DNA of 58,823 nucleotides from Phycisphaerae bacterium (GTDB lineage Bacteria; Planctomycetota; Phycisphaerae; Phycisphaerales; SM1A02). The notes under the pieces were generated by a model. The model made no database searches. It was not told the DNA's origin and worked only from the letters and a program-made list of their open reading frames with translations. This document shows positions 1 to 58,823 of this stretch, in pieces (positions within the stretch are counted from its first letter, which is position 1; each line of letters starts with the position of its first letter). The stretch is taken from assembly GCA_002862305.1 (NCBI GenBank), contig PKCS01000064.1, positions 1 to 58,823 on the forward strand. Reading direction: 5' to 3'. The position numbers and the translations under genes are program-made.

Positions 1-893
1 TCCGCCTCCGCGGCCTGGACCAGCTGCTGGGCCGCCGCCACGTCCAGCCGGACCTCGAGTGCGCGCCGCACGATCTGGCTCTCGTCCGGCATGTCCTCCG
101 CGGGCCCCTGCACCAGCGGGCTCGCCAGGTCCCAGCCGGTCCCGTGGCCCGCCCACCCCATCAGTCGCAGCAGCTGGAGCTGTTCCTCACGCAGCTGGCG
201 GATGCTGTTGGCCAGCGCGGCCTCCGCGGCGTGGTGGTCGATGGCGGCGCGTTCCTGGTTCACCTTCGGGACCTCGCCCGCCTGCACCAGGGCCGTGACC
301 AGTTCCAGGGTGGTTCCGGTGGTCTCCACGTAGGCACGCCGGAGTGCGATGATGTCCCGGTCGTAGGCGGCTTCGGCGTAGGCCTCGCGGACCGCCGCGG
401 CTCGCACCACCGTGGTCCGGGCGGCCTCCAGGATCATCGCCTGCAGCTGGCCGTCCTGGCGGTCGATCCGGTCCCCCATGGTCCACAGCCAGGTGAGCTG
501 CTGCAGCAGCTGGACCATGCCCGGCGATCCACCCGCCCCGTCGAGGGGGGCACCGAACTGGAACACCACCCTGGGGTTGGGGGGGAGCGACGCCTGGGCC
601 AGCTCCGCGCGCTTGCGCGCCACCATCGAGAGCTGCCGGCGCAGTTCGGGGTCGTTGGTCAGCGCGACGGTGATCGCGGTCTCGAGGCTCAGCGGCTCGG
701 TGCCGTCCCAGGCCTCGCTCGGTTCCTCGACGGGGGTCGACCACGCCTCCTCGAGGGTGATGGAGGCGCCGGTCCGGTCCTGCGCCAGCAGCGCGGCCTG
801 GTCGAAGTCCGACTGCGGGTCCGCGGTGTAGCAGCCGGCGAGGGTGGTCGACAGGCACAGCGCAAGCAGTCCTCTGATCGATCTGTGGTTCAT
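1..893 (-). CDS. TolC-family outer membrane efflux lipoprotein, truncated by window edge
   Basis: About 297 residues are visible and the frame runs off the left edge without a stop, so the C-terminal part is missing. The start at 893 is preceded by GAGGA with seven bases spacing; an in-frame ATG at 914 is less well placed. Residues 1-21 form a lipoprotein signal ending in LAGC, with Cys21 as the likely acylated residue. The mature part is helix-rich, with TolC-like segments such as SLETAITVALTNDPELRR and long alanine/glutamine-rich helices. The family forms trimeric outer-membrane channels for RND or HlyD-type pumps. It lies 78 bases downstream of a cysteine-rich exported protein in the same direction, and the pump and adaptor genes would be expected beyond the left edge. 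Metal efflux (CusC-like) is an inference from that neighbour only. Confidence 0.85.
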   Translation of the reverse strand, partial: MNHRSIRGLLALCLSTTLAGCYTADPQSDFDQAALLAQDRTGASITLEEAWSTPVEEPSEAWDGTEPLSLETAITVALTNDPELRRQLSMVARKRAELAQASLPPNPRVVFQFGAPLDGAGGSPGMVQLLQQLTWLWTMGDRIDRQDGQLQAMILEAARTTVVRAAAVREAYAEAAYDRDIIALRRAYVETTGTTLELVTALVQAGEVPKVNQERAAIDHHAAEAALANSIRQLREEQLQLLRLMGWAGHGTGWDLASPLVQGPAEDMPDESQIVRRALEVRLDVAAAQQLVQAAEA

Positions 894-971
894 TGAAGGG
901 TCCTCGAAGTTCATCCAGCGGGCCAGGACACCCCCGCACGTGCAGGGGTGGTCACTCGTCGGATGCCTCGA

Positions 972-1373
972 TCAGACCTGTCGGCGGCAGTGGCGCGCCA
1001 GCAGCGTCCCGGATCCGGGATCGGGTGGACGCGGCTGGTGGAGGGTCACCGTGGTGCCGGGTGCGTTCCCCACGACGTCCCCGGACCAGTCGGTGAGCAG
1101 GACGTCCGTCCCGATCTCGTCGGTGGGGGGGAGGGGTTCGTGGAGCTCGGCCACCGGCGCGACCCGGTCGCAGCAACCACCGCGGCAGTCCGGCTCCGGT
1201 CCGGGGTCCGTTCCGTCGCCGGGTTGGGTGGTGCCCGCGCCTCCGCTGCAGCAGCCCGCGTAGTTCGCGGTGTCTGCATCCATCACCAGTGCCGCCATCG
1301 TCTTGATCGAGCAACAGCAGAACGGCAGCATGCCGGCGATCAGGATGGCGAGGATGCGATGGGTCGGACGCAT
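972..1373 (-). CDS. small cysteine-rich exported protein of unknown function
   Basis: A 133-residue protein with a basic N-terminus and a hydrophobic stretch (residues 7-18), followed at once by three consecutive cysteines. Further cysteines come as pairs, AGCCSGG and CRGGCCD, within the first 70 residues, and the C-terminal half has almost none. No family is recognised. The clustered cysteines after an export signal suggest metal binding or a lipid-anchored periplasmic protein, which is inference. It is the first gene of a minus-strand unit continuing into the TolC-type lipoprotein. A TAGACT hexamer at 1422-1427 gives a leader of about 40 bases. An overlapping frame on the same strand (to 952) lacks a signal sequence and was not chosen. 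The cysteine pattern and signal make the frame choice fairly safe; the function is unknown. Confidence 0.6.
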   Translation of the reverse strand: MRPTHRILAILIAGMLPFCCCSIKTMAALVMDADTANYAGCCSGGAGTTQPGDGTDPGPEPDCRGGCCDRVAPVAELHEPLPPTDEIGTDVLLTDWSGDVVGNAPGTTVTLHQPRPPDPGSGTLLARHCRRQV

Positions 1374-1421
1374 GGGTGACTCGGCTCCGCGATGGCACGT
1401 GGTGCCTCGGTGCTCATGACA

Positions 1422-1427
1422 AGTCTA
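1422..1427 (-). promoter_or_regulatory. candidate -10 element TAGACT for the cysteine-rich/TolC unit
   Basis: TAGACT on the minus strand lies about 50 bases before the start at 1373, in the 121-base divergent gap shared with the symporter gene. A weak TTGCCG lies 15 bases upstream. It fits the TAnnnT pattern seen throughout the window. Confidence 0.4.
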
Positions 1428-1477
1428 CCCCCGAATCCGTCGCGGCAAAGCAAAATCCGATTATCGGGACCTACGGG

Positions 1478-1483
1478 TACCAT
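1478..1483 (+). promoter_or_regulatory. candidate -10 element TACCAT for the symporter gene
   Basis: GGTACCAT ends 11 bases before the ATG at 1495 and no Shine-Dalgarno sequence lies between, so the transcript would have a leader of only a few bases. Confidence 0.45.
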
Positions 1484-1494
1484 GCAGCGGCTTC

Positions 1495-3747
1495 ATGCAC
1501 CCGATCGACTGGATCATCCTGCTCTTGTTCCCGCTCGCGCTGCTGCTCGCCGCGCTGTCGACCCGGGCCTACGCGCGTTCGGTCTCCGGGTTCCTCGCGG
1601 CGAACCGGTGCGCCGGCCGGTACCTCATCACCGTCGCCTACGGGATGGCCCAGCTGGGGGTGATCTCCCTGGTGTGGTACTGGCAGCAGAACTACGACGT
1701 CGCCTACACGTCGATCTGGTGGGGGCTCATGGAGGGGCCGGCCATGATCGTGATCGCCCTCTCCGGCTGGGTGATCTACCGGTACCGGCAGACCCGGGCG
1801 ATGACCCTCGCCCAGTTCTTCGAGATGCGCTACAGCCGCAACTTCCGGGTCTTCGCGGGACTGGTCGCGTTCCTCAGCGGCATCATCAACTACGGGATCT
1901 TCCCCGCGGTGGCGGCGCGCTTCTTCATCGCGCTCTGCGGACTCCCGGACGCGATCGCCATCGGCGGGTTCTCCCTGGACACCTTCCCGCTGCTGATGGC
2001 GGTGATGCTGGCCACCGCCCTGGTGTTCGTCTTCGTGGGCGGCCAGATCGCGGTGATCGTCACCGACTTCCTGCAGGGTTCCTTCGCCAACGTGGTCTTC
2101 CTGGTGGTGATCGGCTACCTCCTCTGGCTCTTCCCCTGGAGCAAGATCGAGACCGCACTGCTCGCCGCCCCGGAGGGACGATCGCTCGTCGACCCCCTGG
2201 ACCTCGGTCGCGAGGAGAACTTCAACATCTGGTACTGGGTGATCACGGTGATCGTGCTCTTCTACGGGATGATGAGCTGGCAGGGGGAGAGCGGCTACCG
2301 GGCCGCCGCCCTCAACGCCCACGAGGCGAAGATGGCGAACATCTTCAACGGCTGGCGGTTCCGGGTGCTGATGCTGATCACCCTCGTCCTGCCCGTCGCG
2401 ATCCGGGTGGTGATGACGGACCCCGACTACGCGGCCCAGGCCCAGCTGATCGAGGCCTACACCTCCGCCCAGGCCACCGACGCGCTCGCCGCCGAGGTCC
2501 GGGCCCCGGTCGCCGCCTCCCACATCCTGCCCGCCGGGCTGCTGGGCCTCTTCGCCGCCGCGCTGCTGGGCGCCTTCATCTCGACCAACGACACCTACCT
2601 GCATTCGTGGGGTTCGATCTTCGTCCAGGACGTGGTGCTTCCCTTCCGTCGCACCCCGCTCTCCCGACGTGCGCACCTCCTGCTGCTGAAGGGGTCCATC
2701 CTCGGGGTGGCGGTCTTCGCGTTCGTGTTCAGCATGCTCTACGAACCCAACCAGTACATCGCGATGTTCCTCGCCCTCACCGGGGCGGTCTTCGTCGGTG
2801 GCGCGGGCAGTGCGATCATCGGCGGGCTCTACTGGAAGCGTGGCACCACCGCCGCGGCCTGGACCGCGATGATCGCGGGCATGACCCTCTCCGGCGGGGG
2901 GATCGTCCTCAAGCAGCTCGACGCCGCCACCCTCCATCCCGGGGCGGTGCTCGAGGTCGCCGGCGGCGACCGGGTGATCCGGGCCCCGCTCCTCCCGCGC
3001 ACCGAGGAGGCGACCTGGGTGCAGGCCGAGGGCAGCCCGCTGGCCTTCCGGGCGGGGCTCCTCGAGGCGGGGGACGGCGATTCGGCCGCGGCGGCCTCGA
3101 TCGAACTCGCGTGGGGGTCGGGACGCACCCCCCTCGGCACCTTCGCGATCGCCGCGGGCGACCGGGTCACGGGGCAGCTGCCCGATGGAGGGGGGTACGT
3201 GCTCCGCCACGATCCGCCCTCCGCGGCCCGCAGGCTGCTCGCACCGCTTTCCTTCGTGCGCAACGAGCTCACCGGCCAGGTGCTGACCTTCTGGTCGATC
3301 GTGATCGCCATCCTTCTATACATAGGCGTCTCGCTCCTCGGCTGGCTTCGGGGCCAGCCGCCCCACGACCTGGATCGGCTGCTGCACCGGGGGCCGCACG
3401 CCCCGCCCGGGGACGAGTCCCGGCCGGTCGGTCGCGGGACCTGGCTCGAGCGGCTCGGGTTCGACGCCGAGATGACCCGTTGGGATCGGGTGGCGACCGC
3501 GCTGACCCTGTTGTGGCCGTTCTGCTTCACGGTGGTGTTCATCGTGGTCACGATCCACGCGGTCCGCCACGGACTCGATCGTGCATGGTGGGTGGGCTAC
3601 TGGCACTGGTGGACCTACCTCGCGTTCGGGGTGGCCGCGGTGGTCACGATCTGGTTCCTGGTCGGCGGACTGCGCGACCTCCGTCGGATGTTCGCCCGCC
3701 TCCGGGCCTACGTGGTCGACGACTCGGACGACGGGCGGGTGGAATGA
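1495..3747 (+). CDS. sodium:solute symporter (SSS family)
   Basis: A 750-residue integral membrane protein with about 14 hydrophobic segments. SSS features include an N-terminal helix followed by FLAANRCAGRYLI, and a conserved central stretch near residue 260 (MMSWQGESGYRAAALNA). The family couples sodium entry to uptake of sugars, amino acids or other small solutes. Planctomycete genomes carry many long members like this one. A soluble block of about 115 residues (about 475-590), rich in charged residues and glycine, interrupts the membrane region and is not part of the core fold. The stop overlaps the start of the downstream beta-mannosidase by ATGA, so the two are probably translationally coupled and the solute may be a mannoside. 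The substrate is inferred from context alone. Confidence 0.88.
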   Translation: MHPIDWIILLLFPLALLLAALSTRAYARSVSGFLAANRCAGRYLITVAYGMAQLGVISLVWYWQQNYDVAYTSIWWGLMEGPAMIVIALSGWVIYRYRQTRAMTLAQFFEMRYSRNFRVFAGLVAFLSGIINYGIFPAVAARFFIALCGLPDAIAIGGFSLDTFPLLMAVMLATALVFVFVGGQIAVIVTDFLQGSFANVVFLVVIGYLLWLFPWSKIETALLAAPEGRSLVDPLDLGREENFNIWYWVITVIVLFYGMMSWQGESGYRAAALNAHEAKMANIFNGWRFRVLMLITLVLPVAIRVVMTDPDYAAQAQLIEAYTSAQATDALAAEVRAPVAASHILPAGLLGLFAAALLGAFISTNDTYLHSWGSIFVQDVVLPFRRTPLSRRAHLLLLKGSILGVAVFAFVFSMLYEPNQYIAMFLALTGAVFVGGAGSAIIGGLYWKRGTTAAAWTAMIAGMTLSGGGIVLKQLDAATLHPGAVLEVAGGDRVIRAPLLPRTEEATWVQAEGSPLAFRAGLLEAGDGDSAAAASIELAWGSGRTPLGTFAIAAGDRVTGQLPDGGGYVLRHDPPSAARRLLAPLSFVRNELTGQVLTFWSIVIAILLYIGVSLLGWLRGQPPHDLDRLLHRGPHAPPGDESRPVGRGTWLERLGFDAEMTRWDRVATALTLLWPFCFTVVFIVVTIHAVRHGLDRAWWVGYWHWWTYLAFGVAAVVTIWFLVGGLRDLRRMFARLRAYVVDDSDDGRVE

Positions 3748-6137
3748 TCGTCCACTCGTTGTCCGGTCCGGACTGGAGGCTCTCCTCCGATCGCCACGCC
3801 CCGGTGCCCGCCACGGTGCCCGGCTGCGTGCACGATGCGCTGATCGCCGCGGGGGTGCTGGTCGATCCCGACCACCCCGGCGGGGAGGACGCCCAGGCCT
3901 TCGTGGGCCACCTGGAGTGGACGTGGTCGCTCGACTTCGAGGTCGACTCCGCGCTCCTCGACCACGACCACGTCGAGCTGTGCCTCGACTCGGTGGACAC
4001 CGTCGGTGTCGTCGAACTCAACGACCAGCCGATCGCCACCGTCGAGTCCCAGTTCGTTCCCCATCGGATCGAGGTGGGCGATCGACTGCTCGCCGGCCCG
4101 AACCGACTGGTCGTCCGGCTTCGCGGCACCCTCGAGGAGGCCCGGCGACGGGAGGTCCTCCACGGTCCCCGGCCGGTCAACGCGGACGGCGACTGGGGTC
4201 CCTTCTCCCAGCTGCGAAAGAGCGCCTGCAACTTCGGGTGGGACTGGGGACCCCGGTGCCCGACCTGCGGGTTCGCCGGGGACGTGCGGATCGAGGCCTG
4301 GTCCGGGACCCGGATCGCCGCGATCCGCACGCGCTGCCGGCACCTCGACCCGGAGCGCGCGGAGCTCGCGGTGGAGGTCGACCTGGAGGGCGCGCCCGTC
4401 GACTGCGAGATCGTGGTGCGTTCCGAGGACGGGCGACCGCTCGCGCGTGCCCGAACCTCGGATCCCGGCCCCCTGGTGATCGACGATCCCCCGGTCTGGT
4501 GGCCCCGGGGCCTCGGGGGGCAGCCGATGGTCACCGTCTCCGCCGAACTCCCCGGCGGCGACACGCTGGCGGTGCGCACCGGCCTGCGGACCACGCGACT
4601 CGTCCACGACGCCGACGGGCGATTCGCCCTCGAGGTCAACGGCGAACCGGTGTTCTGCCGCGGGGCGAACTGGATCCCCTCGCGCCTGTTCCCCCACGCC
4701 CAGGTCCCGGGGGACGTCGAACCCCTGCTGGAGGCCGCCTGCGAGGCGAACATGAACATGGTGAGGGTGTGGGGCGGGGGGCTCTACGAGCCGGACTGGT
4801 TCTACGAGGCCTGCGACCGTCGGGGGCTCATGGTCTGGCAGGACTTCATGTTCGCCTGCGCCACCTATCCGGAGCATGCGTCCTTCCGGCAGCTGGTCGA
4901 GCAGGAGGTGCGTGCCCAGGTGCGCCGGCTCGCCCACCATCCCTCCATCGTGGTGTGGTGCGGGGGGAACGAGGACCTGCTGGCGTGGCACGCCTGGGGC
5001 TGGCGCGAACGGATGGACCCCGGGACCTCGGTCGGCATCCACTACTGGACGGAGCTGATCCCGGGACTCTGCGCCGAGCTCGATCCCGATCGCCCCTACT
5101 GGGTCGAGTCGCCCTGGTCGGGGTCCCTGCAGGTCCATCCCAACGACCCGGACACCGGGGATCGCCACGTCTGGGACCTCCGACTCGAGGCGCTCCGGAC
5201 GCAGGTCCCGCGCTTCGCCAGCGAGTTCGGTCACCAGTCGCCGCCCTGCCCGCGAACCGTGGAGGCGACCTTCGGCCGACCGATCGCGGAACTGACGCCT
5301 CCCGACCTCGCGGTCCGCCAGCGAGGGTGGGGGGGGGACGAGGCGCAGTACGCCCCGCACCTCGAGGCGATCTTCGGCGCGGGCCACGCCGGGTTCGACC
5401 TCGACCGCTGGATCTGGGCGTGCCAGCTCGTCCAGGCCCGGGCGATGCGCATCGCCTGTTCATGGTTCCGGGCGAACCAGCCCCGGTGCGAAGGCGCGCT
5501 GGTCTGGCAGCTCAACGACGTGTGGACCGGTCATTCGTGGTCGCTGGTCGACGTCCACCACCGGCGCAAGCCCGCCTTCCACGCGGTTCGCGAGGCGTTC
5601 GAGCCGTTGGGGCTCTTCCTCGAGCCGGTGGGGGGGCGGGACTGCCTGGTGGTGGTCAACGCGACCGACCGGGGGTTCCGCGAACGGGTGCGCGTCGAGC
5701 GCGTCGATTTCGAGGGGCGGTGCCTGGCCGAGGCGTGTCACGAGCTCGTGGTGCCCGCCCGACGGGGTCGGGTCGAGGTCGAGCTCCCGGCCTCCCTCGC
5801 CGAGGCGGGTGATCCCGCCGCCGAGCTGGTGGTCGCGCGCGTCGGGGAACGTTCGGTGACCCGCTTCTTCCTCCCCGACCGCGCCTGCGCCCTGCCGGAG
5901 CCGGCCTACGACCTTCGCGTGGAGGGCGACGGACCCAACCGGACCTGCCTCGAACTGACCGCTCGTTCCCTGCTGCGGGACGCGATGATCGACCTCGACG
6001 GGATGCCCGAGGTGAGGCACGAGTCACTCGGGCTGTTCACCCTCCTGCCCGGCGAGCGTCGACGCCTCCTCGTCCCGGGTCGCTGGCCGGGCGACGTGGC
6101 GGTGCGACTGCGGACCGCCAACGAGCTGGTGCACTGA
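3744..6137 (+). CDS. beta-mannosidase-like glycoside hydrolase, family GH2
   Basis: A 797-residue protein that starts inside the last codons of the symporter gene (ATGA overlap). It has the GH2 layout: an N-terminal sugar-binding-like domain (about 1-170), an immunoglobulin-like domain (about 190-290), and a TIM barrel (about 300-590). The barrel contains NMVRVWGGGLYEPDWFYEAC and DFMFACATYP, signatures of the mannosidase branch. The acid/base Glu is in WCGGNED (about residue 410) and the nucleophile Glu in FASEFGHQSPP (about 496). The enzyme removes terminal beta-mannose from oligosaccharides. No clear signal peptide is seen, so it probably acts in the cytoplasm on imported mannosides. The length is a little below the roughly 850 residues usual for the family. 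Confidence 0.9.
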   Translation: MIVHSLSGPDWRLSSDRHAPVPATVPGCVHDALIAAGVLVDPDHPGGEDAQAFVGHLEWTWSLDFEVDSALLDHDHVELCLDSVDTVGVVELNDQPIATVESQFVPHRIEVGDRLLAGPNRLVVRLRGTLEEARRREVLHGPRPVNADGDWGPFSQLRKSACNFGWDWGPRCPTCGFAGDVRIEAWSGTRIAAIRTRCRHLDPERAELAVEVDLEGAPVDCEIVVRSEDGRPLARARTSDPGPLVIDDPPVWWPRGLGGQPMVTVSAELPGGDTLAVRTGLRTTRLVHDADGRFALEVNGEPVFCRGANWIPSRLFPHAQVPGDVEPLLEAACEANMNMVRVWGGGLYEPDWFYEACDRRGLMVWQDFMFACATYPEHASFRQLVEQEVRAQVRRLAHHPSIVVWCGGNEDLLAWHAWGWRERMDPGTSVGIHYWTELIPGLCAELDPDRPYWVESPWSGSLQVHPNDPDTGDRHVWDLRLEALRTQVPRFASEFGHQSPPCPRTVEATFGRPIAELTPPDLAVRQRGWGGDEAQYAPHLEAIFGAGHAGFDLDRWIWACQLVQARAMRIACSWFRANQPRCEGALVWQLNDVWTGHSWSLVDVHHRRKPAFHAVREAFEPLGLFLEPVGGRDCLVVVNATDRGFRERVRVERVDFEGRCLAEACHELVVPARRGRVEVELPASLAEAGDPAAELVVARVGERSVTRFFLPDRACALPEPAYDLRVEGDGPNRTCLELTARSLLRDAMIDLDGMPEVRHESLGLFTLLPGERRRLLVPGRWPGDVAVRLRTANELVH

Positions 6138-6221
6138 CCACGGCGGGAACCCCGGCCCTTGCGCGTCCGCGTGGGGAACGTCCCCCGGATCGTGGATGCT
6201 CGGGCATTTGACGGGAGTCCC

Positions 6222-6713
6222 ATGCCGCCCGAGGAACTCAGGCGTCGTTTCGATCGACTTGAATCAGGATGCATCCGGCGACGTGACCGGCGGATCGACC
6301 GACTGGTCACCGTGGCCGAGCGTCGCGGCGAGGATCCCGACCGACTCTTCTGGTCGATCGTCCACGACCTCGAGCACGTCCCCACCACGAACCTGCGCGC
6401 CCGACTTCGGGCCCTGGGACTCGAGCTGCCGTCGGTCGCGTCGCTCGCGGACCTCGGCCCCCGCGAGGTGGATTCGATCCTCGCGAACCTGCTGGAGGCG
6501 CTGTCCCTGCTCGAGGTCCGGGTTCGTGGTCATCAGGGACTCGACCCGCGCGACCTGCTCGCTCGACTCCTTCGCCACGTGGTCGACCACCCGGTCCCCG
6601 ACCTGCCGGTCCGGATCGGGGACCGCATGCACGTGCGCCCGACCCGCGGCGGACTCGCGATCGCTTCCGCCTGCCATCCCGCCCTGGCACCCCCGCCCCG
6701 TCCGCGGGAATGA
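6222..6713 (+). CDS. hypothetical protein, 163 residues
   Basis: The start at 6222 was chosen because GGGAG lies five bases upstream; the frame stays open to an ATG at 6159. The product is soluble, rich in Arg, Asp and Leu, and predicted mainly helical, with no signal peptide or membrane segment. Visible segments include FWSIVHDLEHVPTTNLRARL and DSILANLLEALSLLEVRVRG. No family is recognised. It follows the beta-mannosidase by 84 bases, and the acyltransferase downstream has its own promoter-like hexamer overlapping the intergenic gap, so it may be expressed independently. Nothing in the sequence points to a function. Confidence 0.5.
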   Translation: MPPEELRRRFDRLESGCIRRRDRRIDRLVTVAERRGEDPDRLFWSIVHDLEHVPTTNLRARLRALGLELPSVASLADLGPREVDSILANLLEALSLLEVRVRGHQGLDPRDLLARLLRHVVDHPVPDLPVRIGDRMHVRPTRGGLAIASACHPALAPPPRPRE

Positions 6714-6733
6714 CGGATCGCCGACCCGCCTGC

Positions 6734-6739
6734 TACCAT
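6734..6739 (+). promoter_or_regulatory. candidate -10 element TACCAT before the acyltransferase gene
   Basis: GCTACCAT ends eight bases before the ATG at 6748; the gap is pyrimidine-rich with no Shine-Dalgarno sequence. ATGACG at 6710-6715 is a fair -35 match, 18 bases away. Confidence 0.5.
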
Positions 6740-6747
6740 TCCCCCAG

Positions 6748-8622
6748 ATGCCCAAGGAGTCCCACGAAAACCTGCCTCTGGTCGACTTCCTGCCGAAGCC
6801 GGGGCCCGGTCTTCGGGGCCTGCTCACGCGCCTGCTTCGACCGATCGGGCACTGGCTGCTTCGCCTGCGGAAGATCGAGCGCCACGAGCGGAACATCACC
6901 CGTCGCCTGCTGGACGGCGAGCTCCCCGCCGGCGCCTCCTACGTCAGGGAGTTCGAGCTGGAGGTCGACTTCGATCCCGCCCAGCTCGAGCACATTCCCG
7001 AGGAGGGCCCGGTGATCGTCACCGCCAACCACCCCCTCGGCGGACACGATGCGATGGCGCTGCTGGCCCTGGTCGAGCAGCGGCGACCGGACGTGAAGGT
7101 CCTGGCGAACCGCCTCCTGGGGAAGATGCGCTTCCTCAACGATGCCATCCTCGAGGTCGAGGTGCTGGGTGACTCCCCCGGCGCCAACCGGTCGACGATG
7201 CGCGAGGTGGTTCGGTTCGTGCGGGACGGCGGGGCCCTGATCGTCCTGCCCGCCGGGGCGGTCTCCCACCTGAACCGCAAGAGCAAGGTCGTCACCGACG
7301 ATCCCTGGACCTCCCAGATCGGGGTGCTCGCCCGCCTGACCAAGGCGACGATCGTTCCTGCGTTCATCGGCGGACGGAACAGCACCCTCTTCCAGATGGC
7401 CGGCCTGGTGCACCCGATCCTGCGCACCCTGCTGCTTCCCCACGAACTCGTGCGGAGCACCGGCATGCGGTTCCCGGTGCGCATCGGGGAACCCGTTCCC
7501 CCCGCCCGGGTCGCCAAGTTCGAGTCCCCCGAGGACCTCGTGGAGTACCTGCGGGCCCTGACCTACCTGCTGGCGGATCGCCGCTCCGATGCCGACGACC
7601 CGGAATCCTCCGAACGCGTGATGAGCGACGAACAGACCAGCTGGGCCTCGATCGCCACCACGCCCACCCACAGCGGGGAGGAGCTCCAGCAGGAGCTGGA
7701 CGCCCTGGGCAGCGACGCCCGCCTCATCTCGCAGTCCAACCTCGAGGTCTGGTGCGCGCGTGCGGGCGACATCCCGCGGCTGATGCTCGAGGTCGGACGG
7801 CTCCGCGAGTCCGCCTTCCGGAACGTGGGGGAGGGGTCCGGTCGGGCGCTGGACCTCGATCGCTACGACGGCTGGTACTGGCAGCTGCTGCTCTGGGACC
7901 GGGAGAAGCAGCAGCTGGCCGGCGGCTACCGCCTCGGGATGACCGACGAGATCCTCCCCGGGCACGGGCTGGAGGGCCTCTACACGCACTCGCTCTTCGA
8001 CTACGACACCACCCTCATCGAACGCATCTCCCCCGCGATCGAGCTCGGTCGCTCCTACGTCCGCGAGGAGTACCAGCGGAAGCCGACCGCGTTGCTCCTG
8101 CTGTGGCGCGCGATCGGCGCCTTCGTGGTGCTCCACCCCGACCACCACCGACTGTTCGGACCGGTCTCGATCAGCAACGAGTTCACCTCGATGTCGCGGC
8201 AGCTGCTGATCGCGTTCCTCCAGACCCACCGGGCGATCCCGGTGCTGAGCGAGCTGGTGCGGCCCCGGAATCCGATGAAGATGGCACCCTCCACCCACTG
8301 GGACGAGAAGCGCGTCGCCCAGGCGATCACCGATCCCGAGGACCTCGACGCCCTGGTCCGGACCATCGAGTCCGGCAAGCGTTCGATGCCGATCCTGCTC
8401 CGCCAGTACCTCAAGCTCGACGCCAAGCTCCTGGCGGCCAACGTCGACCGGGACTTCGGCGACGTGCTCGACGGGCTGATGTACGCGGACATGCTGCATC
8501 TCGACCGCCGGGTCATGCGCTTCTTCGTCGGCGAGGATGGCATGGAGCGCTTCCTCACCCACCACGGGATCGAGGTCAGCGAGGCGATGCGCAAGCAGCG
8601 CCGGACCCGTCGCAAGGGCTGA
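6748..8622 (+). CDS. bifunctional acyltransferase: PlsC-like plus GNAT (OlsF-like)
   Basis: A 624-residue, two-domain protein. The first half (about 60-285) is a PlsC-type acyltransferase with the catalytic motif NHPLGGHD near residue 94 and FVRDGGALIVLPAGAV downstream. The second half (about 310-560) is a GNAT/hemolysin-like acyltransferase with VWCARAGDIPRLMLEVGRLR near its start and a core resembling OlsB. In the OlsF family this domain order carries out both acylations of ornithine-lipid synthesis: the GNAT part attaches a 3-hydroxy fatty acid to the amino group and the PlsC part esterifies it. It acts at the cytoplasmic membrane. Making ornithine or a related amino-acid lipid is inferred from domain order, not proved. 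The start is fixed by the TACCAT element eight bases upstream. Confidence 0.75.
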   Translation: MPKESHENLPLVDFLPKPGPGLRGLLTRLLRPIGHWLLRLRKIERHERNITRRLLDGELPAGASYVREFELEVDFDPAQLEHIPEEGPVIVTANHPLGGHDAMALLALVEQRRPDVKVLANRLLGKMRFLNDAILEVEVLGDSPGANRSTMREVVRFVRDGGALIVLPAGAVSHLNRKSKVVTDDPWTSQIGVLARLTKATIVPAFIGGRNSTLFQMAGLVHPILRTLLLPHELVRSTGMRFPVRIGEPVPPARVAKFESPEDLVEYLRALTYLLADRRSDADDPESSERVMSDEQTSWASIATTPTHSGEELQQELDALGSDARLISQSNLEVWCARAGDIPRLMLEVGRLRESAFRNVGEGSGRALDLDRYDGWYWQLLLWDREKQQLAGGYRLGMTDEILPGHGLEGLYTHSLFDYDTTLIERISPAIELGRSYVREEYQRKPTALLLLWRAIGAFVVLHPDHHRLFGPVSISNEFTSMSRQLLIAFLQTHRAIPVLSELVRPRNPMKMAPSTHWDEKRVAQAITDPEDLDALVRTIESGKRSMPILLRQYLKLDAKLLAANVDRDFGDVLDGLMYADMLHLDRRVMRFFVGEDGMERFLTHHGIEVSEAMRKQRRTRRKG

Positions 8623-8674
8623 TGCGCGGCCCGGTATCGGTGACTTGATCGTTCGTTTTTGGACCCGCCTCTCG

Positions 8675-8680
8675 TATACT
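8675..8680 (+). promoter_or_regulatory. candidate -10 element TATACT before PSD1 gene 1
   Basis: TATACT lies 31 bases before the ATG at 8712, in a locally T-rich stretch. Unlike the leaderless cases, the leader carries CGGAGGA 11 bases before the start. Confidence 0.5.
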
Positions 8681-8711
8681 CGGGCGGCCTGGTCCCGGAG
8701 GATCGAGATCC

Positions 8712-11700
8712 ATGCCGCCGTCCCCGACCACGAACACGTTCCCGGGAACGACGCCGCTGCTGGCGGGCTGGCTGTCCTGCGCGACCGCCTCCTGCTCGCT
8801 GCTCGCGGGCGTCCCGGTCCTCCACGGCGACGACGGGACCTTCTTCGAGAAGCGGATCCGACCGATCCTGGTCGAGCACTGCATCGAGTGCCACGGACCG
8901 GACCCCGCCTCGCGCCGTGGCGGGCTCCGCCTCGACGGCCCCGCCGCGATCCTCGCCGGTGGCGAGAGCGGCCCGGTGGTCGTGCCCGGTTCCCCGGAAT
9001 CCAGCCGGCTCCATCGGGCGGTCAGCTACCTCGACCCGGAATTCCAGATGCCCCCGCGTGGTCGCCTGGATGAACGTGACCGGGAGGCGATCCGGACGTG
9101 GATCGCCTCCGGGGCGGCGATGCCCGCGGCCGCCCCCGCGCGGCCGGAACCCGCGGTCGGTTCCGAGGAGCCGTTCGACTGGGCCCGTGAACGTCGCCAC
9201 TGGGCGTACCAGCCCGTCCTCGATCCCGCCCCGCCCCCGGTCCGCGACGAGGACTGGTGCCGCAACGGGATCGACCGATTCATCCTCGCGAGGCTCGAGG
9301 ACGCCGGCCTCCGCCCCGCCCCCGAGGCGGACCGCCGCACCCTGATCCGGCGTGCCTACTTCGACCTGCTCGGACTGCCCCCGACCCCGGAGGCCGTCGA
9401 GCGGTTCCTCGACGACGACTCGCCCGACGCCTTCGACGACCTGGTGGACGAGCTCCTGGCCTCGCCCCACTACGGCGAGCGCTGGGCCCGCCACTGGCTG
9501 GACGTCGCCCGCTACGCCGACAGCAACGGCCTCGACGAGAACACCGCCTTCGGGAACGCCTGGCGGTACCGGGACTGGGTGGTCCGGGCGCTCAACGACG
9601 ACAAGCCATACGACCAGTTCGTGATCGAGCAGATCGCCGGGGACCTGCTGCCCGAGGACGACGACCGGCGTCCGGATCGCATGCTCGCCACCGGCTTCCT
9701 CTCCCTCGGTCCCAAGGTGCTCGCGGAGCCCGACAAGGAGAAGATGCAGGTCGACATCGTCGACGAGCAACTCGACGTCCTCGGCCAGGCGTTCCTCGCC
9801 CAGACCATCGGGTGCGCCCGCTGCCACGACCACAAGTTCGATCCCATCACCGCCCGCGACTACCACGCCATGGCGGGCATCCTCTACAGCACGAGGACCA
9901 TGCGCTCGCTGGACACCGTGGCCCGCGTGCACGAGCGGGAGCTGGCGACCCGGGATCAGGTGCGACGCGTGCTCGAGCACGAGCGAGCGATGGAGGAGAA
10001 CCGGGAACAGCTGGACCGGGCGGTCGCCGACGGGGGTCGGGAGCTCAGGACCCGCTGGCTCGCGGACACCGCCGAGGTCCTGCTGGCCACCCGCTCCCTG
10101 GCGTGGTCCCCCCGGATCCGCGAGGCCGAGGCGTTCGACCGGAGCAACCTCGGCGTCGACCACGACCGCTGGGGCTCGGGGATCGGGGTGATCCACACCG
10201 TCCGACCCGACGAGCTGCAGTACGTCGAGTACGACCACCGGGCCGTGGCGCCCGGGGAGCACGAACTGCGTCTTCGCTACGCCTCGCAGGCCTCCCGCCC
10301 GGTGCGGCTGCTGGTGGACGGGGAACTGGTGACCGACGCCCTGTGTGCCTCGGAGACCGGTGCGTTCACGCCCGACGGGATGACCTGGACCACCATCCGC
10401 TTCGAGCTCGGGGCGGGCGACCACGTGATCCGCCTCGAACGCGAGGTGGACTTCCCCCACCTCGACCGGCTCTCGATCGCCGGTCCCGGGGAACGCCTCG
10501 ACCTCGAGGCCTCGATCGAGGAGGTCGCCCGCGAGCACGCACTCGATCCCGGCCTCCTCGAGCGCTGGGCATTCGCCCTGGCGGCGGAGCCGATCTTCCT
10601 TCCCTGGCGTGCCCTCGCGGTCCTCGACTCGCGGGCCTTCGACGACCGACGCGGTCGGTTGCTCGCCGACCTGCACGCGGCGTACGCCCCCGACTCGATC
10701 CCCGCGGACGGGATCGAGGATCGCACGGGCGTGGGACCCGACGAGCGGGTCTTCCTGCGCTCGATCGTCGCGGGCGACCCGCCGCTCGACCCCCACGAGT
10801 TCGCCCTTCGCTGGGCGCTCGCGGTGCGGATGGTCGTCGACGCGTGGGAACGCCGGGAACCCGGGACCGAACCGGACGGGTTCGACGACCCGGGCCTGGA
10901 GGCGATGCGCCGCGTGCTGCTCGGGGAGGCCGGGATCCTCCACGTGGTCCCCGACGACCCCGCGATGCTGGCGACCGGGGCGGGACCCCGCCTCGAACGC
11001 CTGCTCGAGCGTCGTCGCCGGCTCGAGGCCTCGGAACCCGCGCCGTTCGAGATGGGGATCGTGGTCGAGGACGCCACCCCGACCGACCTGCCGGTGTTCG
11101 TGCGCGGCGAGCACACCAACCCCGGCGGGGAGGCGGTTCCCCGCGGCACCCTGACGGTGCTCGCCCACCTCCTCGAGCCCGCCGAGATGCCCGCGGAGGC
11201 GAGCGGACGCCTCGAGCTCGCGCGCTGGATCGTCGATCCCGACAACCCGCTGACCTCGAGGGTGGCGGTGAACCGGGTCTGGAAGGCGCACTTCGGTCGA
11301 GGCATCGCGGCGAATCCCAGCAACTTCGGGACCCGTGGCTCCGCCCCCTCCCATCCCCGACTGCTCGACTGGCTCGCCCGCCGGTTCGTCGCGGATGGCT
11401 GGTCGATGAAGCGGATGCACCGGCTGATCCTGGACTCCGCCGCGTGGCGGATGGGGGCGCAGCCGGACCCGGACCTCCGCGCCCTGGATCCCGCGAACCG
11501 GCTGTTCTCCCGACGGGATCCGATCCGACTCGAGGCGGAGCCGATCCGGGACGCGCTGCTCGCGGTGGGAGGGAGCCTCGACCTGACCATGGGGGGGTCG
11601 CTGCTTCGCTCCACGAACTTCGGCTACGTCACCAACGACCAGTCCACCAGCAACGAACGCTACGTCTCCAACCGGCGCGCGATCTACCTGCCGGTGATCC

Positions 11701-12116
11701 GCAATGACATGTACCCCTTCTTCTCGATCTTCGACTACCCGGATTCGAGCGTTCCCGTGGACGCCCGGCCGCGGACCGTGGTCGCCCAGCAGGCGTTGTT
11801 CATGATGAACAGCCCGCTGGTGATCGCCCAGGCGGAAGCGCTGGCCGGGGACCTGCTCGCCGATCCGGGGCTGGTGGACGACGAGGCCCGGGTGGCCGAG
11901 GCCTATCGACGGGCCTTCGCCCGCGGACCGGACCCCCTCGAGGTGCGGGCCGCGCTGGATCACCTGCAACGCGTCCGCGCCTCCCCCGCGGGGTTCCGTT
12001 CGGTCCCGTGGACCGAGGGCGACGAGGCCCGGGCCCCGATCCGCGGCGAGCTGGGCGCCCTGCGTTCACTCTGCCAGGTCCTCTTCGCGTCCAACGAGTT
12101 CATCTACCTGCGTTGA
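8712..12116 (+). CDS. PSD1-type protein 1: cytochrome domain, DUF1549, CBM-like insert, DUF1553
   Basis: A 1134-residue exported protein with a hydrophobic signal near residues 16-38. A PSCyt1-type heme motif, CIECHG, lies near residue 57. DUF1549 covers about 185-400 and holds a second motif, [11 protein letters not shown] (about 367). The segment 460-600 reads like a galactose-binding beta-sandwich (CBM6-like: a REAEAFDRSN start, EHELRLRYASQASRPVRLLV in the middle, HVIRLEREVDFPHLDRLSIA at the end). DUF1553 covers about 825-1110, with LTSRVAVNRVWKAHFGRG. These proteins are abundant in planctomycetes and always pair with DUF1501 proteins; their reaction is unknown, and heme-linked breakdown of polymers outside the cytoplasm is speculation. 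The partner DUF1501 gene follows after 120 bases. The start is supported by an upstream GGAGGA. Confidence 0.9.
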   Translation: MPPSPTTNTFPGTTPLLAGWLSCATASCSLLAGVPVLHGDDGTFFEKRIRPILVEHCIECHGPDPASRRGGLRLDGPAAILAGGESGPVVVPGSPESSRLHRAVSYLDPEFQMPPRGRLDERDREAIRTWIASGAAMPAAAPARPEPAVGSEEPFDWARERRHWAYQPVLDPAPPPVRDEDWCRNGIDRFILARLEDAGLRPAPEADRRTLIRRAYFDLLGLPPTPEAVERFLDDDSPDAFDDLVDELLASPHYGERWARHWLDVARYADSNGLDENTAFGNAWRYRDWVVRALNDDKPYDQFVIEQIAGDLLPEDDDRRPDRMLATGFLSLGPKVLAEPDKEKMQVDIVDEQLDVLGQAFLAQTIGCARCHDHKFDPITARDYHAMAGILYSTRTMRSLDTVARVHERELATRDQVRRVLEHERAMEENREQLDRAVADGGRELRTRWLADTAEVLLATRSLAWSPRIREAEAFDRSNLGVDHDRWGSGIGVIHTVRPDELQYVEYDHRAVAPGEHELRLRYASQASRPVRLLVDGELVTDALCASETGAFTPDGMTWTTIRFELGAGDHVIRLEREVDFPHLDRLSIAGPGERLDLEASIEEVAREHALDPGLLERWAFALAAEPIFLPWRALAVLDSRAFDDRRGRLLADLHAAYAPDSIPADGIEDRTGVGPDERVFLRSIVAGDPPLDPHEFALRWALAVRMVVDAWERREPGTEPDGFDDPGLEAMRRVLLGEAGILHVVPDDPAMLATGAGPRLERLLERRRRLEASEPAPFEMGIVVEDATPTDLPVFVRGEHTNPGGEAVPRGTLTVLAHLLEPAEMPAEASGRLELARWIVDPDNPLTSRVAVNRVWKAHFGRGIAANPSNFGTRGSAPSHPRLLDWLARRFVADGWSMKRMHRLILDSAAWRMGAQPDPDLRALDPANRLFSRRDPIRLEAEPIRDALLAVGGSLDLTMGGSLLRSTNFGYVTNDQSTSNERYVSNRRAIYLPVIRNDMYPFFSIFDYPDSSVPVDARPRTVVAQQALFMMNSPLVIAQAEALAGDLLADPGLVDDEARVAEAYRRAFARGPDPLEVRAALDHLQRVRASPAGFRSVPWTEGDEARAPIRGELGALRSLCQVLFASNEFIYLR

Positions 12117-12224
12117 CGCCGCCGGGCCGGCCGCCTCCATCCTTCCCGGACCCTCGCTCGCGCGATCGCGGCGTCTCCCCGCCCGGTCTGCCCGGTGGAG
12201 GGTTTCATCACCCGCGCCGTCCCC

Positions 12225-12230
12225 TATGCT
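12225..12230 (+). promoter_or_regulatory. candidate -10 element TATGCT giving a leaderless DUF1501 transcript
   Basis: CCTATGCT ends exactly six bases before the ATG at 12237, placing the expected transcription start on the start codon. No Shine-Dalgarno sequence is present. Confidence 0.5.
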
Positions 12231-12236
12231 GGTGGC

Positions 12237-13682
12237 ATGCCACGGTTCTGCGGAATCCAGTCCCAGGTCACCCGGCGCGACATGCTCCGCCACTGCTGCG
12301 CGGGCTTCGGTTCGGTCGCGCTCGCCGGGCTCCTCGCGGAGGAGATGGTCGGGGCCCTGCCCGACGAACGACCGGCGCTGGTCGACCCCCGCGCGCTGAA
12401 CCCCCTCGCGGTCCGCATGACCCACCACGCCCCGCGGGCCAAGCGGGTCATCTTCCTCTTCATGCACGGCGGGCCCTCCCAGGTCGACACCTTCGACTAC
12501 AAGCCCCGCCTCCAGCTCGACGACGGCAAGCCGGTCCCCTTCGCCAAGCCCCGGGTCCAGTTCGCCGAGACCGGCAACCTCCTCGGCAGCCCCTACAAGT
12601 GGAAGCAGCACGGGGAGAGCGGGGCGTGGGTCAGCGAGATCTTCCCCGAGACCGCCAAGGTGGTCGACGACCTCTGCTTCATCAAGAGCCTGCACGGATC
12701 CAACGCCGCCCACGGTGCGGCCCTGCTGAAGATCCACACCGGCTCGGAGAACTTCGTGCGCCCCTCGATGGGGTCCTGGATCACCTACGGCCTCGGATCC
12801 GAGAACCGCGACCTCCCGGGTTTCGTCACCATCTGTCCCACCCTCGGCCACGGGGGCGTGAACAACTACTCCTCGGCGTTCCTGCCCGCCGCCTACCACG
12901 GGACCTCCATCGGGCATGCCGGCATCCGTGCCGAGCAGGCCCGCTTCGAGCACATGACCTCCATGGGCGACTCCCTGATCCAGCGCGAGCAGCTCGACCT
13001 GCTCCGGGAACTCAACCAGCACGGGCTGGAGGCCACCGGACGCGACCCCGCGCTCGAGGGACGGATCGAGACCTTCGAGCTCGCGTTCCGCATGCAGGGG
13101 GTGGCCCCCGAGGTGCTGGACATCTCCCGCGAGACCCCGGAGACCCGCCGGCTCTACGGACTCGAGGAGGAGGTCACCCGCGACTTCGGGCGCCAGTGCC
13201 TGCTCGCCCGTCGCTTCAGCGAGCGGGGGGTTCGGTTCGTGCAGTGCACCCACTCGTACAAGTGGGACCAGCACGGGAACCTCGAGGCCGACCACCGTTC
13301 GAACGCGGCGGAGGTCGACACCGGGATCGCCGCGCTCATCACCGACCTCAAGCGCCGGGGGATGCTCGAGGAGACCCTCGTGCTCTGGGGCGGGGAGTTC
13401 GGGCGGACGCCCGCCGCCCAGGGTGGCAACGGCCGCGACCACAACCCCCACGGGTTCACGATGTGGATGGCGGGCGGCGGGGTGAAGCCGGGATTCTCCT
13501 TCGGGGCCACCGACGAGTACGGCTACTACGCCCGGGAGGACAAGGTCCACGTGCACGACCTGCACGCCACCATCCTCGCCCTGCTGGGGGTCGACCACGA
13601 GCGACTCACCTACCGCAGCGCCGGTCGCGACTTCCGCCTGACCGACGTCTCCGGTCGGGTGGTCGAGGAGCTCTTCGCCTGA
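12237..13682 (+). CDS. DUF1501 protein 1, Tat-exported, partner of PSD1 protein 1
   Basis: A 481-residue protein of the DUF1501 family, related in fold to alkaline phosphatases and sulfatases. The N-terminus (MPRFCGIQSQVTRRDMLRH) has a twin arginine followed by a hydrophobic run, which looks like a Tat signal. Conserved family stretches include RVIFLFMHGGPSQVDTFDYK near residue 75, and LWGGEFGRTP followed by GRDHNPHGFTMWMAGGG near 385-420. A GTG at 12195 would add 14 residues; ATG 12237 was preferred because homologues begin with a similar phrase and the TATGCT hexamer sits just upstream. The family has no established reaction. Co-occurrence with PSD1 proteins implies a shared extracytoplasmic task. 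Confidence 0.9.
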   Translation: MPRFCGIQSQVTRRDMLRHCCAGFGSVALAGLLAEEMVGALPDERPALVDPRALNPLAVRMTHHAPRAKRVIFLFMHGGPSQVDTFDYKPRLQLDDGKPVPFAKPRVQFAETGNLLGSPYKWKQHGESGAWVSEIFPETAKVVDDLCFIKSLHGSNAAHGAALLKIHTGSENFVRPSMGSWITYGLGSENRDLPGFVTICPTLGHGGVNNYSSAFLPAAYHGTSIGHAGIRAEQARFEHMTSMGDSLIQREQLDLLRELNQHGLEATGRDPALEGRIETFELAFRMQGVAPEVLDISRETPETRRLYGLEEEVTRDFGRQCLLARRFSERGVRFVQCTHSYKWDQHGNLEADHRSNAAEVDTGIAALITDLKRRGMLEETLVLWGGEFGRTPAAQGGNGRDHNPHGFTMWMAGGGVKPGFSFGATDEYGYYAREDKVHVHDLHATILALLGVDHERLTYRSAGRDFRLTDVSGRVVEELFA

Positions 13683-13714
13683 GCGACCCGATCGGGCGCG
13701 GCACGCCGCGGCTC
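13681..13714. terminator. nested palindromes in a convergent gap, possible bidirectional terminator
   Basis: The 30-base gap between the convergent DUF1501 and SixA genes is built almost wholly of inverted repeats: CCCGATCGGG (13687-13696) and CGCGG-CACG-CCGCG (13697-13710), enclosed by GAGC/GCTC. There is no T-tract, so intrinsic termination is uncertain. Confidence 0.35.
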
Positions 13715-14213
13715 AGTCCGCCGGCAGGTGCTTGACGCGCCAGAGCGCCTCGAGCCGGGCCTCGATCGATCCCCCGAGCAGCGCCCAGTCATCGATCTCC
13801 AGCTCGACCTCCGCGAGCGAGCAGGTGGGCATCTCGTGCAGGCCCAGGCCCAGCACGTGCAGGACGTCCTCGGAGCCCGGGTTGTGTCCCACCAGCATCA
13901 CCCGCGTCTCCTCCCGCGCGTGTTCCACCACCGCTTCCAGCATCGCGGTGGGGGAGGCCAGGTACAGCTCCTCCACCGTCACGCTCCTCGCGTCGAGTCC
14001 CGCGGCCTCCCCGAGCAGTTCCAGGGTCTCGAGAGTCCGGCAGGCGCTCGAGCAGAGGACCAGCTCCGGGAGGAGGTCCCGGTCCCGCACGAAGCGGCCC
14101 ATCCGTCCCGCCGCCTCCCGTCCGCGCTGGTTGAGCGGGCGGTCGTGGTCGCGCAGGCCGGGGTTCCCGTGGTCGCTCTTCGCGTGGCGCAGGACCAGGA
14201 GTTGCTTGCTCAT
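13713..14213 (-). CDS. sixA: SixA-like phosphohistidine phosphatase (histidine phosphatase family)
   Basis: A 166-residue single-domain enzyme. The phosphate-binding motif LVLRHAKSD is at residues 6-14, with His10 as the nucleophile, and the second catalytic histidine is in MLVGHNPGSED near residue 110. The arginine of the later part of the pocket (CSSACRTLETLELL) is also present. SixA-type proteins remove phosphate from histidine residues of phosphotransfer proteins, although some relatives act on small molecules, so the substrate is open. The start has a good GGAGGAT seven bases upstream. It lies 45 bases downstream of DUF1501 gene 2 in the same direction and may be the third gene of that unit, though no functional link is evident. 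Convergent with DUF1501 gene 1. Confidence 0.85.
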   Translation of the reverse strand: MSKQLLVLRHAKSDHGNPGLRDHDRPLNQRGREAAGRMGRFVRDRDLLPELVLCSSACRTLETLELLGEAAGLDARSVTVEELYLASPTAMLEAVVEHAREETRVMLVGHNPGSEDVLHVLGLGLHEMPTCSLAEVELEIDDWALLGGSIEARLEALWRVKHLPAD

Positions 14214-14258
14214 CGATTCATCCTCCAGGGTGCGGGCGTCGGGGCCTCGCCCCGTCGC

Positions 14259-15749
14259 TCAGGCGATCAGTTCACGGATCGGTTCCGCGCCCTCCACCCC
14301 GACCAGCTTCTGCTCGAGCCCGGCGTGGAAGTAGGTGAGCGCGTTGGGGTCGAGGCCCAGCTGGTTGAGGATGGTCGCGTGCAGCCGGTTCACGTGGTAG
14401 CGGCCGAGTTCCGGCACCGCCCTGTTCCCCAGCTCGTCGGTCCCGCCCACCGAGATGCCGCCCTTGATGCCTCCCCCGGCCATCCACATCGTGAACCCGT
14501 AGGAATTGTGGTCGCGACCGGTGCCCTCGCTGTACTCCGCGATCGGCTGGCGACCGAACTCCCCGCCCCAGACCACCAGGGTCTCCTCCAGGAGCCCGCG
14601 CTGCTTGAGGTCCTTGAGCAGGCCGGCGACCGGCTTGTCGGTGTTGCCGGCGTGGAAGGCGTGGTTCTTCACCAGGTCCCCGTGGGCATCCCAGTTGTCG
14701 TCGTTGTGCGCCCCCCCGGAGTACAGCTGGACGAAGCGAACCCCTCGCTCGACCAGGCGCCGCGCCAGCAGGCACTTGCGCCCGAAGTCGTGGGTCCGGG
14801 GTTCCTCGATGCCGTAGAGCGCCCGCGTCGCCGCGCTCTCCCGCTCGATGTCGACCGCCTCCGGTGCGGTGGCCTGCATCCGGTAGGCCAGTTCGTACCC
14901 CTGGATCCGGGCCTCGAGGTCGGGATTGCCGGGGTGCTGGCTCGCGTGGCGCTCGTTGAAGCCGCGCAACCGATCGATGAGGTGTCGCTGCACCCGGCGG
15001 CTGCGCCCCGGGGGGTTCTCGAGGTCGAGGATCGGGGCCCCGCTCCCGCGGAGCACGGTGCCCGCGTAGGTGGCGGGCATGTACCCGCTCGACCAGTTCT
15101 TCGCGCCCGAGATCGGGCCGCCCTTCTCGTCCAGCATGACCACGAAGCCCGGGAGGTTCGCGTTCTCGCTGCCCAGTCCGTAGTTGGCCCAGGAACCGAT
15201 CGCGGGCGCCCCCGCCAGCAGGCGACCGGAGTTCATCATCAGCATCGCGGATCCGTGCAGGGGGCTCTCCGCGTACATCCCCTTGAGGAACGCGATGTCG
15301 TCCACGCAGGTCGAGAGGTGCGGGAAGAGCGAGCTCACCCAGGCCCCGGACTCGCCGTGGCGCCGGAAGTCCCACTTCGGTCCCACCACCCGGCCCAGGT
15401 TCCGGTCGCCGCTTCGTCCCTTGGTGTCGACCTCGATGGTCTTGCCGTCGTGCCGGAAGAGTTCCGGCTTGTAGTCGAAGAGGTCCACGTGGGACGGGCC
15501 GCCGTACATGAAGAGGAAGATCACGCTCTTCGCCCGCGGGGCGAACGCGGGCGGCTTCGGGTGCAGGGGATTGAAGTCCGTCACCCCGTCCGCCGCGGTC
15601 GCCTGCCTCGCGAGGAACCCGTCCTGGGCCAGCATGGAGCCCAGCGCGAGTCCGGTGAAGCCCGCCCCGGTCTGCCAGAGGAACTCCCGGCGGGTCCGCC
15701 GGCAGAAGCTTCCCTGGTGCGTCGGTTGTCCTTGGGGATCGGTGCTCAT
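14259..15749 (-). CDS. DUF1501 protein 2, Tat-exported, partner of PSD1 protein 2
   Basis: A 496-residue DUF1501 protein. The N-terminus contains RRTRREFLWQTGAGFTGLAL, a clear twin-arginine signal ending near residue 50. Family landmarks are SVIFLFMYGGPSHVDLFDYK near residue 90 and VVWGGEFGRQP plus GRDHNSYGFTMWMAGGGIKG near 395-430. The start lies only three bases after the stop of the PSD1 gene upstream, so the pair is clearly one transcription unit, in the same order as the other two pairs. Related in fold to alkaline phosphatase/sulfatase enzymes, but no reaction has been assigned to the family. The coupled position suggests that the two proteins act together outside the cytoplasm. Confidence 0.9.
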   Translation of the reverse strand: MSTDPQGQPTHQGSFCRRTRREFLWQTGAGFTGLALGSMLAQDGFLARQATAADGVTDFNPLHPKPPAFAPRAKSVIFLFMYGGPSHVDLFDYKPELFRHDGKTIEVDTKGRSGDRNLGRVVGPKWDFRRHGESGAWVSSLFPHLSTCVDDIAFLKGMYAESPLHGSAMLMMNSGRLLAGAPAIGSWANYGLGSENANLPGFVVMLDEKGGPISGAKNWSSGYMPATYAGTVLRGSGAPILDLENPPGRSRRVQRHLIDRLRGFNERHASQHPGNPDLEARIQGYELAYRMQATAPEAVDIERESAATRALYGIEEPRTHDFGRKCLLARRLVERGVRFVQLYSGGAHNDDNWDAHGDLVKNHAFHAGNTDKPVAGLLKDLKQRGLLEETLVVWGGEFGRQPIAEYSEGTGRDHNSYGFTMWMAGGGIKGGISVGGTDELGNRAVPELGRYHVNRLHATILNQLGLDPNALTYFHAGLEQKLVGVEGAEPIRELIA

Positions 15750-15752
15750 GGG

Positions 15753-18485
15753 TCAGTCCACGTGGAGGAATTCGTTGAGGTTCAGCGCGACCAGGCAGAA
15801 GTGCTCCAGCGCCTGCATTCGATCATACCGCTCCTCCTCCACCAGCCATTCGACGAACTGCAGGCCCTCCTCGAGCTCCACCTCCTCCGCGGGACGGCAG
15901 GTCGCGATCTCGATCGCGCGCCTCAGCTGTCCGGGCAGGTCACGGGGTCGCTCGCGGGCCACCCGTCGGGCGAAGGCCCGGGCCCGGTCGTTGGCGAAGC
16001 GGCTGTTGAGCAGGGTCAGTCCCTGGGTGGGCTGGGTGGTGGCGTGCCGTTCCGGGCAGGGGCTGTCCGGGTCGGCGAGGTCGAAGACGGTGAGCAGCGG
16101 GTCGAGCAGCGAGCGCTTGGTGTGCACGTAGATCGACCGTCGGCCCACGTCCCGCTCGGAGGTCACCGGCCACACCGCGTCCGGCCGCGAGCTGGTCTCC
16201 AGCACCGCGTCCGGCATCGGGGGCCGGACGCTCGGTCCGCCCATCTCGTCGAGGAGCTCCCCGCTGGCGGTGAGCATCGCGTCGCGGATCTCCTCCGCGC
16301 CCAGTCGTCGAAGCCGGTACCGCGAGAGCAGCCGATTCTCGGGATCCAGCTCCAGGGCCGCGGGGGAGGGGGTGCTGGACATCCGGTAGGTGCTGGAGTT
16401 CATGATCAGGCGATGCATCGACTTCAGGCTCCGGCCCCGCTCCAGGAACTCCGTCGCGAGCCAGTCGATCAGTTCCGGGTGGGAGGGTGGCAGTCCGAGC
16501 CGGCCGAGGTCGTTGGTCGAGGGCACCAGTCCCCGGCCGAAGTGGTGGTGCCAGATCCGGTTGACCGCGGTTCGCAGCGCAAGGGCGTTGTCCGGGTGGT
16601 TGATCCAGTTGGCGAGGACCGTCCGGCGCCCGGAGGAATCACCGTGCACCGTGGGACTCGCCCGGCCCAGCGGCGCGAGCCCCCGCACCACCTCCGGCAC
16701 GTCCGGTTCGACCACCTCGCCCGGGGCGTGGACGCTGCCCCGTCCCAGGATCCTCGTCTCCGGGGCCTCCGGACCGAACTCGCTCAGGGAGAGCACCCGG
16801 ACCGTCTCGGTGCGCGGGATCGACAGGGCGCGCAGTCGCTCCCGCCCCGCGAGGTAGGTGCTTTCGGCGCCGGGGAGTCCCGCCGCCGTGGCGTCCGGAT
16901 CCCCACCGAGTCCGGTCGCCAGCGAGATCACCTCGTCGTGGGAGAGGGCCCGGTCGTGGAACCGGAGTTCGTCGACCTCGCCCTCGAACGGTCCGCCGCC
17001 CGCGCGCGAGCGACCCACGAAGAGCGTGGCCTGCGCGTCGAGGGTCTCGCGGTTGCAGTTCCCACGATCCGCCAGGACGCCGTCGACGTAGAGCGCGAAG
17101 CGCCCTTCGCTCCGGTCCCGGACCAGCGCCACGTGGTGCCATGAACCGTCGTTGAAGCCGGGGGGGGAGGCGATGAATCGTTCGGGGGCGCCGATCCCGG
17201 CGGCGATCACGCCGTCGCCCACCAGCGAGATGCCGAAGTCACGGACGATCCCGGGGACCTCGCCGTCGACGATCCCGGATCCGAGGAACCACCGGGGATC
17301 CTCGTCGACCCCGAGGCCCCGCTCCTCGGTGCGCATGAAGAAGCTCACCGTGAAGTCGTCGCCCACCGGCCGCTCGATCTCGAGGTGCCCCCGGTCCGCC
17401 CCGCACGCCAGCGCCCCGCCATCCCGACCCGGAACCGTGCCCGGGACCCCCGTGACCCGTCCGTCCCGCTTGCCGAGGAGGTCCGCCGCCGGGTCCCCCT
17501 GCTCGAACCGGTAGGCCGCCACCAATCCGTCGATCGCCCCCGGGGCCGGCGTCGGGGTCGTGGAAGCGGCCTCCTGCGCACGAAGCGCCTCGACGAGTTC
17601 CGTCCGTTGCTGCTGGAACCGGTGCATCCTGGACTCGTGGGGTTCCGCGAAGGGGTCCCTCGGCATCGAACGGAGGATGTGGGTCTCCGCGATGTGGGTG
17701 CCCCCGGTGGGGTTGCGGTAGGGGGTCACCCCGCTGAAGAACGCGGTCATGGCGTAGTAGTCGGCCTGCGAGATCGGATCGCCCTTGTGGTCGTGGCACC
17801 GGGCGCAGCCGATCGACATCCCCAGGGTGGCGCGCACCGTGGTGTCCACGATCGAGTCCAGGTCGTCCGAGATCGCCTGCGGCACGTCGGTGGGTTCGTC
17901 GTCCCAGAGTCCCAGCCGATGCATCCCGGTGGCGGCCACGCTGCCCGCGTCCCGGTCCGGGAGTTCGTCCCCGGCGATCTGCTCGAGGATGAACCGGTCG
18001 TAGGGCATGTCCTGGTTGAGGCTCCGGATGACCCAGTCCCGGTAGCGCCACACCTCCGGCTTCATCGTGTCCCGCTCGAAGCCGTTGGTCTCCGCGTACC
18101 GGACCACGTCCAGCCAGTGGCGCGCCCATCGCTCCCCGTAGCGGGGGGACTCCAGCAACCGGTCCACCATCCGCGCGTGGGCGCCGGGTTCCCGGTCCTC
18201 GAGGTACGCGCGCCGGGTCTCCTCGTCGGGGGGCAGGCCGGTCAGGTCGAAGGCGGCCCGTCGAACCAGGCTGAGTCGATCCGCCTCGGGTGCGGGTCGG
18301 AGTCCCGCCGCCTCGAGCCTCGCCAGCACGAAGTGGTCGATCGGGGTGCGACACCACGCCGCCTCGTCGACGTCCGGGACCGCGGGATCGCCCTTCGGCT
18401 GCCACGCCCAGAAGTCGTCGCCCTCGAGGCCCGGTCCCGACACCACCAGGACCGTCATCATGAACTTGGCGAGGATGATCGACAT
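15753..18485 (-). CDS. PSD1-type protein 2: DUF1549, LamG-like insert, DUF1553, no N-terminal heme domain
   Basis: A 910-residue protein with a short hydrophobic N-terminus (ILAKFMMTVLVVSGPG) that may be a weak signal. DUF1549 starts almost at once (WCRTPIDHFVLARLEAAGLR, about residue 44) and carries the [11 protein letters not shown] motif near 220. Residues about 315-520 form a LamG/concanavalin-like jelly roll, with AAYRFEQGDPAADL at the start, NDGSWHHVALVRDRSEGRFA in the middle and DELRFHDRALSHDEV at the end. DUF1553 covers about 620-890. In contrast to the other two PSD1 proteins here, the N-terminal CxxCH cytochrome domain is missing, and the start gives no room for it. LamG domains bind sugars or proteins, so this insert may target the protein to a polymer. 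First gene of a unit with the DUF1501 gene. Confidence 0.88.
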   Translation of the reverse strand: MSIILAKFMMTVLVVSGPGLEGDDFWAWQPKGDPAVPDVDEAAWCRTPIDHFVLARLEAAGLRPAPEADRLSLVRRAAFDLTGLPPDEETRRAYLEDREPGAHARMVDRLLESPRYGERWARHWLDVVRYAETNGFERDTMKPEVWRYRDWVIRSLNQDMPYDRFILEQIAGDELPDRDAGSVAATGMHRLGLWDDEPTDVPQAISDDLDSIVDTTVRATLGMSIGCARCHDHKGDPISQADYYAMTAFFSGVTPYRNPTGGTHIAETHILRSMPRDPFAEPHESRMHRFQQQRTELVEALRAQEAASTTPTPAPGAIDGLVAAYRFEQGDPAADLLGKRDGRVTGVPGTVPGRDGGALACGADRGHLEIERPVGDDFTVSFFMRTEERGLGVDEDPRWFLGSGIVDGEVPGIVRDFGISLVGDGVIAAGIGAPERFIASPPGFNDGSWHHVALVRDRSEGRFALYVDGVLADRGNCNRETLDAQATLFVGRSRAGGGPFEGEVDELRFHDRALSHDEVISLATGLGGDPDATAAGLPGAESTYLAGRERLRALSIPRTETVRVLSLSEFGPEAPETRILGRGSVHAPGEVVEPDVPEVVRGLAPLGRASPTVHGDSSGRRTVLANWINHPDNALALRTAVNRIWHHHFGRGLVPSTNDLGRLGLPPSHPELIDWLATEFLERGRSLKSMHRLIMNSSTYRMSSTPSPAALELDPENRLLSRYRLRRLGAEEIRDAMLTASGELLDEMGGPSVRPPMPDAVLETSSRPDAVWPVTSERDVGRRSIYVHTKRSLLDPLLTVFDLADPDSPCPERHATTQPTQGLTLLNSRFANDRARAFARRVARERPRDLPGQLRRAIEIATCRPAEEVELEEGLQFVEWLVEEERYDRMQALEHFCLVALNLNEFLHVD

Positions 18486-18548
18486 GGTGAAGCCATGCTC
18501 GCCGGTTCCGCGGGGGGTGACAAGTCCGAATCCCGGAATCCCGCCGGC

Positions 18549-19241
18549 TCAGCCTCCGGGCGTGCCCGTCGGCTCCTTCGGGGGCGATCCCTCGAGCAGC
18601 TTCCACAGGACCCGGGTGCCGGGCGGTGCCTCGACCTTCCCGTTGACGATCATGTCCGTGGTCACGTCCTGGCCGTAGGTCCGACGGTTGAGCGCCTCGT
18701 CGATGGTGAAGCCCGACCCCCCGACCACCAGTCCCCCGTACACCCCCGCGGCGTCGGTGAACACCCGGACCTCGTCCCGGGCAAGGTCCACGGGGTCGGT
18801 GGTGCCGCTTCCCGTCCCGAAGCTCCCCGCCGCCTGCGCGACCGCGTAGCGCCCCTTGGTCAGGAATCGATCCACCGCCTCGTCGGTCAGGAACACGAAC
18901 ACCGAGTCCTCGCTCTGCGCACCGATCTGGAGCCCGATGGACCCCTGGATGAGGTCCACCGCCAGCGGGGGCGAGAACCCGTCCTCGAGTCGCTTGAGGA
19001 AGACGCCCACCCCGCCCTTCCCGCCGACCACCACCCCGGCCTGGGTGCTCGAGAAGATGGCGATCCCCCGTGCCCGGTCGATCAGTTCCCGGGGTACCGG
19101 GGTCGACGACTTCTCGATCCTCCGGAAGGACTGGACGTCCTTGGTGATCACCCCGGTCATGTCCGATTCGCAGCCGGTCGCCACCGCCAGCAGCAGGACC
19201 GTCCCGGGCACGAGTCCGATTCGCGTTCGCAGGTTCGTCAT
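18549..19241 (-). CDS. SYLF/YSC84-domain lipoprotein
   Basis: A 230-residue protein with a lipoprotein signal (VLLLAVATGC, acylated cysteine near residue 24). The SYLF domain follows, recognisable from IAIFSSTQAGVVVGGKGGVG, VFVFLTDEAVDRFL and GVYGGLVVGGSGF. SYLF domains bind phosphoinositides in eukaryotes; the bacterial members are surface or periplasmic lipid-binding proteins of unknown role. The gene has a strong GGAGGAG seven bases before the ATG. It sits 63 bases downstream of nothing in its own direction and is divergent from the RNase D gene, sharing a 163-base gap. It points toward the PSD1 gene 2 start but has no evident link to it. Confidence 0.85.
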   Translation of the reverse strand: MTNLRTRIGLVPGTVLLLAVATGCESDMTGVITKDVQSFRRIEKSSTPVPRELIDRARGIAIFSSTQAGVVVGGKGGVGVFLKRLEDGFSPPLAVDLIQGSIGLQIGAQSEDSVFVFLTDEAVDRFLTKGRYAVAQAAGSFGTGSGTTDPVDLARDEVRVFTDAAGVYGGLVVGGSGFTIDEALNRRTYGQDVTTDMIVNGKVEAPPGTRVLWKLLEGSPPKEPTGTPGG

Positions 19242-19345
19242 GTCGTCGCTCCTCCGGATGATCGGTGGGTGTGGCCCACGGGAAAGAATCGCCCGTTATT
19301 TGAACAGAAAGCTACCCGGACGGATCCCCGACTGCAAAGCCCTGA

Positions 19346-19351
19346 TAGGCT
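19346..19351 (+). promoter_or_regulatory. candidate -10 element TAGGCT before the RNase D gene, inside a small hairpin
   Basis: TAGGCT fits the local TAnnnT pattern and lies 53 bases before the TTG start at 19405. It overlaps the 3' arm of an AAGCC-CTGATA-GGCTT inverted repeat. GGATCCCCGAC occurs as a direct repeat at 19322-19332 and 19377-19387. Confidence 0.3.
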
Positions 19352-19404
19352 TGGCGAATCCATCACCCACGTGCCCGGATCCCCGACGCACGAAAGGAAC
19401 CTGC

Positions 19405-20697
19405 TTGAACTACCGGCGTCGAAAACGATCCTTCCAGCACGAGGAAGCCCACTCCGACCAGGAAGCCGCCCACGTGCCCCCGCTCAAGCACGAGCTGGTC
19501 CCGCGCGCGGAGCCGGTGATGATCACCGAGGACCGGGCCCTCCTGGAGTACCTGGACCATGCGCGGCAGGCGCCCATCGTCGCCTACGACACCGAGTTCA
19601 TCGGGGAGGAGACCTTCCACCCGATCATCTGCCTGGTCCAGCTGGCAACCTCCGACTCGATCGCGCTCATCGACCCGATGGCGGTCGGCAGCCTGGACCC
19701 GGTCTGGGAGCTCATCGCCGACCCCGACGTCCGGAAGGTGGTCCACGCCGGCAAGGTGGACCTGCAGCACGTCCACCACGGGATCGGCCGGAACGCGGCC
19801 TCGGTCATCGACACCCAGATCGCGGCCGCCTTCGCCGGGCTGCCCTGGCCGGTGGGACTGGCGCGGGTGATCGAGTCCTTCACCGGGCACCGGCTGGGCA
19901 AGGGGCATACCTTCACCAACTGGGACACCCGCCCCCTCAGCAACCAGCAGCTTCGCTACGCGGCGGACGACGTCCGGTACCTGCCGATGCTCTGGGCCAT
20001 GCTCGAGGCGGAACTGGATCGACGGGGCAACCTCGACTGGGCGATCCGCGAGTGCGAGGACACCCTGCTGCAGAGCTGGGAGTTCGATCCCGAACCGCAC
20101 CTGCGCAAGATCTCCAAGGGCATGCGCCTCAAGCCTCGTGCGCGGGCGCTGCTCCGGGCCCTGGTGGTGGAGCGGAACCGGATCGCCGAACTCGCCGACC
20201 GCCCGCACCGGGTGCTGATCCCCGACTCCGCCATGCTCGAGATGGCCAGGAGGAAGCCCTCCTCCGCCTCGGAACTCGCGGCGATCCGCGGTTTCCCCAA
20301 GCCGACCGCCGAGCAGTGGCACGAGGCGCTCCTCGGGATCCTGTCGAACCTCGACCAGCTCGACGTCTCGATGGAACAGCCGAGCCGACCCTCCAACGAG
20401 GCCGCCACCGACCAGGTCGAGATCGACGCGCTCTGGATGGTGGTCTGCACCCGGTTGCTCGCACTGGGGATCTCCCCCGGGATCGTGCTGTCCCGGAGCG
20501 TCCTCGCGGAGTGGTTCCTCGACTACCGCAAGGCCCGGTCATCCGCACTCTTCGACGCGGACGACTGGCGCGCGGAAGCCCTCGGGAGCTGGTTGTGCGA
20601 CTTCATCGCCGGCGATCGGAGCCTGGTCGTCGAGTGGGGGGATCGTGGCACCATCGTCCGCGAACGCTCGGGTCCCGAGGACGCCCCGTCCGACTGA
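19405..20697 (+). CDS. rnd: ribonuclease D (DEDDy exonuclease with HRDC domain)
   Basis: A 430-residue 3'-to-5' exoribonuclease involved in tRNA and stable RNA maturation. The DEDD metal-binding residues are in AYDTEFIGEE (Asp62, Glu64), HAGKVDLQHVHHG (about 115) and RYAADDVRYLPM (Asp and Tyr near 190). An HRDC domain spans about 235-310 (RLKPRARALLRALVVERNRI), followed by a second helical domain with GISPGIVLSRSVL. The start is TTG 19405, because AAAGGAA lies about seven bases upstream; the alternatives GTG 19516 and ATG 19519 lie just before the nuclease core with no comparable ribosome site. The extra 38 residues from the TTG are basic and then acidic. It is divergent from the SYLF gene and convergent with the methyltransferase gene. 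Confidence 0.88.
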   Translation: MNYRRRKRSFQHEEAHSDQEAAHVPPLKHELVPRAEPVMITEDRALLEYLDHARQAPIVAYDTEFIGEETFHPIICLVQLATSDSIALIDPMAVGSLDPVWELIADPDVRKVVHAGKVDLQHVHHGIGRNAASVIDTQIAAAFAGLPWPVGLARVIESFTGHRLGKGHTFTNWDTRPLSNQQLRYAADDVRYLPMLWAMLEAELDRRGNLDWAIRECEDTLLQSWEFDPEPHLRKISKGMRLKPRARALLRALVVERNRIAELADRPHRVLIPDSAMLEMARRKPSSASELAAIRGFPKPTAEQWHEALLGILSNLDQLDVSMEQPSRPSNEAATDQVEIDALWMVVCTRLLALGISPGIVLSRSVLAEWFLDYRKARSSALFDADDWRAEALGSWLCDFIAGDRSLVVEWGDRGTIVRERSGPEDAPSD

Positions 20698-20709
20698 GCG
20701 CCCGCGGAT

Positions 20710-21669
20710 TCAACCGGTCCGGCGCAGCTTCGCGATGAAGAACCCGTCCATCCCGGGAGGTGCGAGCCGGACCAGTTCCTCCCGACGGGGGATCGATCGC
20801 CCGCGGAACGACTCGCAGGGGGGCAGTCGTCCCGGCAGCTCGACGCCCGGCGGCTCGAGGGCGACCCGGCCCTCGTAGACCGCGAGGGCCCGTTCCACCA
20901 CCAGTTCGTTCTCCTCCGGCGCGAAGGTGCAGGTCGAGTAGACGATGGTCCCGCCGGGCCGGGTGGCCTCGATCGCGGAATGCAGCAGGCTCTTCTGCCG
21001 GGAGGACAGTCGGAGCGGGGTCTTCGGCTTCCAGCTGGCCCAGGTCTCCGGCAGGGGTCCCCGCATCATGCCTTCCCCGCTGCAGGGCGCGTCCACCAGG
21101 ACCCGGTCGTACCCCTCCGGTTCCCGTCGACCGATCCGTTCACCCCGGCCGACCCGCACCGATGCCTTCGCCCCGAGCAGTTCGAGCACCGCGCGAAGTC
21201 GGTGGCTCCGGGTGCGCGAGGCGTCGTTGGCCACCAGTTCCCCGCGGTTGTCCATCAAGGCGGCGAGGTGCGAGGTCTTGCTGCCGGGCGCCGCGCAGAG
21301 GTCGAGCACCCGCTCCCCCGGTCTCGGTGCCAGCACCAGCGAGGCCGCGATGCTGGAGGGCGACTGGATGTGGAGCCCGCCCGACTTCCAGGCCTCGAGT
21401 TCCTGGACCGCGCGCACCGACGCCCGGATCTCGATCGCCTCCCGGCACCAGTCCGACCTCGTGCACTCGATCGAGCACCTCGCGAGTTCCGACAACACCG
21501 TGTCCACGCTGGTGCGGAGGGTGTTCACCCTCGTCCAGGTCCGGGTGTCGCCCGGGGGCCCCTCGAGGAACGCGGCGAGTGACGCGTCCGGCAGCAGTTC
21601 CCGAAGTCGTTCGAGCAGTCCCTCGGGCGGGAAGTCCCCGTTCCCGGATGGTGGTTGGTGGTCGGTCAC
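20710..21669 (-). CDS. RsmB/RsmF-type rRNA cytosine-C5 methyltransferase
   Basis: A 319-residue methyltransferase of the NOP2/Sun (RsmB/NOP) family. The SAM-binding motif LDLCAAPGSKTSHLA is near residue 123; the two family cysteines are in DAPCSGEGMM (about 195) and YSTCTFAPEE. The enzyme transfers a methyl group from SAM to C5 of a cytosine in RNA, most likely 16S rRNA. There is no NusB-like domain, so it is closer to RsmF than to RsmB. The start is a GTG that overlaps the stop of the upstream lipoprotein gene by GTGA, which points to translational coupling. Its 3' end is 12 bases from that of the RNase D gene (convergent). Confidence 0.88.
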   Translation of the reverse strand: MTDHQPPSGNGDFPPEGLLERLRELLPDASLAAFLEGPPGDTRTWTRVNTLRTSVDTVLSELARCSIECTRSDWCREAIEIRASVRAVQELEAWKSGGLHIQSPSSIAASLVLAPRPGERVLDLCAAPGSKTSHLAALMDNRGELVANDASRTRSHRLRAVLELLGAKASVRVGRGERIGRREPEGYDRVLVDAPCSGEGMMRGPLPETWASWKPKTPLRLSSRQKSLLHSAIEATRPGGTIVYSTCTFAPEENELVVERALAVYEGRVALEPPGVELPGRLPPCESFRGRSIPRREELVRLAPPGMDGFFIAKLRRTG

Positions 21670-22178
21670 CCCGGGACATCCCTGCCGTCGTCGCCCAGGA
21701 GTTCCTGCAGGCGCTGCGATCGCCGCATCACCTCCTCGACCTCGGTGCGCACCCGTTCCTCCCCGAAGCGCTCGCCCAGCCTCGAGCTGATCGGTCCCGA
21801 CATCCCGTCCAGCATCCCGATCGACACGCATCGCTGCAGTGCACCCTGGACCCGACCCCGCCAGAAGTTGCGGGCGCTGGCCACCGCCCCCGGATGCGCC
21901 TCGAGGAGTTCCTGGATCCGGGTGAGGTTCAGTCGGGTCGCGGTGAAGGTGATCCAGAAGGTCTCGAGCTCGAGTCCCTGGGGCGGTGATCCGGACTCGC
22001 GGGAGGCTTCCTCGGCCTCGTACATCGACTGCAGCGCGATCGCCAGCGACATGGTGGTGTTGTTGAGCTTCTGCAGGGTCTCCGGGGAAGGTTCCCGGTC
22101 CGCCCCCCCCGGCGAGCACGCCCCGAGCAGCAGGGGCCAGGCGAGGAGGATCCCCGCCAGCATCGATCCTCTGTACAT
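21666..22178 (-). CDS. putative lipoprotein of unknown function
   Basis: A 170-residue protein with a lipoprotein signal (LAWPLLLGAC, cysteine near residue 21). The mature part is helical and charged, for example LEEVMRRSQRLQELLGD-like stretches near the C-terminus and TLQKLNNTTMSLAIALQSMY after the anchor. No family is recognised. ATG 22178 has GGAGG nine bases upstream; an in-frame ATG at 22163 would also retain the signal. Its stop overlaps the start of the RNA methyltransferase (GTGA), so the two are co-translated, although a shared role is not obvious. It is divergent from the TerB-like gene, with a 75-base gap. Confidence 0.6.
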   Translation of the reverse strand: MYRGSMLAGILLAWPLLLGACSPGGADREPSPETLQKLNNTTMSLAIALQSMYEAEEASRESGSPPQGLELETFWITFTATRLNLTRIQELLEAHPGAVASARNFWRGRVQGALQRCVSIGMLDGMSGPISSRLGERFGEERVRTEVEEVMRRSQRLQELLGDDGRDVPG

Positions 22179-22214
22179 GGTGGCGCGCCTCCGTCGCTGG
22201 GGGTGGTGCCTCGG

Positions 22215-22243
22215 TTGAGTCCCGACTGCAATCATGCCAGAAT
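22215..22243 (+). promoter_or_regulatory. candidate promoter TTGAGT-N17-CAGAAT for the TerB-like operon
   Basis: TTGAGT at 22215-22220 and CAGAAT at 22238-22243 are 17 bases apart. The -10 ends ten bases before the ATG at 22254, leaving a leader of a few bases and no Shine-Dalgarno sequence. This is one of the few places with a recognisable -35. Confidence 0.5.
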
Positions 22244-22253
22244 GTGACGTCCC

Positions 22254-22709
22254 ATGTCCTCCGCACCAAGCGAAAACGAGCTCGCGACCCTCTGGTTCCT
22301 CACCGCCCGGGCGATGTCCGTGGCCGGGGGGGGACTGTCGGCCTCCCGGCAGGGAGCGGGGGGCCTCTACGCCCAGGCGATGCTCGGCATCTCCGAGGAG
22401 GCCTGCATCCAGGCCAAGTCCGACGAGTCCATGGCGAGCCTGACCCTCCTGGACTGCCTCGCCCGCCTCGGCCACGTGCCGAAGGACGTCGGGGAGCGGA
22501 TCATGACCGGGGTCATGATGATCGCCTACTCCGACCAGACCATGCAGCCCCTCGAGGTCCGCTGGGCGTCCATGATCGCCTCCGCGATGTCCATGGACGT
22601 CGACGACTTCCAGCGCTGCTGCGTCAATGCGCGGGTGATGTCGAGCATGATGGCCCAGGCCCCCGATGCGGAGGTCCCGGATGTCCCGGAGGCGGGGGCG
22701 GGCGCATGA
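22254..22709 (+). CDS. hypothetical protein with TerB-like helical fold (tentative)
   Basis: A 151-residue helical protein. The stretch MIAYSDQTMQPLEVRWASMI followed by MDVDDFQRC resembles the helix-acidic loop-helix pattern of TerB/tellurite-resistance-like domains, but this is judged by eye and only tentative. It is methionine-rich and has no signal or membrane segment, so it is probably cytoplasmic. It overlaps the next gene by ATGA and is therefore likely co-translated with it. TerB-like domains are often accessory parts of stress or membrane-linked complexes; nothing here proves such a role. It has its own near-leaderless promoter candidate just upstream. Confidence 0.5.
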   Translation: MSSAPSENELATLWFLTARAMSVAGGGLSASRQGAGGLYAQAMLGISEEACIQAKSDESMASLTLLDCLARLGHVPKDVGERIMTGVMMIAYSDQTMQPLEVRWASMIASAMSMDVDDFQRCCVNARVMSSMMAQAPDAEVPDVPEAGAGA

Positions 22710-23554
22710 GCGACGGCTCCTCCAACTTCGGGTTCCTCGATCGCTGCGACCCGCGCGTCGCGCACCTCGCCCGGCAGGCCGAGCACTACGTCCACAGCGA
22801 CCCCGACTCCTGCCTGTTCAAGCTCCGACTCATGATCGAGCTGATGGCCAAGCGACTCGCCTCGATGGCGCTGCCCAACCTGGTGGCCGCCGACCTGAGC
22901 TCGATGCTGGGGGCGCTCGAGCGCGACGGGGCCCTGCCGCGGCCGCAGGCCGACGGGATGCACGCGATCCGCCGCGACGGCAACGCCGCGGTCCACGGGA
23001 ATCCCACCCCCTCGCCCACCGCGATGCGTCGCCTGCGCGACGCGCACCGACTCTCCGGCTGGTACGTGCGCAACGTGGTGCGGGGCGCCAAGGTCCAGCC
23101 CCGCGACTTCGTGCCCCCGTCCGCCCCCGCGGGCACCTCCAGCGAGGAGACCGAGGTCCACGACCGGATCGAGGAACTGGAGGACCGGATCGAGCTGCAG
23201 CGTCGCCGGACCCGGGAGTCGCTGCTGCTGTTCCGGGACGACGAGCATCCCGAGGGGGTGCAGAAGCGCTACCGCATCGAGCTCAAGGCGCTGGAGATGG
23301 TGGCGGTCGCGGCCGGCGAACCGCTGGTCGATGCCGACTTCGTGGCCCTGGTCATGGCGATGGACCTCGAGGCGATCTACGAGCACCCCTCCTTCGGGCT
23401 GGACACCCGGGACGCACGGCGCCGGGCCGAGAAGCAGCTCGCGGACGTGAAGGACGTGCTCGACTCCTGCGAGCACGACTACCTCAAGGAGCGTGCGGAA
23501 CTGGTCAAGGAGATGCAGCTGCTCAAGCGCCGGCAGCTGCGGGGCGAGGTCTGA
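22706..23554 (+). CDS. DUF4145-like protein with C-terminal coiled coil
   Basis: A 282-residue soluble protein. Residues about 18-115 match the DUF4145 pattern: an ARQAEHYVHSDPDSCLFKLR helix, IELMAKRLASM, and the HAIRRDGNAAVHGNPTPS motif near 93. This domain is known as a helical module, often at the N-terminus of restriction HsdR subunits and in small accessory proteins. The rest (about 145-282) is highly charged and helical (EELEDRIELQRRRTRESLLL; ERAELVKEMQLLKRRQ), probably a coiled coil. The ATGA overlap with the TerB-like gene makes the two a unit. No nuclease or helicase motif is present. A defence or stress role is a guess; the protein is better described as an unknown adaptor. Confidence 0.55.
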   Translation: MSDGSSNFGFLDRCDPRVAHLARQAEHYVHSDPDSCLFKLRLMIELMAKRLASMALPNLVAADLSSMLGALERDGALPRPQADGMHAIRRDGNAAVHGNPTPSPTAMRRLRDAHRLSGWYVRNVVRGAKVQPRDFVPPSAPAGTSSEETEVHDRIEELEDRIELQRRRTRESLLLFRDDEHPEGVQKRYRIELKALEMVAVAAGEPLVDADFVALVMAMDLEAIYEHPSFGLDTRDARRRAEKQLADVKDVLDSCEHDYLKERAELVKEMQLLKRRQLRGEV

Positions 23555-23573
23555 GCCCGGGCCGGCGGTCGAC

Positions 23574-24011
23574 TCAGGACCCGTCGGGTCGCTCGTCCCG
23601 CTCCCGGCGCTCCCGGAGCTTCTTCAGGACCGGCTTGTCCGCGGGCAGCATGCGCAGGTCGGCGAGTTCCTCGAGGGTGGCCCACTTCAGCTCCTCGTGC
23701 TCGATGAGGCTCGGTTCCCCCTCGAGGATCGTCCCCAGGTGGACGGTGAGCTTGAAGCCGGGATTGGGTCGCACCACGCAGATCCGCTCGCCGATCTCGC
23801 ATTCGACCTCGAGCTCCTCCCGGAGTTCCCGGCGGAGGCAGTCGACCACGTTCTCCCCGGGCTCCAGCTTGCCGCCGGGGAATTCCCAGTAGCCTCCGAA
23901 CGAGTCGTTCTTCAGGCGCAGGCCCACCAGCAGGCGTCCATCCCGCTCGATGACCGCCGCGGCCGCTCGGACCCGCCCCGACTTCCGACCTGTGTCGCTG
24001 GACTCGCTCAT
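23574..24011 (-). CDS. NUDIX hydrolase, MutT-like
   Basis: A 145-residue NUDIX enzyme. The NUDIX box is intact: GGKLEPGENVVDCLRREL followed by REELEVE (about residues 43-67), which binds the divalent metal. It is preceded by AAAVIERDGRLLVGLRLKND, and the fold matches 8-oxo-dGTP diphosphatases. It probably hydrolyses oxidised or unusual nucleoside triphosphates. ATG 24011 was chosen rather than 24059 because a TACCAT hexamer ends seven bases before it and would be inside the longer reading. The C-terminal tail is rich in Arg and Glu. The gene is convergent with the DUF4145-like gene and downstream of the HlyD gene on the same strand, 87 bases away. Confidence 0.85.
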   Translation of the reverse strand: MSESSDTGRKSGRVRAAAAVIERDGRLLVGLRLKNDSFGGYWEFPGGKLEPGENVVDCLRRELREELEVECEIGERICVVRPNPGFKLTVHLGTILEGEPSLIEHEELKWATLEELADLRMLPADKPVLKKLRERRERDERPDGS

Positions 24012-24018
24012 CGACCAG

Positions 24019-24024
24019 ATGGTA
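24019..24024 (-). promoter_or_regulatory. candidate -10 element TACCAT giving a leaderless NUDIX transcript
   Basis: TCTACCAT on the minus strand ends seven bases before the ATG at 24011, with no Shine-Dalgarno sequence between. Confidence 0.5.
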
Positions 24025-24098
24025 GACCGAACCAGCCGGTCCGGAGTCGGACGCCGCACCGAAGCCGCTGAAATTCACGCCTGCCGCCCGTGGGCCGC

Positions 24099-25271
24099 TC
24101 AGTTCGCCAGCTTCAGCCGGGAGAAGAACTCCCTGATCCACGGGAAGCGGGGCTTCGGCAGCTCCTCCTCGCCCGGGAGCACGATCACCATCGCGGTGGC
24201 GCCCATCCGCAGGGTCAGCTCCGGAGGGTGGTCCTCGACGATGATCCGTACCGGGAACCGCTGGGCGAGCCGCACCCAGTCCAGGGTGGGGCTCACGGTG
24301 GGGATGGGGTCGAGGCTCGGGCCCTCGGTGTCGGTGATCGCCCAGCCGATGCCCTGGATCCGCCCCTTCATGCGGTACTGGGGATAGGCCATCAGGTAGA
24401 TCTCCACGGTGTCCCCGATCTCGAGGTACTCGAGGTAGGTCTCCTTGAAGTTGGCCATCACGTACCAGATCGTGCGGTCCACGATCGCGAACACCTGCTC
24501 ACCCACGTTGGCGTACTCGCCCACCGTGATGTTGAGGTTGGTGATGTACCCGTCGAAGGGCGCCTCGACGTAGCAGTAGTCCAGGAACAGCTTCGCCCGG
24601 TCGACCTCGACCTGGGCCGCCACCCGGCGTGCGTTGGTGTCCTTCACCTCCCCGAGGTTGGTCACCGAGACCCGGTACTCCTGCTCGGCCTGGGCGAGCT
24701 CCGCCTGCGCGGTGGCGACCGCGGCCTCCATCGCGAGGGCCTCCGAGCGGGCCTTGTCCACCTGGTCGGGGGTCACGAACCGTCCTCCCAGCAGCGGTTC
24801 CACCCGGGCCAGGTACTGCGCGGAGTAGTCGGCCAGCGCGCGATGCTGCGCGATCTTCGCCCGGGCCGCGACGATCTTCGCCTCCGACGCCTTGATCTGG
24901 TCCTGGTAGCCGGCGATCTCGAGGTTGACCAGTTCCAGCTGGGCCTCCGCCTCCTGCAGCGCGATCTCGTAGGGGCGGGGGTCGACCACGAAGAGCAGGT
25001 CGCCCTCGTTCACCGGCTGGTTGTCGTCGACGTTGAGTTCGAGGATCCGGCCCGACACGTGGGGGGCGATCCCGATGATGTTCGCACGGGTGTAGGCGTC
25101 CTCGGTCCGGGGCTGGTCCTCGAGCTCCGCCGCGAACATCAGCAGGGAGACGATGCCCAGCAGGATGAACCCGATCCCGAGCACCCAGCCCGCGGTGACC
25201 TGCGCGGTCCTGGCCACGGACTCGATCCGCTTCCTCCGTCGCTGCTGCTCGATGTGTTCATGGGTGCTCAT
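24099..25271 (-). CDS. HlyD/EmrA-type membrane fusion protein of an efflux pump
   Basis: A 390-residue periplasmic adaptor anchored by one membrane segment at about residues 27-48. The barrel-sandwich (lipoyl-like) half-motifs are IAPHVSGRILELNVDDNQPV near 70 and YVEAPFDGYITNLNITVGEY near 230. A long alpha-helical hairpin lies between them (about 105-215, ALQEAEAQLELVNLEIAGYQ). The C-terminal beta-barrel follows. The family bridges an inner-membrane pump and a TolC channel. It lies 17 bases downstream of a YtcA-like gene, while the pump (FUSC) and TolC genes are divergent. This is the gene set of E. coli aaeXAB/mdtNOP-type aromatic-acid efflux systems, so an aromatic carboxylate or drug substrate is a reasonable guess. 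Confidence 0.88.
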   Translation of the reverse strand: MSTHEHIEQQRRRKRIESVARTAQVTAGWVLGIGFILLGIVSLLMFAAELEDQPRTEDAYTRANIIGIAPHVSGRILELNVDDNQPVNEGDLLFVVDPRPYEIALQEAEAQLELVNLEIAGYQDQIKASEAKIVAARAKIAQHRALADYSAQYLARVEPLLGGRFVTPDQVDKARSEALAMEAAVATAQAELAQAEQEYRVSVTNLGEVKDTNARRVAAQVEVDRAKLFLDYCYVEAPFDGYITNLNITVGEYANVGEQVFAIVDRTIWYVMANFKETYLEYLEIGDTVEIYLMAYPQYRMKGRIQGIGWAITDTEGPSLDPIPTVSPTLDWVRLAQRFPVRIIVEDHPPELTLRMGATAMVIVLPGEEELPKPRFPWIREFFSRLKLAN

Positions 25272-25288
25272 GGGTGCGGATCCGTCGA

Positions 25289-25564
25289 TCAGTTTGCGAA
25301 GAACACCAGCCAGATCCAGCACGCCACCGAGAGGAAGACGCCGGTGTAGGCCGCCGGCTTCAGGAACAGGTGCTTGTCGACGCCGGTCCGGACCAGCACC
25401 TCCCTCAGGACCAGGCACGCGACCACCCCCAGGACCATGCTGAGGATCCACGAGGGGAAGTAGGCGCCGGCGATGTCGAAGATCGGGTCGCAGCCCGCCA
25501 GCGGCAGGCAGGCCGCCGCCAGCAGCAGGCCTCGCATCGCGATTCTGGGGGTGCTCGCAGTCAC
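25289..25564 (-). CDS. YtcA-family small membrane lipoprotein
   Basis: A 91-residue protein with a lipoprotein signal ending in PLAGC, followed by DIAGAYFPSWILSM, the hallmark of the YtcA family (E. coli YtcA has VIGAYYPSWFF), and two further hydrophobic segments (about 42-60 and 70-88). YtcA genes sit beside MdtN/HlyD-type pump genes in enterobacteria, which matches the position here, 17 bases before the HlyD gene. The role is unknown, perhaps in assembly of the pump. GTG 25564 was chosen because a TATACT element ends seven bases before it; an internal ATG at 25537 is the alternative and would leave the signal intact. Neither has a Shine-Dalgarno sequence. Confidence 0.72.
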   Translation of the reverse strand: MTASTPRIAMRGLLLAAACLPLAGCDPIFDIAGAYFPSWILSMVLGVVACLVLREVLVRTGVDKHLFLKPAAYTGVFLSVACWIWLVFFAN

Positions 25565-25571
25565 GAGGATC

Positions 25572-25579
25572 AGTATAAA
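25572..25579. promoter_or_regulatory. overlapping divergent -10 elements of the efflux locus
   Basis: The eight bases AGTATAAA read as TATAAA on the plus strand (25574-25579, ten bases before ATG 25590) and as TATACT on the minus strand (25572-25577, seven bases before GTG 25564). Polymerase could occupy only one at a time, so the two arms may compete or be switched by one regulator. Confidence 0.5.
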
Positions 25580-25589
25580 CTCATTACCC

Positions 25590-27173
25590 ATGGCGTACCG
25601 AAGCCTCCAGTCCGGTCCGATCCGGCTTCGCGCCACCACGAGGTGGCTGCTGCTGTGGTCGGTCGCGGGCGTCGGCGGCCTGGCCGGATGCGCGAGCGAC
25701 CAGCTCTTTCCCGAGCTGGACCCCGACAAGTTCGTCTCCGCCGACTCCTCGGACGGATGGACGCCCGCGCCCGGCGTCGGCTACGAGGCACCGGTGGTCC
25801 GTCCCCTCGAGCGGCCCGAGCCCGGCACGCCCGACTCGGAGGGACCGCGGTCGCTCATGCAGCTGGTCGACCTCGCGCTCGAACTGAATCCCGAGACCCG
25901 TGCGGTCTGGGAGGCGGCGCGCGTCCGCGCGGCGCAGTACGGAAGCGTGCGCTCGGTCTGGTACCCGACCTTCTCGCTCGGTGCCTCCGGCGGCTACAAC
26001 CGGTTGATCTACCCGGGGGGCACGACCCCGATCCCCGGCACCAACGGGGTGCGTGCCGACATCATGTACGCGGAGACGCTCTCGGTGTTCCCCTTCGCGG
26101 AGGTGAACTACATCCTCCTGGACTTCGGTCGCCGGTCCTCCCTGGACAGCGAGGCGCGGCAGGCCCTGTGGATCGCCAACCTCGAGTTCAACCGCCAGAT
26201 CCAGACCACCGTCTACCGGGTCCAGACCGCCTACTACGACCTCGACGCCGCCAACGGCCTCTATCGCGCCGCCCTCGAGCAGCTCGAGCTCGCGCTCACC
26301 GTCCTCGACGCGGTCGAGGACCGCATGGCGGTCGGGCTCGCGACCGCCCCCGAGCTGCTGCTGGCCCGGCAGGGGCTCGCGCAGGCGGAGTTCGACGTGC
26401 AGTCGAGGATCTCGGGGATCGACGACGCGCGAAGCGCACTGCTGGTGTCGATCGGCCTCCCCGCGACCACCCCCCTCGAGATCGAGTCCCTCAACGACCT
26501 CCCGCTTCCCGGGGACCTCGCCTTCGAGGTCGAGGAGGGGATCAACGCCGCGCTCCGCAACCGGCCGGACCTCGCGGCGGCGGTGTCCAACGTGCGCGCC
26601 GCGGACGCCGCGGTCGACTTCGCCAAGGCGGACTTCTACCCCACGGTGACCTTCAACGGCAGCGTGGGGTGGGACCAGTTCGACATGGACGTCCAGCTCA
26701 ACGACGGGCCCACCGGATCCCAGGGCGGTTCGGGCGCCGAGTACAACGTGGGCCTGACCGGCAACTGGATCCTCTTCGAGGGATTCGAGCTTCGGAACAA
26801 CCTCCGCCGGGCCCGTGCCGCGCGCCGCCAGGCCCAGGCGGAACTCGAGTCACTGCGGATCAAGGCGATCGGCGAGGTCTGGGACAGCTACAGCGACTAC
26901 CTCGCCGCGCAGCGCCAGTACTCCTTCGGGCTCGCCCTGGTCGAGAGCTCCCGGGAGGCCTACGACGCGATGATCTCCGCCTACGACGTCGGACTCGCGA
27001 CCATCACCGAGCTCATCGACTCCGAACGGGACCTCGCCTCCGCCCTGGCCACCCTGGTCACCACCCGCGCCAACCTGCTGACCTCCTCCGCGAGCGTCGC
27101 GTACTTCATGGGCAGCGGTCCCGGACAGGCGCCGCCCTCGGATCTCGCCGCGGCCGCGGTGCAGGATCGATGA
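25590..27173 (+). CDS. TolC-family outer membrane efflux lipoprotein
   Basis: A 527-residue outer-membrane factor. The N-terminus (LLLWSVAGVGGLAGC) is a lipoprotein signal with the acylated cysteine near residue 35. Two repeats of the OEP domain follow, each with long helical hairpins, and the conserved ends ALRNRPDLAAAVSNVRAADA near residue 320 and YDVGLATITELIDSERDLAS near 465. It forms the outer channel for the HlyD-FUSC system. The stop overlaps the FUSC gene start by ATGA. The open frame extends upstream past 25590, but the lipoprotein signal and the TATAAA hexamer support the chosen ATG. A second, different TolC-type lipoprotein is at the left edge of the window. Confidence 0.88.
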   Translation: MAYRSLQSGPIRLRATTRWLLLWSVAGVGGLAGCASDQLFPELDPDKFVSADSSDGWTPAPGVGYEAPVVRPLERPEPGTPDSEGPRSLMQLVDLALELNPETRAVWEAARVRAAQYGSVRSVWYPTFSLGASGGYNRLIYPGGTTPIPGTNGVRADIMYAETLSVFPFAEVNYILLDFGRRSSLDSEARQALWIANLEFNRQIQTTVYRVQTAYYDLDAANGLYRAALEQLELALTVLDAVEDRMAVGLATAPELLLARQGLAQAEFDVQSRISGIDDARSALLVSIGLPATTPLEIESLNDLPLPGDLAFEVEEGINAALRNRPDLAAAVSNVRAADAAVDFAKADFYPTVTFNGSVGWDQFDMDVQLNDGPTGSQGGSGAEYNVGLTGNWILFEGFELRNNLRRARAARRQAQAELESLRIKAIGEVWDSYSDYLAAQRQYSFGLALVESSREAYDAMISAYDVGLATITELIDSERDLASALATLVTTRANLLTSSASVAYFMGSGPGQAPPSDLAAAAVQDR

Positions 27174-29500
27174 GCACGTCCTCGCGGCGCGGCGGGCACC
27201 AGACCCTGATCGGCAGCTCGATCTCCCGCGCGATCGATGCACTGTTCCGCCAGCCGATCCAGTGGGTCGCGGTGCTGAGGCTGGTGTTCGGGACCGCCCT
27301 CGCCCTGGTCCTCGCCTATTCGATCAACGTCTCCGGCGGCTTCGTCACCGTGCTCGGGGTGCTCTTCATCCCCTTCATGCCCCACAACCTGATGCTCGGG
27401 CTGGGTCGCCTGCTGGCGGGTGCGGTCGCCTGCGGCGGGGGGTGGCTGGTCGCCTACCAGTTCGTCGAGCAGCCCTGGCTGCTGATACCGCTGGTGGCCA
27501 TGAACGCCTTCCTGTTCTTCTACCTGCTCGCCCGCGGGCTCCCGCTCATGATCATGCTGATCATCGGGTTGTTCCCGATCGCGATCGCGTGGATGCTCAT
27601 GGTGGGGAAGACCGGATCCGACGTGGTCACCCTGTTCCTCGAGCTCGAGTGCGGCATCCTCGCCTCCGAGGTGGTGTGCCTCATCTGGCCGAAGACCGCC
27701 ACCCGGGACTTCCGTGACCGCCTCTCGCAGGACCTGCTCAGCCTCAAGGACGACTACCGGACGGTGCTCGACGACTCCGACCACCGGGGCCGGGTCGGCA
27801 AGGTCCGCTGGAACCCGGCCCGCAGCCTGGGCCTGAAGCGGGTCGCCCAGATGATGCGTTCGGAACGCGGCGCGCAGGATCCCGAGCTCTCCCGGCTGAT
27901 CAGCATCGGGAACCACATCAAGTACCTGCTGTCCTGGCCCTCGGTCTACCAGTCGTTCGTGCCCGCGGGCAGGTTCGACAAGTGGATGAACGACCTCCGC
28001 TCGGTCCGGGAGTCGATCCACGCGAGCGTCTACCCCGCCCTGACCGACCTCGCGAAGGCGGTGAGGTCCCGTCGTCCCGCCGCGGACCTGACCGCCCTCG
28101 ACGACGCGCTCCTGGACCTCAACCAACAGACCGACGTCTGGCTGGAGAAGCACCACGCCGAGCTCCCGGTGACCGAACTCTCCCTGCCCCTGTTGCGCTG
28201 CGACCTCGGGGTCGGGTTCCAGCGGCACATGCACGGCATCCAGGAACTCGCCAACGGGGCGGAACCCCCGGACCCCACCAAGACCGGCGAGATCGCACCC
28301 ACCATCATCCAGAGGGTCGCCACCGCCTACGACCCCCGGGCCGCGCTCTTCGCGTTCCGGGCCACCCTCTGTCCCCTGGTCGCACTCATGGTCGCGATGG
28401 CCTACCCCGGGTGGTCGGGCGCCCTGATCCTGGTCCTGCTTTCCGGCTTCCTGGCCCCGATCAGCATGGGCGGCATCGCGATGATGTTCGTGGACCGGAT
28501 CCTCGGCCTGCTGGTCGCGGGGGCGATGGGCCTGATCTTCTTCGTCTTCCTCATGCCGGACATGGTGGACATCGGGATCTTCCTGCTCGCGCTCTCGCTC
28601 TTCGCGCTCCCCTTCCTGATCCTCACGGTCAACCCGTCCAGCGTCGGCATCGGGCTCTCCGGGGCGATGGCCATCTACTTCATGCTCACCGGGGCGAACA
28701 ACCCCCAGGTGAGCCTGGACCCGATCCAGGCGCGCCTGCTCTCGGTGGGGGGTGCGACCTTCATCAGCTACATGGTGTTCACCCTGGTGTTCCCGATCCG
28801 CGCCGTGAACACCGTCGGCGGGCACATCGCCCAGGTGCTGGACGCCATGGCGGGACTGCTGGAGCGCTTCACCCCGAGCGTGCGCAACGTCGACGACGCG
28901 GGGCCCGAACCGAGCCAGGAGATGATCGATCGACACCGGCGGACCAACGAGCAGCAGGTCTGGATCGGTTCCCACAAGCTGGTGGACGAGATCGAGTCCT
29001 TCGACCAGGTGGTCTCCGACCTGCAGTGGGAGATCGGCAACAACCGCCGCTACGGCGAGCTGCGCCTGAGGATGCTGATGCAGGTCAACCTGCTGGCCCC
29101 GATCCTCGCGGGCATGATGTTCCAGAAGGTCCGCATGGACACCGCGTGGGACGAGCACGAGTCGGCCCAGCGGGCCGAGGCCCGCCGGTCCCTCTTCCAG
29201 CTGATCCGCTCCCTGTCCAGGTACGCCGCCTCCGACCATTCCCCGCGCAGCGAGATGGACGACGCGCTGGCCGCAACCGAGTCCCGGAACCGGGAGTTCG
29301 CGCGCTTCATCGAGGAACAGGGCTACGCCTCGCGGCTCTCCTCCAACCACCCCGACCACCTGCCTGCGCGCAGCATGCTGGTCGAGCACGCCTACGTCAC
29401 CCTCCTGATCCGGGAGTTCCGCCGGACCCGCCAGCTGCTGGTGATGCGGCGGATGCTGAACCTCACCCAGCGCGGCCACGGACTCGGCAAGGATTTCTGA
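27170..29500 (+). CDS. FUSC-family inner membrane transporter (AaeB/MdtO-like)
   Basis: A 776-residue protein with the two-half layout of FUSC transporters: a first membrane block of about six helices (about 35-170), a cytoplasmic helical region, a second membrane block (about 385-540, with ALFAFRATLCPLVALMVAMA and ISMGGIAMMFVDRILGLLV), then a long helical cytoplasmic tail. The family exports aromatic carboxylic acids and similar compounds together with a HlyD adaptor and TolC. It starts within the last codon of the TolC gene (ATGA), so the outer and inner parts are translated together. The adaptor and YtcA-like genes lie on the opposite strand. The substrate is unknown. Confidence 0.88.
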   Translation: MSTSSRRGGHQTLIGSSISRAIDALFRQPIQWVAVLRLVFGTALALVLAYSINVSGGFVTVLGVLFIPFMPHNLMLGLGRLLAGAVACGGGWLVAYQFVEQPWLLIPLVAMNAFLFFYLLARGLPLMIMLIIGLFPIAIAWMLMVGKTGSDVVTLFLELECGILASEVVCLIWPKTATRDFRDRLSQDLLSLKDDYRTVLDDSDHRGRVGKVRWNPARSLGLKRVAQMMRSERGAQDPELSRLISIGNHIKYLLSWPSVYQSFVPAGRFDKWMNDLRSVRESIHASVYPALTDLAKAVRSRRPAADLTALDDALLDLNQQTDVWLEKHHAELPVTELSLPLLRCDLGVGFQRHMHGIQELANGAEPPDPTKTGEIAPTIIQRVATAYDPRAALFAFRATLCPLVALMVAMAYPGWSGALILVLLSGFLAPISMGGIAMMFVDRILGLLVAGAMGLIFFVFLMPDMVDIGIFLLALSLFALPFLILTVNPSSVGIGLSGAMAIYFMLTGANNPQVSLDPIQARLLSVGGATFISYMVFTLVFPIRAVNTVGGHIAQVLDAMAGLLERFTPSVRNVDDAGPEPSQEMIDRHRRTNEQQVWIGSHKLVDEIESFDQVVSDLQWEIGNNRRYGELRLRMLMQVNLLAPILAGMMFQKVRMDTAWDEHESAQRAEARRSLFQLIRSLSRYAASDHSPRSEMDDALAATESRNREFARFIEEQGYASRLSSNHPDHLPARSMLVEHAYVTLLIREFRRTRQLLVMRRMLNLTQRGHGLGKDF

Positions 29501-29525
29501 GCCCACCACCGACCCCGGGTCGAGG

Positions 29526-29531
29526 TAGGAT
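29526..29531 (+). promoter_or_regulatory. candidate -10 element TAGGAT giving a leaderless monooxygenase transcript
   Basis: GGTAGGAT ends exactly six bases before the ATG at 29538. No Shine-Dalgarno sequence and no clear -35. Confidence 0.5.
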
Positions 29532-29537
29532 CACCTC

Positions 29538-31160
29538 ATGGAACATGCCGACGACATCCCGACCGTGCTTGTCTCCGGTACCGGACCGGTCGGGCTGACC
29601 CTGGCCCTCGCCCTGCACGCCCACGGGGTCCCGGTCCGGATCGTCGGCAAGGCCGCCGGGGCCTCGGAGCACTCGAAGGCGCTGGTGATCTGGGCCCGCA
29701 CCCTCGAGGACCTCGCGGGGGTGACCGACGTCGAGGGGTTCATCGACGAGGGCATCGTGCTGCAGGGGGCGCGCTTCCACGAGGGCGCCGAACCGATCGC
29801 CGAGCTCGAGATGCCCAAGGATCGCTCGCGGTTCCCCGCCGCGGTGATGATCCCCCAGTACCGGACCGAGCAGCTGCTCCTCGAGCGGCTGGAGGCGGTC
29901 GGGGTCACCGTCGAATGGGAGACCGAACTGGTCGCCTGCACCCCGGGGCCCGAGCGGGTCGAGTGTCGATTGCGTCGCGCGGACGGTTCGGAGGAGGCCT
30001 GCACCGCCGACTGGCTGCTGGCCGCCGACGGTGCCCACAGCACGGTGCGCACGCAACTCGGGCTGGATTTCTCGGGCGACGACCTGCCCACCACCTTCCT
30101 CATCGCGGACGTGGTGCTCGATCCACCCTTCGAGCCCGGGTACCTCGACATCTTCCTCCAGCCACGCCAGGGACTGTGCGCGTGCTTCCCCGTCGACCGC
30201 ACCACCACCCGGCTGGTCGTGTCCCTGCCCGACGAGGCCGGAGTCGGCGACGAGCCCTCCCTGGAGTCCGTGCAGGCGGTGATCGACCGGACGATCCCCG
30301 GCGGGGTGGTCGCCGGCGATCCCACCTGGCTGGCCACCTTCAGGGTCCATGAACGGGTGCTCGAACGATTCCGGGTCGGTCGGGTGCTGCTGGCCGGCGA
30401 CGCCGCGCACACCCACAGTCCCGCCGGCGGCCACGGCATGAACACCGGCATGCAGGACGCCTGCAACCTGGCCTGGAAGCTCGCCATGCACCTCCGCGGG
30501 ATCGGGGGCGAGCCGCTGCTCGAGAGCTACCATTCGGAACGTTCCCACGCGGCCCGCAAGGTCGTCGAGGATTCCTCGCGGTTCACCCGGGTCGCGACGA
30601 TCAGCCACCCCGCCCTCTCGTTCCTGCGCAAGACGGGCCTCCGGGTCGCGACCCGGTTCGAGGGCATCCGCCACCACATGCTCGACAACCTGATGATGAT
30701 GGACATCGACTACCGGGACGTCGGGCTCCCGCGGGTGGGGGCGGTGCCCCGCAACCACGGGGCGCTCGCCCCGGGCCGCCACCTCCCGCTGCTGCACGTC
30801 ACCGACGTCGACCGGGGGACCACGTCGCTCGACGCGATCCTCGATCCCCGCCGCTTCACGCTGCTGGTCGTCGAGAACGCCCGGACCCCCTCGTTCCCGA
30901 AGGCGCTCGACTCGATGCTGGCCACGGTCGCCGAGCTGGACCCGGGCCTCGCGGAGCTGGTGGAGGTGGTCGCGGTCCGCTCGGGCGAGGATCCCGTCGG
31001 GGGATCGATCCGCTCCGTCCGGGACCACGCCGGCGAGGTGGACGAGGCGATGGGCTTTCGCGGGCACGGGGTCGTCCTGGTCCGGCCGGACCGGGTCGCC
31101 TCGCTGTTCTCCGGCGCCCTCGACGGCACCGAGGTCCGCCGCTGGTTCGATTCCCTCTGA
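29538..31160 (+). CDS. FAD-dependent aromatic monooxygenase (PheA/TfdB type)
   Basis: A 540-residue flavoprotein of the p-hydroxybenzoate hydroxylase fold. The Rossmann motif GTGPVGLTLALALHAHG is at residues 14-30, the DG motif in LAADGAHSTVRTQLGL near 160, and the GD motif in LLAGDAAHTHSPAGGHGMNT near 290. The C-terminal part (about 400-540) matches the thioredoxin-like domain of phenol-hydroxylase relatives. Such enzymes use NAD(P)H and oxygen to hydroxylate aromatic or polyketide-like rings. It stands alone ahead of two sulfatases, each with its own signals, and just after the efflux locus; a link between an aromatic product and that pump is possible but unproved. Confidence 0.85.
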   Translation: MEHADDIPTVLVSGTGPVGLTLALALHAHGVPVRIVGKAAGASEHSKALVIWARTLEDLAGVTDVEGFIDEGIVLQGARFHEGAEPIAELEMPKDRSRFPAAVMIPQYRTEQLLLERLEAVGVTVEWETELVACTPGPERVECRLRRADGSEEACTADWLLAADGAHSTVRTQLGLDFSGDDLPTTFLIADVVLDPPFEPGYLDIFLQPRQGLCACFPVDRTTTRLVVSLPDEAGVGDEPSLESVQAVIDRTIPGGVVAGDPTWLATFRVHERVLERFRVGRVLLAGDAAHTHSPAGGHGMNTGMQDACNLAWKLAMHLRGIGGEPLLESYHSERSHAARKVVEDSSRFTRVATISHPALSFLRKTGLRVATRFEGIRHHMLDNLMMMDIDYRDVGLPRVGAVPRNHGALAPGRHLPLLHVTDVDRGTTSLDAILDPRRFTLLVVENARTPSFPKALDSMLATVAELDPGLAELVEVVAVRSGEDPVGGSIRSVRDHAGEVDEAMGFRGHGVVLVRPDRVASLFSGALDGTEVRRWFDSL

Positions 31161-31204
31161 GCCGGCTTCCCCGCCCCCGGCGACCTCCGCGGTCCGGACT
31201 CGGG

Positions 31205-31210
31205 TACGGT
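31205..31210 (+). promoter_or_regulatory. candidate -10 element TACGGT giving a leaderless sulfatase transcript
   Basis: GGTACGGT ends exactly six bases before the ATG at 31217. An in-frame GTG at 31211 would lie inside the expected promoter-to-start spacing and is less likely. Confidence 0.45.
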
Positions 31211-31216
31211 GTGCGC

Positions 31217-32749
31217 ATGCCCACGATCCTCCTGCCGTTGCTGGTCCTCCTCGTCGCGCCGTTCCAGTCGCCCGCGGGCGACCGACCCGATCGTGCCGCC
31301 CCCGCGAACGTGGTGGTGATCATGGCCGACGACCTCGGCCTCTGCGAGCTCGGCTGCACCGGGTCCGGGCGCATCCGGACCCCGCACATCGATCGCCTGC
31401 GTGAACGCGGGATGCTCTTCACCCGCGCCTACTCCGGCAGCACCGTCTGCGCCCCCAGCCGCTGCACCCTCCTGACCGGACTGCACACCGGGCACGCCCA
31501 GGTGCGGGACAACCTCGAGCAGCCCAACCATTCCGGTCCCCCGGACGCGGCGGACACCGTCCGGATCGGGGCCTGGAAGGCGCCGCCCTCGCCCGGCGGT
31601 CGGTGGGGGGGGCAGCTCGCCCTGGAGGCGGACACCGAGACCATCGCCCGGTGCCTCGCCCGGCACGGCTACGCGACCTGCGGGGTCGGGAAGTGGGGGC
31701 TCGGCGGCCCCGGCACCAGCGGCCACCCGAATCGCCAGGGCTTCGACCACTGGTTCGGGTACCTCTGCCAGCGCAACGCCCACAACTACTATCCCACGCA
31801 CCTCGATCGCAACGGCGAGCGGGTCGACCTCCCCGGCAACGACCGTTCGACCACCGGGGCGCTCTACGCCACCGACCTGATGATCGACGAGGCCTGCGGC
31901 TTCATCGACCGGAACGCGGAGGGCCCGTTCTTCATCTACTACGCCACCCCGGTTCCGCACCTGGCGCTGCAGGTTCCCGAGGATTCCCTCGAGGAGTACC
32001 GGGGGACCTGGGAGGACCCGCCCTACGAAGGGGGCCGCGGCTACCTCCCGCACCCCGAGCCCCGCGCGGCCTACGCGGCGATGGTCACCCGGTTCGACCG
32101 CGACGTGGGACGGCTGGTCGCGCACCTCGAGCGACACGACCTGCTGGAGGACACCATCATCTTCCTGACCTCCGACAACGGGTCGACCTTCGACCTCGGG
32201 GGCTACGACCCGGGGTTCTTCGACGGCACCGGGGGGCTGCGCGGCGCCAAGACCTACCTGCACGAGGGCGGGATCCGCGTCCCCCTCATCGCCAGCTGGC
32301 CGGATCACATCGCGGTCGACAGCACCAGCGACGTGGTGGTGGCCAACTGGGACCTCTTCCCGACCATCCTCGGCCTGCTCGGGATCGACCCCCCGCGGGG
32401 ACTCGACGGGCTGGACTTCGCCCCCGTCCTCCTCGACCGCGGCGAGGCCCCCTCGCGCGAGGCCCTCTACTGGGAGTACCACTCCCGCGGTGGCATGCAG
32501 GCGGTGCGGATGGGTCGCTGGAAGGGACTCCGCCTCAAGGCCCACGGCGATCCCGACGCCGACATCGAACTCTACGACCTCGAGGCGGATCCCAACGAGA
32601 CCACCGACGTCGCCGCCGACCACCCCGAGGTCGTCGCCCGCATCGGCGAGGTCATGGCCGAGCAACGGACCGTCTCCGGCGTGCCGCGCTGGAACTTCGC
32701 ACCCGAGCACCGGCCTCCCGACCGCCCGTCGCCCGGGACCGACTCGTGA
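31217..32749 (+). CDS. exported sulfatase 1 (S1 family, CxPSR type)
   Basis: A 510-residue sulfatase with a signal peptide (ILLPLLVLLVAPFQSPAGD). The N-terminal metal-binding motif is VVVIMADDLGLCELGC, with the tandem aspartates near residue 37. The active-site motif VCAPSRCTLLTG near residue 78 has the cysteine that formylglycine-generating enzyme converts. A later metal site is TSDNGSTFD (about 317). It would remove sulfate esters from polysaccharides or other organic sulfates in the periplasm. The stop overlaps the start of sulfatase 2 (GTGA), so both are made from one transcript. The fold matches arylsulfatase A-like enzymes common in planctomycetes; the exact substrate cannot be told. 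Confidence 0.9.
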   Translation: MPTILLPLLVLLVAPFQSPAGDRPDRAAPANVVVIMADDLGLCELGCTGSGRIRTPHIDRLRERGMLFTRAYSGSTVCAPSRCTLLTGLHTGHAQVRDNLEQPNHSGPPDAADTVRIGAWKAPPSPGGRWGGQLALEADTETIARCLARHGYATCGVGKWGLGGPGTSGHPNRQGFDHWFGYLCQRNAHNYYPTHLDRNGERVDLPGNDRSTTGALYATDLMIDEACGFIDRNAEGPFFIYYATPVPHLALQVPEDSLEEYRGTWEDPPYEGGRGYLPHPEPRAAYAAMVTRFDRDVGRLVAHLERHDLLEDTIIFLTSDNGSTFDLGGYDPGFFDGTGGLRGAKTYLHEGGIRVPLIASWPDHIAVDSTSDVVVANWDLFPTILGLLGIDPPRGLDGLDFAPVLLDRGEAPSREALYWEYHSRGGMQAVRMGRWKGLRLKAHGDPDADIELYDLEADPNETTDVAADHPEVVARIGEVMAEQRTVSGVPRWNFAPEHRPPDRPSPGTDS

Positions 32750-34281
32750 TCCTCCCGGTCCTGGCCATGCTGGTGACCGGGGTGCCGCCCGCGGGCGCCG
32801 ATCCCCACGAGCCCACCGAGCCGCCGGTGAACATCGTGGTGGTCATGGTCGACGACCTCGGGTGGCAGGACGTCTCGGTGCCGCACCACCGGACCCGCAC
32901 CCCCCTCAACGATCGCTACCACACCCCGAACCTCGAGCGACTGGCCGCCGAGGGGGTGGTCCTCACCGACGGCTACGCCTCCGCGCCGGTCTGCACCCCG
33001 ACCCGGGCGAGCCTGTTGACCGGTCGGTCCCCCGCGCGCAACCGGATCACCTACTGGGTGCTCGAACGTGACCGCGACACCACCGCCGCGAATCCCCGGC
33101 TGGACCCCCCGGACTGGCAGGTCAACGGGCTCGCCCCCGACCCCGGACTGCTCCCGGAACGGCTTCGTCGACGCGGCTACCGCACCATCCACGTCGGCAA
33201 GGCGCACTGGGGCGCGCACGACACCCCGGGCGGCGATCCCCGGCGGCTGGGCTTCGACGTCAACGTCGCCGGCCACGCCTCGGGGGCGCCGGGCTCCTAC
33301 CTCGGCCGCCACCGGTTCATGCGGTCGCGCGATCCCGCGGACTTCTCCCGGACCTCGCGCTGGGACGTGCCGGGGCTCGAGGCGTTCCACGATCGCGACG
33401 TCTACCTCACCGAGGCCCTCGCGGAACGGGCGGTCGAGGAGGTGGACCACGCGGTCCGCGCCGGCCAGCCGTTCTTCCTGCACTTCGCACCCTACGCGGT
33501 CCACACCCCGATCATGGCCAACCCCGCCCACCTCGACCGCTACCGCGGACTCCATCCCCGCGAGGCCGCCTACGCCACCATGATCGAGTCCGTCGACGTC
33601 GCGCTGGGTCGGCTGCTGGCGGCGCTGGACCGCCACGGCATCGCCGACCGCACCCTGGTGGTCTTCACCAGCGACAACGGCGGACTCTCCGCGCACGCCC
33701 GCGGGGGCGAACCCCACCGGCACAACCGACCCCTCCGCAGCGGCAAGGGATCCGCCTACGAGGGGGGACTCCGCGTGCCGTGGGTGGTGCGCTGGCCGGG
33801 GGTCGCCGGGGCGGGTCGTCGGATCGCGCAGCCGGTGGTGACGCACGATCTCTACCCGACCATCCTCGCGGCCGCGGGGGCCGGGGCCGACGCCTCGACC
33901 GAAGCGGTCCTGGACGGTGCGGACCTCGCCCCGCTGCTCGGGAGCGCCGGACCGGACCCCGGACTCGAGGACCGCGTCATCCTCTTCCACCAGCCGCACA
34001 CCTGGGGGGCGCGGGGACCGGGGATCGAACCCTTCAGCGCGATTCGCTGGCGCGAGTGGAAGCTCATCTACTTCCACCAGGACCGGCGCTTCGAACTCTA
34101 CGACCTCGCGGCCGATCCCGGGGAATCCCGTGATCTCTCCGGGACCGACGGCGCGCCCCTGCAGCCGATGATCGCCCGGCTCGCCGAGGCCCTGCGGCAA
34201 AATCGGGCCCAGATGTCGCTCGATGCGGTTTCCGGCCGACCGGTCGATTGGCCCGATGCGGCCGCGCTATCATCAGGCTGA
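32746..34281 (+). CDS. exported sulfatase 2 (S1 family, CxPTR type)
   Basis: A 511-residue sulfatase that starts with GTG inside the stop of sulfatase 1. A short signal-like N-terminus (ILPVLAMLVTGVPPAGAD) is followed by IVVVMVDDLGWQDVSV with the metal-binding aspartates. The active-site motif is VCTPTRASLLTG near residue 85, a C-x-P-T-R variant that is compatible with formylglycine formation. Further metal residues are in TSDNGGLSAHA near 308. The two tandem enzymes differ substantially in sequence, so they probably desulfate different positions of the same polymer; that is inference. The last codons contain the TATCAT element of the next gene. Confidence 0.88.
   Translation: MILPVLAMLVTGVPPAGADPHEPTEPPVNIVVVMVDDLGWQDVSVPHHRTRTPLNDRYHTPNLERLAAEGVVLTDGYASAPVCTPTRASLLTGRSPARNRITYWVLERDRDTTAANPRLDPPDWQVNGLAPDPGLLPERLRRRGYRTIHVGKAHWGAHDTPGGDPRRLGFDVNVAGHASGAPGSYLGRHRFMRSRDPADFSRTSRWDVPGLEAFHDRDVYLTEALAERAVEEVDHAVRAGQPFFLHFAPYAVHTPIMANPAHLDRYRGLHPREAAYATMIESVDVALGRLLAALDRHGIADRTLVVFTSDNGGLSAHARGGEPHRHNRPLRSGKGSAYEGGLRVPWVVRWPGVAGAGRRIAQPVVTHDLYPTILAAAGAGADASTEAVLDGADLAPLLGSAGPDPGLEDRVILFHQPHTWGARGPGIEPFSAIRWREWKLIYFHQDRRFELYDLAADPGESRDLSGTDGAPLQPMIARLAEALRQNRAQMSLDAVSGRPVDWPDAAALSSG
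34268..34273 (+). promoter_or_regulatory. candidate -10 element TATCAT for the YceI gene
   Basis: GCTATCAT lies within the 3' end of the sulfatase 2 gene, about 54 bases before the ATG at 34327. The leader carries GAGAGGA, so this is a conventional rather than a leaderless case. Confidence 0.4.
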
Positions 34282-34326
34282 CTTCACCCCACCACGAACG
34301 AACCCGGTCTCACGAGAGGATTCCCG

Positions 34327-34953
34327 ATGTCCCCCAAGCACTACCTGTCCCTGGCCCTCTGCCTGCCGCTCGGTGCCTTCGCCCTCCTGCCGTCCTTCGC
34401 GGCCGCCCCCGTCCCCGCCACGCAGGACACCGAGGAGATGACCTTCGTGCTCGACCCCGTGCACTGCATGGCGAACTTCCGGGTCCAGCACATGGGCGCC
34501 GGCATGTTCTGGGGACGGTTCAACGACGTCACCGGCAAGGTGGTCGCCGCGGACGAGGGCGGGGTCCCCGTGTCCTTCGACGTGTCGATCGCGGTCGATT
34601 CGATCGACACCGGCACCGAGAAGCTCGACCGGACCCTGATGGGCCCGAATTTCTTCGACGGCAAGGAATTCAAGACGATCTCCTTCAAGAGCGAGACCAT
34701 CACCCCGGTCCCCGGCGAGAAGACCAAGTGGACCGTCACCGGCGACGTCAGCATGCTCGGCATCACCAAGCCGGTCTCGGCGGTCGTCGAGCTGACCGGG
34801 GTCAACGGCAACTCCGTGATGCGGAAGGCCGGCTACGAGGCGATCTTCAGCGTCAAGCGATCCGACTTCGGGATGAGCTGGGGGGTCGAGAACGGCGCCC
34901 TCGGCGACCAGGTCGATCTCGTGGTCGGGCTCGAGGGCGACTGGTCCGCCTGA
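34327..34953 (+). CDS. YceI-family periplasmic protein
   Basis: A 208-residue protein with a signal peptide (LALCLPLGAFALLPSFAAA) and one YceI domain. Family features are FVLDPVHCMANFRVQHM near residue 40, FNDVTGKVV, and DVSMLGITKPVSAVVEL near 140. YceI is a lipocalin-like barrel that binds polyprenoid or fatty compounds in the periplasm and is often stress or pH regulated. GAGAGGATTCCCG before the ATG is a good ribosome site. It precedes a membrane protein by 37 bases and may be cotranscribed with it, which would suit an isoprenoid or membrane-linked role, but the partner has no known function. Confidence 0.88.
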   Translation: MSPKHYLSLALCLPLGAFALLPSFAAAPVPATQDTEEMTFVLDPVHCMANFRVQHMGAGMFWGRFNDVTGKVVAADEGGVPVSFDVSIAVDSIDTGTEKLDRTLMGPNFFDGKEFKTISFKSETITPVPGEKTKWTVTGDVSMLGITKPVSAVVELTGVNGNSVMRKAGYEAIFSVKRSDFGMSWGVENGALGDQVDLVVGLEGDWSA

Positions 34954-34990
34954 CGGATTCACCACCACACCCCCGTTCCGGGAGTCCCGC

Positions 34991-35926
34991 ATGCTGCAGA
35001 TGGTCCTGATGTCCTTCCTCCTTCCCGCGCTCGCCGGTGCGGGGGTCCTGGCCCTCTGCTGGCTCGCGCCCCCGATCCGACGGCAGCGCTGGCTGGCGTC
35101 CAGCTGCTTCGGCATCGCCCTGGGCGGGGGACTCGCCCTGAGCTACCTCTCGGAGATCGGCGGTCCCAGCTTCCCCCCGCCCCGCAGCGAGGGCTGGATC
35201 ATGCTCGCGGCGCTGGCCTCGATGCCCTTCGCGCTGCTGCTCGGATTCACCGACAAGCGGGAGTTCCCCTGGGTGGAGCTCACCGGGCTCTGCACCGGGG
35301 TGGTGGTCGGGCTGATGCCGGTGATCTCCGGCACCGAGACCCTGCCCGGCGTTCCCAAGCCGCTCTTCCCCGACATGGGCATCGTCTCCCACGCGATCCT
35401 CGCACTGGAGCTCGCCTTCGGGATCATCGTCGTCATCCGGCTGGCCCAGGTCCGCACCGGCGCCACCCTGCCCACCGCCTTCGCGATCTGCTTCACCGGG
35501 GCCTCCGCCTGTTCGATGGCGTCCGGCTGGATCTCCCTCTCGGTCATGTTCGGGGTGCTCGGGGCGATCTGCGGGGCCGCGATGCTGTTCGCCCGGTTCT
35601 CGGGGGGACCGAGCATCGGTCGCGGGGGTGCGGCGGTCGCCGCCGGGTTGCTGGTCTTCCTGTCCACCGCCTGCTGGTACAAGTCCTCCCCGCCCCCCGA
35701 GGTCACCTGGTGGGTGTGGATGCTGGTCGCGGGCGCGCCGTTGCTGCTGCTCCCGCTGGAGAATCGACTGGTCGAGCGCATGCCCGCCGTCGGCGCCTAC
35801 TGGCTTCGGGTGGTGGTGGTCGCGGCACCGGTGGTCTGGGTGCTGGTCCGCGTGGCCCCCACGATCATCGGCGAGACCGGGAGCGGCACCGACGAGATGG
35901 ACGAGATGATGAAGATGTACCAGTGA
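34991..35926 (+). CDS. multi-pass membrane protein of unknown function
   Basis: A 311-residue protein with about nine or ten hydrophobic helices spread evenly over its length (for example LALCWLAPPI near the N-terminus, FGIIVVIRLAQVRTGATLPT, GAAVAAGLLVFLSTACWYKS, LRVVVVAAPVVWVLVRV at the end) and a short acidic, methionine-containing tail (DEMDEMMKMYQ). No transporter motif is recognised. GGGAG lies six bases before the ATG. It follows the YceI gene closely in the same direction and ends convergently with the KefB-like antiporter gene. It could be a planctomycete-specific membrane protein; function unknown. Confidence 0.6.
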   Translation: MLQMVLMSFLLPALAGAGVLALCWLAPPIRRQRWLASSCFGIALGGGLALSYLSEIGGPSFPPPRSEGWIMLAALASMPFALLLGFTDKREFPWVELTGLCTGVVVGLMPVISGTETLPGVPKPLFPDMGIVSHAILALELAFGIIVVIRLAQVRTGATLPTAFAICFTGASACSMASGWISLSVMFGVLGAICGAAMLFARFSGGPSIGRGGAAVAAGLLVFLSTACWYKSSPPPEVTWWVWMLVAGAPLLLLPLENRLVERMPAVGAYWLRVVVVAAPVVWVLVRVAPTIIGETGSGTDEMDEMMKMYQ

Positions 35927-35942
35927 GCCCCGGGGCGGGTGC

Positions 35943-37721
35943 TCACCCCGCGGTCCCGTGGTCCCCGGCTCCCTCGCGGTCGGATGATTCGTCCGCGAGC
36001 GCCCCGTCCTCGTGTTCATCCTCGGGTTCGTCCTCGTCCTCGTCCGGCACCAGGATCGAGACCACCATCGAGCCCAGCAGGGTCCCGACCACGCCCTCCT
36101 CCGAGACCACGTGGTCCGCGCCCGCCATCTCGAAGATCTCCACGTACTTCCGGAACCGCACCCGGGCGCAGATGATGAGCTCCGGGGCGATCACCCTCGC
36201 GTGCTCGATGGTCGCGAGGGCGGTCTCCGGATCGGGGATGGTGACCACCAGCGCGCGCGCGGAGGCGAGGTCCGCGTGCTCGAGGTTCTCCCGCTGCGAG
36301 CAGTTCCCGATCATCGCGACGCTGCCCTGCTCGCGGGCGTTCTCCACCAGCCGCGGGTTCAGGTCGAGGACGAAGGTCTCGATCTGCGCGAGGTGCAGGG
36401 TCTTGGTGGTCTCCTCGCCCGCCGGTCCGTAGCCGCCGATCACCACGTGCCCGCTGCGCCGGCGGGGAACCTCCTCGGGATCCATCGAGTCCTTCAGCCG
36501 GAACCCGATCGAACGGAGTCCCGACTCCACCGCGATCCCGATGGGCTTCGAGTACACGATGAGCAGGGGGGTGAGCATCAGGCTGAGGACCGTCGCGGAG
36601 ACGCCCATCTGGAACCCGTCGTACTGGAGCAGGTCCCGGGCGAGGGCGATGCTCAGGATCACGAAGGAGAACTCCCCGATCTGCGCGAGGCAGAGCCCCA
36701 CCCGCACCCCGCGGCTGATCCGGCTCCCCATCAGCACCAGGATGCTCGCGATGATGAAGGTCTTGAGCAGGATCCCGGTGGCGGTGAAGAGGATCACCCA
36801 CACCCAGTTGAAGTCGCTGAACACCCAGCCGAGGTCCGCGAGGAGTCCCACCGACGCGAAGAACAGGGTGAGGAACACCGCCTTCCAGGCCTGCACGTCC
36901 GCCCGGAGCTGGTGGGCGAATTCCGTGCGGGCCAGTCCGATCCCCGCCACGAACGCCCCGAGTTCCGCGGAGAGGCCCACCGCGTGGCTCGCCCAGGCGG
37001 CGGTCAGCGCGGAGCCCAGCGCGATGATGACCGGGAAGTCGCGGTTCCGGCGGAAGACCGTGGAACCCAGCATCTTCGGCAGCATCAGCACCGTGGCGAA
37101 GAGCAGGGTCCCGAGGGTCACCAGCAGGAAGATGTCGGTGGTCTGGCTGGCCTCCACCGCCTCCTCCGGCACCTCGTCGAGGCTCGAGGTGCCCAGCATG
37201 CTGATGATGATGATCATCGGCACCACCGCGAGGTCCTGCAGCAGCAGGACCGACAGGGCGTCGCGCCCGTGCGGGGCCTCCAGCTCGTGGCGGTCGCCCA
37301 GCACCCGCGCGGCCACCGCGGTGCTGCTCATGGTCACGCAGCAGGCCGCCGCGAAGACGGTGGGGAGCCCGAAGTTCCCGCCGGCGTTCAGCAGCCAGAT
37401 CACCGGCATCACCAGCAGCACCGTGAAGACCACCTGGCAGATGCCCAGCACCCCGCCCCGGACCCCGAACAGCTTCAGCTTCCCGGGGGTGATCTCGAGC
37501 CCGATGGTGAACAGCAGCAGCGACACCCCGAGCTCCGCCATCACCGCGAACGCCTCGGGGTTCCGCTGCACCCCGACCAGCTCCAGCACGCTGGGCCCCA
37601 CCAGCATCCCCGCGACGAGGTAGCCGACCACCGCGTTGATCTTGAAGCGTTCCAGGATCGCCGCGACCGAGATCGCGCTCACCAGCAGGAACAGGAATTC
37701 TCCCAGCAGTCTCCAGTCCAT
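35943..37721 (-). CDS. KefB/CPA2-type cation:proton antiporter with TrkA-N domain
   Basis: A 592-residue antiporter. Residues about 1-385 form the Na+/H+ exchanger membrane domain of about 12 helices, with INAVVGYLVAGMLVGPSVLE near the start and LSVLLLQDLAVVPMIIIISM near 160. From about 420 a TrkA-N/RCK domain follows (HVVIGGYGPAGEETTKTLHL) that binds NAD(H) and gates transport. The tail is very acidic (DEDEDEPEDEHEDG). The protein probably exchanges K+ or Na+ for protons. A TAGGCT hexamer ends exactly six bases before the ATG, with no Shine-Dalgarno sequence, so the transcript is predicted to be leaderless. No glutathione-gating subunit (KefF/KefG) is nearby, and the KefB name is a family label only. 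Confidence 0.9.
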   Translation of the reverse strand: MDWRLLGEFLFLLVSAISVAAILERFKINAVVGYLVAGMLVGPSVLELVGVQRNPEAFAVMAELGVSLLLFTIGLEITPGKLKLFGVRGGVLGICQVVFTVLLVMPVIWLLNAGGNFGLPTVFAAACCVTMSSTAVAARVLGDRHELEAPHGRDALSVLLLQDLAVVPMIIIISMLGTSSLDEVPEEAVEASQTTDIFLLVTLGTLLFATVLMLPKMLGSTVFRRNRDFPVIIALGSALTAAWASHAVGLSAELGAFVAGIGLARTEFAHQLRADVQAWKAVFLTLFFASVGLLADLGWVFSDFNWVWVILFTATGILLKTFIIASILVLMGSRISRGVRVGLCLAQIGEFSFVILSIALARDLLQYDGFQMGVSATVLSLMLTPLLIVYSKPIGIAVESGLRSIGFRLKDSMDPEEVPRRRSGHVVIGGYGPAGEETTKTLHLAQIETFVLDLNPRLVENAREQGSVAMIGNCSQRENLEHADLASARALVVTIPDPETALATIEHARVIAPELIICARVRFRKYVEIFEMAGADHVVSEEGVVGTLLGSMVVSILVPDEDEDEPEDEHEDGALADESSDREGAGDHGTAG

Positions 37722-37727
37722 CGGGGC

Positions 37728-37733
37728 AGCCTA
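37728..37733 (-). promoter_or_regulatory. candidate -10 element TAGGCT giving a leaderless antiporter transcript
   Basis: GGTAGGCT on the minus strand ends exactly six bases before the ATG at 37721; the gap GCCCCG has no ribosome site. Confidence 0.5.
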
Positions 37734-37771
37734 CCCCACCAGCCCGGCGGCTGCGCGCGGCCCGGATCCGT

Positions 37772-39037
37772 TCAGTCGGCCTCGAGCACCCGGTCGATCA
37801 TCCTCGCCCGGGCCAGCAGCGCCTCGTCACCGCCGACCCGACCCGACAGCTGGACCCCCATCGGGAGGCCGTCCGCGTTCCGTCCCGCGGGCAGCGAGAC
37901 GGTGGGGACCCCGGCCGCGGTCCACGGTGCGTTGAGGGCGCCGTTGCCGGTCGAGTCCAGGCCGAGCGGCGCGGGGCCCGGCGCTCCGGGCGCGATCCAC
38001 AGGTCGATGCCGCGCTCGTCCATCGCGGCCTCCAGGTCGCCGCGAAGTCGCCCGGGGTGTTCCCGGGCCTCGGCCAGGCGTCGCTCGTCCACCTCCCCGG
38101 CCCGGTCGAGGAGGGTCCGGGTGATCGCGTGGTAGCGTCGCTCGTGCTCCGCGCGCCAGCTGCGGTGGACCGCCTCCGCCTCGACCGCCATGAGGTCGAG
38201 GTGCCGCTCGAGCAGTGCGTCGAACCCGGAGAGCAGGTCGGTCCGCACCACCTCGAAGCCCATCGACTCCAGCAGGCTGAGCACCATCCCGAAGTGCGTC
38301 CGGCCCGAATCCTCCGCGTGCGCGAGGTAGTCCTCGCCGGGGACCCCGATCCTCGGTCGATCATCGACCTCCCCCGGCGCCCAGTCCCCGACCATGGTCG
38401 CCACCACCGCCTCCACCACCCCGAGGTCTCGACCCAGGCAGCCCACGTGGTCCAGGGTCGGTGCCAGCGCCACGGTGCCGGCGTCCGGGACCCGTCCCTT
38501 GCTCGGCTTCATCGCGTGGACCCCGCAGAAGGCCGCGGGTCGCATCAGGGAGCCGACGGTCTGGGTGCCCAGCGCCGCGTCGCACAGTCCCGCCGCGACC
38601 CCCGCCGCGGACCCGCTGCTCGAGCCCCCGGGGGTGTGGTCGGGATCGTGCGGGTTCCGGGTGGGACCCGGTGCGAGGTAGGCGAACTCGGTGGTCACGG
38701 TCTTGCCCACCACCAGCGCGCCGGCCTCCCGGAGGCGGCGCACGCACGGCGCCTCGGGTCCGGCGAACAGTTCCGGGGGAAGGGAGGTGCCGGCACGCGT
38801 CGGCAGGCCCTCGACGTTGATGATGTCCTTGACCCCGACGGCCAGGCCGAAGAGCGGGGGGCGCACCGAGTCCTCCGGGAACCGACGTTCGAGGTCGCGG
38901 GCCTCGCGCCGCAGTCGTTCGAATCGCCCCGGCTCCTCGACGAACGCGTGGACGAGTCCCTCGCGGGCCTCGAAGGCGGCCTCCACTCGCTGCAGCACGT
39001 CCTCGATCGATTGGTCCGGGGTCCGCTCGTGGTCCAT
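37772..39037 (-). CDS. amidase signature enzyme
   Basis: A 421-residue member of the amidase signature family (GatA, fatty-acid amide hydrolase, amidohydrolases). The catalytic lysine is in LAVGVKDIINVEG near residue 67, the cis-serine in TPGGSSSGSAAGVAAG near 145, and the nucleophile serine in the QTVGSLMRPAAFCGV region near 168. In most relatives that last motif reads D-T-G-G-S; here it reads Q-T-V-G-S, a change beside the nucleophile. The C-terminal part is shorter than in GatA and no gatB/gatC genes are adjacent, so this is likely a free amidase. The substrate is unknown. A TACGAT hexamer ends exactly six bases before the ATG, which settles the start and suggests a leaderless transcript. 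Confidence 0.85.
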   Translation of the reverse strand: MDHERTPDQSIEDVLQRVEAAFEAREGLVHAFVEEPGRFERLRREARDLERRFPEDSVRPPLFGLAVGVKDIINVEGLPTRAGTSLPPELFAGPEAPCVRRLREAGALVVGKTVTTEFAYLAPGPTRNPHDPDHTPGGSSSGSAAGVAAGLCDAALGTQTVGSLMRPAAFCGVHAMKPSKGRVPDAGTVALAPTLDHVGCLGRDLGVVEAVVATMVGDWAPGEVDDRPRIGVPGEDYLAHAEDSGRTHFGMVLSLLESMGFEVVRTDLLSGFDALLERHLDLMAVEAEAVHRSWRAEHERRYHAITRTLLDRAGEVDERRLAEAREHPGRLRGDLEAAMDERGIDLWIAPGAPGPAPLGLDSTGNGALNAPWTAAGVPTVSLPAGRNADGLPMGVQLSGRVGGDEALLARARMIDRVLEAD

Positions 39038-39043
39038 GCCCCG

Positions 39044-39049
39044 ATCGTA
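39044..39049 (-). promoter_or_regulatory. candidate -10 element TACGAT giving a leaderless amidase transcript
   Basis: GCTACGAT on the minus strand ends exactly six bases before the ATG at 39037, with no Shine-Dalgarno sequence. Confidence 0.5.
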
Positions 39050-39112
39050 GCGACTCCGGGTGGCGGCGCAGCCTGATCGCGGGGCGGGGCGGTTGCCCCG
39101 GTGGATTCCCGG

Positions 39113-39118
39113 TACCAT
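39113..39118 (+). promoter_or_regulatory. candidate -10 element TACCAT for the chaA-like gene
   Basis: GGTACCAT lies 26 bases before the ATG at 39144; TTGCCC upstream is only 14 bases away. The leader has a weak CGGAG. Confidence 0.4.
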
Positions 39119-39143
39119 CGGTCCACCCACGGAGCCCGACCGG

Positions 39144-40244
39144 ATGACACCAGCACAGAAGCGGGAACTACTCAAGGACTGGCCGCTGGTCTTCAGCTAC
39201 CTGTCGCTGCTCGCGGTGCTGACCGTCGCCTCCGACCTCTTCGTGGACATCAGTTCCAACCTCGCGATCGGCCTGCTCTTCTCCTGGCTCTTCGTGGTGA
39301 TCCTGCTGGCGGCCTTCAGCGTGGTCCACCACGCCGAATGCCTCGCCCAGAAGCTGGGGGAGCCCTACGGCACCCTCATCCTGACCCTCTCCGTGATCGG
39401 GCTGGAGGTGCTGATGATCGTCACGGTGATGATCACCAAGGACGAGAACCCGACCATGGCCCGGGACACCATGTACGGGGTCCTGATGATCGTGCTCAAC
39501 GCGCTCTTCGGGATCGCGGTGGTGGTGGGCGCGCTGCGACACAAGATCCAGGCCTTCAACCTCGACAGCTCCGAGGCGTTCCTCGGCGGGATCATCGCGC
39601 TGGTCGGGCTGGGCCTGATCATGCCCGCCTTCGTCCCCGCCGACGGGCTCTTCGTGTTCGACGTCTACCTGATGGCCGGCTGCCTGGTCTTCTACGGCCT
39701 GTTCATCTGGGTGCAGACCAAGGAGCATCGCGGGTTCTTCGTCTACGACAACCCCGAGGACCCCTCCGACGAGCACGGCCATCCGGATTCCCCGTTCGGG
39801 GTGTGGTACCACGTGGCGCTGCTGGTGCTGACGCTGGTCCCGCTGGTGGTCCTCGCCAAGCAGCTCTCGGTGGTGCTGGCGGTGGGGGTCGAGACCATCG
39901 GCGCCCCGGAGGCCCTGGTGGGGCTGGTGGTGGCGATCCTGATCCTCGCCCCGGAGGGCCTCGCCGCGATCTCCGCCGCGCGGCACAACAACCTCCAGCG
40001 GGCGGTGAACATCTGCCTGGGGTCCGCGCTCGCGACCATCGGGCTCACCATCCCCTCGGTGCTCGTGATCTCCCTGATCATCAACCAGGACATCGTCCTC
40101 GGGCTGGATCCGATCGAGATCGTGCTCATCGTCCTCAGCATCCTGGTGCTGATGGTCAACCTCAAGCAGGGCCAGACCAACGTCTTCAAGGGGATCATCC
40201 ACCTGCTCCTCTTCGCGAGCTACTGCGTCTTCATCTTCATCTGA
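39144..40244 (+). CDS. chaA: ChaA-type sodium/calcium:proton antiporter
   Basis: A 366-residue membrane protein, the same length as E. coli ChaA, with about 11 hydrophobic helices. Both alpha-repeats carry the signature acidic residues: VVHHAECLAQKLGEPYGTLI near residue 54 and LAPEGLAAISAARHNNLQRA near 272. RDTMYGVLMIVLNALFG and FFVYDNPEDPSDEHGH also match the family. It exchanges Na+, K+ or Ca2+ for protons and helps alkaline pH tolerance, as expected in a marine organism. The TIGR00266-type gene follows after 45 bases. It is divergent from the amidase and, with the KefB-like antiporter nearby, makes this a small ion-homeostasis cluster. Confidence 0.9.
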   Translation: MTPAQKRELLKDWPLVFSYLSLLAVLTVASDLFVDISSNLAIGLLFSWLFVVILLAAFSVVHHAECLAQKLGEPYGTLILTLSVIGLEVLMIVTVMITKDENPTMARDTMYGVLMIVLNALFGIAVVVGALRHKIQAFNLDSSEAFLGGIIALVGLGLIMPAFVPADGLFVFDVYLMAGCLVFYGLFIWVQTKEHRGFFVYDNPEDPSDEHGHPDSPFGVWYHVALLVLTLVPLVVLAKQLSVVLAVGVETIGAPEALVGLVVAILILAPEGLAAISAARHNNLQRAVNICLGSALATIGLTIPSVLVISLIINQDIVLGLDPIEIVLIVLSILVLMVNLKQGQTNVFKGIIHLLLFASYCVFIFI

Positions 40245-40289
40245 TCCATCCGATCGGTCGCCCGTCCGGCATCGGGCCAGGAGCCACCC

Positions 40290-40997
40290 ATGACCCAGTT
40301 CGAGATCCTCGGCAGCACGGATCCCTTCCTCAAGGTCCACTTCTCGCAGGGGGAGTCGATCTTCGCCGAGGGGGGGGCGATGGCGGCGATGGACGACGTG
40401 ATCGACCTCACCGGCAGGGCCCGGGGCGGCATGCTGAAGTCGATCGCGCGGGCGGCGGTCACCGGTGAGTCGTTCTTCATGCAGGAAGCGACCGCCGAGC
40501 GCGGTCCCGGTTCGATGCTCCTCGCCCCCGGCTACCCCGGGGAGGTGCGGGTGCTCGAGCTCGACTCCGATTCCTGGAGCCTCACCGACGGCGCGTTCCT
40601 CTGCGCGGACCACGACCTGGAGATCGCCACCCGTCGCAACAAGTCGATCAGCGCCTCGTTCTTCGGGGGGACCGGGGGGTTCTTCATCATGACCGTCTCG
40701 GGGACCGGGAAGCTCGCGGTCTCCGCCATCGGGGCGATCCAGGAGATGGCGGTCCCGCCCGACGGCGAGCTGGTCGTGGACAGCGGCCACGTGGTCGCCT
40801 GGCCGAGCACCCTGGAGATGAAGGCCTCCCTCACCACCAAGCAGGGCTCGGGACTCCTGGGGAAGGTGGTCGGTTCGGTGAAGACCGGGGAGGGCGTGGT
40901 GCTCCGCTTCCGCGGCAACGGGCGGGTGCTGGTCTCCTCGCGCGCCCAGCCCGCGTTCATCGGCTGGCTCTCGTCGCGGCTGCCCGGGAAGGGGTGA
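40290..40997 (+). CDS. TIGR00266/AIM24-family protein
   Basis: A 235-residue beta-rich protein of the TIGR00266 (AIM24) family. Family features include the N-terminal PFLKVHFSQGESIFAEGGAM, LLAPGYPGEVRVLEL near residue 77, and ASFFGGTGGFFIMTVSGTGK near 123, followed by VDSGHVVAWPSTLEM. It has no signal or membrane segment. Its role in bacteria is not known; the mitochondrial relative AIM24 affects inner-membrane organisation. CAGGAG lies seven bases before the ATG. It is downstream of the chaA-like gene in the same direction and convergent with zwf, with a strong hairpin between their ends. Confidence 0.85.
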   Translation: MTQFEILGSTDPFLKVHFSQGESIFAEGGAMAAMDDVIDLTGRARGGMLKSIARAAVTGESFFMQEATAERGPGSMLLAPGYPGEVRVLELDSDSWSLTDGAFLCADHDLEIATRRNKSISASFFGGTGGFFIMTVSGTGKLAVSAIGAIQEMAVPPDGELVVDSGHVVAWPSTLEMKASLTTKQGSGLLGKVVGSVKTGEGVVLRFRGNGRVLVSSRAQPAFIGWLSSRLPGKG

Positions 40998-41024
40998 TCC
41001 CGCCCCCCGGGCCTGCCCGGGATC
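40996..41024. terminator. nested hairpin between convergent TIGR00266 gene and zwf
   Basis: GATCCCG (40996-41002) pairs with CGGGATC (41018-41024). Within and overlapping it, CCCGGG-CCTG-CCCGGG (41006-41021) forms an alternative inner stem. Both convergent genes end within about ten bases. There is no T-tract, so it may act as a bidirectional or Rho-independent-like terminator; not proved. Confidence 0.5.
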
Positions 41025-41030
41025 GTGGAC

Positions 41031-42488
41031 TCAGGCGGGGTGGTCCGACTTGCTGCCCACCGGCTCGATCCAGCCGCCGTAGGGCGCGATCAGTTCTTCC
41101 GCTTCCCTGGGTCCCATGGTGCCGGGTGCGTACTCGATCACCGGGCTGGGGTGCTCGAGGATCTTCGACAGCGCCATCCAGGTCCCCTCGATGATCTGCT
41201 GGGTCGCGAACCGGGTGGCGATCCCCTGCAGCGCGTCGCCGAGCAGCTGCTCGTAGGGAAGTTTCTCCTCCCCAAGGGCCTCCGTGAAATCCACGTTCAG
41301 AACCACGGGCTTGGAGGCCATCTGGGAGCTGGGGTCCAGGGCCTGGACCCGCATCTGCACCCCGTCTTCGCCGTGCCCGAACCGGAAGCGCAGTCGGTTC
41401 CGTTCCGGCTGGGGGCAGCCGGTCTCCTTGAACAGCGGCAGGGGGGGACGCTTGTAGACCACCACCGCCTCGGTCGCGGTGCAGGCGAGGTTCTTGCCGG
41501 TGCGGATGAAGAAGGGGACCCCCGCCCATCGCCAGGAGTCGATGAAGAGCTTGATCGCCACGAAGGTCTCGGTGGTCGAGCCCTCCGCCACCCCCTTCAC
41601 GTCGTGGTACCCGGTGTACTGGCCGCGCACGCAGTCCGAGGGCTCCACCGGCCGCATGGACTCGAAGGCCTGCAGCTGCTGGGAGTGGATCGCCGCGGGG
41701 GTGGCCTTGGACGGGGGGTCCATCGAGAGCAGGCCGATGATCTGCATGATGTGGTTCTGGACCACGTCCTTCAGGGCCCCCACCCGGTCGTAGAAGGAGC
41801 CGCGGTCCGCGACGTCGAAGGACTCCGACATCGTGATCTGCACGCTCTCGATGTTCGCGCTGTTCCAGATCGGCTCGAACATGCGGTTGGAGAACCTCCA
41901 CACCATGATGTCCTGGATCGCGTTCTTCCCGAGGTAGTGGTCGATGCGGTAGATCTGCCGCTCCTCGAGCATCTTGGACAGCTCGCCGTAGAGCTCGACC
42001 GCCGACTGGTAGTCGTGGCCGAAGGGCTTCTCGATCACCACCCGGGCGTTGCGGGTCACCCCGACCTCGTGCAGCCCCTTGACCGCGGTGAGGAAGAGGC
42101 TGGGGGGGATCTCCAGGTAGAAGAGCGGTCGCTTGGCGTCCCCGAGCTTCTCCTTGACCGCCGCGTAGGTCTCCGGCTTGGTGTAGTCGCCCTGCACGTA
42201 GGTCATCCCGGCCGCCATCTTCTCCCAGACCTTCTCGTCGACCTCCTGCCCGCAGTCCTTGATCGACTGCAGCGCGTGCGCCCGGAACTCGTCGTCCGAC
42301 CAGTCGGTGAAGGCGACCCCGATGAAGGGGACGTCCAGGAGTCCCCGTTCCGCCAGGCGGTAGAGGGAGACGAAGGTCATCTTCTTGGCGAGGTCCCCCG
42401 ACACCCCGAAGCTCACGAGCGCGTCGCTCGGCTCCGGTGCGAGCTCGTCCCCCACGGTGCCGTCCTGAGTGTTCTGCATGGTCGTCAT
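41031..42488 (-). CDS. zwf: glucose-6-phosphate 1-dehydrogenase
   Basis: A 485-residue NADP-dependent dehydrogenase that oxidises glucose 6-phosphate to 6-phosphogluconolactone, the first step of the oxidative pentose phosphate pathway. The nucleotide-binding segment is SFGVSGDLAKKMTFVSLYRL near residue 26, the substrate-binding active site RIDHYLGKNAIQDIMVWRF near 180, and the EKPFGHD motif near 148. The length is normal. The start at 42488 has AGGAG six bases upstream; another in-frame ATG at 42479 exists. A TAGGAT hexamer about 43 bases upstream suggests a leadered transcript. Pathway partners (6-phosphogluconolactonase, gnd, opcA) are not nearby. Confidence 0.95.
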   Translation of the reverse strand: MTTMQNTQDGTVGDELAPEPSDALVSFGVSGDLAKKMTFVSLYRLAERGLLDVPFIGVAFTDWSDDEFRAHALQSIKDCGQEVDEKVWEKMAAGMTYVQGDYTKPETYAAVKEKLGDAKRPLFYLEIPPSLFLTAVKGLHEVGVTRNARVVIEKPFGHDYQSAVELYGELSKMLEERQIYRIDHYLGKNAIQDIMVWRFSNRMFEPIWNSANIESVQITMSESFDVADRGSFYDRVGALKDVVQNHIMQIIGLLSMDPPSKATPAAIHSQQLQAFESMRPVEPSDCVRGQYTGYHDVKGVAEGSTTETFVAIKLFIDSWRWAGVPFFIRTGKNLACTATEAVVVYKRPPLPLFKETGCPQPERNRLRFRFGHGEDGVQMRVQALDPSSQMASKPVVLNVDFTEALGEEKLPYEQLLGDALQGIATRFATQQIIEGTWMALSKILEHPSPVIEYAPGTMGPREAEELIAPYGGWIEPVGSKSDHPA

Positions 42489-42530
42489 CGACGTCTCCTG
42501 TTGGTCGTTGTTCCCGAGGTGCGGGTCGCG

Positions 42531-42536
42531 ATCCTA
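42531..42536 (-). promoter_or_regulatory. candidate -10 element TAGGAT for zwf
   Basis: GGTAGGAT on the minus strand lies about 43 bases before the zwf ATG; the leader carries CAGGAG. No convincing -35. Confidence 0.45.
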
Positions 42537-42609
42537 CCAGAATCACCGTGGGTGCAGGCCCCGTTCCGGAGCGCCGTGCGGGCCCCGCGGGGGAGTCGAT
42601 CGCAGCTGC

Positions 42610-42615
42610 TACCAT
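42610..42615 (+). promoter_or_regulatory. candidate -10 element TACCAT before the amidotransferase-like gene
   Basis: GCTACCAT ends nine bases before the ATG at 42625, with no Shine-Dalgarno sequence between. Confidence 0.45.
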
Positions 42616-42624
42616 GCACGCAGC

Positions 42625-43353
42625 ATGAGCGACAGGGCGACATTCAAGGTGTTCCTCATCCAGGTCCGGGCGGACAACGTCGCCTCCCTGCACGAGCGCG
42701 AGTGCATCATGGAGGTCGCCGGCCTCGGTCCCGACCAGGTCGACTTCGTCAACCTCGCCACCCAGCCCCTCGGTCCCGAGGAACGGTACGCGGACGCGGA
42801 CCTGGTCATGATCGGCGGGTCCGCCTCCCATTCCGTGGTCAACGACGATCCCTTCACCGAGGAACTGGTCGCCACCGTCCGACGCATCGTCGACCGCCGG
42901 CAGCCGCTGCTCGGTTCCTGCTGGGGGCACCAGTTCATCGCCCGCGCCCTCGGGGGCGAGGTGGTCACCGACGTGGCCCGCGCGGAGGTCGGCCTCGTGG
43001 AGGTGCAGGCCACCCCGGCCGGTCGCGCGGACCCGGTCTTCGGCGCACTGCCCGAACGCTACCCCGTGCTCATGGGCCACCACGACCACGTGGTCCGGCT
43101 TCCCGCCGGCTGCCAGGAGCTCGCCTTCTCCGGGACCTGCCGCAACCAGGCCTTCACCCTCGAGGGACACCCGGTCTACGGGACCCAGTTCCACTGCGAG
43201 CTGCTCCCCGAGCAGCTGGTGGCACGACTCACCATGTTCCGCCAGTACATGCCCGACGACGACGAGTTCGAGGCGCTCAAGGCCGCGATGCGTCCCACCC
43301 CGGACGCCGGGCGGATCATGGGCCGACTCATCGACCTGATCAGGGACGCCTGA
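42625..43353 (+). CDS. class I glutamine amidotransferase-like protein
   Basis: A 242-residue single-domain GATase1. The nucleophile elbow is GSCWGHQFIARALGG near residue 94, and the catalytic His-Glu pair is in GTQFHCELLPEQL near 190. It has no synthetase domain, so it may hydrolyse gamma-glutamyl bonds itself (as PuuD does), or feed ammonia to a partner. The neighbouring gene, 37 bases downstream in the same direction, encodes a GCS2-family ligase fused to CBS domains, and the pair looks like one operon. Free-standing GATases of this type are often annotated as GMP-synthase-like, without evidence. ATG 42625 was chosen because it gives the full fold and a TACCAT hexamer lies nine bases before. 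Confidence 0.85.
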   Translation: MSDRATFKVFLIQVRADNVASLHERECIMEVAGLGPDQVDFVNLATQPLGPEERYADADLVMIGGSASHSVVNDDPFTEELVATVRRIVDRRQPLLGSCWGHQFIARALGGEVVTDVARAEVGLVEVQATPAGRADPVFGALPERYPVLMGHHDHVVRLPAGCQELAFSGTCRNQAFTLEGHPVYGTQFHCELLPEQLVARLTMFRQYMPDDDEFEALKAAMRPTPDAGRIMGRLIDLIRDA

Positions 43354-43390
43354 CGCCGCCGACCCCCGGCCGAGGCCGGAGAGGAGCCGC

Positions 43391-45313
43391 ATGCCCGACG
43401 AACCGAACCCAGACCCCTCCGGCGACTCCCGACGGCGCGCCTACCTGAAGGGACTCCTGCGGGACCTCGACGCCCTGGAGCGCATGCTCGAGGGCGGGGT
43501 GCTCGAGTCCGGGGTCCGCCGCATCGGGGCCGAGCAGGAGGTCGCGATCGTGGACCGGTCGGGCGGTCCCTTCCCCATCGCCGACGAACTGCTTCGTTCC
43601 CTGCCCCCGGGGCCCTTCACCAACGAGCTGGGCCGATTCAACCTGGAGGTGAACTTCAACCCCATCGCGGTGGGCGCCCACGCCCTGCGCGACCTGGAGC
43701 AGCAGGTCCACGCGCACCTCGGCCAGCTCCGGGCGGTGGCGCGGCAGCACGACGCGATGATCCTGCTGGTGGGGATCATGCCCTCGCTCTCCCGCGACGA
43801 CCTCGTGATCGGGAACCTCACCGACAAGCCCCGGTACCACGAACTCAACGACGCGCTCAGCCGCCTGCGCGGCGGCCCCTACGAACTGAACATCGACGGC
43901 ATCGACGAACTCTCCATCACCCACGACAACATCATGCTGGAGGCCTGCAACACCAGCTTCCAGGTCCACTTCCAGGTCGATCCCGAGCACTTCGCCCGCT
44001 GGTACAACATCGCCCAGCTGGCCAGCGCCCCGGTGCTCGCCGCCTCCACCAACTCCCCGGTCCTCCTCAACCGTCGCCTGTGGAGCGAGACCCGGATCGC
44101 GCTCTTCCAGCAGTCGATCGACACCCGGACCGCCGAGACCTCGGGTCGCCGGATGCCCCCCCGGGTGTCCTTCGGCACCGACTGGGTGAAGGACAACATC
44201 CTCGAGATCTTCCGGGAGGACATCGCCCGCTTCAAGCCGCTCTTCTACGACATCCCCGAGGAGGACTCCCTCGCGGTGCTGCGCGACGGGGGGGTGCCCT
44301 CGCTGGACGCGCTGCGTCGCTTCAACGGGACCGTCTACCGGTGGAACCGACCCTGCTACGGGGTGCTCGACGGACGGCCGCACCTGCGGATCGAGAACCG
44401 GATGCTTCCCGCGGGCCCCACCCCGATCGACGAGGTCGCCAACACCGCCCTCTGGCTCGGGCTCCTCCGGGAACTGAACGACACCGTGGGGGACGTGGCC
44501 TCCCTGCTGCCCTTCGACCGGGTCGCGCAGGGCTTCTTCGCCGCGGCGCGGCACGGGCTCCACGCGCAGATCCACTGGATCGACGGCGAGCTCCACCCCG
44601 CGCGCGAGCTGATCCTCGACCGGATCCTGCCGATGTCGGCCCGGGGCCTCGCCGCCGGCGGGATCGACGCCTCGGACATCGAGCGCTACCTCGGGGTGAT
44701 CGAGGAGCGCGTCCGGTCCGGGCGCACCGGGTCCGCGTGGATCATCGACTCGATCGCCGCCGCGGGGAGCGGGCACCCCTCCGGGCAGCTCTACTCCCGG
44801 ATCTCCGAGGGCATCGCGGAGCGCCAGCTCCACAACGCGCCGGTGCACACCTGGCGGACCCTCTCGGCCCACGAGTTCGAGGGGGACCAGCGACACGTCT
44901 CCCGGGTCTCGCAGTTCATGGCCACCGAGCTCTTCACCGTCCACGAGGACGACGTCATCGACCTGGTGACGAACCTCATGGACTGGAAGCACCTCCGCCA
45001 GATCCCGGTCGAGAACGACGCGCACGAGCTGGTCGGGCTCGTCACCTATCGCCACCTCCTCCGGCACCTCCGACGGCTGGGGGTCGCCACCGAGGAGTCC
45101 GCCTCGGAGTCGGTGCCGGTCGCCTCGATCATGGAGCGGAACGTGATCTCCATCGCCAGCGACGCGAGCTCGCTGGAGGCCTACCAGCTCATGCGGGAGC
45201 GGGGGATCAGCTGCCTTCCGGTGATCGAGAACGGCAAGCTGGTGGGGATGGTCACCGACGAGGACTTCATCCGCATCAGCGACGGCCGGATCCGCGACTT
45301 CCTCGACTCCTGA
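43391..45313 (+). CDS. GCS2-family glutamate-cysteine-ligase-like enzyme fused to CBS domains
   Basis: A 640-residue fusion. Residues about 25-500 form a GCS2-type carboxylate-amine ligase, with RIGAEQEVAIVD near 44 (substrate and metal binding), ELGRFNLEVNFNPIAVGAH near 79, and a later HLRIENRMLPAGPTP motif near 338. The C-terminal about 505-640 carries two CBS repeats (SQFMATELFTVHEDDVIDL; VASIMERNVISIASDASSLE), a pair that usually senses adenine nucleotides or SAM. The ligase would join glutamate, or a similar acid, to an amine or cysteine with ATP, and the CBS pair would control it. AGAGGAG lies four bases before the ATG. The preceding GATase suggests a gamma-glutamyl compound that is made and also hydrolysed. 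The product is not known. Confidence 0.85.
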   Translation: MPDEPNPDPSGDSRRRAYLKGLLRDLDALERMLEGGVLESGVRRIGAEQEVAIVDRSGGPFPIADELLRSLPPGPFTNELGRFNLEVNFNPIAVGAHALRDLEQQVHAHLGQLRAVARQHDAMILLVGIMPSLSRDDLVIGNLTDKPRYHELNDALSRLRGGPYELNIDGIDELSITHDNIMLEACNTSFQVHFQVDPEHFARWYNIAQLASAPVLAASTNSPVLLNRRLWSETRIALFQQSIDTRTAETSGRRMPPRVSFGTDWVKDNILEIFREDIARFKPLFYDIPEEDSLAVLRDGGVPSLDALRRFNGTVYRWNRPCYGVLDGRPHLRIENRMLPAGPTPIDEVANTALWLGLLRELNDTVGDVASLLPFDRVAQGFFAAARHGLHAQIHWIDGELHPARELILDRILPMSARGLAAGGIDASDIERYLGVIEERVRSGRTGSAWIIDSIAAAGSGHPSGQLYSRISEGIAERQLHNAPVHTWRTLSAHEFEGDQRHVSRVSQFMATELFTVHEDDVIDLVTNLMDWKHLRQIPVENDAHELVGLVTYRHLLRHLRRLGVATEESASESVPVASIMERNVISIASDASSLEAYQLMRERGISCLPVIENGKLVGMVTDEDFIRISDGRIRDFLDS

Positions 45314-45329
45314 GCGGGTCCCCCGGCAC

Positions 45330-46175
45330 TCATCCCGACCGGGTCGATTCGTCGCGTTCCCAGTGGTCCAGCCGGCCCGCGCGGAACTGCCGCGCGGCGC
45401 GCCGTCGCGTGAGCCACCTGATCAGGGAGTACGCGAGGGTCGGGACCGGGGCCCTCAGCAGGTTGGCCAGCTGGCCGGCGGCGGTGGTCCCCCCGCCCGC
45501 CGGCTCCCGCGGGGTGAAGCCGCGCTCCCGGAGCTCCAGCGCCCCGAGCCGGCTCCGGGTCGCGATCGCCACCAGTCCCCCGAGCGTGCGTGGTGCGTTG
45601 ATCTCGAAGCTGCAGTCCGGGAGGGTCCGGCGCTCGTCGAGGTCGAAGAGCCCGTGCACGAACCCGTCGTCGGAGATCACCGGGGGGAACGCCTCGAAGC
45701 GACCGCGGCCCGCCTCCGACAACGCGTAGAAGCCCGAGCCGATCATCCGCCCCCCCGTGAAGTAGGGGGTCCGGCTCCAGCCCCGGTAGAACGAACGCAC
45801 CAGGAACCCGGAGTCCGCGGTGTGGAAGCGGGGGGTCGGCGCCACCGCGAGCAGGCCGCCCGCGAGCGCCTCGTGGCAGCGCAGCAGGCAGTCGGGGGAG
45901 ATCCGCACGTCCGCGTCGAGGTACACCCGCGGGAAGAGCGTGCATTCGGCGTCGCCGGCGTTGAGCGCCCGGTGCTTCGAACCCTCCGCGAGCTCGACCA
46001 CCCGGACCGGGTCCCCGAACTCCCGGGCGAGCTCCGCGGTCGCGTCCCGGCATCCGTTGGCGACCACCACCACCTCCAGCCGGTCCAGGCCCCGTTGCCC
46101 GACCACCGACTCCAGGCACCGCGCGATCATCGCCGCTTCGTCGAAGGCCGGGATCACCACGCTGAGCTGCTTCAT
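45330..46175 (-). CDS. glycosyltransferase family 2 protein
   Basis: A 281-residue GT-A-fold transferase. The N-terminal nucleotide-binding part reads QLSVVIPAFDEAAMIARCLE, and the DxD-type metal site is in RVYLDADVRISPD near residue 88. GGRMIGSGFYALSEAGR and DDGFVHGLFDLDERRTLPD near 150-185 fit the acceptor region. The C-terminus is basic and could lie on the membrane (APVPTLAYSLIRWLTRRRAA) but no clear transmembrane helices are seen. It transfers a sugar from a nucleotide donor to an unknown acceptor; no polysaccharide gene cluster is nearby. GGAAGG lies eight bases before the ATG. It is divergent from PSD1 gene 3 and convergent with the GCS2-CBS gene. Confidence 0.82.
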   Translation of the reverse strand: MKQLSVVIPAFDEAAMIARCLESVVGQRGLDRLEVVVVANGCRDATAELAREFGDPVRVVELAEGSKHRALNAGDAECTLFPRVYLDADVRISPDCLLRCHEALAGGLLAVAPTPRFHTADSGFLVRSFYRGWSRTPYFTGGRMIGSGFYALSEAGRGRFEAFPPVISDDGFVHGLFDLDERRTLPDCSFEINAPRTLGGLVAIATRSRLGALELRERGFTPREPAGGGTTAAGQLANLLRAPVPTLAYSLIRWLTRRRAARQFRAGRLDHWERDESTRSG

Positions 46176-46340
46176 GCGAACGCCTTCCCCGGCGGGCGCA
46201 CGCCCGGACCGGTCCCTAGTGATATCGAAGGTTGCCCGTCCACCGCTCCAATTCGACCCCGGGATCGGGGGCCAGCGTCCACCGAGCCGCGATTGTCGGG
46301 GAAGCCGGGGGTCGCCTCCGGGAAACGACCCCTCGATTGG

Positions 46341-46346
46341 TACCAT
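46341..46346 (+). promoter_or_regulatory. candidate -10 element TACCAT giving a leaderless PSD1 gene 3 transcript
   Basis: GGTACCAT ends exactly six bases before the ATG at 46353, with no Shine-Dalgarno sequence. An ATG inside the hexamer (46344) opens only a three-codon frame. Confidence 0.5.
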
Positions 46347-46352
46347 GGACGC

Positions 46353-49300
46353 ATGATCCCGGTCCCGGCTCGACTGCTCGTGGGAGGCCTGCTGATCACC
46401 GCCACCCTCGGTGCGGGGGGTGGTCCCGACGTCGATCCGGAGCCCGCCCCCGAACGACCCGCGGGGGCGCCGGACGCCCTTCGCTACGGCCGGGACATCC
46501 GGCCGATCCTCTCCGACCGGTGCTTCCTCTGCCACGGGCCGGATCGCGAGACCCAGCGCGCGGGGCTGCGGCTCGACACCCGGGCCGAGGCGGTCGCGGA
46601 TCGCGACGGGTTCGCGGCGATCGTCCCCGGGGATCCCGAGGCCTCGCTGCTCTACCAGCGGATCACCTCCACCGACCCCGACGACCAGATGCCGCCGCCC
46701 GAGAGCGGCAAGCATTCGCTGACCCCGGACCAGGTCCGCCTGGTCCGTACCTGGATCGAGCAGGGTGCGGTCTACGAATCGCACTGGGCGTTCGAGGCCC
46801 CGGTCCGTCCCCGGACCCCGGAGGTCTCGGATCCCGAGTGGTGCACCAACGACATCGACGCGTTCCTGCTGGCGGGCATGGACGACGCCGGCCTCCGCCC
46901 GAACCCGCCGGCCGCGCCGGACACCCTGGTGCGCCGCGTCTACCTCGACCTGACCGGGCTGCCACCCACCCCCGCGGAGCGCGCGGCGTTCCTCGCCGAT
47001 CCCTCCGACGCCGCCTACCGCCGGCTGGTGGACCGGCTGCTCACCGAGGAGCCCTACCGGACCCGCCATGCGGAGCGGATGGCGACCCCGTGGATGGACC
47101 AGGCACGCTTCGCCGACACCTCCGGGATCCACATGGACGCGGGGCGTTCGATCTGGCTGTGGCGGGACTGGGTGCTCGAGGCCTACCGCGCCAACAAGCC
47201 CTACGACGAGTTCGTGGTCGAGCAGCTGGCGGGGGACCTGATGCCCGAGCCCACCGTCGAGCAGCGGATCGCCAGCGGGTTCAACCGCAACCACGTCACC
47301 ACCGACGAGGGCGGGGCGATCGACGCCGAGTACCTCCTGGAATACGCGGTGGACCGGGTGCACACCACCAGCACCGTGTTCCTCGGGCTCAGCGTGGGGT
47401 GCGCGCGCTGCCACGACCACAAGTTCGACCCGGTCTCGATCGAGGAGTTCTACTCCCTGCTGGCCTTCTTCAACAACAACGAGGAGCCCGGGCTCTACTC
47501 CCAGGTCCCCGACCCCACCCGGGCCCTGGAGCCGGAGCTGGTGGTCCCGGACCCCGCGACGCGCGCGACCCTCGAACGGCTCGACGGCCGCCTCACCTCC
47601 CTCGAGACCGAGCGGTCCAACCCCTCCCCCGAGGAGCTGCGACAGGTGGAGGACTACCTCGCCGGCCTCCGGGCCGACCGTTCCTGGAGCTGGTACCTTC
47701 CCGAGCCGACTTCCGCGACCAGCCGGGAGGGCACGGTGCTCGAGGTGCAGCCCGATCGATCGGTGCTCGCCACCGGGGAGGTCCCCGCCTTCGACGAGCA
47801 CGTCCTGGTCTACGCCACCGACGAGGTCGGCCTGCGCACCGTGCTGCTCGAGGCGCTGGCGGATCTCTCCCTCCCCAACGGACGGGTGGGTCGTGCGGGC
47901 AACGGCAACGCGGTGCTGGGTTCGATCAGCGTGGAGGTGGTCTCCCGCCTCGACCCCGAACGTCGCACCACCCTCGACTGGAGCTGGGCGTGGGCGGACG
48001 TCGAGCAGCCCGAGGACGACTTCCGGGTGACCAACGCCCTTCGTCCCGACAACCAGCGGGTCTGGGCGGTGGACGCGCACCGACAGGGGGGTGACCGCAA
48101 CGCGGTGTTCGTCGCCACCGAGCCCTTCGGCTACGAAGGTGGCAGCGAGGTGATCGTCCGACTCGCCTACCAGTCGCCCTACCCCCAGCACGAGTTCGGC
48201 CGGACCCGGGTCCGACTGGGCCACGTCTCCGAGGACGCGCTCGCGCGACTCCCCGCCGCCACCACCAACTGGTACATCGCCGGTCCGTTCCCCACCGACG
48301 ACGGGCCCACCGCCTACGACACCCGCTTCGGACCCGAGGACCCCGGTCCCCTCGACTTCACGCGGAGCTTCGGCGACCAGCCCCTCCAGTCCTGGCGCCA
48401 CGCGCCCCTGGTCCTCGAGGCCACCCCGGTCGGCCTCGCGCAGGTGGTGGGTGCGGAGTACCTCGCGCGCGAGGTCTACGCGCCGACCGCACGGACCCTG
48501 GACCTCAGCCTGGGCAGCGACGACGGCCTGCAGGTCTACCGCAACGGCGAGCTGGTCCACGAGCACCGGATCGACCGCGGGGTCGCCCCCGACCAGGACT
48601 CGGTCCGGGTCGAGCTGGTCCCCGGGCGCAACACCCTGGTCTTCAAGGTCGTGAACACCGCGGTGGGCGCGGGCTTCTACCATCGCGAGCTGGCGTCCGA
48701 GGACCACCAGCCGGCGGAGGCGATCGCGATCCTCCTGCCTCCCGACACCGTCGGGGACGGGGTCCGCGACCGGGCGCGCGACGCGGTCCGGCGCCAGGTC
48801 TCCCCGCGCTACCGGGCGCTGAGCGGGGAGCTCGAGTCCACCCGCACCCGGCGTGCGGAGGTGGCCGCCTCGGTGCCGCGGACCATGGTCATGCAGGAGC
48901 GGGCCACCCCGCGCGAGACCCACGTGATGATGCGCGGCCAGTACGACGCCCCGGACCTGGATCGTCCCGTCTCCCGGGGGATCCCCGCGGTGCTCGGTGC
49001 GGTGCGGGGCGGCCCCGACCAGCGGGTCGACCGGCTGGACCTCGCGGAATGGCTGGTCGGCGAGGAGAACCCGCTCACCGCGCGGGTGACCGTCAACCGC
49101 TACTGGGCGCTCTTCTTCGGTCGCGGCATCGTCGAGACCACCGGCGACTTCGGCCTGCAGGGGGCGTGGCCCTCGCACCCCGGGCTGCTGGACTGGCTGG
49201 CGGTGGAGTTCCGCGAGAACGGCTGGGACGTCCGCGAGCTGCTGCGGACCATCGTCACCAGCTCCGCCTACCGGCAGTCCTCCCGTCGCACCCCCGAGGC

Positions 49301-49976
49301 CCGGGCGATCGACGAACGCAACGTGCTGCTCGGCGCGTTCCCCCGCCAGCGCCTCTCCGCGGAGCAGATCCGCGACCAGGCGCTGCACGCCTCCGGGCTG
49401 CTGGTGGAACGCCTCGGCGGGCCCAGCGTGAAGCCCTACCAGCCCGAGGGACTCTGGCAGGAGGTCGCGATGCCGCAGTCCAACACCCGGACCTTCGAGC
49501 GTTCCGACGGCGAGGGACTCTGGCGACGCAGCCTCTACACCTACTGGAAGCGAGCGGCCCCGCCGCCCTCGATGCTGACCTTCGACGCCCCGACCCGCGA
49601 GTACTGCGTCACCGAACGGGGCAGCACCAACACCCCGCTGCAGGCCCTGGTCCTCTGGAACGACGAGCAGTTCGTGGAGGCGGCCCGGGTCCTCGCGCAG
49701 CGGGCGATCGTGGAGGCCGGGGACGATCGCGGCACCATCCGCCGACTGGCCCTGCACTCGACCGGCGGGGAACTCTCGGAGGACACCATCCTGCGCATGC
49801 TGGAAGCGGTCGCGGCCTACCGGGCTCGCTACCGTGCCGCCCCCGAGGACGCCCGCGCCCTGCTTTCGGTGGGCGAGGCGCCGCTTCCCGACGGACACGA
49901 CCCCCCCGAACTCGCGAGCTGGACGATGATCGCCAACGCGCTGCTCTCGAGCGACGCGGCGATCGTGAAGGACTGA
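46353..49976 (+). CDS. PSD1-type protein 3: cytochrome domain, DUF1549, PA14-like insert, DUF1553
   Basis: A 1207-residue exported protein with a signal ([19 protein letters not shown]). The N-terminal PSCyt1 motif is [11 protein letters not shown] near residue 57. DUF1549 holds [12 protein letters not shown] near 352 and is preceded by [20 protein letters not shown]. An insert at about 635-780 begins with [19 protein letters not shown] and contains [20 protein letters not shown] and [20 protein letters not shown], which looks like a PA14/ligand-binding beta-sandwich. DUF1553 covers about 890-1160 ([20 protein letters not shown]). It is followed after 12 bases by a DUF1501 gene. The reaction is unknown; two CxxCH motifs suggest heme or metal binding outside the cytoplasm. 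The start is set by a TACCAT hexamer six bases upstream. Confidence 0.9.
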
Positions 49977-49988
49977 CAGGCGGACACC

Positions 49989-51503
49989 ATGGACCCATCA
50001 CGACCGATCAAGGAACACTGCCACGATCCCCTCGAGGAGTACCTGCGCAACATGACCCGCCGGCGGTTCTTCGGGACCATGGCGAACACCATGGGCGCGG
50101 GCCTCGGCTCCCTGGCCCTGGGCTCGATGCTCAACGCCGACGGCGTCGCCACCGGACCCACCATCCAGGCCGGCTCCCCGGAGGAGATCCTCGCCAACCT
50201 CCCGCACTACGCCCCCCGGGCGAAGCGGGTGATCTACATGCACATGGAGGGGGCCCCCAGCCAGCTGGACCTCTACGACTACAAGCCGGGCCTGCACGAC
50301 CGCTTCGACGAGGACCTCCCGGACTCGATCCGGGGCTCCCAGCGGATCACCACCATGACCAGCGGGCAGGACCGCTTCCCGGTCGCCCCCTCGATGTTCA
50401 AGTTCCGTCGCCACGAGAACAACGAGGACGGGCTGATGCTCTCCGAGCTCCTGCCCCACACCGGGTCGATCGCGAAGGACATCTGCGTGATCCGTTCCAT
50501 GCACACCTCCGCGATCAACCACGAGCCCGGGATCACCTTCTTCCAGACCGGCACCGAGCAGCCCGGTCGCCCCTGCTTCGGGTCCTGGGCCAGCTACGGG
50601 CTGGGCAGCATGAACCGCGACCTCCCGACGTTCGTGGTGATGATCACCCAGGGCAAGGGCAACATGCAGGCGCTCGCCGCGCGCTTCTGGGGCAGCGGCT
50701 TCCTCTCCAGCGAGCACCAGGGCTGCAAGCTCCGCGCCGGGGCCGACTCGGTCCTCTACCTGCGCGACCCCGACGGGGTCTCGCGCGAGGACCGGCGCCG
50801 GATGCTGGACCTGGTCGCGCGGCTCAACGAGGAGGAGTTCCGCCACAGCCTCGACCCCGAGGTCACCGCCCGGGTGGCGCAGTACGAGATGGCCTACCGG
50901 ATGCAGATGTCGGTCCCCGAGCTGACCGACTTCTCCACCGAACGCCCCGAGACCCTCGAGCTCTACGGTCCCGACGTGACCACGCCGGGGTCCTTCGCCG
51001 CCAACTGCCTGCTGGCCCGGCGACTGGCCGAGCGCGGGGTCCGCTTCGTGCAGCTGTTCATGCGCGGGTGGGACCAGCACGGCAACCTCCCGACCGAGAT
51101 CCGCGCGCAGTGCAAGGCGGTCGACCAGCCGCAGGCCGCGCTGGTCAAGGACCTCAAGCAGCGCGGGCTGCTCGAGGACACCCTGGTCCTCTGGGCGGGC
51201 GAGTTCGGCCGCACCGTCTACAGCCAGGGCGCCCTCGCCCGGACCAACTACGGCCGCGACCACCATCCCCGTTGCTTCTCGATCTGGCTCGCCGGGGGCG
51301 GGATCAAGCCGGGGATCAGCTACGGGCGCACCGACGACTATTCCTACAACATCGTCGAGAACCCGGTGGAGGTGCACGACCTGCACGCCACCATGCTGCA
51401 CCTGCTGGGCGTCGACCACCGTCGGCTGACCTTCCGCCAGCAGGGGCGCGACTACCGCCTCACCGACGTGCACGGACGCCTGGTCGACCCGATCATCGCC
51501 TGA
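49989..51503 (+). CDS. DUF1501 protein 3, Tat-exported, partner of PSD1 protein 3
   Basis: A 504-residue DUF1501 protein. The twin-arginine signal is MTRRRFFGTMANTMGAGLG at about residues 22-40, followed by ALGSML. Family stretches include RVIYMHMEGAPSQLDLYDYK near 80, where most relatives have MHGGPS, and LWAGEFGRTVY followed by GRDHHPRCFSIWLAGGGIKP near 400-440. It lies 12 bases after the PSD1 stop in the same direction. The acidic residues that set the family apart from sulfatases appear conserved, but no reaction is assigned. Its end is only three bases from the convergent nitroreductase end, with a CCTGAG-G-CTCAGG palindrome spanning both stops. Confidence 0.9.
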   Translation: MDPSRPIKEHCHDPLEEYLRNMTRRRFFGTMANTMGAGLGSLALGSMLNADGVATGPTIQAGSPEEILANLPHYAPRAKRVIYMHMEGAPSQLDLYDYKPGLHDRFDEDLPDSIRGSQRITTMTSGQDRFPVAPSMFKFRRHENNEDGLMLSELLPHTGSIAKDICVIRSMHTSAINHEPGITFFQTGTEQPGRPCFGSWASYGLGSMNRDLPTFVVMITQGKGNMQALAARFWGSGFLSSEHQGCKLRAGADSVLYLRDPDGVSREDRRRMLDLVARLNEEEFRHSLDPEVTARVAQYEMAYRMQMSVPELTDFSTERPETLELYGPDVTTPGSFAANCLLARRLAERGVRFVQLFMRGWDQHGNLPTEIRAQCKAVDQPQAALVKDLKQRGLLEDTLVLWAGEFGRTVYSQGALARTNYGRDHHPRCFSIWLAGGGIKPGISYGRTDDYSYNIVENPVEVHDLHATMLHLLGVDHRRLTFRQQGRDYRLTDVHGRLVDPIIA

Positions 51504-51506
51504 GGC

Positions 51507-52058
51507 TCAGGGGAGTTCGGTGACCACCGACTCCAGCGGCGGCCGTTCGACCTCGGGGGTCTCCCGCGCGTAGCCCGCCCAGACGAACCCGATGATCTCG
51601 TGCTCGCCGGGGTCCACCCCGCAGATCCGGTAGGTCCCGGGATCCCTGGTCAGGGCCCCGCTCGACCACTTCGATCCCACCCCGTCCGCCGCGAGGGAGA
51701 GCATGAGGTTCTGGATCGCGCAGGAGCAGGCGGCGTAGTCCTCCTTGGCCCGGAACGGATCCGGGCACGCGACCTGGCAGGCCACCACCAGTCGGTCGGG
51801 CTGCATCAGCTTCGCCCGGGCGGACCCGGCGGCCTCCGGGGAGAGCGGGGTCCGCCGGCGCTTGAGCTCCACCCCGAGGTCCGCGAGCCGTTCGCGGGTC
51901 TCGCTCCCGACCAGGATGAACCGCCAGGGGAACGTCAGCCGGTGGCAGGGGGCGTGGTGCGCGGCGTGGAGCCCGCGTTCGAGCACGTCCTCCGGGACCC
52001 GGCGGTCGGTGTAGCGGTGGATCGTCCTTCGCTCGGTCAGGGTCTGGTGCGTGTTCAC
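51507..52058 (-). CDS. nitroreductase-family FMN enzyme
   Basis: A 183-residue nitroreductase-fold flavoenzyme. The FMN-contacting N-terminus is RRTIHRYTDRRVPEDVLERG, followed by AAHHAPCHRLTFPWRFILVG; the central ACSCAIQNLMLSLAADGVGS matches the dimer-interface helix of the family. A GICGVDPGEHEI-like turn (about 145) precedes the last strand. Such enzymes use NAD(P)H to reduce nitroaromatics, quinones or other flavin-accessible substrates; the physiological substrate is unknown. The start is GTG, with GAGG eight bases upstream; a TAGAAT hexamer lies about 30 bases before it. No operon partner. Confidence 0.82.
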   Translation of the reverse strand: MNTHQTLTERRTIHRYTDRRVPEDVLERGLHAAHHAPCHRLTFPWRFILVGSETRERLADLGVELKRRRTPLSPEAAGSARAKLMQPDRLVVACQVACPDPFRAKEDYAACSCAIQNLMLSLAADGVGSKWSSGALTRDPGTYRICGVDPGEHEIIGFVWAGYARETPEVERPPLESVVTELP

Positions 52059-52088
52059 GGATGGCCTCGCTGCTTCGGTGGAGGCCCC

Positions 52089-52094
52089 ATTCTA
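52089..52094 (-). promoter_or_regulatory. candidate -10 element TAGAAT for the nitroreductase gene
   Basis: GGTAGAAT, close to the bacterial consensus TATAAT, lies about 30 bases before the GTG at 52058. Confidence 0.45.
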
Positions 52095-52134
52095 CCCGCC
52101 CCCTCCGGGGTGGGATCGGTCCCACCGACCGGGC

Positions 52135-53190
52135 TCATCCGGGTTCGTCGCAGGATCCCCAGTCGGCCAGCAGCTCCGCGAGGTCGCCGCCCCCGATCGA
52201 TCCGTCGCCGTCGAGGTCGAGCGCGGCGTTCGCCTCGTCCCAGGACGAGATCAGCAGCGAGAGGTCGCCGCCGTCGACCAGTCGATTCCCGTCGAGGTCC
52301 GCGGGGCACGGCGGGCGTTCCCCGCGACGGTGCTCGAGCAGCCACGCCACCAGTTCCCGCCGGAAGTTGCCGTTGAACGACGGGCCGTGGTTGCCGCCGT
52401 TGATCGTCCAGAGTTCCGCGGAGCCCCCGGTCTCGCAGTCCTGGTCGATCCGGAGCACGTCGGTCTCCGCCCCGGCGAGGTTGCCCACCAGGTCCAGGGT
52501 CCCGGCGGGTTGCTCGAGGTCCGCGCACTGGCCGTAGTCCGCCCAGGTCCGCACCGTGCGCAGCGCCCCGGGGATGCAGATGAAGCCGAAGCAGCTGTCC
52601 CCGTACTGGACGACGTCGTCCTGGGTCCCGTGGACCTGCAGGACGTGCACCGGCTGGTCCGGGGTGCAGGAGGAGGGGTAGTAGTAGGTGGCGCCGGCGA
52701 GGCTCGCCACCGAGGCCACCAGGTCCGCGTGGTCGCAGGCCATGCGGTAGGACATGAATCCCCCGTTGGAGTGCCCGGTCACGTGGATGCTGTCGAGGTC
52801 CACCGGTTGCTCGGCGATGATGGTCTCGATGAGCCCGCGCAGGTAGCCGGAGTCGTCCACCCCGAACCCGCAGCAGACGTCGGTCGCGTTCCAGAACCGG
52901 TCCCCCGAGAAGTTCTGGGTGCCTTCCGGGACGCAGAGCATGAACTGCTGGCCGTCCACCTGGCTGCGCAGGTTGAAGTAGTTCTCGTGCTCGGTCCCGT
53001 TCCCGGTGTACCCGTGCAGCGAGACCACCAGGGGCAGGCTGGTGCCCGGCTCGATGGTCGAGGGCACGTAGAGCGGCACGTTGCCGCGGCTGGTCGGGAC
53101 CTGCAGGGTGTCGAAGGCGACGGCGGGGAGGGTGGCGTGTCCGAGGGCGACGCCCCCGATCAGGGATCCGACGAAGAAGTTGAGGTGCAT
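52135..53190 (-). CDS. exported PHB-depolymerase/LpqC-type esterase with dockerin-like repeats
   Basis: A 351-residue exported alpha/beta hydrolase. A signal peptide (NFFVGSLIGGVALGHATLPA) leads into a catalytic domain with oxyanion motif VVSLHGYTGNG near 54, nucleophile serine in VTGHSNGGFMSYR near 138, aspartate in HGTQDDVVQYG near 192, and histidine in INGGNHGPSF near 267. This is the polyhydroxybutyrate depolymerase/feruloyl esterase class. The C-terminus (about 300-345) has two calcium-binding dockerin-like segments, CPADLDGNRLVDGGDLSLL and LDLDGDGSIGGGDLAELLAD, as in many secreted Phycisphaerales proteins. These repeats probably attach the enzyme to a surface partner, not to a classic cellulosome. 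GAGAGGA lies six bases before the ATG; the TAGGGT promoter is upstream. Confidence 0.88.
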   Translation of the reverse strand: MHLNFFVGSLIGGVALGHATLPAVAFDTLQVPTSRGNVPLYVPSTIEPGTSLPLVVSLHGYTGNGTEHENYFNLRSQVDGQQFMLCVPEGTQNFSGDRFWNATDVCCGFGVDDSGYLRGLIETIIAEQPVDLDSIHVTGHSNGGFMSYRMACDHADLVASVASLAGATYYYPSSCTPDQPVHVLQVHGTQDDVVQYGDSCFGFICIPGALRTVRTWADYGQCADLEQPAGTLDLVGNLAGAETDVLRIDQDCETGGSAELWTINGGNHGPSFNGNFRRELVAWLLEHRRGERPPCPADLDGNRLVDGGDLSLLISSWDEANAALDLDGDGSIGGGDLAELLADWGSCDEPG

Positions 53191-53271
53191 GGATGGTCCT
53201 CTCTGCCGCGTGACGTGGCCGCCCCGGTTGCTCGAATTGTCGTTCGGGCCGGATCAGCTCCGGCCTCCTCG

Positions 53272-53299
53272 ACCCTATGCGGGTTTCCCCCGGATGCAA
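53272..53299 (-). promoter_or_regulatory. candidate promoter TTGCAT-N16-TAGGGT for the esterase gene
   Basis: On the minus strand TTGCAT (53294-53299) and TAGGGT (53272-53277) are 16 bases apart. The leader is about 75 bases. The region is the most AT-rich spot in the gap. Confidence 0.45.
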
Positions 53300-53444
53300 C
53301 CCGTACTCTGGCAAATGGTCGGTCGTTCGCAAACCGCATCGGGTTTTTCACCCCCGGCGCGCCTTCCCAGGTCCCCGGGTCGCTACAGGCCCCCCGGCGG
53401 CCCTCCGCGCGACCGGAACCGCCCACGCATCCCGTCGGCTGGTG

Positions 53445-53450
53445 TAGGCT
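53445..53450 (+). promoter_or_regulatory. candidate -10 element TAGGCT for the kinase gene
   Basis: TGTAGGCT lies 21 bases before the ATG at 53472; the short leader has AGGAGGT seven bases before the start, the best Shine-Dalgarno sequence in the window. Confidence 0.5.
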
Positions 53451-53471
53451 GGCGTTCCAGGAGGTCGATCG

Positions 53472-56306
53472 ATGGAACCCGGAACCCGAATCCAGAACTA
53501 CACCATCCTCGGCGAGGCGGGTCGCGGCGGCATGGGGATCGTCTACCACGCCCGCGACGAGTCGCTCGACCGGGCCGTCGCGATCAAGGTGCTGCCGGAG
53601 ATCGTCGCCTGCAACCCGGAACGCCTCGCCCGCTTCCAGCGGGAGGCGAAGCTGCTGGCCTCCCTGAACCACCCCAACATCGCCGCGATCTACGAGCTCC
53701 TCGAGGAGGCCAAGCAGGCCTACGTGGTGATGGAGTACGTCGACGGCGAATCGCTCTCCGACCGGACCGGTCGGGGGCCCACGCCGTGGCGCGAGGCGGT
53801 CCCGATCGCGATCCAGGTCGCGACCGCGATCGAATACGCCCACGGCAAGGGGGTCATCCATCGCGACCTCAAGCCCGCCAACGTGAAGTTCGACGGCGAG
53901 GGCGACGTCAAGGTGCTCGACTTCGGGCTCGCCAAGGCGATGACCGAGGACGCCCCGGAGGCCGCGCTCTCCGGCTCCTCCCCGGACATGCAGACGATCA
54001 CCCAGCTGAGCGATCCCAGCAACCAGACCGGGTCCACCACCCCGGGGGTGCTGATCGGGACCATCGGCTACGCCTCCCCCGAACAGGCCCGCGGGCGCGG
54101 CGTGGACAAGCGGACCGACATCTTCTCCTTCGGGTGCCTGCTCTTCGAGCTGCTGGCCGGCGGGCCGCCGTTCCCCGCGGAGACCGCGGTCGACGCGATC
54201 GGGAAGACCCTGCACAAGGAACCGGAGTGGGGGGACCTTCCCCCGGACCTTCCCCCGCGGCTGGTGCTGCTGCTTCGCCGCTGCCTCGCCAAGGACCGCA
54301 GGGATCGCCTCTGCGACATCGGGGACGCCCGGCTGGAGCTCGCGCAGCTCGAGGACCACGCCGACCTGCAGCCTGCCTCCAGCACCACCCCGGCCCCCGC
54401 GAACCGCCTCTGGCCCGCGATCGCGCTGGTCGGGTTCCTCGCCGCGGTCGCGTTCGCGGTCCTCTACGTCCTCGACCCGGGGGGCGCCGGCGGGCCCGGG
54501 TCCGGGAGTGCCTCCGTCGACGGGGTGCGTCCGGTGCTCAATCGTTCGATCACCTTCGACGCCGGGGTGACCCCCAGGGTCTTCACCTGCAACCCCGACA
54601 GCGGCCGGCTCTTCATGGTGACCTCCGTCGAGGAGCCCGGCGAGGCCGCCGGGGACCCGGACGTCACCCGGTACCAGCTCTGCGTGCGCGACCCGGATTC
54701 CCCCGAACTCAAGGTGCTCCACGTCTTCACCGGGTTCTCCGGCTACGCGTTCGCCCCCGACGGCGAGTCCTTCGTCCTCAACTACAGCGGCATGCTCTTC
54801 AAGGGCCGGGTGGATTCCGACATCGAACCGGTGGAGCTGGCGCGGATCCCCCGTGCGACCAACTTCTCCGGCGCGAATGGCATCTTCCCCGCCCGGCGCG
54901 GGATCGTCTGGTTCGACGAGGACACCCTGGTGCTCGAGACCAACGACGAGTCCGGGGAGCCCCGGCTGACCCTGGTCGATGCGCGGACCGGCGAGGTCCA
55001 GCGGCAGGTCCCCCTCGTGCTGGACGGCAAGACCCTCCGCCGCGACGGCCTCATCGGTCGCTTCGACGACGAGCACGTCCTGATGTACGTCTCGATCTAC
55101 GACGACCAGGGCTTCAGCGTGAACCTCGCCACCGTCTCCCTCGACACCGGTCGGCTGGAGCTGCTGCTCGAACGCGCGGGGGACGCCCAGGTCCACGACG
55201 ATCGATACCTCTTCTTCACCCGGGGGGACACCGCCTACGTCGCGGGCTACGACCCCGCGACCCGCCGATTGCTCGATGCGGGGACCCCGGTCCAGGACGG
55301 GCTCTTCTGCCAGTACGGGACCCACTCGGCGTTCGAGCTCGACGACGCGGGGACCCTGCTGTACTTCCCCGGCGGGGTCCAGGCCGCGGAGCGGCGGCTG
55401 ATGGTCAACGACGGCCGCGGTCTCGCGCCCACCAGCCTCGCCGACGCACCCTTCGACAACGCGCTCGCGGTCTCGGGGGACGGGTCGCGCCTCTGCGTGA
55501 CCCGGTCGCGCGGCGACGGGCTCTGGGAGGTCTGGGGCGGCACCTTCGACCCGCCGCGACTGCGCCGACTGGTCTCCGCCAACGACGCCGACTTCTGCTT
55601 CCCCCTGCTGAGCTACGACGGCACCCTGCTGCGGAGCGTGCGGATCGCCAGCAACCCCGACGGGGTCCGCAACACGGTGATGGTCGGCCCGTTCGACGGG
55701 TCCCGGCCGGCGCGGCAGGTCTGGGATCCGCAGGAACAGGGTCCGGTGATCTTCACCTGCTTCCATCCCGACAACACCCAGCTGATCGGCCACGCCCCCA
55801 ACCGGGAGTTCAACAACGGCACCCAGAAGCTGGTGCAGCTCGACCTCGAGACCGGTGAACTGACCGACCTCCTCGCGCGGGTGGGAGGTTCGAGCTTCGG
55901 CGTGTACTCCCCGGACAGTTCGCTGGTCGCGTTCCTGACCTTCGAGACCGGTTCCCCGGAACTGCACCTCTTCGAACCCGCCACCGGGGAGATTCGCCTG
56001 GTGTCCACGACGCCCGCCCGCTCCTACCACTGGATCGACGACGAGGAACTGGGTCGCCAGCTGATGTTCTGGGATACCGGGTCGAACCTCTGGCGGGTCC
56101 CGATCCCCGAGGAGCCGGATGGTTCCTTCTCGATCGGCACCCCGGTCGAGCAGCCCCCTCAGGACATCCCCGAGATCGCCTTCACCACGGACCTCGGCGG
56201 CAACGTGTACTCGATCGAGGCGAGCGTGACCGACGGTCCCCCCGGCCACCTGGTGGTCGTCGAGCACTGGGCGGACTCGGTGACGGACCCCGATCCGGGT
56301 CCCTGA
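53472..56306 (+). CDS. membrane serine/threonine kinase with extracytoplasmic beta-propeller
   Basis: A 944-residue one-span receptor-like kinase. The kinase domain (about 10-300) has the glycine loop GEAGRGGMGIVYHARDE, the ATP lysine in VAIKVLPE (Lys39), the catalytic HRDLKPANVKFD (Asp132) and DFGLAKAM (Asp150), so all core residues are present. One membrane segment (ALVGFLAAVAFAVLYVLD) lies at about 313-335. The remaining about 600 residues resemble repeated beta-propeller blades (FAPDGESFVLN; YSPDSSLVAFLTFETGSPE), like TolB/PD40 sensor domains. It would phosphorylate cytoplasmic proteins in response to an extracytoplasmic ligand. Such proteins are a planctomycete hallmark. No substrate or phosphatase gene is adjacent. 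The start has a perfect AGGAGGT. Confidence 0.92.
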   Translation: MEPGTRIQNYTILGEAGRGGMGIVYHARDESLDRAVAIKVLPEIVACNPERLARFQREAKLLASLNHPNIAAIYELLEEAKQAYVVMEYVDGESLSDRTGRGPTPWREAVPIAIQVATAIEYAHGKGVIHRDLKPANVKFDGEGDVKVLDFGLAKAMTEDAPEAALSGSSPDMQTITQLSDPSNQTGSTTPGVLIGTIGYASPEQARGRGVDKRTDIFSFGCLLFELLAGGPPFPAETAVDAIGKTLHKEPEWGDLPPDLPPRLVLLLRRCLAKDRRDRLCDIGDARLELAQLEDHADLQPASSTTPAPANRLWPAIALVGFLAAVAFAVLYVLDPGGAGGPGSGSASVDGVRPVLNRSITFDAGVTPRVFTCNPDSGRLFMVTSVEEPGEAAGDPDVTRYQLCVRDPDSPELKVLHVFTGFSGYAFAPDGESFVLNYSGMLFKGRVDSDIEPVELARIPRATNFSGANGIFPARRGIVWFDEDTLVLETNDESGEPRLTLVDARTGEVQRQVPLVLDGKTLRRDGLIGRFDDEHVLMYVSIYDDQGFSVNLATVSLDTGRLELLLERAGDAQVHDDRYLFFTRGDTAYVAGYDPATRRLLDAGTPVQDGLFCQYGTHSAFELDDAGTLLYFPGGVQAAERRLMVNDGRGLAPTSLADAPFDNALAVSGDGSRLCVTRSRGDGLWEVWGGTFDPPRLRRLVSANDADFCFPLLSYDGTLLRSVRIASNPDGVRNTVMVGPFDGSRPARQVWDPQEQGPVIFTCFHPDNTQLIGHAPNREFNNGTQKLVQLDLETGELTDLLARVGGSSFGVYSPDSSLVAFLTFETGSPELHLFEPATGEIRLVSTTPARSYHWIDDEELGRQLMFWDTGSNLWRVPIPEEPDGSFSIGTPVEQPPQDIPEIAFTTDLGGNVYSIEASVTDGPPGHLVVVEHWADSVTDPDPGP

Positions 56307-56346
56307 TCCGCCCTCGCGCCGGGACCGGATGGTCGATCGGCCCTCG

Positions 56347-57027
56347 TCAGGACTGGACGTTCCTGAGCACCTGCGCCAGCATCTCGCGGTACCGCGCGAC
56401 CTCCTCCGCCTCCAGGGTGATCCCGAGGTCGCCGAGGATCGACTCGAGGTCCTGGATCAGCAGGTGCAGCACCGATCCCATCAGCACCCGGCAGCCGATG
56501 GCGATCTCCCGGAGCGGTCCCACCATCGTCTCCCCGTCGGCCTCCGGGGCCGACACCGCCAGCGCGAAGGCGTGGAACCCGTCCCGGGTCAGCGCGGCCA
56601 GCTCGATGAGCTGCTCGTCCTCGCCGCGGTCCATGCGATCGCAGAACGCCGCGGCGTAGGCCCGGCCCCGGTCGACCGGCAGGGCGGTCTCCTGCGCGAG
56701 GGCCTGGGCGATGAGCTCGCGTCGGAAGTCCTCGCGCCCGCCCTGGAAGGACCGGTGCAGGTTGTCGGCCATGGTCGCCACCCCCGCGTGCATCAGTTCG
56801 AGCAGTCGGGGGTGGGGGATCGCGGTGCCGAAGAGCACCAGCGGCAGGGGGTCGGGGTGCACCGGATCGGTGCGGTTGCAGGTCACCAGCATCACGGTGT
56901 TCAGCCAGTTCAGCATGTCGGTGAACCGCCGGCGGTCCGATTCGTCGAACCGTTCCGGGAGGTCCACCAGCCGGACGTGGTCGCGGCCGGGTGGCGGTCC
57001 GGGGTCCGGGCTGGGCTGGTCGGTCAT
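56347..57027 (-). CDS. hypothetical helical protein of 226 residues
   Basis: A soluble 226-residue protein, mostly helical by eye, with no signal or transmembrane segment. Segments include DESDRRRFTDMLNWLNTVML, MHAGVATMADNLHRSFQGGR and ESILGDLGITLEAEEVARYR. No family is recognised. The start at 57027 has only a weak GGGGA nearby. The reading upstream is proline-rich and then runs into the tandem repeats, so it was not extended. A TAAGGT hexamer at 57131-57136 would give a leader that contains all six 10-base repeats. It is convergent with the kinase gene, and divergent from the small membrane protein. Confidence 0.5.
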   Translation of the reverse strand: MTDQPSPDPGPPPGRDHVRLVDLPERFDESDRRRFTDMLNWLNTVMLVTCNRTDPVHPDPLPLVLFGTAIPHPRLLELMHAGVATMADNLHRSFQGGREDFRRELIAQALAQETALPVDRGRAYAAAFCDRMDRGEDEQLIELAALTRDGFHAFALAVSAPEADGETMVGPLREIAIGCRVLMGSVLHLLIQDLESILGDLGITLEAEEVARYREMLAQVLRNVQS

Positions 57028-57036
57028 GCGATCCCC

Positions 57037-57096
57037 GTCGAGGTGGGTCGAGCTAAGTCGAATTGGGTCGAGGTGTGTCGAGGTGGGTCGAGGTAC
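57037..57096. repeat. six tandem 10-bp repeats, consensus GTCGAGGTGG
   Basis: Six consecutive 10-base units, starting at 57037, 57047, 57057, 57067, 57077 and 57087. All begin GTCGA; units 1 and 5 are GTCGAGGTGG, unit 4 GTCGAGGTGT, unit 6 GTCGAGGTAC, unit 3 GTCGAATTGG, unit 2 GTCGAGCTAA. The tract ends ten bases before the start codon of the minus-strand gene. Confidence 0.85.
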
Positions 57097-57130
57097 GTAG
57101 TCCGCGGCGTCGGTGACGTCGCTGCCTCGA

Positions 57131-57136
57131 ACCTTA
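57131..57136 (-). promoter_or_regulatory. candidate -10 element TAAGGT upstream of the repeat tract
   Basis: GGTAAGGT on the minus strand fits the local TAnnnT pattern. If used, the transcript would start near 57124 and carry the six 10-base repeats in a leader of nearly 100 bases. Confidence 0.35.
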
Positions 57137-57151
57137 CCGGCCCGCGTCCCT

Positions 57152-57187
57152 GCGTGCACCGCGTGCCTGGCGTGCACGGCGTGCACG
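57152..57187. repeat. four tandem 9-bp repeats, consensus GCGTGCACG
   Basis: Four consecutive 9-base units: GCGTGCACC, GCGTGCCTG, GCGTGCACG, GCGTGCACG. Three contain the palindrome GTGCAC. They lie between the 10-base repeats and the -10 element of the small membrane protein gene. Confidence 0.85.
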
Positions 57188-57217
57188 TCGAGTCTGGCCG
57201 GGAGCGGGCCGGTCGAG

Positions 57218-57223
57218 TAGGGT
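57218..57223 (+). promoter_or_regulatory. candidate -10 element TAGGGT giving a leaderless transcript
   Basis: AGTAGGGT ends exactly six bases before the ATG at 57230, with no Shine-Dalgarno sequence. Confidence 0.5.
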
Positions 57224-57229
57224 CTGGCG

Positions 57230-57616
57230 ATGCCTCGAGACGACCCCGCCAGCCCGTCGCCGGTCGATCCGCACCCGGGCGGGTCGGTGCTCCGCGGCGC
57301 CTCCCTCCTGTGGAACCTCCTCCAGACCCTCGCCGCCTGCGGCCTGGTGCTGGGGATCCTCCTGGTCTGGATCCAGGGCTGGTCGGGCAGCCTCGACATC
57401 GACGACTCGGGGTACGTCTCCGGGTTCCTGCTGTTGCTGATGTTCGCGCTGCTGCTGGTGATCGGCCCCACCGCGCTCTGGCACGCCCAGACCCTCCGCC
57501 ACCGCGGCACCAGGCCCGCCGGGCTGGTCCGCGGGCTGTTCGTCGCCAACGCGGTCTGCACCGCGTTCGTCTACCTGGTGCTGGGGCTGATCGTACTCCG
57601 CCTGATCGTCCGCTGA
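57230..57616 (+). CDS. small three-helix membrane protein
   Basis: A 128-residue protein with a proline-rich polar N-terminus of about 20 residues and three hydrophobic helices: TLAACGLVLGILLVWIQGW, FLLLLMFALLLVIGPTALWH and AVCTAFVYLVLGLIVLRLIV. A short loop after the first helix is acidic (LDIDDSGYV). No family is recognised. It is probably an inner-membrane protein. The start is supported by a TAGGGT hexamer six bases upstream. It is convergent with the secreted protein gene and flanked by short tandem repeats on both sides. Confidence 0.55.
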   Translation: MPRDDPASPSPVDPHPGGSVLRGASLLWNLLQTLAACGLVLGILLVWIQGWSGSLDIDDSGYVSGFLLLLMFALLLVIGPTALWHAQTLRHRGTRPAGLVRGLFVANAVCTAFVYLVLGLIVLRLIVR

Positions 57617-57657
57617 GTGGGCCGGGTGTGCGGGTGCGTCGGGTGTACGAGGTGCGT
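57617..57657. repeat. imperfect GT-rich short repeats in a convergent gap
   Basis: The gap between the two convergent stops reads as degenerate 8-10-base units: GGGTGTGC, GGGTGCGTC, GGGTGTACGA, GGTGCG. They resemble the 9-base repeats upstream of the same gene but are less regular. Confidence 0.5.
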
Positions 57658-58641
57658 TCAGTCCCGCTTGGCGGCGGGCGACCCGGTGGCCTTCATGACC
57701 TCCGCCATGCGGTTGCCCCGCTTGACCGAGATCGCGCCGTCCGCGGCGGGGGCGATGGTGACGGTGTTGTTCGGGTTGAAGGGATCGGTGAGGACCATCG
57801 ATCCGTCGGCCTCGACCGGTCCCTGCAGGTAGGTGGGGCTGGTGCCCTGGTTGACCACGAACATCTGGACCATCTTGATCTGCGGGTTCCATGCGAGGAA
57901 CTGCAGGCCGCCGGGATCCTGGGCGACGAGGTAGCGCCCGTTGCCCGCGGTGCGGGCGCGGATCCGGCCGCCGCGGGGGGTGGTGTAGTCACCGGCGAGC
58001 GAGAGCAGCGCGCGTTCCTCCGGGGAGGCGCCGGCGGGTGCCGCCGTCGTTTCGGCGGAGAGGATCGACTCCAGGAGGTCCCCCGCGGGCTTCGTCCCGA
58101 AGGTGGTGGTGAGGTCCATGAAGACCGCCTGGGCGGGGGGGACGCGGACCTTCGACGTGGCGTCGGTGTCGGTGAAGACGGTCTCCGCGGTGACCTGGGT
58201 CATCGGATCGGTGAGCGTGAGGGTCCGCGGCCCGGTGAGGGTGCCGGCGAAGTACTGGATCCCCACCGGATCGGCCGCCATGCTCAGCAGGTAGTACTGC
58301 CGGGTGTCGGTCCGGTAGCCCATGTAGTCGAGCGACGTCTCGTCACCCGCGCGGATGATCGACAGCACGCCCGCGCCGTCGAGGACCGGCTGGCTGGCGC
58401 TGGTGCCCTGGACGGCGATGCCCCCGCCGGGCTGGCCGATCGCGGCGAGGTTCACCGTTCCCTTGAAGCTGCTGGTGGTGGCCCCGGGCTTGGTGGAGAT
58501 CGAGTCGAGCTTGGCCATCGCGGCCGCGGCGGGGGAGCTCGGCCCATCCTGCGGGGCCGCGGCGAGTCCCGGGGCGACGGCCCCGAACAACGTGGTGGCG
58601 GTCAGGGCGAGGACGGCGGTGGTGAGGGGACGGTTGGTCAT
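57658..58641 (-). CDS. secreted hypothetical protein of 327 residues
   Basis: A 327-residue protein with a clear signal peptide (AVLALTATTLFGAVAPGLAA) and a mature part rich in Thr, Ala, Gly and beta-strand-like patterns, for example VQMFVVNQGTSPTYLQGPVE and GSMVLTDPFNPNNTVTIAPA. The segment FAGTLTGPRTLTLTDPMTQV and a following alanine-rich part suggest two similar beta domains. Near the C-terminus AAKRD is basic. No domain is recognised; its location is extracytoplasmic. A run of G (GGGGGGG) just before the start codon offers no good ribosome site. A TAGGAT hexamer about 108 bases upstream may be its promoter. The protein may be a periplasmic sensor or carrier, but that is open. Confidence 0.6.
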   Translation of the reverse strand: MTNRPLTTAVLALTATTLFGAVAPGLAAAPQDGPSSPAAAAMAKLDSISTKPGATTSSFKGTVNLAAIGQPGGGIAVQGTSASQPVLDGAGVLSIIRAGDETSLDYMGYRTDTRQYYLLSMAADPVGIQYFAGTLTGPRTLTLTDPMTQVTAETVFTDTDATSKVRVPPAQAVFMDLTTTFGTKPAGDLLESILSAETTAAPAGASPEERALLSLAGDYTTPRGGRIRARTAGNGRYLVAQDPGGLQFLAWNPQIKMVQMFVVNQGTSPTYLQGPVEADGSMVLTDPFNPNNTVTIAPAADGAISVKRGNRMAEVMKATGSPAAKRD

Positions 58642-58748
58642 GGGGGGGCTCCGGGAAGGCGTGAACGACTGGGTGGGCCCTGCGGCCCGGGGACTGGAGG
58701 AATGGGAAGGACGGGATCCCGCGAGGGTCCGGGATCGACCGCCCAGAG

Positions 58749-58754
58749 ATCCTA
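58749..58754 (-). promoter_or_regulatory. candidate -10 element TAGGAT for the secreted protein gene
   Basis: GGTAGGAT on the minus strand lies about 108 bases before the ATG at 58641. The long leader includes a perfect palindrome CGGGATCCCG (58712-58721). From 58642 to the window end no gene is seen. Confidence 0.4.
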
Positions 58755-58823
58755 CCCCCTGTGGCCCGGCGGGGTCGCCTGGCGTCGAGGATCGGAGCCC
58801 CGGTCCCTCGGTTTTCCGGCGCC

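Follow-up and report, generated by a model that had tools for sequence, protein, structure and literature searches.

A partly decayed array of six decamers beside a rare gene in a Phycisphaerae bacterium is more likely a leftover of small duplications than a regulatory switch

A stretch of 58,823 nt from a Phycisphaerae bacterium (contig PKCS01000064.1; hereafter the window) carries six 10-bp units in tandem, one helical turn apart and immediately beside a start codon. This arrangement resembles an operator. We asked whether the array is a set of binding sites for a protein, an element of the leader RNA, or a product of duplication. Controls with other periods and other words, which serve as a calibration of the first impression, demonstrated that arrays of this kind recur in the family. 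The array is most likely close to ordinary, a leftover of small duplications rather than a regulatory switch.

The decamer array and its surroundings

The array occupies positions 57037 to 57096, where six decamers follow one another head to tail on the plus strand with a start-to-start spacing of 10 throughout. The units are, in order, GTCGAGGTGG, GTCGAGCTAA, GTCGAATTGG, GTCGAGGTGT, GTCGAGGTGG and GTCGAGGTAC, with the consensus GTCGAGGTGG on the plus strand and CCACCTCGAC on the minus strand. They had been described in a first-pass annotation as six exact 10-bp repeats, each opening with GTCGA. GTCGA does open all six units and the period is exactly 10, but the units as wholes differ: the six comprise five distinct sequences, the only identical pair being units 1 and 5. 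All units share GTCGA in the first five columns and T at position 8, and positions 6, 7, 9 and 10 vary. Tandem Repeats Finder reported 77% matches for the 10-bp period (score 74) and 79% for a 20-bp period (score 83). The better fit of the longer period is expected if units were copied in pairs, and by eye units 1 and 2, as well as units 5 and 6, are alike as pairs.

Two divergent genes enclose the array in a non-coding gap of 202 bp (57028 to 57229). Nine bases (57036 to 57028) separate the array from the first base of the ATG at 57027 on the minus strand, which is the start of a gene for a 226-aa protein of unknown function (56347 to 57027, minus strand). The start codon next to the array is supported by aligned start codons in three orthologues, 59, 43 and 41% identical to the protein. 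No match to the protein was found in Pfam or NCBIfam at E≤0.1, nor any relative in a collection of genome contigs. The AlphaFold model, made from 4 sequences with a mean pLDDT of 83, is all helical, and this predicted structure had no match in the PDB at E≤0.001. We considered a coding repeat and rejected it, since a period of 10 is not a multiple of three and the orthologue starts align with the ATG at 57027. The minus-strand frame is open through the gap, and codon-position GC there (0.73/0.58/0.78) is not gene-like when set against that of the gene itself (0.75/0.44/0.95).

On the other side of the gap, a 128-aa ORF (57230 to 57616, plus strand) has gene-like codon-position GC (0.71/0.47/0.96), and a search of the 181 family genomes matched it to itself alone. 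The motif TAGGGT is present on the plus strand at 57218 to 57223, six bases ahead of the ATG of this ORF, and to judge from its placement it could yield a leaderless mRNA. A serine/threonine protein kinase gene (Pfam PF00069; 53472 to 56306) and the 226-aa gene converge. Judged by eye, these two genes are also paired at two of the orthologue loci (L007 and L008).

A second short tandem array, with about four copies of the 9-bp unit GGCGTGCAC, is located at 57142 to 57187, between the same two divergent genes and 46 bp from the decamer array, and overlaps a 14-nt inverted repeat. A third, weak array was found at 57623 to 57657. Three short arrays, each with its own unit, thus share a span of 620 bp, which is better explained by local duplication than by a single motif that some factor recognises. 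The unit GGCGTGCAC is also arrayed in a genome of another genus (G097, locus L261), with flanks unlike those in the window.

Variation among the units and the operator reading

We searched 459 kb of the genome (the window and 20 further stretches) for runs of any 5-mer repeated at least four times at a fixed period of 7 to 20. Eleven such arrays were found, ten of which have a period divisible by three; nine of these ten are outside the window and the tenth is the neighbouring 9-bp array. The eleventh, the decamer array, is the only run with a non-triplet period. No run of four or more copies arose in six order-2 Markov simulations, each of 459 kb. Within the window, GTCGA-N5-GTCGA was seen 8 times against 0.58 expected, with five of the eight pairs in the decamer array and three as single pairs elsewhere. 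The array is real and unusual for its genome, and chance is an unlikely origin. As the sole non-triplet run in 459 kb, it also indicates that the genome is not generally rich in such arrays, a point against a minisatellite.

The geometry invites comparison with operators of the OmpR/PhoB family, with which the array shares a 5-mer core, a 10-bp spacing of direct repeats, about one helical turn, and the placement of all cores on the same helix face. The CpxR box is laid out as GTAAA-N5-GTAAA. According to passages of PMC7380067, the direct repeats bound by many OmpR-family members differ in number, spacing and sequence, and OmpR itself occupies a target of 20 bp in the form of a tandem dimer. 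On this model the six sites, each a 5-base core followed by a 5-base spacer, would hold three dimers between the promoter and the start codon and would repress the 226-aa gene, or activate it if the promoter were nearer.

The pattern of variation agrees with such a core. All eight departures from the consensus are confined to four of the ten columns, and the five-base block is untouched, as is the T at position 8. When eight departures were placed at random, the five-base block was spared with P = 0.018 and four or fewer columns varied with P = 0.041, although these values are post hoc and assume independent changes, and shared descent of the units would weaken them. Because variation avoids GTCGA to this extent, an operator array is a possible explanation, if an improbable one. 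The five bases outside GTCGA have an identity of 0.55 across the units of the array. Among the matches listed for named genomes, this tail identity is lower in only 4 of the 53 GTCGA decamer arrays with at least five copies, a set drawn from at least 119 GTCGA stretches, several of them from one genome. The low value suggests either that the array is old, its core kept by luck, or that it is partly constrained. In a narrower form of the proposal, one dedicated regulator would bind the private row of six GTCGA sites head to tail while the spacers drift; we regard this as quite unlikely. Proof of constraint on the core would make the locus a case in which a minisatellite gave rise to a new operator.

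Further copies in the genome bear directly on the operator. In the 2.67-Mb genome, GTCGA-N5-GTCGA-N5-GTCGA has a single occurrence, and a GTCGA pair in which both units have T at position 8 is present only at the decamer array, the reversed control being found at 1 place. Looser GTCGA pairs lacking that T number three others in the window. The first-pass annotation had suggested a search for the same unit before other genes, and genome-wide both patterns lead only to 57037-57096. With no second three-copy site and no further T-bearing pair, a regulon sharing the decamer site is not visible, which weighs against the operator.

Conservation in relatives, the lack of which the annotation had named as a refutation, gave a similar answer. 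The 226-aa gene is present in 4 of the 181 family genomes including its own, so that three orthologues are available in the 180 others. Upstream of all three (loci L006, L007 and L008) the array is absent. These orthologues are distant, 41-59% identical, and the absence therefore shows only a lack of deep conservation and is silent on strains. The four other genomes of the same genus, one of them 92% complete, had neither a match to the 226-aa gene nor a three-copy GTCGA array. In G151, which has a 54% identical orthologue of the neighbouring kinase gene, a different ORF comes after that gene. The array thus differs from OmpR/PhoB-family operators in having no further array in the genome and no conservation before the orthologues found.

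A DNA search with the gap and its edges (56980-57240), in which at most four candidates were scored per genome, matched the query over its length in the own genome only. In 8 of the 180 other genomes the search gave hits of 28-43 bp, which fall in different parts of the query; one of them, in G079 with 86% identity, spans 57027-57061 and covers two and a half decamer units. Exact four-copy GTCGA at period 10 is present in three of the 181 family genomes, namely the own genome, G002 and G078, and the remaining bases differ among them. When up to two mismatches were allowed, the count was 25 of 181, compared with 4 for the reversed control. Only the own genome, of all 181, shows the decamer array itself. 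Titles and abstract openings of the literature searched did not name it. We conclude that the decamer array is lineage-restricted and partly decayed, and that the gene next to it is rare and of unknown function.

The putative leader RNA

The array could also act as RNA. TAAGGT, which had been pointed out as a possible upstream promoter, is indeed present on the minus strand at 57136-57131. If this hexamer were the −10 element of the 226-aa gene, a possible assignment made from the letters alone, the array would be set in a leader of roughly 97 nt, between the −10 element and the start codon. The transcribed CCACCUCGAC repeats would then act on translation in a copy-number-dependent manner, for example through pairing with a Shine-Dalgarno-like sequence or through binding of an RNA-binding protein. 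A scan for the sigma-70 consensus predicted no promoter, so that transcription of the array can only be inferred, which counts against an effect at the RNA level.

The proposed switch had drawn on CACCUC, the core of the anti-Shine-Dalgarno sequence, as a feature of the repeats. This core is intact in units 1, 4 and 5 but lost in the other three, and carries little weight as evidence. Folding of the leader with the array was ordinary, with a z-score of −0.16 and 85 of 200 shuffles folding at least as well, and the leader had no match in Rfam at E≤1. The centroid fold pairs UCGAGG at the 5' end of the leader with the unit closest to the start codon, which favours the RNA reading, but in the minimum-energy fold this UCGAGG, and not the bases just before the start codon, is the partner of CCUCGA of the distal unit. 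The RNA switch is not supported by these results, and we consider a leader-RNA element highly improbable.

No quadruplex was predicted in the fold. The G4Hunter score of the array is 0.77, a value reached by 4% of the 60-mers in the window, and the plus strand alone folds somewhat better than its shuffles (z −2.0).

A palindrome or a mobile element was also considered and rejected. The sole inverted repeat spanning the array in 56980-57260 has arms of 16 nt (81%) with 218 nt between them, and a plasmid search with 56900-57400 returned no match. The array lacks long arms, unlike a locus on a Planctomycetaceae contig (L049; JAIRLW010000258.1, 2059-2162), where divergent ORFs flank an inverted repeat of about 100 nt that contains TCGAC decamers.

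Short tandem arrays across the family

A period of exactly 10 would place any bound protein on one face of the helix, and this had been offered as an argument for function. We examined the spacing across the 181 family genomes. Four-copy runs of TCGA were found in 12 genomes for period 10, a count that includes the own genome, in 17 for period 11 and in 15 for period 8. For the reversed word AGCT the corresponding counts were 1, 0 and 2; AGCT is 3 to 6 times rarer than TCGA as a word, which may account for its far fewer arrays. Four copies of GATC at period 10 were found in 27 of the 181 genomes. In a 400-kb sample of the genome, TCGA occurs once per 82 bases and GATC once per 84.

By a rough estimate, chance would supply about 17 places per spacing for four-copy TCGA across the family. 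Because chance adds to these counts, arrays whose non-anchor bases are alike (identity ≥0.6) were counted as well, on fetched loci taken one per genome, the 12 at period 10 comprising 11 loci and L142. Such arrays made up 9 of 12 TCGA loci at period 10, 10 of 17 at period 11 and 14 of 15 at period 8, and for GATC at period 10 all 20 loci, from 27 genomes. Periods 8 and 11 are about as frequent as 10 for TCGA, and GATC arrays likewise occur at 10; the helical phasing therefore carries little weight and is not evidence for an operator. The commonness of the word TCGA was tried as the cause and rejected, as it does not explain the six-copy GTCGA run in the window.

A crude gene caller, which misplaces the window's own array inside a gene, put 27 of 45 TCGA arrays, chance-like hits included, in intergenic positions. 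Both neighbours were called for 24 of these; the flanking genes were convergent for 11 arrays, on the same strand for 9 and divergent for 4. Among GATC arrays, 13 of 20 were intergenic, 4 between convergent and 1 between divergent genes. For arrays between convergent genes there is no adjoining start codon that could be regulated. Non-coding gaps of the family thus contain recurrent short tandem arrays of diverse unit and period, which share neither a unit nor a period nor a placement with respect to genes.

These results favour a non-coding minisatellite, probably formed by tandem duplication in the gap between the divergent genes and since made less regular by point mutations. Replication slippage or unequal recombination may have repeated a segment of 10 bp, or a pair of such segments of 20 bp, up to a total of six units, and later substitutions would have made the units differ. 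Recognition of the array by a protein or an RNA is probably unneeded, and the array would then be neutral. Any effect on the downstream gene would be incidental, the result of a longer or shorter spacer in the promoter region or the leader. A slippage product was one of three readings in the first-pass annotation, beside the operator and the RNA switch, and it emerges as the best supported, given that the units are degenerate, no conservation was found and arrays recur family-wide.

Slippage could also have a function. If it were frequent, as at contingency loci, changes in copy number would make the locus vary in phase or level by tuning the spacing in the promoter or leader. The array adjoins the start codon, and each unit gained or lost would shift the spacing by about one helical turn. 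However, interrupted and diverged units (77% matches) are expected to slip rarely, and only the own genome of the 181 shows the array, and we give a phase-varying locus very little credence.

Two of the closest known systems are described in published sources. Prokaryotic non-coding satellites and minisatellites are defined in PMC6749651 as at least four head-to-tail repeats of at least 10 nt, with internal regularity asked. With six tandem copies of a 10-nt unit outside genes, a position supported by codon-position GC and the orthologue starts, the decamer array agrees with that definition in copy number, unit length and intergenic position. It appears to depart from the regularity asked there, with five different units in six and matches of 77% at period 10 and 79% at period 20. 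The GGGNATC heptamers of Xanthomonas and Nostoc, as described in passages of PMC4692102, are likewise short tandem units in intergenic positions, and in both cases the G-rich strand is opposite the gene and the repeats lie close upstream of the start, at 10 to 69 bp for the decamer array and at 0-50 bp for the largest heptamer group. In contrast to the heptamers as presented in that source, the decamer array is a single locus rather than genome-wide, and its fold has no quadruplex.

Arrays with the same anchor and the same period are also present in named genomes. GTCGA decamer arrays were found in Lentisphaeria (JAQWBY01), Caldilineaceae (MPML01) and Planctomycetaceae (JAIRLW01); across the at least 119 stretches in named genomes the remaining five bases differ, and many of the arrays are near-perfect and some palindromic. 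The Lentisphaeria genome has them on at least nine contigs (L018, L026, L034, L045, L067, L069, L082, L083 and L087), with up to 12 copies among the matches listed.

Other units were also observed in arrays within the family. The near-identical decamers GATCAAGCAT and GATCAGGCAT are arrayed in six genomes of three genera (G014, G021, G056, G129, G132 and G134), in some of them at more than one locus, and look like a dispersed satellite family. Octamer arrays of TCGATGCC or TCGATCCC are present in G052, G056, G057, G063 and G090, with many loci in G063 and several in G056, and some of them lie between convergent genes. The 11-mer TCGACCATGAC is in tandem in two genera, at G006:C41:26671 and G177:C16:53384.
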